A stretch of 37,454 bases of DNA from Propionibacteriaceae bacterium. Its GTDB lineage: Bacteria; Actinomycetota; Actinomycetes; Propionibacteriales; Propionibacteriaceae. Positions 1 to 37,454 of the stretch are shown here, one piece after another (positions within the stretch are counted from its first letter, which is position 1; every line of letters starts with the position of its first letter). The DNA lies in assembly GCA_017882685.1 (NCBI GenBank), contig JADGPA010000206.1, forward strand, positions 1 through 37,454, given 5' to 3'. The position numbers and the translations under genes were made by a program. Below the pieces are notes generated by a model. The model had not been told where the DNA came from, made no database searches, and was given only the letters and a program-made list of their open reading frames with translations.

Positions 1-1
1 C

Positions 2-787
2 CGCAAGGCCATGCTGACCGACATCGCCATCCTCACCGGTGGCCAGGTCATCTCCGAGGAGGTCGGACTCAAGCTGGACGCCGTCACTCTCGAGCTGCTC
101 GGCCATGCCCGCTCGGTCAAGGTCACCAAGGACGAGACGATCATCATCGACGGAGCCGGCGAGGGCGACCAGATCTCCGGCCGGGTCTCCCAGATCCGTC
201 GCGAGATCGAGAACTCCGACTCCGACTATGACCGCGAGAAGCTGCAGGAGCGCTTGGCCAAGCTGGCCGGCGGTGTTGCGGTGATCAAGGTCGGTGCTGC
301 CACCGAGGTCGAGCTCAAGGAGCGCAAGCACCGCATCGAGGACGCCGTGCGCAACGCGAAGGCTGCCATCGAAGAGGGCATCGTCGCCGGTGGTGGCGTC
401 GCCCTGCTGCAGGCTGCCGCCAAGATCAACGTCGCGGGCCTCGGGCTCGTCGGCGATGAGGCGACCGGTGCGCAGATCGTGTTCACGGCCTGCTCGGCAC
501 CGCTGAAGCAGATCGCGATCAACGCCGGCCTCGAGGGCGGTGTCGTCGCGGAGAAGGTGTCCCACCTGGACACCGGCCTCGGCCTGGACGCCGCGACGGG
601 CGAGTACGTCGACATGGTCAAGGCCGGCATTATCGACCCGGCCAAGGTCACCCGCTCGGCGCTGCAGAACGCTGCGTCGATCGCCGCGCTGTTCCTGACC
701 ACGGAAGCGGTCATCGCCGACAAGCCGGAGAAGGCTCAGCCCATGCAGGGCGGCGGCGACGGCGGCATGGGCGGCATGGACTTCTGA
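2..787 (+). CDS. groEL: 60 kDa chaperonin GroEL, C-terminal part (5' truncated by window edge)
   Basis: Frame open from base 2; [23 protein letters not shown]..., [40 protein letters not shown] and a GGM-rich tail (GGMGGMDF) are GroEL hallmarks. Confidence 0.98.
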
Positions 788-838
788 TCCACAACGCTGG
801 TTGGGTCCGACCACACGCTGGTTGAGCCTGACGAAACC

Positions 839-876
839 GCAACGAGGGCGGTCCCGCAAGGGGCCGCCCTCGTTGC
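839..876 (+). terminator. Rho-independent-like hairpin after groEL
   Basis: gcaacgagggcgg ... ccgccctcgttgc, 13-bp perfect stem; no strong U tract. Confidence 0.7.
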
Positions 877-949
877 GTCCCCACCCCCTCGGTGGTGAGG
901 CAGGGCGTGTCGGCAGGGCGAGCGCCTGGTTCGGTCGCATCATTGAGCC

Positions 950-1666
950 ATGCGCGGGCTGCTCGAGGTGATCGCCCTGCACCCGGCCGATGCCGAGCGT
1001 GCCGAGGCCGGTGGCGCCGACCGGGTCGAGGTATGCGGGACCCTGGACGATGGTGGCATGTCCCCGACTCCCCAACTGGTCGACCAGGTGCGCCGGGCCA
1101 CGAGCGTCCAGGTGCGGGTGATGGTGCGGCTGCGGGCGGGTTTCGGAACCGACGGCGGCGAGGCCGTCCGGCTGCGCGGCCTGATGGCCAGCTACGCCGA
1201 CGCCGGGGCGGACGGCATGGTGCTCGGCTTCCTCAACGGCTTGGGCGACGTGGACGCTGGCGTCGTCACTGAACTCGTCTCCGACGGCACCTGGCCGTGG
1301 ACGTTCCACCGGGCCATCGATGCCTGCCTCGAGCAGGACAGGGCCTGGGCAGCGCTGGCGACCCTCCCGCGGCTCGACCAGGTGCTGACCGCGGGTTCGG
1401 CCCGTGACGTGGAGCACGGGCTCACCGACCTCCTCGACCGGGCCAAGCGTGACCCGTGGGCGGCCTCGGTGATGATGGCCGGCGGTGGCCTCCACCCCGA
1501 CCACGTGCCGTGGCTGGCGCGCAGCGGCGTCCGCGCCTTCCACATCGGCACGCCAGCGCGTCCGGGCGGCTCCTACAAGGCCTACGTCGATGAAGCGCTG
1601 GTGAGGTCGTGGCGGACGCTGATCGATGACGAGGTCCGCCACCGCCTGCCTTCGGCCACCGCCTGA
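950..1666 (+). CDS. cutC: Copper homeostasis protein CutC family
   Basis: LLEVIALHPADAERAEAGGADRVEVCGTLDDGGMSPT, VQVRVMVRLRAGF, TFHRAIDA, HIGTPARPGGSY match the CutC TIM-barrel family. Confidence 0.93.
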   Translation: MRGLLEVIALHPADAERAEAGGADRVEVCGTLDDGGMSPTPQLVDQVRRATSVQVRVMVRLRAGFGTDGGEAVRLRGLMASYADAGADGMVLGFLNGLGDVDAGVVTELVSDGTWPWTFHRAIDACLEQDRAWAALATLPRLDQVLTAGSARDVEHGLTDLLDRAKRDPWAASVMMAGGGLHPDHVPWLARSGVRAFHIGTPARPGGSYKAYVDEALVRSWRTLIDDEVRHRLPSATA

Positions 1667-1676
1667 CCGCATCAAT

Positions 1677-1734
1677 CTCCGACTTGTCAGAAACTCACGG
1701 CGCTATAGCGCCGTGAGTTTCTGACAACTCGGAG
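1677..1734. repeat. 58-bp near-perfect palindrome (inner 42 bp perfect)
   Basis: ctccgacttgtcagaaactcacggcgcta|tagcgccgtgagtttctgacaactcggag; tgtcag...ctgaca (1685-1726) is a perfect inverted repeat with no loop; one mismatch in the outer arms. Confidence 0.9.
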
Positions 1735-1785
1735 GGAGCGGGGCTAGTCGGAGGGAGCGGGGCTAGTCGGAGCGAGCGGGGCTAG
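1729..1785. repeat. Three tandem 19-bp repeats, unit tcggagggagcggggctag
   Basis: Units at 1729-1747, 1748-1766 (identical) and 1767-1785 (one mismatch, tcggagcgagcggggctag). The last unit includes the stop codon of the CDF gene. Confidence 0.9.
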
Positions 1786-2696
1786 TCGGCGGCGGGCTCG
1801 ATGTGGACGAAGGTTGTCGTGCCGGGGAGCGCTGAGTCGATAGCGCCCTCCACGTCGTCGGCCATGTCGTGGCTGCGCTTCACCGTCCACGCGCCGGGAA
1901 CGGTGAGGGTGGCGTAGACGAAGCGCTGCCGGCCCGACTCCCGGGTGCGGACGGTGGTGATCTCCACCCGCGGGTCCTCACACACACGATGGAGCGCGTC
2001 GGAGACCGCGGCCACCTCCTCGGGGGGCAGGGTGCCGTCGAGCAGGCCGACGGCGGAACGTCGCACGAGCCGGTAGCCGGTCAGCAGGATGTTGACGCCC
2101 ATGAGGAGGGCAACGATCGGGTCGAGGATCTTCCAGCCCGTGAGGAACACAAGACCCATCGCCACAAGCACCCCCACCGACGTCCAGACGTCGGTGAGCA
2201 GGTGCTTGCCATCGGCCTCCAGCGTGATCGAACGGTGCGTGCGGCCGGCCCGCACGAGCAGCAGGCCGGTGGCGAGGTTGAGCACCGTCGCCACGGCAGA
2301 GAGGACGAGGCCCAGATCCAGCTGTCCCAGCGGGGCTGGCACCAGCAGCCGCGCCACGGCGCTGTAGATGATCACGGCCGCCGCGATGAAGATCAGGGTG
2401 CCCTCGACCGCCGCAGACATGTACTCGGCCTTGCCGTGTCCGAAGTCGTGGTTGTGGTCTGCCGGCTTGGCCGACAGCCGCAGCGCCCACAGCGCCACAA
2501 GGGCCGCAACCAGGTTCACGATCGACTCCATGGCGTCCGACCACAGTCCGACCGAGTTGGAGACGTACGCTGCGACGCCCTTGATCGTGACGGTGGCAAC
2601 AGCAGTGGCGATGGACAGCCAGATGAACCGCTCGAGCAGGCGCTGGTTCGCGCCCGGGTCTACCTGGGAACCGGTTGGCTGGGGGACGTTTTGCAC
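1782..2696 (-). CDS. Cation diffusion facilitator (CDF) family transporter
   Basis: Six-TM-like CDF pattern: SNSVGLWSDAMESIVNLVAALVALWALRLSAKPADHNHDFGHGKAEYMSA, LEADGKHLLTDVWTSVGV. Confidence 0.93.
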   Translation of the reverse strand: MQNVPQPTGSQVDPGANQRLLERFIWLSIATAVATVTIKGVAAYVSNSVGLWSDAMESIVNLVAALVALWALRLSAKPADHNHDFGHGKAEYMSAAVEGTLIFIAAAVIIYSAVARLLVPAPLGQLDLGLVLSAVATVLNLATGLLLVRAGRTHRSITLEADGKHLLTDVWTSVGVLVAMGLVFLTGWKILDPIVALLMGVNILLTGYRLVRRSAVGLLDGTLPPEEVAAVSDALHRVCEDPRVEITTVRTRESGRQRFVYATLTVPGAWTVKRSHDMADDVEGAIDSALPGTTTFVHIEPAAD

Positions 2697-2701
2697 TCTC
2701 G

Positions 2702-3259
2702 TCAGTCTACCGGGAGCGTCGATTCCTCGACGCTACCGAGATCAACCGGCCATTGGGCCGGAGTAGGGCCGAGCGCGACGAGCGCGGCCAGATCGGACGG
2801 CCAGACGGGCTCGGGGACGCCCGCGAGGTCGGCGAGCGGGTGCCACGCCCAGCCGTCGAGGGTGATCTGCTCGTCGGGGGTCAGGCCCGCAGCATCCGGG
2901 TGGAATGTCTCTGCCAACAGCAGGAGGAAGAAAGCCTCGGTCTGGCTGAGCACCTGGTCGGAGTAGCCGTGCACCACGGTGCGGGTCGCCACAGGTCCGA
3001 GCAGCCGTTCGGCTTCGACGACAAGGCCGGTCTCCTCCTCGACCTCGCGGACGGCGGCCGCCAGCGGCGTCTCCCCGGGATCGATGCCGCCGCCGGGGGT
3101 GACCCACCAGCGCGTCCCTGGCAGGCCGGGATCGGTGTCGGCCAGCAGCAGCACGCTGTGACCGTCGGTGATGATCACCCGCGCTGCGCTCCGGCTGCGA
3201 CGCGGACGCAGTTCGGGCGCGATCGCCTGGAACCGGCGCGTGCGGAACGGTTCGCTCAC
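2702..3259 (-). CDS. NUDIX hydrolase
   Basis: Nudix box GGGIDPGETPLAAAVREVEEETGL (GX5EX7REVXEEXGX). Confidence 0.93.
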   Translation of the reverse strand: MSEPFRTRRFQAIAPELRPRRSRSAARVIITDGHSVLLLADTDPGLPGTRWWVTPGGGIDPGETPLAAAVREVEEETGLVVEAERLLGPVATRTVVHGYSDQVLSQTEAFFLLLLAETFHPDAAGLTPDEQITLDGWAWHPLADLAGVPEPVWPSDLAALVALGPTPAQWPVDLGSVEESTLPVD

Positions 3260-4065
3260 GGTGCCGGGATCCTGATCTCGGCCACCGGCGTCAGGGTGGT
3301 GTCGAGCACCTGGAGGGTCACCTCGCCGGGCGTCAGCGCGTAGCCCACCTGGCCGCGCGCCGTTGCGCGAGCCTTCAGCACCTGGCCGCCGAGGGGATCG
3401 GACAGCTCAGGCCCGAAGCTGGGTAGTTCACGACCGCCAGCCGTCGTGGCGAGGAACATGAGGGCGTCGACGGGCACTGTGCCGTCGGTACAGCTCACCG
3501 CCACATCGAGCACGAGGTAGCGGCGCCCCTGCTCGGGTGCCATCTCGCCGGTGTCCGTCCAGATCGCGCTGCGCACCGTGACCGTGCCCTTGCCTGCGCC
3601 GGTGGCGAACGCGGTCGGCCTGCCCAGGTCGCCGCCACTTGTGGCCGTGCTGGCAGACGCAGGACGGGCGGACGGGGTGACCGTGTCCACCGCAGCCGGC
3701 TTGGTCGAGGCCTGCGGCTGGGTCGGTGCCACCGCAGGCAACAAGGGCAGCGCGCTGAGGATGCCGATCAGGACGAGACCGGAGGCCAGCAGGGTGGCGA
3801 CCCACCGGAAGCGCGGACGGCGGGAGTGGTGCGGACCCCGTCCCAACGGCGAGGGTGCAACGACAAGCCGCGGGTCCGGCGCGGCCCAGTGGTGCGGTGC
3901 CGTCGCGGGCTGAAACGGCTGGGGCTGGGGCGTCCCGGGCAGGGACGGCTGGGGCGGGTGCGACAGGGGCGGGGCCGCTGCAGGACCTGACGGTGGGGGT
4001 GCGAATCCCGGCTGGCCACCCGAGGGCGTGCCGAATCCCTGAGGGTGGTCGGGCGTCGCCGACAT
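3256..4065 (-). CDS. Pro-rich membrane-anchored protein with DUF4352-like extracytoplasmic domain
   Basis: Pro/Gly-rich N-terminus, single TM (WVATLLASGLVLIGILSALPLLPAV), then a DUF4352-like C-terminus (RRYLVLDVAVSCTDGTVPVDALMFL). Confidence 0.65.
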   Translation of the reverse strand: MSATPDHPQGFGTPSGGQPGFAPPPSGPAAAPPLSHPPQPSLPGTPQPQPFQPATAPHHWAAPDPRLVVAPSPLGRGPHHSRRPRFRWVATLLASGLVLIGILSALPLLPAVAPTQPQASTKPAAVDTVTPSARPASASTATSGGDLGRPTAFATGAGKGTVTVRSAIWTDTGEMAPEQGRRYLVLDVAVSCTDGTVPVDALMFLATTAGGRELPSFGPELSDPLGGQVLKARATARGQVGYALTPGEVTLQVLDTTLTPVAEIRIPAP

Positions 4066-4886
4066 CAGCCCATCCGGTCCGGACGCTCGCCGGCCCGCAG
4101 GGCTGCACCGACGATGAGCCCGATCACGAAGAACAACACGACGCAGGCGAATTGGGAGCCGTCGGAGAGGCTCTGGAAGAGCAGGTCACTGCTGTAGCCG
4201 ACCGACAGCATCGACATCATCCCGAGCACGCCGACAACGATCAGCGCGCCGATGTAGCTGCGGCGCACCGCGTCGTGGCGGTAGGCGATCCGTGCCGACA
4301 GTGCGAACGACAGCGCCAGCATGAGGATGGAGAACCAGTTGAACAGTGCGCCGATGATCAGCGGCACCATCACCCCGGCGGTGGTGGCGGTCCAGATCTG
4401 ACCTATGGTCACGGCGGGCGGCGCGTCCGGCACGCGGGTTTCCGGCGGCGGCGCGAACCACTGCGGGGTGCCCGGCGCCGGGAACGGCGCCGGGTTGACC
4501 GGGGCGTTCGGTGCAACGGTCGGCTGCACCGGAAAGTACCCACTCAATGGGGGGCCGGGCGCATTGAACGGCTGCGTCGGCATTCGCTGTGCCACTTGCT
4601 GGCCGGCGGTCGCCGGGCCGGTTCCCCAGCCGCCGGCGTTGGTGACGGTGGCTGTCAGCACCTCGAACGGAAGGTTCGGGTTGCGGCCAGGGGCTGCGGA
4701 GGGAACGAGTGCTGCGAGGTCTGGCTGGACAGCCGATGGCGGGGTGAAGGAAGGCTCCCCGGCCGGCGGTGCAGCGGCCACCGCAGGAGCCGGGGTCGGG
4801 TCGGTCAGGGGCGGGGCAGGAGGCACAACGAAGGCGGCCGGACGCTCCTGCGGCGCGTACTCGGGTCCGTCCTGCCAGCTCGCCAT
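4065..4886 (-). CDS. Hypothetical Pro-rich N-terminal, multi-TM C-terminal membrane protein
   Basis: Long Pro-rich cytoplasmic-like segment and several hydrophobic C-terminal helices; overlaps the next gene by one base. Confidence 0.65.
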   Translation of the reverse strand: MASWQDGPEYAPQERPAAFVVPPAPPLTDPTPAPAVAAAPPAGEPSFTPPSAVQPDLAALVPSAAPGRNPNLPFEVLTATVTNAGGWGTGPATAGQQVAQRMPTQPFNAPGPPLSGYFPVQPTVAPNAPVNPAPFPAPGTPQWFAPPPETRVPDAPPAVTIGQIWTATTAGVMVPLIIGALFNWFSILMLALSFALSARIAYRHDAVRRSYIGALIVVGVLGMMSMLSVGYSSDLLFQSLSDGSQFACVVLFFVIGLIVGAALRAGERPDRMG

Positions 4887-5038
4887 GCGCCCATGTTAAC
4901 CGGCAGCCACTGCGTCGGAGTCCCTGCCGTTGCCGGGGGCGAGCCAGCCATCCGGCGTGCCCCGGCATGATTGAGCCGTTAGGCTGGAGTGGCCGGTGCA
5001 TGGGGCAGCGTTCCGGCTCTGATCAGGAGTGAGGAATC

Positions 5039-5425
5039 ATGCCGGTTGGCAAGGTGCGTTACTACGACGCCGAGAAGGGCTTCGGCTTCCTGTCGAAGGA
5101 CGATGGGGGCGAGGACGTCTACGTCCGCGCCGCTGCGCTGCCCGACGGCGTGACCACCCTGAAGCGGGGCCAGAAGGTCGAGTTCGGTGTGGTGGACGGC
5201 AAGAAGGGCGAGCAGGCCCTCTCCGTCCGGCTGCTCGAGGCCCCGCCGTCGCTGTCCAAGGCTGCGCGCAAGTCGCCCGAACAGATGGCGATCATCATCG
5301 AGGACCTGATCAAGATGCTGGACAACCTTGGCAACGGCTACCGCCGCGGCCGCCATCCTGACAGCAAGCTCGGCGGGAAGACCGCCTCCGTGTTGCGCGC
5401 TGTTGCCGACGAACTGGAGCTGTGA
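5039..5425 (+). CDS. Cold-shock domain protein with C-terminal extension
   Basis: MPVGKVRYYDAEKGFGFLSKDDGGEDVYVRAAAL carries RNP1 (KGFGFL) and RNP2 (DVYV)-like motifs. Confidence 0.92.
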   Translation: MPVGKVRYYDAEKGFGFLSKDDGGEDVYVRAAALPDGVTTLKRGQKVEFGVVDGKKGEQALSVRLLEAPPSLSKAARKSPEQMAIIIEDLIKMLDNLGNGYRRGRHPDSKLGGKTASVLRAVADELEL

Positions 5426-6198
5426 CCGTGGCCGCCACCCTTGAACTGGACGAGGCCTGCGCGGAAGCCGTTGAGCTTGCCCGCGCCGCAGCCGTCCGAC
5501 GTGCCGGTGTGCTGGAGGTCGGCGAGCACCGCGGCGTCCAGGCAGACGACGTCCGGGTGGCCACGCACCTGTTCGACTGCGTCCACCCGGGTTACCCGGG
5601 CTGGCAGTGGTCGGTGACTGTCGCGCGCGCCTCCCGCGCCCGGGTTGTGACGATCTCGGAGGTCACGCTCGTGCCGGGCGACGGCGCACTCCTCGCCCCG
5701 GCCTGGGTGCCGTGGTCGGAGCGCATCGGCCCGAAGGACCTGACTCCTGGCGTGCTCGCACCGACCATCCCGGACGACGTGCGGCTTGTGCCGGGTCACA
5801 CCGGCGGAGAACTCGCCGCAGACACTGATCCCGTAGAAGCCAGCCAGTTGCGCGCTGTCGTCGCGGAGCTTGGTCTCGGCCGCGAGCGTGTGCTGTCGAT
5901 CGAGGGACGCGACGAGGCGGCGGAGCGCTGGCTCGCCGGCTCCGGCGGCCCCGACAACGCGATGACGCAGCAAGCCCCGGCGCAGTGCCAGTCCTGCGGG
6001 TTCTTCGTCGGCATCAACGGCGCACTCGGGCGGCTGTTCGGTGTGTGCACCAACGAACTGTCACCGAGCGACGGCGCCGTGGTCAGCCTCGAGCACGGCT
6101 GTGGCGGTCACTCCGATGTTGTGGAGCCCAGCAAGGGCGTCGACCTGTCACTCCCGATCTGGGACACCATCAGTGTCGATGAGGGTCTCTTCGATTGA
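5422..6198 (+). CDS. DUF3027 family protein
   Basis: GTG start overlaps the stop of the cold-shock gene (GTGA); Cys-cluster CQSCGFF...GVCTNELSPSDGAVVSLEHGCGGHSD typical of actinobacterial DUF3027. Confidence 0.82.
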   Translation: MTVAATLELDEACAEAVELARAAAVRRAGVLEVGEHRGVQADDVRVATHLFDCVHPGYPGWQWSVTVARASRARVVTISEVTLVPGDGALLAPAWVPWSERIGPKDLTPGVLAPTIPDDVRLVPGHTGGELAADTDPVEASQLRAVVAELGLGRERVLSIEGRDEAAERWLAGSGGPDNAMTQQAPAQCQSCGFFVGINGALGRLFGVCTNELSPSDGAVVSLEHGCGGHSDVVEPSKGVDLSLPIWDTISVDEGLFD

Positions 6199-6474
6199 TC
6201 CGTCGGCCGGCCCGGACAGTTGCCGGCGTCGGCGCACCTTGCGGAAGAGGCCGAAGGCGAGACCGAGCAGGCCGAGCGCCGTCCCGGTGAGTGAGACGCC
6301 CAGGTACCACAGCTTTCCGATGGTTTCGAGGTTGGCGCGGCTGAACCAGCAGACCACCGCAGCGATTGCGAAGGCCACCGTCCCTGCGCTCACGACGGCC
6401 ACGCCATCCGGGTCCAGCGCCCGTACGGGGGCCTGCACCATCAATGGCTTGTGATGGTGCGCACTGTGGGTCAC
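6148..6474 (-). CDS. DUF2530 family small membrane protein (GTG start at 6474 preferred over the ORF-track start at 6540)
   Basis: Two TM helices (VVSAGTVAFAIAAVVCWF, LWYLGVSLTGTALGLLGLAFGLF), C-terminal RKVRRRRQ; common neighbour of the NCS2 permease in actinobacteria. Confidence 0.75.
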   Translation of the reverse strand: MTHSAHHHKPLMVQAPVRALDPDGVAVVSAGTVAFAIAAVVCWFSRANLETIGKLWYLGVSLTGTALGLLGLAFGLFRKVRRRRQLSGPADGSIEETLIDTDGVPDRE

Positions 6475-6518
6475 GGACACCACACTAGGGCCACCCCGTC
6501 GGGCCATACCATTCCGCC

Positions 6519-8033
6519 ATGGCGAACCCTGTAACGACAACGGCAGACCCTGCCCCGAAGCTGAAAAAGAGCCTCGACGGATGGTTTGAAGTCACCAAGC
6601 GTGGCTCAAACCTCGGTCGGGAGCTCCGCGGAGGCCTGGTGACCTTCTTCACCATGGCCTACATCATCATTCTCAACCCCATCATCATCGGCACGCAGGC
6701 CGATGTGCAGGGCAACCTGATCACCGGCCAGCCGATCTCCGCCGGCGGCCCCGCAATCGGCCTCTCGATGGCGATGGTGGCTGCAGCCACGGCGCTGATC
6801 GCTGGCCTGATGACCATCCTGATGGGTGTCTACGGCCGCTTCCCGATCGCCATCGCCACCGGCCTCGGCCTGAACGCCCTGGTCGCCTTCACGATCGTGA
6901 AGCAGATGACCTGGCCGCAGGCGATGGGCCTGATCGTGTGGGAGGGCGTGCTGATCACCGTCCTCGTGCTCACCGGCTTCCGCAAGGCGATCTTCAACGC
7001 CGTGCCCCGTTCGCTGCGCTCGGCCATCTCGGTCGGTATCGGCCTGTTCATCGCGTTCATCGGCCTCTTCGACTCCGGCATCGTCCGGCCCGGCAGCGGC
7101 ACCCCGGTGCAGCTGGGCATCTACGGCTCGCTGCTCGGGTGGCCGATCGCGATCTTCCTGATCGGCCTGCTCATCCTGATCACGCTCTTCGTCCGCAAGG
7201 TCAAGGGCGCGATGCTGATCTCCATCCTCGGCGCAACCGTTGTCGCGATCATCGTCCAGGCCATTCTGCAGCTGCCCCTCATGAAGGACGCCACCGGTGC
7301 AGTGGTCAACCCCACCGGCTGGATCCAGAACCTCCCCGCGCTCACCGGCGGCTTCGGCGCCCCCAACCTGGGCTTGTTGGGCCGGGTGGACCTGTTCGGT
7401 GCGTTCACCAGCGCTGCCGGCCCCGGCGCGCTCGTTGGCATCCTGCTGCTGGTCTTCTCCCTCCTGCTGAGCGACTTCTTCGACACCATGGGCACGATCG
7501 TCGCTGTTGGCGCAGAAGGTGACCTGCTGCAAGCGGACGGCAACCCGCCCTACACGCAGGAGATCCTGCTCGTGGACTCGGTTGCTGCGATCGCCGGCGG
7601 CCTCGGATCGGTGTCATCGAACACCTCCTACATCGAGTCGGCATCCGGCGTCGGCGACGGTGCGCGCACCGGCATCGCTTCTGTGGTGACCGGCGTGGCG
7701 TTCCTGTTGAGCCTCTTCCTGGCCCCGCTGGTGCAGCTGGTGCCCGCGGAGGCGGCCACTCCGGCCCTGTTCTTCGTCGGCTTCCTGATGATGAGCCAGG
7801 TCGTACACGTGAACTGGGAGGACCCGGAGGAGGGCATCCCCGCGTTCCTCACCATCGTGCTGATGCCGTTCACCTACTCGATCACCACCGGTATCGGTGC
7901 GGGCTTCATCGCGTTCGCCCTGATCAAGGCGATCCGCGGCAGGGCCAAGGACGTGCACCCGCTGATGTGGGGCGTGGCCGCTGCCTTCGTGCTGTACTTC
8001 GCCCAGGGCATCATCACCAGACTGATCGGCTGA
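6519..8033 (+). CDS. NCS2 family purine (hypoxanthine/guanine-type) permease
   Basis: FEVTKRGSNLGRELRGGLVTFFTMAYIIILNP, GLGLNALVAFT, SDFFDTMGTIVAVG, SSNTSYIESASGVGDGARTG are AzgA/PbuG-type motifs. Confidence 0.95.
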   Translation: MANPVTTTADPAPKLKKSLDGWFEVTKRGSNLGRELRGGLVTFFTMAYIIILNPIIIGTQADVQGNLITGQPISAGGPAIGLSMAMVAAATALIAGLMTILMGVYGRFPIAIATGLGLNALVAFTIVKQMTWPQAMGLIVWEGVLITVLVLTGFRKAIFNAVPRSLRSAISVGIGLFIAFIGLFDSGIVRPGSGTPVQLGIYGSLLGWPIAIFLIGLLILITLFVRKVKGAMLISILGATVVAIIVQAILQLPLMKDATGAVVNPTGWIQNLPALTGGFGAPNLGLLGRVDLFGAFTSAAGPGALVGILLLVFSLLLSDFFDTMGTIVAVGAEGDLLQADGNPPYTQEILLVDSVAAIAGGLGSVSSNTSYIESASGVGDGARTGIASVVTGVAFLLSLFLAPLVQLVPAEAATPALFFVGFLMMSQVVHVNWEDPEEGIPAFLTIVLMPFTYSITTGIGAGFIAFALIKAIRGRAKDVHPLMWGVAAAFVLYFAQGIITRLIG

Positions 8034-8048
8034 CCTGGAGTTCGCTCG

Positions 8049-8086
8049 GCAGGGAGCCACTGTCCTCCTGGACGGTGGCTCCCTGC
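8049..8086 (+). terminator. Hairpin downstream of NCS2 permease
   Basis: gcagggagccactgtcc tcct ggacggtggctccctgc: 17-bp stem with a single U-G wobble, 4-nt loop. Confidence 0.8.
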
Positions 8087-8283
8087 GTGTCCGGGCCGTG
8101 TGACCAGACGCGGGCTCCACAGCCCCGGACGCCGAAAAGCCTCCGATATCGTCGACGGTCACCAATCATCGGTTCCGCCCATGCCACGCCAATTGACGGC
8201 GGGCTGTCAGCACGCAGCTCGCTGCTTCGGTTGCGACCCAGATTCCGGTGGCTATGGCGCGCCACTGAGGTGGTACTCCCGCT

Positions 8284-8399
8284 CCGACCCGAGGCGTGGT
8301 GGTTATCGGGGCCGAGGGCGGGCTGATAACCACGATTGAGCGGGTCGGGGATCGATGCTGGGCTGGGTGGTGCGTGATAACCACCAGGAGTCGGGTCGG
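8284..8399. repeat. Three copies of a 24-nt bipartite repeat GATAACCAC-N6-KCGGGTCGG
   Basis: 8284-8307 (minus strand: gataaccac cacgcc tcgggtcgg), 8325-8348 (plus: gataaccac gattga gcgggtcgg), 8376-8399 (plus: gataaccac caggag tcgggtcgg). Confidence 0.9.
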
Positions 8400-8443
8400 T
8401 ACACGGAGTCACCACGGCCCGCAGGCTCAGCGGGCGAGCCGGC

Positions 8444-10968
8444 TCACTCCTGGTGGAGCGCTGCCACCACGTCGAGGCGGGCGGCCGAGCGTGCCGGCCC
8501 GATGGCAGCAAGTACGCCGAAGGTGATGCCGACAACCACCGTGGCCAGCAGCCCAGACCAGGGGAACGAGTACGGCATCTGCCAGCCGGCAGCGCTCATC
8601 GCCGCGACAAGGGCGTAGCCCAGCCACAGCCCAGCGACCGCGCCGAACACCGTCCCGATCACCGACAACAGCAACGACTCGGCCACCACCATGCGGCGAA
8701 TCTGGCGTCGGGTGGCCCCGACGGCGCGCAGCATGCCGATCTCCCGCGTCCTGGTGAGGACGCTGATGGCCAGGGTGTTCACCAGTGCCAGCAGTGAGGG
8801 CAGGGCGAGCGCAGCCACCAGCACGTCGAAGATCACGATCGTCTGGCTGAAGGTCCTCATCTGCTCCGCGCGCCACGACGAGGACTCATAGAGCCGGAAC
8901 GCGGGGTAGCCGGCCACCACGCGATCCACGCGGGCCTTCGTTGCGTCGGGGTCCGCGCCGGCTGTCCGGTTGGCCATCAGGAGCATGTCGGTGGTGACGT
9001 TGAAGTCGCGCTGCAGGTTGTCCTGGGACGCGTACAACGTGGACAGCTTGGCGTTCAGGTAGTCGTTGCCGACTCCGCCAAGATGGTAGGTGCGGGGTCC
9101 GTTCGGGGTGTCGAGAAGCACAGCTTGCCCCACCACCAGCCTGTGCTGGGCGGCGTAGACGCCGTTCGCGATCAGCCAGCGTCCGGTGCCCAGCTGGGCG
9201 ACGGCCGCGTCGGAGGAGCCGGAGTTCCAGTCGAAGGCTGCCACCTTGAGGTAACTCGCCGGGTCGACACCGATCACCTGCACGTCGCCCCCGTCGGACT
9301 TCGCCTGGGTGATGCGCAGGGTCGAGACCGCGGCGATCCCGGGGATCGAGCGCAGGTCCTCCGCCAGCCGCGGGCCAGCGGCCACGTTGCCTTGGCCGAG
9401 CACGATCGACTGCGGGATGAGCAGGTAGTCGGCGCTGAGGGATTTGTCGAGGTAGTTGGTGAAGCCGACGAAGATCGAGGTCACGATGCTGATCATGGCG
9501 ACGATCGAGGCCAGCCCCAGCATCACGGCTGTCACGGTGATGGCGCTGCGTCCGGGGTTGCGCTGCAGGTTGCTGCGCGCGATGGCGCCCTCGCGGGAGA
9601 AGAACAACTCCAGCGGCCGGGCAGCCCAGTTGGAGATCGGGTTCACCACGGCCGGAGCGACGAGGGCGATGCCGACGAGGAACACCACCGCGCCCAGCCC
9701 GACCAGCGAAGACGATCCCGTGGTCAACCCGAACAGGGACGCGACCACCGTCCCGACGCCGATCCACGCACGCCGGCCGACCCGCCGCTCGTAGACCCCG
9801 CCGAGCTGCGGCCGCATTGCCTCCAGGGGGGTGACCTGTCCGGCCGCGCGGGCGGGCAGGATCGCGGCGACGACGGTGACGCCGACGCCGAGCAGGATCG
9901 AGGTGATCCAGGTGCTCGCGCTGAACAGCGGGGACGGGACGTGGAAGTGCATCACGTTCTCGAAGATCGGTGCCATCACCGCGAACAGGCCGGCGGCAAG
10001 CCCCCAGCCCGCGACAAGGCCGAGTGCCGTCCCGATGACGCCCTGGATCAGGGATTCGACGAGGAACATGCCGATCACCGTGCGCCGGCGGGTGCCGACA
10101 GCCCGCAGCATGCCGATGTCGCGGCGTCGTTCGGCCACCACAGTCCGGAACGAGTTGGCGATGATGAACCCCGCCGTGGCAAGGGCGAACAGGCCGAACA
10201 TGTTGAAGGCGAACGTGGCGGTCTGCAGCGAGGCCAGCAGCGTCGATTGCGAAGACAACCCACCCACCTGGTAGTCCGGGCCGAGTGCTGTCGCGACCGC
10301 CTGCTCGGTGGCCGTCCGGTCGGCCCCCGCGGTGAACGCAGCCTCCACCAGGGTGATCCGGGCGCCCAGCCCGAACAGCTGCTGGGCCGCGGGAAGGGTG
10401 AGGTAGACCTGCTCCTGACCGGGAACAGTGACGCTGCTCAGCAGTCCGATCACCCGGAACCGGGCGGTGCCGCCGGCAGCAGGCAGCACGAGCTGGTCGC
10501 CCACGCCGAGCGCGAGCTGCCCGGCGAGGTCGGAGTTGAGGACGACGGCGGCATTGTCGCCGGCGGTGAGCATGCGGCCAGCGGCCAGCGGGAAGTCGTG
10601 GACGCTGCCGACGGTGGTCAGGTCGATTCCCACGACCACCAACTGGGCGAGGGCGTCCGGGGGCGCGTCAGCGCTGCGCGGGAGCGGGACGATGCGCTGC
10701 ACGCCGGGGCTGGCCGACGCGACCTGCGGGACGGCCAGCATCCGGTCGACCACGTCGGCGCGGAACGGCTGGTTGAAGGCGCTGGTGACGGTGAGGTCCA
10801 CCCGTCCCGCTGCCGACAGGAGGTTGTGGTTGAACGCTTCGACCATCGCCGGCAGGATGCCGTTGAGGCCGAACGTGAGCATCACCCCGAAGACCACGGC
10901 CAGCGTGGTCAGCAGCGAGCGGCTCCCGCGTCCCCGCAGGTAGCGCCACGCAAGGGTGAGGGGGAGCT

Positions 10969-10972
<4 letters not shown>
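8444..10972 (-). CDS. ABC transporter permease, tandem FtsX/MacB-type domains
   Basis: MKLPLTLAWRYLRGRGSRSLLTTLAVVFGV; RRRDIGMLRAVGTRRRTVIGMFLVESLIQG and TREIGMLRAVGATRRQIRRMVVAESLLLS show two FtsX-like repeats. Confidence 0.95.
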
Positions 10973-11712
<740 letters not shown>

Positions 11713-11719
11713 CGTCGGC

Positions 11720-12973
11720 TCACTTCGTGCGAACGCGCTGGCCATCGGACAGTGCGGACGCCCCGGTGGTGACGACCGTGTCGCCCGCGGTCAGCCCGCC
11801 GAGGATCTGGGCCGAGGTGTCGGAGGACGCCCCGACGGTCACCGTCCGGGCATGCACGACGCTGTCGGAGCCGAGCACGAACACCGTCTTGGCTGCGCCC
11901 TTGGTGAGGACGGCTTCGATCGGCACGGTGAGGGCGTCCGGGATGGACTTGACCGCGATGTCCACAGAACCGCTCATACCCTGGAAGAGCCGTGACTGCC
12001 CGGCCTCGAGGGACACCCGCACCGGGAAGGCGACGCTCCCGGTGCTCGTGGTCTCCGGGCTGGCCTGCACCCGGACCACCCTCCCGGTGAACCCCTCGGG
12101 GAAGGCGTCAAGGGTGACCGTGGCGGCCTCGTCCTTGGCGACGTCGGCGATGTCGGTCTCGTTGACGGCGGCCTCGAACTCCATCCGGGTCGGGTCGACG
12201 ATGGTGAACACCGCGACGCCGGGGGTGAGGCCGGAGCCCTTCTCCACCGTGCCGTGGATAGTCACGGTGCCGGCGAACGGCGCCGTCAGCTCAGCCTTGG
12301 CCAGGTTGCCCTCGGCCTGCTTCAGCGCCCGGCTGGCAGCGGTGACGCCCTGGCTGGCAGCGGTGCGCGCGAGCGAGACCCGGGAGGCCACCGACAGCCG
12401 GCCGAGGGCTGCCTTCGCCGCCTTCAGCGCTGCAGCAGCCTGCGTCCGTGCGGTCTTGAGGGTGCGCAGCGTTGGCAGCATCGAGTGCCGCTCCGCACTG
12501 GTGGCGTCGTCGTAGTCGGCGCGGAATGAGGCATAGTTCTTCGACGCCGTCGACACCTGTGAACGTGCGGCGAAGAGCGCAGCACTGGCAGCCGAGCGGT
12601 CGATGGCGCTCGGCACGCCGTTGCTGACGGCCTCGCCCTGCGCGCGGGCAGCAGAGAGGGCTGCGCGGGCCTGCGCGACGGCCAGCTTCAGCGGGCCGGT
12701 GGCCATCCGGGCGAGCGGATCGCCGGCCTTGACGGTGTCACCGTCGGCAACCAGGACCTTGGCTACCGTGCCGGTAGCCGGCGGGTAAACCCCGGCAGAG
12801 TGTGCGGCCACCAGCGACCCGGACGCACTCGCTGTCACGGTCAACGGGGCGACGGCTGCCTGGGTCACGCCGACCACGGGTGAGTTGTTGGACGCCGAAT
12901 AGGCGTAGCCACCGCCGAGGGCGAGCACGACGGCTGCGCCGATGCCGGTGCCGACGATGGTCTTTCTCTTCAT
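11720..12973 (-). CDS. HlyD/RND-type periplasmic adaptor (membrane fusion) protein
   Basis: Begins [26 protein letters not shown]; barrel-sandwich and coiled-coil pattern ([23 protein letters not shown] ... [35 protein letters not shown]). The ORF-track start at 13714 reads through the TetR gene in another frame and is rejected. Confidence 0.92.
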
Positions 12974-13686
12974 TCCTGGTTCCTGTCCAGCTTGGCGTGG
13001 AGTTCCTTGAGGAGGTGGAGGACATCTGGTCCGATCGGCATGGTGAAGGTGCCCTCCGGCAGCCCGAGGACGCGTTCCTGTGCCTGGAGGATGGCGACGG
13101 AGCCGTCGACCACCACCTGGGTGAACGCATCGGCGTCCGCTGCCCGCACCGCGCGTCCCCACAGGTGGTCCCCTGCGTCCAGCCACAGCAGCAGGAGGAT
13201 GTCGGTCGCGCCCTCGGCCGAGGCGACCCGCATGGAGCCGTCGGCGACGCCTTCGGTGATCACCGGGAGCAGTACCAGTCGGGCCCGTTCGCGCCACTCC
13301 TCGAACAACCGGTGCCGTAGCGCGTAGTTCTCGGTGCGGTAGAGGAAGGCGGCCTGGGACGCGTCCGCGTGCCTGGCCTTGTAGGTGGCGGCAGCGTCCA
13401 TGATGACCCGCAACCGCGCGGCGGCCGGACCCTCCGCCTCGATTGCCGCTGCGGTCAGGTGGTTGAACAGGGAACTGCCGAACCTTCGCACCAGTTGGGT
13501 CTGGAGGTCGGCCTTGGAACGGAAGTAGTGGTAGAACGTGCCCTTCGCCACCCCGGCTGCCTGGGTGACCTGTTCGACGCTCATGGCGTCGTACCCATGG
13601 GTACGGCACAACTCGAGCGCGAGGTCGAGCAACTCCTCGCGCCGGACTTCCGGTGCCTTGGTCACCCTCGCTGCGGCGCCTGCCAT
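12970..13686 (-). CDS. TetR/AcrR family transcriptional regulator
   Basis: N-terminal HTH RREELLDLALELCRTHGYDAMSVEQVTQAAGVAKGTFYHYFRSKADL; ATGA overlap with the adaptor gene. Confidence 0.95.
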   Translation of the reverse strand: MAGAAARVTKAPEVRREELLDLALELCRTHGYDAMSVEQVTQAAGVAKGTFYHYFRSKADLQTQLVRRFGSSLFNHLTAAAIEAEGPAAARLRVIMDAAATYKARHADASQAAFLYRTENYALRHRLFEEWRERARLVLLPVITEGVADGSMRVASAEGATDILLLLWLDAGDHLWGRAVRAADADAFTQVVVDGSVAILQAQERVLGLPEGTFTMPIGPDVLHLLKELHAKLDRNQE

Positions 13687-13716
13687 CCGCGCTCCATCCG
13701 TTACCGTCGATCATAT

Positions 13717-13733
13717 TGACCGACCGTCGGTCA
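13717..13733. promoter_or_regulatory. Putative TetR operator
   Basis: tgaccgac-c-gtcggtca perfect 8+8 inverted repeat 30 bp upstream of the TetR gene start. Confidence 0.7.
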
Positions 13734-13775
13734 GCATAGCTCGCTGTGGGGCGTCTGACGTGGAATTGAGGGAAT

Positions 13776-14426
13776 CTAGATGCTGAGGAACGTCACAAGG
13801 TCGGGCGCGGGGCGCCCCCCGCTGGATGCCTGTGCCGCCCAGCCCGGGTACTGGTCGAACCAGGCCAGCAGACTGCTCGCGATCGGTTGGTTCCCCACCT
13901 CGAGCAGCGGCAGGCCGGCGCGCCAGGCCTCCGCCATGGCCGTCACGTGGTCGGCATGCGCGAAGCCGGCGGCGAGCCCTGGGGGCGGCAGCATCGAGAT
14001 ACCCAGGTCGGCGCGCAGCAACTGCCGCAAGCCGTAGCGGGACGGGACGGCGGCGCGCGACAGGTCGAAATCGAAGTCGTTGAGTTCGGCCTCATCAACC
14101 GACTGGCTGGTCGCCCCCCACGCCATCGCCTCGACGAACGCCTCGAACAGGGTCCAGCACGCCGACAGGCGGTGGGGCGGGACGTAGCGTCCGGCCAGGA
14201 GGGTGTCGACATCGCTGCCGCTCGGCACGCCGGGGCGCAGCACGGGCGCATCGGGTGCCGTGCGGAACACCGGACCGAGCTTGGCGAGGAGCCCGTGGGC
14301 AGTGGCCGGCGCGGCCGGGAACCGGTGCGCTGCGATTGCGCGCAGCGCCGTCGCGGTCGACTCCGGGGCGCCGAAGATTTCGCGGACCTCGTCGATCGCG
14401 ATGGCGTAGAGCCTCAGTGAGCCCAT
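13776..14426 (-). CDS. Conserved hypothetical protein
   Basis: Long ORF with actinobacterial codon bias (MGSLRLYAIAIDEVREIFG...); no family confidently recognised. Confidence 0.6.
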   Translation of the reverse strand: MGSLRLYAIAIDEVREIFGAPESTATALRAIAAHRFPAAPATAHGLLAKLGPVFRTAPDAPVLRPGVPSGSDVDTLLAGRYVPPHRLSACWTLFEAFVEAMAWGATSQSVDEAELNDFDFDLSRAAVPSRYGLRQLLRADLGISMLPPPGLAAGFAHADHVTAMAEAWRAGLPLLEVGNQPIASSLLAWFDQYPGWAAQASSGGRPAPDLVTFLSI

Positions 14427-14461
14427 GGCCCAACGCTACCGTCCGGCATAGGTTTGGGGCC

Positions 14462-14572
14462 GTGAACCCCAGATCCCGTCGGATCATCGTCACCGGAGCG
14501 CTGCTGCTGCTGCTCGCTCTGGTGATCGTGGGGACGGTGATCGGCCAGGGGACGGTAGGCTCCGGCCCATGA
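14462..14572 (+). CDS. Small single-TM hypothetical protein (36 aa)
   Basis: GTG start: VNPRSRRIIVTGALLLLLALVIVGTVIGQGTVGSGP; overlaps the next gene by 4 nt (ATGA). Confidence 0.4.
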   Translation: MNPRSRRIIVTGALLLLLALVIVGTVIGQGTVGSGP

Positions 14573-14832
14573 TTGTGGGTGTTCGTCGTGCGCTGGCCGG
14601 TCTCGCGGTCGGCCTGGTAGTGTCCCTCGGCGTTGCCCCGGTGCTTCCGGCCTCTGCAGACACCCCGACGCCGACCCCGATCGCCGCGACCGCGACACCG
14701 TCAGCGACCACTGGCGCCGACATCGACGCAACCGACGTCGCGCCCGACAACTCGCGCCAGGCGTGGGCACTCGGCGGCGCCGGGTTGGTCGCCCTGATCG
14801 CTGCGGCGGTCGTCTTCCTGCGTCGCCGCTGA
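14569..14832 (+). CDS. Small secreted/membrane-anchored protein with C-terminal TM and Arg tail
   Basis: Signal peptide (GVRRALAGLAVGLVVSLGVAPVLPASA), Thr/Pro/Ala-rich middle, C-terminal TM + RRR; no LPXTG seen. Confidence 0.6.
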   Translation: MIVGVRRALAGLAVGLVVSLGVAPVLPASADTPTPTPIAATATPSATTGADIDATDVAPDNSRQAWALGGAGLVALIAAAVVFLRRR

Positions 14833-14836
14833 CGCG

Positions 14837-15487
14837 TCACGCGAGTTGATTCAGCTCGACGACCACCTTTCGGAACACCTCACCGAACCCTGCCAGCACG
14901 CCGGCATTGGGATCAGGGACGCCGAAGACCGCCGTTCCGTGACGCAGCCGCGGATCACCCAGCGGGGCGAGGTCGGGGTGAGCAAGCACCGCGGAGACGG
15001 CAGCCCTGTCACCACCCAGCACCAGTGCCTCGAGCGTGCCAACGGCCGGGAGCAGCACTTCGGCCACATCGTCGGCCGCGGCGTCGAACGACTTCCCGGC
15101 CTGGTTCGCGCGACGCCGTGCGTACCGCTGCTGCGACCAGCCACCGGCCTTGGTGCGACCCTGCACGTAGTGATGGCCGTGCCGTCCGGTGACCAGCCTG
15201 GCGCCCTCGAAGATGCCGACGGCGTGCGCTTGTCGTCGGGCGATCACGGCCCCGACCCTGCGCTCCCTCGTGGCCTCGGCCACCAGTGCTGCCAGCGGGT
15301 CGCCATCGGGGAGCGGGCCCCAGGCCAGCGGGAAGGCTGCCTCAGCCCCGTCCGGCGCATGCAGGGTCAGGCGGTCCGGCGTCACATCGACCGCCGGGAC
15401 GCCGTGGCGCTCGGCGAAGCCCGCGAGCCAGCCGCCGAGCCGTTCGGGCGCGACGCCGATGGTGCGCGGTCCCGGCTGCGGTGTCAT
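14837..15487 (-). CDS. acVLRF1 family protein (eRF1-like/Vms1-like peptidyl-tRNA hydrolase family)
   Basis: GRHGHHYVQGRTKAGGWSQQRYARRRANQAGKSFDAAADDVAEVLLP: GxxQ-type catalytic loop of VLRF1 domains. Confidence 0.8.
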   Translation of the reverse strand: MTPQPGPRTIGVAPERLGGWLAGFAERHGVPAVDVTPDRLTLHAPDGAEAAFPLAWGPLPDGDPLAALVAEATRERRVGAVIARRQAHAVGIFEGARLVTGRHGHHYVQGRTKAGGWSQQRYARRRANQAGKSFDAAADDVAEVLLPAVGTLEALVLGGDRAAVSAVLAHPDLAPLGDPRLRHGTAVFGVPDPNAGVLAGFGEVFRKVVVELNQLA

Positions 15488-15525
15488 GGCTATAGTCTGG
15501 CTTCCAAATCGCAGGGGAGGAGGGA

Positions 15526-16218
15526 ATGATGAGCGACCTCATCGACACCACCGAGATGTACCTGCGAACCATTTACGAGCTCGGTGAGGAAGGCGTGCCT
15601 CCGTTGCGCGCCCGGATCGCTGAGCGACTCAAGCAGAGCGGGCCCACCGTATCCCAGACCGTTGCACGGATGGAGCGCGACGGGCTGGTCTCCGTGCACC
15701 CCGACCGTCACCTGGTGCTGAGCCCGAAGGGCGAGTTGCTGGCCGCCCGGGTGATGCGACGCCACCGGCTGGCCGAGCGCCTGCTCACCGACGTGATCGG
15801 GCTGGAGTGGCACCTCGTCCACGAGGAGGCCTGCCGCTGGGAACATGTGATCTCCACCGACGTGGAACGCCGCCTTGTCGCGATCCTCGACCACCCGGTG
15901 AGCTCGCCCTACGGCAACCCCATTCCTGCGCTGGAGGAACTGGGGGTCGACGCGGCGGCAGAGTCGTTCCTCGAGGGCGCCGAGCAACTGTCCCTGCGGC
16001 TTGCGGACGGGCGCGAACACGACGTGGTTGTCCTGCGCATGAGCGAGGCCGTCCAGAACGATCCCGACCTGCTCGCAGCGCTCCGTGACGCCGGTGCGAA
16101 GCCGGGGTCCCCGGTGCGTGCGGCAGTGGTGGGACGCAACCTCGTGCTCGGATCGCGCGACAACGAGGTGACCCTGCCAGGCGAGGTGGCAGAACACCTC
16201 TTCGTCGCCATTGCCTGA
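15526..16218 (+). CDS. DtxR-family metal-dependent transcriptional regulator (IdeR/MntR type)
   Basis: DLIDTTEMYLRTIYELGEEGVPPLRARIAERLKQSGPTVSQTVARMERDGLVSVHPDRHLVLSPKGE plus C-terminal SH3-like domain. Confidence 0.94.
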   Translation: MMSDLIDTTEMYLRTIYELGEEGVPPLRARIAERLKQSGPTVSQTVARMERDGLVSVHPDRHLVLSPKGELLAARVMRRHRLAERLLTDVIGLEWHLVHEEACRWEHVISTDVERRLVAILDHPVSSPYGNPIPALEELGVDAAAESFLEGAEQLSLRLADGREHDVVVLRMSEAVQNDPDLLAALRDAGAKPGSPVRAAVVGRNLVLGSRDNEVTLPGEVAEHLFVAIA

Positions 16219-16286
16219 TCGGCTGGGGGGAATACCGGGCAGGGCGTCCGGCGTTCATTCCACGTACCCCGATGGATAGGAAACCC

Positions 16287-16655
16287 ATGGCAACCACAGC
16301 GCTGACCGAGGCCGAGTTCGGCCAGACCATCAGTGAGAACGGCATCGTCTTCGTCGACTTCTGGGCCGATTGGTGCCCGCCGTGCAAGATGTTCGGCCCG
16401 GTGTTCGAAGCCGCGTCCGACGCACACCCCGACGCGGTCTTCGCGAAGATCGACACCGATGACCAGCGCGAGCTCGCCGGCGGCCTTGGGATCAGTTCGA
16501 TCCCCACCCTGATGGCGTTCCGCGACGGCTACCTCGTCTACCGCGAGGCCGGTGCCCTGAACAAGTCCCAGTTCGAGAAGCTCGTCCAGCAGGTCAAGGA
16601 CCTCGACATGGAGAAGCTCAAGGCTGAGGCCGAGGCAGCCAAGGCAGCCAGCTGA
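16287..16655 (+). CDS. Thioredoxin with a CPPC active site
   Basis: FVDFWADWCPPCKMFGPVFEAAS ... SSIPTLMAFRDGYLVYREAGAL; ATG at 16287 preceded by aggaaa. Confidence 0.92.
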   Translation: MATTALTEAEFGQTISENGIVFVDFWADWCPPCKMFGPVFEAASDAHPDAVFAKIDTDDQRELAGGLGISSIPTLMAFRDGYLVYREAGALNKSQFEKLVQQVKDLDMEKLKAEAEAAKAAS

Positions 16656-16669
16656 GAAGCATGCCTTCC

Positions 16670-16691
16670 GTGTCACCCATTGGGGTGACAC
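16670..16691. promoter_or_regulatory. Perfect 9+9 inverted repeat (possible operator or weak terminator) overlapping a -35-like element
   Basis: gtgtcaccc-attg-gggtgacac. GTGACA (16685-16690) is followed after 17 nt by TATACT (16708-16713). Confidence 0.5.
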
Positions 16692-16719
16692 CGCTCCTAG
16701 GTCGACCTATACTCTAATT

Positions 16720-16750
16720 GGTTCCTGCCCCATCCCCCCGGGCAGGAACC
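16720..16750 (+). terminator. Strong hairpin, followed by acccatttt
   Basis: ggttcctgccc catcccccc gggcaggaacc, 11-bp perfect stem. Confidence 0.75.
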
Positions 16751-16762
16751 ACCCATTTTCTC

Positions 16763-16798
16763 ACTGGCCCGGCGTGGGTCGCGGCCCCGCCGGCCAGT
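16763..16798. terminator. Second hairpin in the thioredoxin downstream region
   Basis: actggcccggcg ... cgccggccagt, 11 bp paired with a single bulged C. Confidence 0.5.
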
Positions 16799-16811
16799 TG
16801 AGCTTGAGAAA

Positions 16812-16867
16812 TTCAGCGGCCGATGCCCGCGGCGATGATTTCAGCGGCCGATGCCCGCGGCGATGAT
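16812..16867. repeat. Perfect tandem duplication of 28 bp
   Basis: ttcagcggccgatgcccgcggcgatgat at 16812-16839 and 16840-16867. Confidence 0.97.
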
Positions 16868-17054
16868 GCTGGTCACGATCACGGAGGTGATGGTGACGGT
16901 GGAGAACCCGGCCACGATCATCTTCGGCAGGATCTCGCCCTCGATCGCAGCCACCTCTTCCGGTGACTCGCCGGCTCCCTTTGCAGCCTCCTGCGACAGG
17001 ATCATCGTGCCCGGGGAAGCCGTAGAGCGCCGTGAGCCCGATCGCGATCGACAT
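16842..17054 (-). pseudogene. C-terminal remnant of an integral membrane protein, frameshifted
   Basis: Two minus-strand frames join as MSIAIGLTALYGFPG / TMILSQEAAKGAGESPEEVAAIEGEILPKMIVAGFSTVTITSVIVTSIIAAGIGR*; the junction at ccccggg looks like a one-base insertion; no upstream gene body. Confidence 0.65.
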
Positions 17055-17143
17055 GGGGAGGGACGGCGGTGGAGGGCGAGCGCCTCTTGGCGGCGCTTCC
17101 AAGAAAGGTCAATCGATTTAGCCAGATGGGGTCCCGGCGGCAC

Positions 17144-17153
17144 TGAACGTTCA
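17144..17153. promoter_or_regulatory. Palindrome TGAACGTTCA upstream of the kinase-GH13 gene (candidate operator)
   Basis: Perfect 10-bp palindrome with central CG, 48 bp before the start codon. Confidence 0.35.
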
Positions 17154-17200
17154 CTAGGCTGCTGAAATCCTGAACCAGGCGTGATCACGGAAGGCGACCC

Positions 17201-19801
17201 ATGAACGTGAGCTTCCCGGACGTAGCCGATCTCGATGCTGTCCCTACTGGTGACATGCCCGGCGACAAGGTGCAGATCACACCGGGCCACGTCGCAACGG
17301 CGCGCAGCATCTTCCCCCAACTGTGGCGCCTGCTGGAACCGGTGCTCGCTGCCAGTCCCCACCACCGCGCCGTGGTCTCCGTCCACGGTGGCTCAGGCGT
17401 CGGCAAGTCCGAGACCGGCTCGCTGCTGGCCCACGGACTCAACTCCCTCGGCGTCGGCGCGTACGTCCTGTCCGGCGACAACTACCCGCGGCGCGTCCCC
17501 TCAGCCAACGACGCCGAACGGCTGCGCACCTTCCGCGTCGGAGGCATACAGGGCCTGGTGGCCAGGCAGGACGACGACGACTCCGTCCGCACCGAGCTAG
17601 CTGCACTGCAGGCCCGCGACGCCGATGCCGACCCCCGGCAGGTGGCGGCGCATCCATGGCTGGCGACCTACCAGAAGGCCGGACGCGCGGCGCTGGTCGG
17701 CTACCTCGGAACCCCCAACGAGGTGGACTTCGACGAGGTCAACCGCATCCTCGCCGCCTTCCATGACGGAGCCGACAGCCTGCTGCTGAAGCGGATGGGC
17801 CGCACCCCGGACGCCCTCTGGTACGAAGAGGTGGACGTCTCCGGCACCCGGGTGATCGTCGTGGAATGGACGCATGGCTCCAGCGAGCACCTCGTCGGGG
17901 TCGACATCCCGATCCTGCTGAACAGCACGCCGGAGGAGACGCTGGCACACCGTCGCGCCCGCAGTCGGGACGGGGCGGTCGACAGCCCGTTCACAACGAT
18001 GGTGCTCGCACTCGAACAGGCGCGCCTGCGGTCGCAGGCATCCCGCGCTGCGATCATCGTCGCCCGCTCGGGCGAACTGCTCGACTATGACGGCTACCTG
18101 AGAGCCATGGGCGCCGCCCTGCCCACTGCCGGCACCATGCTGAACGTCTATCCCGACAGCATCGGCGGCACCCTCGCCGACCTGGTCGCGTTCATCCGGC
18201 GCCCCGAACTGAAGGACGTGTTCAGCTCTGCCTACGTGTTGCCGAGCGTCTTCAACACCGACCTCGACCGCGGGTTCTCCGTCATCGACTACAACCTGAG
18301 CGACCGGTTCGCGACGCTCGACAACCTCGCTGCGCTGGCCGAGGAGGGCATCGACTTCACGTTCGACTTCATCCTCAACCACGCCTCGGTGCTGTCACCG
18401 CAGTTCCAGGACATCATCGCCAACGGTCAACGCTCCACGTACGCCGACTTCTTCATCGACTGGAACGGGTTCTGGGCCGGCAACGGCGAGCTCACCCAGG
18501 GCGGCTATGTCCAGCCGCGCCCCGAGCTGATCAAGGACATGTTCTTCCGCAAGCCAGGCCTGCCGATCCTGATGGTCCGGCTGCCGGACGGCAGTGAGAA
18601 GCCGTACTGGAACACCTTCTACCAGGAGGTGCGCTACACCGTCCCGGATACCCAGGACCTCATGGCCGCCACCGGCCTGCAGTACGGCACCGCAGAGGTT
18701 CTGGCCGGTCGGCTGGCCGCCGTCCTCAACTCCGGTGGACGCCCGGCGGACGCCGACTTCACCGGCTACGAGGCCGTGCGCGACCGCGTGGTCGACCTTG
18801 TCGAGTCTCGACGCCGCTACCTGGGCCAGATGGACCTCAACATCAAGAGCCCGCTGGTCTGGGATTTCTACGCCGACACCCTCGACAAGCTGGCCGGCTA
18901 CGGGGCCCAGATCGTCCGACTGGACGCCTTCGCCTACGCGCCAAAGGAACCGGGGCTGAAGAACTTCCTCAACGACCCGGGCACGTGGGACCTGCTGGCG
19001 CGGGTGAAGGTGCTGGCCGACCGTCGGGGCCTGTTGCTGCTGCCGGAGATCCACTCCACCTACGCCGAGGGCATCCACGCCGCCATCGCCGCCAAGCGCT
19101 TCCTGACCTACGACTTCTTCCTTCCCGGACTGGTCATCGACGCCTTCGAGAACGCCGACGCCTCCGTGCTGAAGCGGTGGATCGGCGAGCTGCTCGGCCA
19201 GCAGATCCGGACGGTGAACATGCTCGGCTGCCACGACGGCATCCCGGTGCTGGACCTGAAGGGACTGCTGCCGGAGGAGCGCATCCAGGCGCTCATCGCG
19301 ACCATCAAGGGCCGTGGCGGCTACGTGAAGGACCTCCATGGCGCGAAGAACATCTACTACCAGGTGAACGCGACCTACTTCAGCGCGTTGGGGGAGAGCG
19401 AGGCCCGGCTGCTGCTTGCCCGCGCGATCCAGCTGTTCATGCCGGGCAAGCCGCAGGTCTGGTACCTCGACCTGTTCGCCGGCCGCAACGACCACGCTGC
19501 GGTGGATCGCGCGGGTGCGGGCGGGCACAAGGAGATCAACCGCACGAACCTGTCAGCTGAGGCCATTACCGCAGGCCTCGAGCAGCCGGTGGTCACCCGG
19601 CAGCTGGAACTCCTGCGTTTCCGCAACACCTTCGGCGCGTTCGGCTTCGACGCCACCTGCGAGCTGGCGGAGACCGGCCCACAGACGCTACGGATCAGCT
19701 GGTGCAGGGGTGGGCTCACCGCCACCCTCGACGCCGACCTCGCCGCCGGGACCTTCACGATCACCGCCGTCGGAGAGGACGGCTCCGAGCGGACCGTCTA
19801 G
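17201..19801 (+). CDS. Fusion protein: N-terminal P-loop kinase-like domain + C-terminal GH13 subfamily 18-like (sucrose/glucosyl phosphorylase-type) domain
   Basis: Walker A VVSVHGGSGVGKSETGSLL (aa 63-70) followed by a kinase-like region to about aa 300; GH13 region from about aa 314 with IVRLDAFAYAPKEPG (D575), LLLLPEIH (E616), TVNMLGCHDGIPVLDLKG (D679), YDFFLPGLVIDAF. Confidence 0.88.
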   Translation: MNVSFPDVADLDAVPTGDMPGDKVQITPGHVATARSIFPQLWRLLEPVLAASPHHRAVVSVHGGSGVGKSETGSLLAHGLNSLGVGAYVLSGDNYPRRVPSANDAERLRTFRVGGIQGLVARQDDDDSVRTELAALQARDADADPRQVAAHPWLATYQKAGRAALVGYLGTPNEVDFDEVNRILAAFHDGADSLLLKRMGRTPDALWYEEVDVSGTRVIVVEWTHGSSEHLVGVDIPILLNSTPEETLAHRRARSRDGAVDSPFTTMVLALEQARLRSQASRAAIIVARSGELLDYDGYLRAMGAALPTAGTMLNVYPDSIGGTLADLVAFIRRPELKDVFSSAYVLPSVFNTDLDRGFSVIDYNLSDRFATLDNLAALAEEGIDFTFDFILNHASVLSPQFQDIIANGQRSTYADFFIDWNGFWAGNGELTQGGYVQPRPELIKDMFFRKPGLPILMVRLPDGSEKPYWNTFYQEVRYTVPDTQDLMAATGLQYGTAEVLAGRLAAVLNSGGRPADADFTGYEAVRDRVVDLVESRRRYLGQMDLNIKSPLVWDFYADTLDKLAGYGAQIVRLDAFAYAPKEPGLKNFLNDPGTWDLLARVKVLADRRGLLLLPEIHSTYAEGIHAAIAAKRFLTYDFFLPGLVIDAFENADASVLKRWIGELLGQQIRTVNMLGCHDGIPVLDLKGLLPEERIQALIATIKGRGGYVKDLHGAKNIYYQVNATYFSALGESEARLLLARAIQLFMPGKPQVWYLDLFAGRNDHAAVDRAGAGGHKEINRTNLSAEAITAGLEQPVVTRQLELLRFRNTFGAFGFDATCELAETGPQTLRISWCRGGLTATLDADLAAGTFTITAVGEDGSERTV

Positions 19802-19816
19802 CCGCGCCCGACGCGT

Positions 19817-20454
19817 TCAGGAGAGCGGGTAGGCGACGTAGGCGAACCGGCGGCTATCCGGTGCCCAGCTCGGCACGTTGATGGTGCCCTGGCCGCCGAA
19901 GAGGTCGACGACGTCGCTGCCGACGCCGCCTAGCCCGAGAAGGCGGATGACCACGTCGAGGTCGGCGGGGTGGCCGAGCGTCCCGGCGGGGAAGCTGATG
20001 TAGACCACCTGGGTGCCGTCGGGGGAAACGTGCGCGAACCAATTCACCCGCTCGTCGTCGGTGAGTTGCTCGATGCCGGAGCCGTCCAGCCGCATCCGGA
20101 ACAGCTGCGAATGGCCCGCCACGTCTTAGCCCCGCTCGGAGTTGACACATGGTGGAGGTGCCCATCGAACCCGGACACGTAGGCGGCGGTACCGTCCGGG
20201 CTCAGCACGTGGTCGTCGTTCAGCAGCGGCAAGCCCGGGACCACGATCGGCTCGAGCTCGCCGCCGGCGGCGGGGACGCGCTGCAGCAGGCCATCACCGT
20301 TGACGATCAGCCAGTCGCCATCCACCGTCCAGTTCGGGGCCTCGAACAGCACCGACGTCGACTTCGCCACCAGCGTGCTGGCGCCGGTGGGCAGGTCATG
20401 GGTGAACAGCTGCGAGCGCTGTCCCGGCTGCAAGGTGCGGGGCTGCCGTTCCAT
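19817..20454 (-). pseudogene. TolB-like/WD40-like beta-propeller protein, frameshifted with an apparent internal deletion
   Basis: N-part MERQPRTLQPGQRSQLFTHDLPTGASTLVAKSTSVLFEAPNWTVDGDWLIVNGDGLLQRVPAAGG...SPDGTAAYVSGFDGHLHHV and C-part AGHSQLFRMRLDGSGIEQLTDDERVNWFAHVSPDGTQVVYISFPAGT...GGQGTINVPSWAPDSRRFAYVAYP lie in different frames. Confidence 0.85.
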
Positions 20455-20539
20455 AGCGATCCTCCTCGTCGTGGCCACGTCGCCACCAGCTGCGCTCGGC
20501 GACAGTTGGTCGCTTCGGCGCCCACGATATGGCACTCTT

Positions 20540-20553
20540 TGAGAGCGATCTCA
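20540..20553. promoter_or_regulatory. Candidate LacI-family operator TGAGAGCGATCTCA
   Basis: One base from the perfect palindrome TGAGAGCGCTCTCA; upstream of the tatA-like gene. Confidence 0.45.
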
Positions 20554-20611
20554 GATGGCGGCTTGCGGGCGGCAGGAGAATCGCACGAGCCCGATGAAGA
20601 AGGAGAGCCTC

Positions 20612-20800
20612 ATGAGTCTTGGCGGTTGGGAATGGGTCATCATCGCTGTCGTGGCGCTGCTGCTGTTCGGTGGCGCGCGGTTGGCCAACTTCGGCAAGGG
20701 TGCCGGGCAGGCGATCCGCGGCTTCAAGGACGAGATCAAGCCCACCTCCACTGACGCCGCCGCGAAGCCGTCCGACGACGACGCCGGCCCGAAGGCCTGA
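20612..20800 (+). CDS. TatA/E-type twin-arginine translocase subunit
   Basis: MSLGGWEWVIIAVVALLLFGGARLANFGKGAGQAIRGFKDEIK: N-terminal TM + F-G hinge + amphipathic helix, 62 aa. Confidence 0.9.
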   Translation: MSLGGWEWVIIAVVALLLFGGARLANFGKGAGQAIRGFKDEIKPTSTDAAAKPSDDDAGPKA

Positions 20801-20819
20801 TTCGAGGAAGTCCCGTGGC

Positions 20820-20839
20820 CTCGGCCCGGGTGGGCCGAG
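20820..20839 (+). terminator. Hairpin downstream of tatA-like gene
   Basis: ctcggccc-gggt-gggccgag, 8-bp perfect stem. Confidence 0.5.
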
Positions 20840-21079
20840 ATGGGAACCGTGCCCGTTCGGGACGTGGTCCGCGGGTGAAGAATCAGGAACCGTCCCCGCA
20901 TTGCCCGGACGGGACCTGGCTGGACCGACCGACCGGCCGTCCGATCCGTTGCGGATGCGGCCGTGCTCCATCCGGTGCGCTGAGGCGTCCCGGAGCAGCC
21001 TCCACGCTCTGTGAGCGCCGGTTCCGCCTCATATGTATCGGGCCGATAACGATCAGCGCAAGAGGCCGGTAATTTTGCA

Positions 21080-21097
21080 TGAGAGCCGATGAGAGCG
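21080..21097. promoter_or_regulatory. Direct repeat of TGAGAGC boxes (candidate regulator binding)
   Basis: tgagagccga tgagagcg: two boxes exactly 10 bp apart, upstream of the GH2 gene. Confidence 0.4.
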
Positions 21098-21212
21098 TTT
21101 GCGGTCTGTGCTAGCTTGCCCACAGTTGGCTGCAACGCTGCGGTGGTGGCGGGTCCTCAGGACAGCAGCCGGCACCCGGTCGGACCGGGGTCGTCGGGGT
21201 CAAGGAGGACTC

Positions 21213-23792
21213 GTGGGGCAGGGTTGGCTGGATCTGGCTGAGGCCACGTGGACAGTGCGCGCGGACGTGTCCGCCCAAGGCTGGCCAACGGTCCCAGAGG
21301 ATCTTCGTAACCAACTCGCCGCGGGTATTCCGGCCACCGTGCCTGGTGTGGTGCACACCGACCTGCTCGCTGAGGGCCTGATCGACGACCCGTATCTCGG
21401 CACCGCTGAGGCCGACCAGCACTGGGTGGGCCAGCAGGCCTGGACCTACCGTGCCGAATTCGAGCTCGCCGCCTACGCCGGCGAATTGAAGGCCGAGTTC
21501 TGCGAGCTGCTCTGCGACGGCCTCGACACCATTGCGGAGGTGTTCTGCAACGGCACATCGGTCGGCGGCTCGGTCAACATGCACCGCCGCAACATCTTCT
21601 CCGTCGGGAGCCTGCTCCAGGTCGGAACGAACGTCATCGAGGTCGTCTTCGCGCCCGTGCTGGAGTACATCGCGCAGATGGCGGCACTGGTCGGCGAGCG
21701 GGTCCACGTCGAGCGCGACCCCTACAACCTGGTGCGCAAGATGGCCTGCAACTTCGGCTGGGACTGGGGGCCGCGCCTGATCACCGCCGGCATCTGGAAG
21801 ACCATCGGCCTGCGCAGCTGGGACACCGCCCGTATCACCGACCTCGCCGTCTTCGCCACCGCCACCCCGAACGGCTCCGGCGGCTGGGACGGCGAGCTGC
21901 GCGTGCACGTCCAGGTGTCCGGAAGCACCAGGTTCGCAGCCCTCACCGTGCGGGTGCACGGAGTCGGCGCGACCCACGCCGACGCTGAGGCAGGAGTGCC
22001 GGCGGAGGACTGGACAGAGATCGTCGTACCGATCAGCGACATCGAGCCGTGGTGGCCGCACAGCATCGGCGACCAGCCGCTCTACAACGTCGACGTGATG
22101 CTCCACAACGACGTCGCCGTCCTCGACGAGGTGCGGCGCGAGACCGGCTTCCGCAGCATCGAGCTCGACACCACGCCGGACGCCGACGGCACCGGCGAGA
22201 CCTTCGGCCTGCGGCTCAACGGCGAGCTGTTGTTCGTCCGTGGCATGGACTGGATCCCCGACGACTGCTTCCCGAGCCGGATCACCCCCGAGCGTTACCG
22301 CGAGCGGGTGCAGCAGGCCAAGGACGCCAACGTCGACCTGCTGCGTATCTGGGGCGGCGGAATCTACGAGCAGGCCGATTTCTACAAGGCCTGCGACGAG
22401 CTGGGCGTCATGGTGTGGCAGGACTTCTGCCTCGCCTGCGCGGCCTATCCCGAGGAGGAGCCGTTCCGCTTCGAGGTGGAGGCGGAGGCCCGCGACAACG
22501 TGATCCGGCTGTCAGCCCACCCCTCGCTGGTGATCTGGAACGGCAACAACGAGTGCATCTGGGGCTTCCACGACTGGAACTGGGCAGAGCAGCTCGGCGA
22601 TCGTACGTGGGGCGCCGGCTACTACTACGACCTGTTCCCGAAGGTCCTCGCTGAGCTCGACCCGTCCCGTCCGTACTGGCCCGGCAGCCCATCGTCGGGT
22701 CCGGCAGAGGTGGCCAAGGGCCTGCAGCCCAACGACATGAACTACGGCTGCGTGCACATCTGGGACGTCTGGAACGAGCGCGACTACACCGGCTACGACG
22801 CCTACTCCCCGCGATTCGTCTCCGAGTTCGGCTACCAAGGCCCCGCCACCTGGGCCACCTGGGTCCGCACGCTCGCCCCGGAGGACCGCAGCGCCACCTC
22901 CGCGACGATGCTGGTACACCAGAAGGCCGCCGGCGGTAACACCAAGCTCAACAACGGCATCGCCGGCCACCTGCCCGCTCCCGGTGAGGGCGCCGAGGAC
23001 TTCGACGAGTGGCTGTTCGCGATGCAGTTGCAGCAGGCCCGCGCGGTGCGTTACGGCATCGAGCGGTGGCGTTCGCTGCGTGCTCGCTGCCTCGGCTCGA
23101 TCGTGTGGCAGCTCAATGACTGCTGGCCGGTGACCTCCTGGGCAGCCCTCGACCTCGGCACCAACGCTGCCGGACAGCCTGTCGCTCGCCGCAAGCCGCT
23201 GTGGTACGCGGTGCGTTCGGCCTACGCCGACCACGCGATCACCCTGCAGACCGAGCCCGAGGGCCGACGCCTCGCGCTGGTCAACGACGGCGTCGAGGAC
23301 TGGCACGCCACCGGTGCCGTCGAACTGCGTCGCCTCGGCGGTGAGGTGCTGTGGACGCTACCGCTGGACGCAGTTGTCCCGATCCGCGAACGTGCGGACG
23401 TTGCCGTCGACGCCCCGGTGCCCGATGACGCAGCAGATCTCGCCCTCGTTGTCACCGTCGCCGGCGCGGAACGGTACGTGAAGCTCCTCGTTGAGGACGT
23501 CGCGGCAGCCATCCCCGCGCCCGCCCTCGAAGCGACGGCCACAGCAACAGCAACCGGCGCTGCCGTGACGGTGGTGGCAGGCAGCTTCCTGCGGACGCTG
23601 TGCCTGTTCGCCGACCGCGTCGCCGAGGACGCAACGACCGACACCATGATGGTCGACCTCTTCCCCGGCGAATCCCACACCTTCGACGTGGTCGGCGACC
23701 TCAAGGGCATCGAGCTGTCAACGCTCACCAGCCCGACAGTGCTGCGTTCCCTGACCGTCCCGCTCTCCCTCGGAGCCGCCCGGGAGAGATGA
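21213..23792 (+). CDS. Glycoside hydrolase family 2, beta-mannosidase-like
   Basis: GTG start preceded by AAGGAGG; IPATVPGVVHTDLLAEGLIDDPYLGTAEADQHWVGQQAWTYRAEFEL, MACNFGWDWGPRL, RIWGGGIYEQADFYKACDELGVMVWQDFCLACAAYP, LVIWNGNNECIWGF, FVSEFGYQGPATW. Confidence 0.93.
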   Translation: MGQGWLDLAEATWTVRADVSAQGWPTVPEDLRNQLAAGIPATVPGVVHTDLLAEGLIDDPYLGTAEADQHWVGQQAWTYRAEFELAAYAGELKAEFCELLCDGLDTIAEVFCNGTSVGGSVNMHRRNIFSVGSLLQVGTNVIEVVFAPVLEYIAQMAALVGERVHVERDPYNLVRKMACNFGWDWGPRLITAGIWKTIGLRSWDTARITDLAVFATATPNGSGGWDGELRVHVQVSGSTRFAALTVRVHGVGATHADAEAGVPAEDWTEIVVPISDIEPWWPHSIGDQPLYNVDVMLHNDVAVLDEVRRETGFRSIELDTTPDADGTGETFGLRLNGELLFVRGMDWIPDDCFPSRITPERYRERVQQAKDANVDLLRIWGGGIYEQADFYKACDELGVMVWQDFCLACAAYPEEEPFRFEVEAEARDNVIRLSAHPSLVIWNGNNECIWGFHDWNWAEQLGDRTWGAGYYYDLFPKVLAELDPSRPYWPGSPSSGPAEVAKGLQPNDMNYGCVHIWDVWNERDYTGYDAYSPRFVSEFGYQGPATWATWVRTLAPEDRSATSATMLVHQKAAGGNTKLNNGIAGHLPAPGEGAEDFDEWLFAMQLQQARAVRYGIERWRSLRARCLGSIVWQLNDCWPVTSWAALDLGTNAAGQPVARRKPLWYAVRSAYADHAITLQTEPEGRRLALVNDGVEDWHATGAVELRRLGGEVLWTLPLDAVVPIRERADVAVDAPVPDDAADLALVVTVAGAERYVKLLVEDVAAAIPAPALEATATATATGAAVTVVAGSFLRTLCLFADRVAEDATTDTMMVDLFPGESHTFDVVGDLKGIELSTLTSPTVLRSLTVPLSLGAARER

Positions 23793-23899
23793 GCGCGCAG
23801 ACCCGGTCCTCGCCGGGCACCTTCAACCGAACTCAAGTCAACGAAGACTCAACAACACCAACGGACCCCGGAGCGGGGCCAGTCAACAGGAGGAACTCA

Positions 23900-25708
23900 A
23901 TGTCAGATTCCGTCTTCGAAAAGCCGTCTCGCCGCTCGTTCATCAAGATCGGCGGCCTGGCGATCGGTGGCCTCGCCCTCGCGGCGTGTGCACCGAAGGC
24001 CAGCACCGGCTCCACCGGCGCAACCGGCGGCACGGAAGCCAAGCTCGGCGTCGGCAACAACGGCCAGGTCGGCAAGGGCCGCGCCGGCGCCACCGGTGAC
24101 AGCCTGCTGATCGCGGGCTTCCAGTGGGGGCCCCCGGCCACTTTCAACCCGCTGTCCCCGACGGCCGCCTGGCCGGCAGCAGCCAACGTGATGCAGATCG
24201 TGTACGAAACCTTGCTCCGCTGGAACATCGCGACCGGTGAGGTCATGCCTGGCCTTGCCAAGGAGTACAAGCTCGACGGCACCAAGACCATCACCCTGAC
24301 CATGCAGGACGGCGTCACCTTCTCAGACGCCTCCCCCTGCACCGCCAAGGATGTCGTGGCGTCCTTCGAGCTCGGCAAGAAGAACACCGGCATCTCGACA
24401 GCTGCCTTCTGGGCCGCGGCCGACGCCATCGAGGCGCCTGACGACAAGACCGTCGTGGTCACCGTCAGCGCGAAGACCAAGAATGTCGGCCAGGTGTTGC
24501 GCATGCTCACCGAGACCTACATCCTGCCGGCGGCCGTGTTCTCGAAGATCGCCGACGACAAGCTGCCCACCGAGATCATGGACAAGCCGATTGGCACCGG
24601 CCCGTTCACGCTGAGCAAGGCCGACCAGACCCAGGTCGTACTGGCCCTCAACGAGAAGTACTGGGGCCAGACGTTCTACGGCGGCCTCCCGGTGATGAAG
24701 CAGATCATCCACCCGATCTTCAAGTCCAACGAGGATGGCAACATCAAGTTCCAGGCCGGTGAGCTGGACATCATGCAGCAGTTCGTCTCCCAGATCTGGA
24801 AGATGTGGGAAGGCGGCAAGCCGGTCGGCACCTACCTCAAGGACAAGCCGTACTACGTCCCGGGTTCGATGCCGATGCTGCTGATGAACACCACCAAGAA
24901 GGGCCTCGACAACGCCGTCGTCCGCAAGGCAATCGCCTCTGCCATCGACTACGCGTCGATCGCAGAGACCGCCATGTCGGGCTACTCGGCTGAGGTTCAG
25001 CCCAGCCTGATCCTGCCGTCCGGCGCGGAGAGCAAGTTCTTCAACAAGGAAGATGCTGCGGCCAACGGCTGGAAGTTCGACGCCGCTGCAGCTGAGAAGC
25101 TGCTCACCGACGCCGGCGCGAAGAAGGGCAGTGACGGCGTTTACGTCCTCGACGGCACTCGCGTCGGCCCGTACAAGCTGATCACCCCGACCGGATGGAC
25201 CGACTGGAACGCATCCTGCGAGATCATCGCGAAGAGTCTGAAGGCCATCGGCATCGACTGCTCGACCAACTTCCCGCAGCAGGCGGAGACCACCCAGGCC
25301 ATCCAGGGCGGCTCCTTCGACATGGCGGTCTGGTACGTCTCGGGTGTGAACCCGGCCACCCCATGGGCCCGGTTCAAGGACATCATGAGCCAGTCCGAGG
25401 TGCAGCCGATCGGAAAGACCACCTTCGCCAACTACGGTCGCTGGAAGAACGACGCCGTTGAGGCACTGCTCACCGAGGCCTCCCAGGCCACCGATGACGC
25501 ATCGAAGAAGGCGGCCTACGACAAGCTCGACGCGCTCTACCGCAAGGAAGTGCCCGCCTGCCCGATCATGTACCGTCCCGACGAGTTCTACGAGTACAAC
25601 GCGACCAACTTCTTCAACTGGCCCGATGAGAAGAACAGCTACGCTCCGCCGATGTTCCGCGGCGCCGGCAATACGTGGATGTACAAGATCAAGAAGATCG
25701 CCGGCTGA
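23900..25708 (+). CDS. ABC transporter substrate-binding protein, family 5 (peptide/oligosaccharide type), Tat-type lipoprotein
   Basis: ATG after aggagg; twin-Arg signal RRSFIK and lipobox LAAC; family 5 features (LLIAGFQWGPPATFNPLSP, ITLTMQDGVTFSDASPCTAKDVVASFE). Confidence 0.93.
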   Translation: MSDSVFEKPSRRSFIKIGGLAIGGLALAACAPKASTGSTGATGGTEAKLGVGNNGQVGKGRAGATGDSLLIAGFQWGPPATFNPLSPTAAWPAAANVMQIVYETLLRWNIATGEVMPGLAKEYKLDGTKTITLTMQDGVTFSDASPCTAKDVVASFELGKKNTGISTAAFWAAADAIEAPDDKTVVVTVSAKTKNVGQVLRMLTETYILPAAVFSKIADDKLPTEIMDKPIGTGPFTLSKADQTQVVLALNEKYWGQTFYGGLPVMKQIIHPIFKSNEDGNIKFQAGELDIMQQFVSQIWKMWEGGKPVGTYLKDKPYYVPGSMPMLLMNTTKKGLDNAVVRKAIASAIDYASIAETAMSGYSAEVQPSLILPSGAESKFFNKEDAAANGWKFDAAAAEKLLTDAGAKKGSDGVYVLDGTRVGPYKLITPTGWTDWNASCEIIAKSLKAIGIDCSTNFPQQAETTQAIQGGSFDMAVWYVSGVNPATPWARFKDIMSQSEVQPIGKTTFANYGRWKNDAVEALLTEASQATDDASKKAAYDKLDALYRKEVPACPIMYRPDEFYEYNATNFFNWPDEKNSYAPPMFRGAGNTWMYKIKKIAG

Positions 25709-25740
25709 AGCAGCGACGGTTCTAGGAAAGTTGGATTGCC

Positions 25741-26748
25741 ATGGGTCTACGGCGCTATCTGGCCAACAAGACCATCTGGTATCTGGGTGCGCTGGTGGTA
25801 GCAGTGGTTCTGAACTTCCTGCTACCACGGCTCATCCCGGGTAACCCGGTGGACGTGCTCGTCTCGAAGATGGGTCAGGGAGGCCTGTCCTCCGAGGCCC
25901 AGCAACGCACGTATGAGGCGTTCATGAGGGAGTTCGGCCTCGACAAGCCGATCTGGGACCAGTTCGTGCTGTACATCACGGGCGTGTTCCATGGGAACTT
26001 CGGGGCATCGTTCTCGTTCTACCCGACCCCGGTGTCGAGCCTCAGCGCCCAATCGGTGCCGTACACCCTGGCACTCCAACTTCCCGCAATCGTTCTTGGC
26101 TGGATCATCGGCAACCTCCTGGGCGCCATCGCCGCCTACAAGGGTGGCGGCTGGGACAAGTCGGTATTCACCACCGCGCTGTTGTTCAACTCCACCCCGT
26201 ACTACTGCCTCTCGATCATCCTGCTCTACGTCTTCGCCGTGGTACTCGGCATCTTCCCCGTTGGCGGTGCCTACTCCCTTGGCCTCTCCCCGGAGTGGAG
26301 TTGGGAATTCTTCTCCGACGCCGTCAGCTACTGGTGGCTGCCCTTCCTGTCGCTCGTGCTGATCAACATCGGCGGGCAGGCCGTCGGCATGCGCTCGATG
26401 GCCATCTACGAATTGGGTTCCGACTACGTGAACTACTCACGGAGCCTGGGAATCGGAGATCGGAAGATGACCGGCTACATCTTCCGCAACGCCATGCTGC
26501 CCCAGATCACCGGCCTCGCCCTCAGCATTGGCACGATGGTGGGCGGAGCGCTGATCACCGAGTTGGTATTCAGCTATCCCGGGATGGGAACGCTCCTGTT
26601 CGGCGCGATCTCCTCCAACGACTACCCGGTGATCCAGGCGGTCACCCTGATCATCACTGTGGCTGTGCTTGTCGCCAACTACATGGTCGAGATTCTCTAC
26701 GGCTTCATCGACCCGCGGATCCGTGCTTCGAAGTCCGGGGAGAAGTGA
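25741..26748 (+). CDS. ABC transporter permease (DppB/OppB-like)
   Basis: LLPRLIPGNPVDVLVSKMG, RSMAIYELGSDYVNYSRSLGIGDRKMTGYIFRNAMLPQITGLALSIG. Confidence 0.94.
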   Translation: MGLRRYLANKTIWYLGALVVAVVLNFLLPRLIPGNPVDVLVSKMGQGGLSSEAQQRTYEAFMREFGLDKPIWDQFVLYITGVFHGNFGASFSFYPTPVSSLSAQSVPYTLALQLPAIVLGWIIGNLLGAIAAYKGGGWDKSVFTTALLFNSTPYYCLSIILLYVFAVVLGIFPVGGAYSLGLSPEWSWEFFSDAVSYWWLPFLSLVLINIGGQAVGMRSMAIYELGSDYVNYSRSLGIGDRKMTGYIFRNAMLPQITGLALSIGTMVGGALITELVFSYPGMGTLLFGAISSNDYPVIQAVTLIITVAVLVANYMVEILYGFIDPRIRASKSGEK

Positions 26749-26749
26749 T

Positions 26750-27781
26750 ATGACGAATATTCAGAGCGCCGCCGTCACTGCAGAGGCCGGGGGCCCACTG
26801 GTTCCGGAGGGACTGCCCACCGAACCACAGAAGGCCAAGCCCGCCTGGCGGAGCCTCAACTTCGGCCCACGCATGTGGATCTCGCTCGGCATCATCGGCG
26901 CGGTCGCCGCACTGGCTTTCATCGGCCCGTTGTTCTACCCGTACGGGCCGGACCAAAAGGTCGGGTCGCTCTACGACTCCCCGAGCGCTGAGCACATTCT
27001 CGGCACGGAGAACTTCGGCTACGACGTGCTCGCCGTGCTGATGGCGAGCGCCCGGAACTCGCTGATTATCGGCCTGCTGGCCGGCACCATCGCTGTGCTG
27101 ATCGGTGTCGCCATCGGCATCCTTGCCGGCTACATCGGCGGCTGGGTCGAGGAGGCCCTGATGGGTTTCACCAATATCGTGCTGGCGATCCCGTCCATCG
27201 TGATCCTGATCCTGATCTCCATCTCGCTGCAGAGCACCAACGTCGCCTTCCTGAAAGGCGTCGTCGGGCTGGCGCTGGTGATCGGCATCACGGCCTGGCC
27301 ATGGACGGCACGAGCCGTCAGAGCCCAGGCGAGTTCTGTCGCCACGCGGGAACACATCGACGTGGCCAAGCTCTCCGGCGCCCGCACCCCGAGCATCATG
27401 GTCCGCGACGTGCTGCCCTATCTGGCCAGCTACGCCGTGATGGCCTGGGTGCTCCAGCTGGCCAGTGCGATCCTCGCCGAGTCCACCCTTTCGATGCTGG
27501 GCCTCGGCCCGTCGGGCGCGAACTCGCTGGGCAAGCAGTTGTTCTGGGCGCTGGCCTTCCAGGCTGTGGCCACCGGCGCGTGGTGGGCCTTCCTGCCCCC
27601 GACGATCGTGCTGACCATGATCAGCTTCGGCCTGCTCTACCTGCAGTCCTCGCTCGACGAGGTGTTCAACCCGAGGCTGCGCAGGGGCAAGAAGAAGAAT
27701 CTGGCCAAGGCCGCGGCACGCCGTGAAGAGACGGCACGCAAGCTGGCTGAGCAGAACCAGCGTGTGGAGGTGACTGCATGA
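26750..27781 (+). CDS. ABC transporter permease (DppC/OppC-like)
   Basis: SAEHILGTENFGYDVLAVLMASARNSLIIGLLAGTIAVLIGVAIGILAGYIGGWVEEALM; TREHIDVAKLSGARTPSIMVRDVLPYL. Confidence 0.94.
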   Translation: MTNIQSAAVTAEAGGPLVPEGLPTEPQKAKPAWRSLNFGPRMWISLGIIGAVAALAFIGPLFYPYGPDQKVGSLYDSPSAEHILGTENFGYDVLAVLMASARNSLIIGLLAGTIAVLIGVAIGILAGYIGGWVEEALMGFTNIVLAIPSIVILILISISLQSTNVAFLKGVVGLALVIGITAWPWTARAVRAQASSVATREHIDVAKLSGARTPSIMVRDVLPYLASYAVMAWVLQLASAILAESTLSMLGLGPSGANSLGKQLFWALAFQAVATGAWWAFLPPTIVLTMISFGLLYLQSSLDEVFNPRLRRGKKKNLAKAAARREETARKLAEQNQRVEVTA

Positions 27782-28806
27782 CCGGCATCCTGATGCGCGC
27801 GAGCAACCTGACGGCGGTGTACGCCGCCGACAGCGGCCAGGACGTGCCTGCCGTCGACGACGTCACCCTCGACGTGCCGGAGGGCCAGATCGTCGGCCTC
27901 GCCGGTGAGTCGGGGTGTGGCAAGTCGACTCTCGGCAACGCGCTGGCCATGATCGCCAATCCTCCGCTGTACGTCGTCGGCGGCACGATGGAGATCGACG
28001 ACGAGGTCATCGACCTCAGCACCCTGCACCGTGGCGCCAACGAGGCCCACCGGCCCTACCGTGGTTCCACCGTCTCGCTGCTGCCGCAGGGGGCCATGAA
28101 CGCCGTCAGCCCGACGCTGCGACTCCGCAACCTCGTCGTCGACGTGATGCGCGCCCATAAGCCCGACACCACCAAGGCTGAAGCGCTCGACAGGGCCACC
28201 GACCGGCTGAACATGCTGGACATGCCCACCCGGGTGCTCGACTCCTATGCCCACCAGCTGTCCGGCGGTATGAAGCAGCGCATGGTCACGGTGATCTCGA
28301 CCCTGCTCAACCCGAAGCTGCTGATCGCAGACGAGCCGACCTCTGCGCTTGACGTGTCCAGCCAGAAGGCGCTCATCGAGATGCTTCTAGCGATGGTGGA
28401 GAAGAAGATCATGCGCGGCGTGATCTTCATCACCCACGACCTGCCGGTGCTGTCGATGGTCACCGACCGGCTGGCAATCATGTACGCAGGCAAGATCGTC
28501 GAGAACGGGTTGACGGAGGAACTGGTGAACAATGCCAGGCACCCCTACACGTCGGCGCTGCTGTCTTCGGTCCTTGATCCAACAGTGGAGACCAGGACCA
28601 AGCACGTCCTGGGAATCCCCGGCTCGCCGCCCAACCTCGCTAATCCGCCCAGTGGGTGCCGCTTCCATCCGCGCTGCCCGTTCGCGATGGACATCTGCAA
28701 GACAGAGGAACCCGCGTTCCTGCAAGAGCGGGACCACGATGTGGCCTGCTGGTGGGCGAACGACCACGCGTACGAAACCGTCCCGATGGAGGTGAACCAG
28801 CTGTGA
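27778..28806 (+). CDS. ABC transporter ATP-binding protein (DppD-like)
   Basis: Walker [37 protein letters not shown]-terminal Cys motif CRFHPRCPFAMDIC. Confidence 0.95.
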   Translation: MTGILMRASNLTAVYAADSGQDVPAVDDVTLDVPEGQIVGLAGESGCGKSTLGNALAMIANPPLYVVGGTMEIDDEVIDLSTLHRGANEAHRPYRGSTVSLLPQGAMNAVSPTLRLRNLVVDVMRAHKPDTTKAEALDRATDRLNMLDMPTRVLDSYAHQLSGGMKQRMVTVISTLLNPKLLIADEPTSALDVSSQKALIEMLLAMVEKKIMRGVIFITHDLPVLSMVTDRLAIMYAGKIVENGLTEELVNNARHPYTSALLSSVLDPTVETRTKHVLGIPGSPPNLANPPSGCRFHPRCPFAMDICKTEEPAFLQERDHDVACWWANDHAYETVPMEVNQL

Positions 28807-29636
28807 GCGACCTCGACTCCCTTGAGCCGCGCCCAGCGACCGGCCAGCCGGTGCTCTCGGCCACGCATGTCACCAAGCAGTTCCGAGTGTCGGGTGGTCA
28901 CATCACCGCCGTAGACGACGTGAGTGTCGACTTCCACGCCGGCAAGGTGCTGGCTGTGGTGGGTGAGTCCGGCTCGGGCAAGTCGACGCTGGCCCGGATG
29001 CTGCTGCGGCTGATGCCGGTGACGAGCGGCACGATCACCTACAACGGCAAGGATGTCACCCACATAAAGGGTTCCGAGCTTCGGGGTTACTGGCGCGACG
29101 TGCAGGCGGTCTTCCAGGACCCGTTCTCCTCGTTCAACCAGTTCTACACCGTTGGGCAGACGCTGCGCCGAGGGATGGGCTCGCAGGGCCTGGAGAAGGA
29201 GACCCTCGACCAGCTGATCGAGACCTGCCTCGGCTACGTCGGGCTGAAGCCGGCCGACGCCGTGCACAAGTACCCACACCAGCTGTCCGGCGGCCAGCGG
29301 CAACGGGTCATGATCGCCCGCGCGCTCATGATGAACCCGAAGGTACTGCTGGCCGACGAGGCCACGTCGATGCTGGACGCCTCGCTGCGCGTGAGCGCCC
29401 TGAACGTGCTGCAGGACCTGCGGGCGAACCTCGGCTTGACCGTGCTGTTCATCACCCACGACATTGGGCAGGCCTGCTACCTGGCCGACGAGGTGGTCGT
29501 GATGGAGCACGGCCTTGTCGTGGAGCGCGGCACCACCGACGCGGTCATCTTCGAACCGAAGAACGACTACACCAAGCGCCTGCTGGCCGACGTGCCCGAC
29601 CTGAAGGGCAGCCTCAAGGTCCGCAAGGACGTCTGA
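28803..29636 (+). CDS. ABC transporter ATP-binding protein (DppF-like)
   Basis: GTG start overlapping the previous stop; GESGSGKSTLARMLLRL, LSGGQRQRVMIARALMMNPKVLLADEATSMLD. Confidence 0.94.
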   Translation: MSDLDSLEPRPATGQPVLSATHVTKQFRVSGGHITAVDDVSVDFHAGKVLAVVGESGSGKSTLARMLLRLMPVTSGTITYNGKDVTHIKGSELRGYWRDVQAVFQDPFSSFNQFYTVGQTLRRGMGSQGLEKETLDQLIETCLGYVGLKPADAVHKYPHQLSGGQRQRVMIARALMMNPKVLLADEATSMLDASLRVSALNVLQDLRANLGLTVLFITHDIGQACYLADEVVVMEHGLVVERGTTDAVIFEPKNDYTKRLLADVPDLKGSLKVRKDV

Positions 29637-29730
29637 CACAGGCACCGCAGCCGTAATGCCACCCTGGCGTCCCTCGCCCGGCGGCGGGCGGATGCTGCCG
29701 GTTGAAAGCCCACAATTGAAAGGTCTGCGC

Positions 29731-31098
29731 ATGGGCATCGACTTCCCCGAAGGGTTCCTCTTCGGCTCCGCCACGTCCGCGTACCAGATCGAAGGAGCCG
29801 CTGCGGAGGACGGCAAGGAGGACTCGATCTGGGACGTGTTCTGCCGGGTGCCGGGCGCGATCGTCAACGGCGAGGACGGGACCCTGGCCTGCGACCACTA
29901 CCACCGCTACGCCGAGGACGCGAAGCTGCTGGCAGACCTCGGCATGAGCACGTACCGGTTCTCGGTGTCGTGGCCGCGGGTGCTCGACAGCGACGGTGCC
30001 GTGATCGCCAAGGGCATGGACTTCTACTCCCGCCTCGTCGACGAGCTGCTCGCCAACGACGTGGCGCCGTGGCTCACGCTGTACCACTGGGACCTGCCCG
30101 CCGCGCTGCCGGGCGGCTGGAAGAACCGCGACACCGCCAAGCGGTTCGTCGACTATGCCGTTGCCGTGCAAGAGCACCTCGGTGACCGGGTACGCACCTG
30201 GACGACCCTCAACGAGCCGTGGTGTTCCTCGTTCCTCAGCTACGCAGCGGGCGTCCACGCCCCCGGCGAGACCGACCCGGCCAGCTCGATCGCTGCGGCG
30301 CACCACCTGCTGCTGGCCCATGGGTGGACGGTGCAGGCGCTGCGGCAGGCCGACCCCACCGCCAGCCTCGGCATCACGCTGAACTTCACCCCGGCCATTC
30401 CAGCCACGCGCAGTGATGCGGATTCCGACGTCGCCCGGCGCGTCGACGGCACGGCCAACCGCTTCTTCACCGACCCGATCTTCACCGGCGCCTATCCCGC
30501 CGACGTGCTCAGCGACCTCGGCGAGCTCTGGCCGTCGGGGCTGGTGCAGGACGACGACCTCGCCGCCATCAGCGCCCCGATCGACGTGCTGGGCGTCAAC
30601 TACTACACGACGAACATGTTCCGGGCCGCCAGTCCGGACGAGGCGACCGACTGCGCCACTCCCCACATCGCCGCGCCGGACGCGGTCCAGGTGTTGCGGG
30701 ACCTGCCTTTGACCGAGATGGGCTGGGAGGTGGATCCCGGCGGGCTGCGAGACCTGCTCACCTGGCTGCACACCACCTATACCGGGCCGGCCGGCACGGC
30801 ACTCGTGATCACGGAGAACGGCGCGGCCTTCGACGACCACGCCGATGCCGACGGCTTCGTCAGCGACGTGGATCGCGTCGACTACCTGCGCGCCCACTTG
30901 GGAGCCGTCCACGAGGCCATCGACGCCGGCGGCGACGTGCGCGGCTACCTGGCCTGGTCGCTGATGGACAACTTCGAATGGTCCTACGGGTACAGCAAGC
31001 GCTTCGGGGTCGTCCGGGTGGATGAGCAACTGCGCCGCATCCCCAAGGCCAGCGCCCTCTGGTACGGCGAGGTCGCCCGCACCGGCCACGTCGACTGA
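29731..31098 (+). CDS. Glycoside hydrolase family 1 beta-glucosidase
   Basis: FPEGFLFGSATSAYQIEGAAAEDGKEDSIWDVF, TTLNEPWCSSFLSYAAGVHAPG (acid/base E), ALVITENGAAFDD (nucleophile E). Confidence 0.96.
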   Translation: MGIDFPEGFLFGSATSAYQIEGAAAEDGKEDSIWDVFCRVPGAIVNGEDGTLACDHYHRYAEDAKLLADLGMSTYRFSVSWPRVLDSDGAVIAKGMDFYSRLVDELLANDVAPWLTLYHWDLPAALPGGWKNRDTAKRFVDYAVAVQEHLGDRVRTWTTLNEPWCSSFLSYAAGVHAPGETDPASSIAAAHHLLLAHGWTVQALRQADPTASLGITLNFTPAIPATRSDADSDVARRVDGTANRFFTDPIFTGAYPADVLSDLGELWPSGLVQDDDLAAISAPIDVLGVNYYTTNMFRAASPDEATDCATPHIAAPDAVQVLRDLPLTEMGWEVDPGGLRDLLTWLHTTYTGPAGTALVITENGAAFDDHADADGFVSDVDRVDYLRAHLGAVHEAIDAGGDVRGYLAWSLMDNFEWSYGYSKRFGVVRVDEQLRRIPKASALWYGEVARTGHVD

Positions 31099-31150
31099 CA
31101 CCGCAGCTGAACAGCACCCCGAACCCGACCGGAACCAAGGAGCCACGCCC

Positions 31151-33337
31151 ATGACCGACATCCAGACCAAGATCAGCCTCACCGGAGGCGTCGACTTCTG
31201 GCACACCCCCGCGATCGAGGACGCAGGCCTCCCCGAAGTGATGCTCACCGATGGCCCCCACGGCGTGCGCAAGCAGAGCGCCGCCTCCGACCACGTCGGC
31301 ATCAACGACTCCTACCCGGCCACCTGCTTCCCGCCGGCTGTCGGTCTTGGCTCGTCCTGGAACGCAGAACTGCTGGTTGCTGTGGGTGTGGCCCTCGGCG
31401 AGGAGTGCCGGGCGCTCGGCGTGGGGGTGCTGCTCGGCCCGGGCATGAACATCAAGCGGTCCCCGCTGTGCGGCCGCAACTTCGAGTACTTCGCAGAGGA
31501 CCCGCTCGTTGCGGGCGTTCTCGCCAGCGCGCTGGTGCGTGGCATTCAGACCCAGGGCATCGGCACCTCGGTGAAGCACTTCGCAGCCAACAACCAGGAG
31601 ACCGACCGCATGCGCCGGGACTCCCAGATCGACGAGCGCACCCTGCGTGAGGTGTACCTGCGTGGCTTCGCCAAGGTCGTCACGAGCGCCAGGCCGTGGA
31701 CGATCATGTGCTCCTACAACAAGGTGAACGGCACGTTCGCCAGCGAAAACCACTTCCTGCTCACCGAGGTTCTGCGGGACGAGTGGGGCTTCGACGGCTT
31801 CGTGATGAGCGACTGGGGCGCCGTCCATGACCGCGTCAAGGCGTTGAAGGCAGGCCTCGACCTGGAAATGCCGGCCCATGCTGCCCACGAGGAAGGTGTT
31901 CGCAAGGCCCTGGCCGCCGGAGAGATCGACGAGGCCACCATCGAGCAGGCCTACGCCCGCATCGAGCGGGTGCTGCGTCTCGCAATCGCCAGCCTCGAGG
32001 ACGCTCCCGAGAGCTTCGACGTCGACGCCCACCACGCACTGGCCCGCAGGACCGCCGAGCAGTGCATCGTGCTGCTCTCCAACGACGGAGTGCTCCCGCT
32101 GGCGCAGGAGACGAAGGTGGCCGTGGTCGGCGAGTTCGCCCGTACCCCGCGCTACCAGGGCGCCGGCTCTTCGCGGGTCAACCCCACGCGCCTCGACAAC
32201 GCGTTGGACGCCATCACCGCCCTCGTGGGCCACGACGTGCCGTTCGCACCGGGGTTCGTCACAGCGCCGGGCCAGGAGTTGGCGGCTTCTGCGCACGACG
32301 ACGCCGTGGCCGTCGCCCGTGACGCCGACGTGGTGCTGGCCTTCCTCGGCCTGGGCGAGAGCCACGAGTCCGAGGGTTACGACCGCGACACCTGTGACCT
32401 GCCGGCCGAACAGCTGGCGCTCCTGGAGGACATCCTCGCGGTGAACTCCAACGTCGTTGTCGTGCTGAGCAACGGCTCTTCTGTGCTGCTGCCGTTCGCC
32501 GCTCGCGTCCGCGCGGTCGTCGAGGGTTGGCTGCTCGGCCAGGCCGGCGGCCCGGCCATCGCCGACGTGCTCTACGGCGTGGTGAACCCCTCGGGCAAGA
32601 TCACAGAGACCATTCCACATCGGCTCGAGGACGTGCCGTCGTTCCTGCACTTCCCCGGAGACACCTCGGGCGTCCGCTATGGCGAGGGGCTGTTCGTGGG
32701 CTACCGCGGCTACGACGCCTCCGGCACCGACGTCGCGTTCCCGTTCGGGCATGGCCTGTCCTACACCAGTTTCGGCTACTCCGACCTCTCGGTGTCATCC
32801 AGCGACGCCGGGCTGGCCGTCGCCCTGACGGTGACCAACACCGGCGAGCGGGCCGGCCGCGAGGTCGCGCAGGCGTACGTGTCGGTGCCGGGCTCGAAGG
32901 TCGTCCGGGTGCCGCGCGAGCTGAAGGGTTTCGCCGCAGTCACGCTCGAGCCGGGCGAGTCCCGCCGGGTCGAGATCGCCGTGTCTGCGGACGAGCTGGC
33001 GTACTGGAGCGTCATCGACCACTCCTGGGTCGTCGAGAGCGGCAGCTACACCGTCGAGGTGGGCTCCTCCAGCCGCGACCTGCGGACCTCGGCCAGCGTC
33101 GAGGTGGCCGGCAACGAGCCCGTCCGCCCCCTGAGCATGGAGTCGACGGTGGCAGAGGCCATGACCGTGCCGGGCTTCGAGGCGGTTTTTGCTCCGATGA
33201 TGACCATCTTCGGCGAGGATCCCGACCTGGTGCGCATGATGGAGTCGATGCCGCTGGCTGCCCTCGTCGGCTTCAGCGGGCAGCCGGAAGACACGTTCCA
33301 GCCGGTGCTGGACGGGCTGAACGCCGCCCGGCACTAG
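31151..33337 (+). CDS. Glycoside hydrolase family 3 beta-glucosidase
   Basis: MLTDGPHGVRKQ, GPGMNIKRSPLCGRNFEYFAEDP, SVKHFAANNQE, GFDGFVMSDWGAVHDRV (nucleophile D), C-terminal FnIII-like domain. Confidence 0.96.
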   Translation: MTDIQTKISLTGGVDFWHTPAIEDAGLPEVMLTDGPHGVRKQSAASDHVGINDSYPATCFPPAVGLGSSWNAELLVAVGVALGEECRALGVGVLLGPGMNIKRSPLCGRNFEYFAEDPLVAGVLASALVRGIQTQGIGTSVKHFAANNQETDRMRRDSQIDERTLREVYLRGFAKVVTSARPWTIMCSYNKVNGTFASENHFLLTEVLRDEWGFDGFVMSDWGAVHDRVKALKAGLDLEMPAHAAHEEGVRKALAAGEIDEATIEQAYARIERVLRLAIASLEDAPESFDVDAHHALARRTAEQCIVLLSNDGVLPLAQETKVAVVGEFARTPRYQGAGSSRVNPTRLDNALDAITALVGHDVPFAPGFVTAPGQELAASAHDDAVAVARDADVVLAFLGLGESHESEGYDRDTCDLPAEQLALLEDILAVNSNVVVVLSNGSSVLLPFAARVRAVVEGWLLGQAGGPAIADVLYGVVNPSGKITETIPHRLEDVPSFLHFPGDTSGVRYGEGLFVGYRGYDASGTDVAFPFGHGLSYTSFGYSDLSVSSSDAGLAVALTVTNTGERAGREVAQAYVSVPGSKVVRVPRELKGFAAVTLEPGESRRVEIAVSADELAYWSVIDHSWVVESGSYTVEVGSSSRDLRTSASVEVAGNEPVRPLSMESTVAEAMTVPGFEAVFAPMMTIFGEDPDLVRMMESMPLAALVGFSGQPEDTFQPVLDGLNAARH

Positions 33338-33346
33338 GCCGTCAGG

Positions 33347-33372
33347 GCGCCGGCAGACCATTCTGCCGGCGC
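33347..33372 (+). terminator. Terminator hairpin closing the sugar-utilisation cluster
   Basis: gcgccggcaga-ccat-tctgccggcgc, 11-bp perfect stem. Confidence 0.8.
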
Positions 33373-33459
33373 TCTGGGAACGTCGAATCCGAGGCGGCTT
33401 GAGGAAGACTTGAGGTGGGCTTAGGCAGTTCTGCTGAGACGCTGACCTACCGTGGAGGC

Positions 33460-34497
33460 ATGCCTATCGTCCCCCCGCTGGAATCCGGTCTGTTCGGGTT
33501 CATTGCCGGCCTCCCCATGCATCCCCTGGTCGTGCATGCCGCGGTTGTGCTCCTTCCCCTCTCCGCGCTCGTGCTCGTCGTGCTGGTGTTCGTGCCGTCC
33601 TGGCGCACCAGGTACGGCTGGGCGACGATCGCCGGCCTCGCTGCGGGAACCGCCGCAGCCTTCGTGGCGAAGGAGTCCGGCGAGGCGCTGGCGGCCAAGG
33701 TGGGGCTCCCGGCCGACCACGCGCTGTGGGGCGACATCCTCGTGCCGGTGTCCATCGGGCTGTTCGTGGTTGCGGTGGCCTGGCTGGTACTCCGCAACCG
33801 CGCGGCTCGCACCTCGAGCAGGTCCATGGCGGCAACGATCACCGGCGGGCTCGCGGTTGTCCTCGCGCTGGCTGCGACAGCGATCACCGTCGTGGTCGGG
33901 CACAGCGGCGCCCAGACGGTCTGGGCGGGCGGGGTCGGTGGGACGCCCGCTCCGACATCCTCAGCATCTGCGGCCACCTACACCATGAAAGACGTGAAGG
34001 CCCACGCCACTGCCGCAGACTGCTGGAGCGTGGTCGACGGAACGGTCTACAACCTCACGTCCTGGGAGGGCCAGCACCCCGGCGGCCAGCAGGTCATCGT
34101 CGGGATGTGTGGCGCCGACGGCACCGCGGCGTTCAAGGGCCAGCACGGCACCCAGAAGCGGCCGGTTTCCGCGCTCGCGCAGTTCGCGATCGGCACCATC
34201 GGCGGCGCGAAGCCGGCGGCCAGCGCCAGTGCGTCCTCGACGCCGACCGCCAGCGACTCTTCGGGGCCGCTGACCCTGGCAGAGGTCAACAAGCACGCTT
34301 CCGCCTCCTCCTGCTGGTCGGTCGTCGACGGTGAGGTCTTCGACCTGACCAAGTGGATCAACCGCCACCCGGGCGGCGCCAAGCGCATCCTCGGCATGTG
34401 TGGCCAGGACGGCTCCTCGGCCTACCACGGCCAGCACGGCAACTCGGGTCAGGCCTCGCAGATCCTCAACGGTTACTCCCTCGGCAAGCTCGGCTGA
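33460..34497 (+). CDS. DUF2231 membrane domain fused to two exported cytochrome b5-like domains
   Basis: GLPMHPLVVHAAVVLLPLSALVLVV (DUF2231-like, about 4 TM), then two b5 domains: CWSVVDGTVYNLTSWEGQHPGGQQVIVGMCGADGTAAFKGQHG and CWSVVDGEVFDLTKWINRHPGGAKRILGMCGQDGSSAYHGQHG. Confidence 0.9.
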   Translation: MPIVPPLESGLFGFIAGLPMHPLVVHAAVVLLPLSALVLVVLVFVPSWRTRYGWATIAGLAAGTAAAFVAKESGEALAAKVGLPADHALWGDILVPVSIGLFVVAVAWLVLRNRAARTSSRSMAATITGGLAVVLALAATAITVVVGHSGAQTVWAGGVGGTPAPTSSASAATYTMKDVKAHATAADCWSVVDGTVYNLTSWEGQHPGGQQVIVGMCGADGTAAFKGQHGTQKRPVSALAQFAIGTIGGAKPAASASASSTPTASDSSGPLTLAEVNKHASASSCWSVVDGEVFDLTKWINRHPGGAKRILGMCGQDGSSAYHGQHGNSGQASQILNGYSLGKLG

Positions 34498-34521
34498 CCG
34501 GCCACCCAGGAAAGGCACCCC

Positions 34522-34971
34522 ATGAACCCCCTGCGTATCCTCAGGACCATCCTCATCCCGCTGGTATTCGCACTTCCCCTTGCGGCCTGCTCCGCCGCTG
34601 CCACAACGAGCTCCAGCGGCCCGGCGGCGACGGCCTCCGCGACCTCGGCCTCGCAGTCCCCGAGCGTGACCCCGACAACGGCGAGTGCCTCGGCCAGCCC
34701 GTCGGCTTCCCCCACGCCGACCCCGTCCTCCACGGTGAAGAGCTTCTCCATGGCGCGGGTGAAGGAGCACGCATCTGCCGCCTCCTGCTGGTCCGCTGTC
34801 GACGGCAAGGTGTACGACCTCACCAAGTGGATCGGCCGGCACCCGGGCGGACGTGCACGCATCATCGCGATGTGCGGCAAGGACGGCACCGCCACCTTCC
34901 GCGGTGAGCACGGCAAGGAGCGCGGGCCGAGCAACGACCTGAAGCGCTACCTGATCGGACCGCTGGCCTGA
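34522..34971 (+). CDS. Lipoprotein with a cytochrome b5-like domain
   Basis: Signal + lipobox LAAC (PLAACSAAATTSSSG), Ser/Thr/Pro linker, CWSAVDGKVYDLTKWIGRHPGGRARIIAMCGKDGTATFRGEHG. Confidence 0.9.
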   Translation: MNPLRILRTILIPLVFALPLAACSAAATTSSSGPAATASATSASQSPSVTPTTASASASPSASPTPTPSSTVKSFSMARVKEHASAASCWSAVDGKVYDLTKWIGRHPGGRARIIAMCGKDGTATFRGEHGKERGPSNDLKRYLIGPLA

Positions 34972-34973
34972 GC

Positions 34974-36683
34974 ATGGGCACCGACGGCGCGACGGGTGGA
35001 CGGACGGACGACCCGGTATTGGTTGTAGCTGCGCCGGTCGTTCCCGCACCGGAAGGCACCGGCACCAGTTCAGCCCGTTCGCGCTGGCTCGGTTTCGGCG
35101 TGCTCGCCGCCGGGCTGGCGATGATCGTCCTCGACGGCACGGTGGTCAACGTGGCCCTGCCGGCGATCATCGACGACCTCGATCTCGGCCTCAACGAGGC
35201 GCAGTGGGTCACATGCCTGTACGCGGTGATCTTCGCAGCCCTTCTGCTGACCAGCGGGCGGCTGGGTGATCGGTACGGCCGCCGGCTGATGTTCCTGATT
35301 GGGGTGGGTGTCTTCGTCGCAGCCAGCTTCGCCGCAGCAGGGGCCAACGATTCCGGCGAACTGATCTGGTCGCGGTGCGCCCAGGGATTCGGCGCCGCCT
35401 TCATCCTCCCCGCAACTCTTTCCACCGTGAACGCCACCTTTCGGGGCCGCGACCGCTCGGTAGCCTTCGGCATCTGGGGTGCCGTGATGGCCGGCGCTGC
35501 TGCGGTCGGCCCCCTGATCGGCGGCTGGCTCACCACCAGCCTCAGCTGGCGCTGGGTCTTCCTCATAAACCTGCCCATCGGGGTGGCTATCGTGCTGCTC
35601 GGGCTGCGGTTCGTCCCGGAGACACGGGATGAGACCGCCCGTGGCGGGTTCGACGTTCTCGGGCTCGTTACCAGTGCCGTCGGCTTCGGCCTGGTGGTGT
35701 TCGCCCTCATCGAGGGGCAGTCACTGGGCTGGCTGCGGCCGTCCACCGACCTGACCGTCCTCGACGCCACCTGGCCGGAAACGGCCCCGATTTCCGTTGT
35801 GCCGGTGGCGCTGGCGATCGGGCTGGTCTCCCTCGGGCTGTTCTGGTGGCTGCAGCGACGCCGCGCAACCCGGGGCCGTCCGGTGATCCTCGACCTCACC
35901 CTGTTCGCGGTGCCGACGTTCGGTTGGGGCAACCTGACCGCGGCCATGGTGGCGGCGGGGGAGTTCGCGCTGCTGTTCGTCCTGCCCCTCTACCTGGTGT
36001 ACGCCATGCAACTCACCATCATGCAGACCGGCTGGGTGTTGGCCGCGATGGCGATCGGGGCATTCGTCGCCGGCGCCGGGGCGCGACATCTGGCCGCACG
36101 CCTCGGTCCCGCCCGGGTGGTGACGGTAGGCCTGCTCCTCGAACTGGGGGCTGCAGTGGCCGCGGCGCTGGTGATCGGCAACGCACCGAGCGTGTGGGCG
36201 ATCACCGTCCTGCTGGCGGTGTACGGCCTCGGTCTCGGCCTTGCCGCAGCGCAGCTGACGTCCGTGGTCCTGCACGACGTGCCGGTCGCACAGTCGGGTA
36301 CGGCTTCTGCAACGCAGAGCACCGTCCGGCAGCTTGGGTCTGCCGTCGGCGCGGCAGTGGCGGGCACCGTGCTCGCGATCGGGTTCACGATCACCGTGCC
36401 GGCGAGGCTTGCGCTTGTGAAGGGGGTCAGCACGGACGACGCCATGACCATGATCGACTACATGACCGGCACGGCAGGCGCGGTGATCTCGATGATTCGT
36501 GCCAAGGGCAACGACGGCTACTTCGGGAATCTCGGGCCGCAGGTCGCGGACGCGATGTCGGAATGCTTCGCCTGGTCGGTGGGCTGGGTGCTGTGGGGCG
36601 CAGTGTTCTTCATCGCGCTCGGCGTGCTCGGCGCCCTGCGGGTCGAGCTCGCTGCCCGGCAGGCACGCCCCGCAGAGGTGTAA
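34974..36683 (+). CDS. MFS transporter, DHA2 (EmrB/QacA-like, 14 TM)
   Basis: LGFGVLAAGLAMIVLDGTVVNVALPAIIDDLDLGLNEAQWVTCLYAVIFAALLLTSGRLGDRYGRRLMFLIGV; motif A and N-terminal D-TVVNVALP. Confidence 0.94.
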   Translation: MGTDGATGGRTDDPVLVVAAPVVPAPEGTGTSSARSRWLGFGVLAAGLAMIVLDGTVVNVALPAIIDDLDLGLNEAQWVTCLYAVIFAALLLTSGRLGDRYGRRLMFLIGVGVFVAASFAAAGANDSGELIWSRCAQGFGAAFILPATLSTVNATFRGRDRSVAFGIWGAVMAGAAAVGPLIGGWLTTSLSWRWVFLINLPIGVAIVLLGLRFVPETRDETARGGFDVLGLVTSAVGFGLVVFALIEGQSLGWLRPSTDLTVLDATWPETAPISVVPVALAIGLVSLGLFWWLQRRRATRGRPVILDLTLFAVPTFGWGNLTAAMVAAGEFALLFVLPLYLVYAMQLTIMQTGWVLAAMAIGAFVAGAGARHLAARLGPARVVTVGLLLELGAAVAAALVIGNAPSVWAITVLLAVYGLGLGLAAAQLTSVVLHDVPVAQSGTASATQSTVRQLGSAVGAAVAGTVLAIGFTITVPARLALVKGVSTDDAMTMIDYMTGTAGAVISMIRAKGNDGYFGNLGPQVADAMSECFAWSVGWVLWGAVFFIALGVLGALRVELAARQARPAEV

Positions 36684-36765
36684 CTCAGCGCAGAGGCCTC
36701 GGTCTGAGCGGCCAGATCTTCATGGTTTCCGCCGCCCACCGACCAAGCCCGGCCTAACATGAATC

Positions 36766-37443
36766 ATGGGTCAGACCCCGCAACAACCCCCGCAGATCGG
36801 CCAGGTTGCGAATGGCTATCAGTGGAACGGTGTCCAGTGGATTCCGTTGGGTCCTCCGCCACAGGTCGGGCAGGTCTCCAACGGTTACCAGTGGAACGGT
36901 GTCCAGTGGATTCCGTTGGGCCCTCCGCCACAGGTCGGGCAGGTCGCGAATGGGTACCAGTGGAACGGTGTCGAGTGGATTCCGCTGGCGCCACCCTCGG
37001 CGCAGCCAGCCTCAGAAGCAGTGCTCGTGGGCGAGATCGGGCGATATGCCCAGACTGCGGGATTCACGGTCCGGCAGTCGGCGCACCAGCTGACGCTGGA
37101 GCGGGTGGTGGGAGAGCGGAAGGCCTTCCTCTCCAGCGCGAAGCTCGAGTATCGCGCCACGATCTCGCTCGATGAAGGGCGCAGGACCGCCAGGTTCACG
37201 GAGATGCTGAAGGAATCGGGGACGGGCCTCACCAGCGGCGGTGGTGACGACGGGGACTTCGGGACGGGGACCGGTTTCGGCTTCCAGAAGACGTCGTACA
37301 ACTCGCGGACCGATGGCATCGAGGAGTCCATCGACGAGCAGGCCGCCCGGTTCGGCACCAAGTACGTTCCCGGTTTCCCGTACGCGGAGGTGAAGGGACA
37401 ACTCGGCAACATTTGTGTGGCCGCTGGGTACTCCTTCACCTGA
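36766..37443 (+). CDS. Hypothetical protein with three N-terminal 23-aa repeats
   Basis: PPQ[IV]GQV[AS]NGYQWNGV[QE]WIPL[GA]P x3, then a unique C-terminal domain; ends CVAAGYSFT*. Confidence 0.75.
   Translation: MGQTPQQPPQIGQVANGYQWNGVQWIPLGPPPQVGQVSNGYQWNGVQWIPLGPPPQVGQVANGYQWNGVEWIPLAPPSAQPASEAVLVGEIGRYAQTAGFTVRQSAHQLTLERVVGERKAFLSSAKLEYRATISLDEGRRTARFTEMLKESGTGLTSGGGDDGDFGTGTGFGFQKTSYNSRTDGIEESIDEQAARFGTKYVPGFPYAEVKGQLGNICVAAGYSFT
36787..36993 (+). repeat. In-frame 69-bp x3 tandem repeat
   Basis: Units 36787-36855, 36856-36924, 36925-36993; cagtggaacggtgtc core recurs at 36820, 36889 and 36958 (exact 69-bp period). Confidence 0.92.
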
Positions 37444-37454
37444 GGTCGCCGCTC

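Follow-up and report, generated by a model that had tools for sequence, protein, structure and literature searches.

A DUF2231-cytochrome b5 fusion protein and a b5 lipoprotein as putative exported haem-b electron carriers of Actinomycetota

Eukaryotic microsomal and mitochondrial cytochrome b5 (e.g., 1cyo) is tail-anchored and faces the cytosol. A bacterial version of the b5 fold is found in cytochrome b558 of Ectothiorhodospira vacuolata (1cxy), which we take to be periplasmic. In Actinomycetota, the membrane domain DUF2231, a family without assigned function, precedes a C-terminal electron carrier in DUF2231-Rieske proteins, where that carrier is an iron-sulfur domain, and on one occasion in a DUF2231-cupredoxin protein, where it is a blue-copper-like domain. 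Here we compare these systems with a locus from a Propionibacteriaceae bacterium, contained in a stretch of 37,454 nucleotides (hereafter, the window), in which DUF2231 is followed by two cytochrome b5 domains within a single protein, P0001, and in which a neighboring lipoprotein, P0002, carries a third (Table 1).

Table 1. Coordinates of the DUF2231-b5 locus and its downstream gene in the window
Feature	Position	Strand	Evidence or remarks
DUF2231-b5-b5 fusion protein P0001, 345 aa	33460..34497	+	Pfam, AF2
DUF2231 four-helix membrane domain of P0001	33508..33942	+	invariant H21, H26, H87; H148 mostly conserved
First Cyt-b5 domain of P0001	33982..34200	+	60.4 bits; C188, H206 (HPGG), C217, H229
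Second Cyt-b5 domain of P0001	34273..34491	+	62.6 bits; C285, H303, C314, H326
Lipoprotein P0002, 149 aa, one Cyt-b5 domain	34522..34971	+	lipobox LAAC
Third Cyt-b5 domain, within P0002	34750..34965	+	63.7 bits
MFS transporter	34974..36683	+	PF07690 E 4.5e-47

P0001 matches PF09990 (DUF2231) at residues 17-161 (E 4.5e-14; 53.1 bits, cut-off 26.4) and PF00173 (Cyt-b5) over two stretches (E 5.5e-34), while P0002 has a single PF00173 domain (E 4.8e-17) downstream of a signal with a lipobox. We preferred the ATG at 33460 to a GTG at 33415 as the start of P0001, since it is preceded by TGGAGG, a good candidate ribosome-binding site. The two genes are separated by 24 bases, and the MFS transporter gene starts 2 bases past the end of P0002, so that all three may form one transcript at this locus; the transporter is not conserved beside the relatives. 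The same genome holds a fourth b5 gene, encoding another lipoprotein and interrupted by a contig end (L004), as well as two additional DUF2231 genes. Further downstream in the window, a 69-base tandem repeat (36793-36988; 2.8 copies, 88% match) encodes a repeated NGYQWNGVQWIPLGPPPQVGQV at the N terminus of an ORF of 225 aa that has no match in Pfam.

All three b5 domains display the HPGG motif and a second histidine in G(Q/E)HG, giving the axial pairs H206/H229 and H303/H326 in P0001 and an equivalent pair in P0002, with a spacing of 23 residues counted in the sequence. Each also contains one cysteine in a CW and another in an MCG motif. The domains score 60-64 bits against a curated profile cut-off of 23.7, and in the AF2 model of P0001 four long helices are followed by two b5 folds. 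A Foldseek search returned 50 matches at E<=0.001, the matches listed being b5 structures with TMt values up to 0.87. Fold and sequence alike match cytochrome b5, far beyond chance. These results agree with the initial annotation, which had described, from the sequence alone, three b5 domains with HPGG and a second histidine, two conserved cysteines per domain, a four-helix DUF2231 anchor and a lipoprotein partner.

The best PDB sequence match of both P0001 and P0002 is 1cxy (E 4.3e-13 to P0002), which superimposes on the predicted b5 fold with a TM-score of 0.84 over the target and whose cysteines at the CW and CG positions fall one to one in the same columns as ours. It differs from the domains of the window by an HPGP in place of HPGG and by a longer loop to the second histidine, and from P0001 by the absence of a DUF2231 fusion. 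Eukaryotic b5 shares the haem-binding fold, HPGG and second histidine, but the aligned eukaryotic rows listed lack the cysteine pair, and their second histidine lies one residue further from HPGG. Across 66 aligned DUF2231-b5 fusions, C188, C217, H206 and H229 are each present in 66/66, such that the cysteine pair is as constant as the predicted haem ligands. Each b5 domain would be expected to bind one haem via two histidines, and the CW and MCG cysteines may form a disulfide that stabilizes the domain outside the cell.

The location of the domains was assessed from the distribution of charges around the four helices (residues 20-44, 46-81, 85-118 and 123-160 in P0001). Over 61 sequences, the mean number of Lys/Arg residues was 2.75 in the loop after helix 1 and 3.56 in the loop after helix 3, compared with 0.36 at the N terminus, 1.08 in the loop between helices 2 and 3 and 0.56 past helix 4. 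The positive-inside sum placed both termini outside in 59/61 sequences and inside in none, as had been proposed for P0001. The linker between DUF2231 and b5 spans 17-61 residues (median 36), 71% of which are Pro, Ser, Thr or Ala, and nearby b5 partners, which recur in several lineages, carry export signals: lipoproteins are adjacent to the fusion in the window and at L055 and within a few kb at L089, L090 and L190, and the partners at L041 and L052 have a signal peptide. Charge pattern, linker composition and partner export signals together make an extracytoplasmic location of the b5 domains likely. An opposite topology for Rieske-fused DUF2231 proteins was considered and found to be unsupported, 15/21 of them sharing the same charge pattern.

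We think it quite probable that P0001 and P0002 form a pair of electron carriers that are exported, contain haem b and have the cytochrome b5 fold. The assignment as an extracytoplasmic haem-b5 carrier is well supported by inference from the invariant ligands and cysteines of the 66 fusions, the topology obtained for 59/61 sequences, the linkers, the exported partners and the 1cxy match. Domains, ligands, cysteines, export signals and recurrence are read directly from sequence; haem loading, the disulfide, the donor, the acceptor and the direction of electron flow are what we infer in the following scheme. P0001 would be anchored by the four helices of its DUF2231 domain, both termini of which would lie outside, and a flexible linker of Pro, Ser, Thr and Ala would carry its two b5 domains; P0002 would present a single b5 domain held by a lipid anchor; every domain would carry one bis-histidine haem and an internal Cys-Cys bond conferring stability outside the cell. 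Electrons would probably enter at the outer face of the membrane, supplied by a donor within it for which menaquinol is the simplest candidate, conjecturally at or near a conserved histidine cluster of DUF2231, and could then pass from the tethered b5 domains of P0001 to that of P0002 and on to an external acceptor. If so, many Gram-positive actinobacteria, Arachnia and Schaalia included, would possess a haem-b carrier outside the cell, bypassing the need for cytochrome c maturation.

To determine how widespread this layout is, we searched P0001 in 198 genomes of the window's order, which recovered the DUF2231-b5 fusion again in its genus and family. A scan of the collection gave 464 candidate relatives, of which 80 loci were kept, all in Actinomycetota, from Micropruina, Propioniciclava, Tessaracoccus, Arachnia, Kineosporia, Arsenicicoccus, Phycicoccus, Kocuria, Schaalia, Nanchangia and uncultured lineages; a further fusion (L180) comes from the same phylum but from a lineage further removed. 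These fusions nearly always have one b5 domain, and two-b5 forms, that of Kineosporia among them, amount to 5/66. The cluster of three b5 domains is thus a detail of this locus, while the fusion itself is widespread. Within the window's family, Cyt-b5 is patchy (24/98 genomes), a point against the carrier model; a b5 tree was mostly without resolution, and a search of plasmids for b5 gave one weak match. In the literature searched, which left out most subscription journals, one paper mentioned DUF2231 and none linked it with cytochrome b5. We found no description of the DUF2231-b5 layout, which we regard as a variant, widespread in its occurrence, of the exported b5 proteins of bacteria.

Clustering of the genes around 65 fusions revealed no conserved partner gene, the genes nearby being unrelated (sarcosine-oxidase-like, DUF349, VIT1, MMPL), so the neighbors point to no electron donor or acceptor, which likewise weighs against the carrier model. 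The initial annotation had suggested looking for further fusions and their neighbors, with a role in respiration or metal reduction in mind: the fusions recur across Actinomycetota, but with no neighbor conserved such a role is left without genomic support. At one locus, a DUF6790 membrane protein (L080:9482-9964) is encoded 15 bases upstream of the DUF2231-b5 gene.

The lack of a conserved neighbor is compatible with another arrangement, in which DUF2231 serves as a passive anchor for b5 domains that dock to a separate oxidoreductase. The same type of b5 also exists in proteins that have just a lipid anchor or just a signal peptide, which favors this arrangement too. This explanation is possible but somewhat doubtful, as it leaves invariant polar histidines at the membrane face unaccounted for. 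In the 66 fusions, H87 is present in 66/66 and H148 in 61/66; H21 and H26 are invariant, which must be read knowing that the scan pattern contained both, and they are likewise invariant in an independently collected set (n=20). Helix boundaries and the predicted topology place all four near the outer face.

These histidines raise the alternative that DUF2231 is itself a membrane-spanning cytochrome of the b type, in which H21, H26, H87 and H148 would hold one or two haems, making P0001 a full wire from membrane to outside. Besides the conservation and position of the four residues, this proposal draws on the three kinds of electron carrier found as fusion partners and on a paralogue from a genome of the same genus (L188; G131:C2:666774-668989), which keeps the DUF2231-b5 architecture and both cysteines and has lost both b5 haem histidines along with H26 and H148, retaining H21 and H87. 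This single case also fits the carrier model, and hints that some membrane histidines may matter only while b5 carries haem. Against a membrane haem, H148 is replaced by Asp or Glu in 5/66 fusions whose b5 is intact and in roughly two thirds of the DUF2231 relatives that stand alone, the Rieske-type domains do not conserve H26, and known haem proteins include no structural relative, a fold search with DUF2231 having given no significant match among solved structures. A haem ligand is seldom exchanged for Asp or Glu, whereas metal, proton or quinol sites commonly show such an exchange, and the H148 swap would fit a site of this kind at least as well as haem. We regard a haem-binding DUF2231 as rather unlikely. 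The relay that the initial annotation had envisaged accordingly stands as far as the exported b5 carrier is concerned; for its suggestion that DUF2231 also binds haem, the invariance of H21, H26 and H87 is set against the H148 exchanges and the missing fold match.

H148 was also considered as a marker of b5 fusion, being a histidine in 61/66 fusions versus 14/44 stand-alone proteins (p about 2e-11; two of the 44 had been read at an incorrect position and are actually Asp). We dropped this idea, since the residue follows lineage, stand-alone DUF2231 proteins of the window's family mostly retaining the histidine, and since the Asp/Glu fusions keep an intact b5.

DUF2231 was present in 64/150 sampled genomes of the phylum. 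Among 24 DUF2231 proteins selected for an extended C-terminal region, 21 have a Rieske domain there, one a cupredoxin and one a b5 domain. The Rieske fusions lie among L137, L145-L168, L176 and L177, a range not all of whose members are such fusions. They resemble P0001 in having DUF2231 followed by a C-terminal electron carrier, but their carrier is iron-sulfur rather than haem and their DUF2231 is mostly of an HPxLTD type that lacks the second histidine: only the first histidine is in register, and another lies near the start of helix 3. The b5-fused, cupredoxin-fused and some stand-alone DUF2231 domains belong instead to one type, with HPxxVH, a helix-3 histidine and [HDE]SGA at helix 4. 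The cupredoxin protein (L166:1486-2736), from another actinobacterial lineage, thus shares the DUF2231 type of P0001 (HPLVVH, GHSGA) and ends in a plastocyanin-like domain with a copper site in place of haem.

Given its fusions to Rieske, cupredoxin and b5, DUF2231 looks like a recurrent general anchor for redox domains. It might, tentatively and at rather low probability, be more than that: a quinol-oxidizing or haem/metal-binding membrane module feeding the fused Rieske, cytochrome b5 or cupredoxin domain, in which case DUF2231-b5 would, in Actinomycetota, lead electrons from the quinone pool out of the cell by way of a single protein. This possible role as a general electron-transfer module is the most interesting aspect of the locus, and fusion to three unrelated carriers combined with histidines at one face makes DUF2231 a testable candidate for an electron-transfer anchor.

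The same range of fusion partners bears on whether the b5 domains transfer electrons at all. They could instead handle haem or another ligand, as in haem acquisition or steroid/lipid binding, given that the Pfam family name spans haem and steroid binding and that surface lipoproteins often bind nutrients. We find this improbable: both axial histidines are invariant, in contrast to the MAPR-type steroid-binding branch, and the other DUF2231 partners, Rieske and cupredoxin, are redox domains. That b5 modules stand in for exported c-type cytochromes where cytochrome c maturation was lost, as four b5-bearing species of the window's genus without ResB might suggest, is very improbable and was rejected, since the window's own genome has ResB and ResB is absent in 4/22 b5-bearing versus 12/76 other genomes of the family (p = 0.75).

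Finally, we observed a second, divergent b5-like membrane-tethered protein in the window's family (L185, L186 and L187), which has a single N-terminal helix and HHG in place of HPGG, with MCG in none of the three and CW in two.
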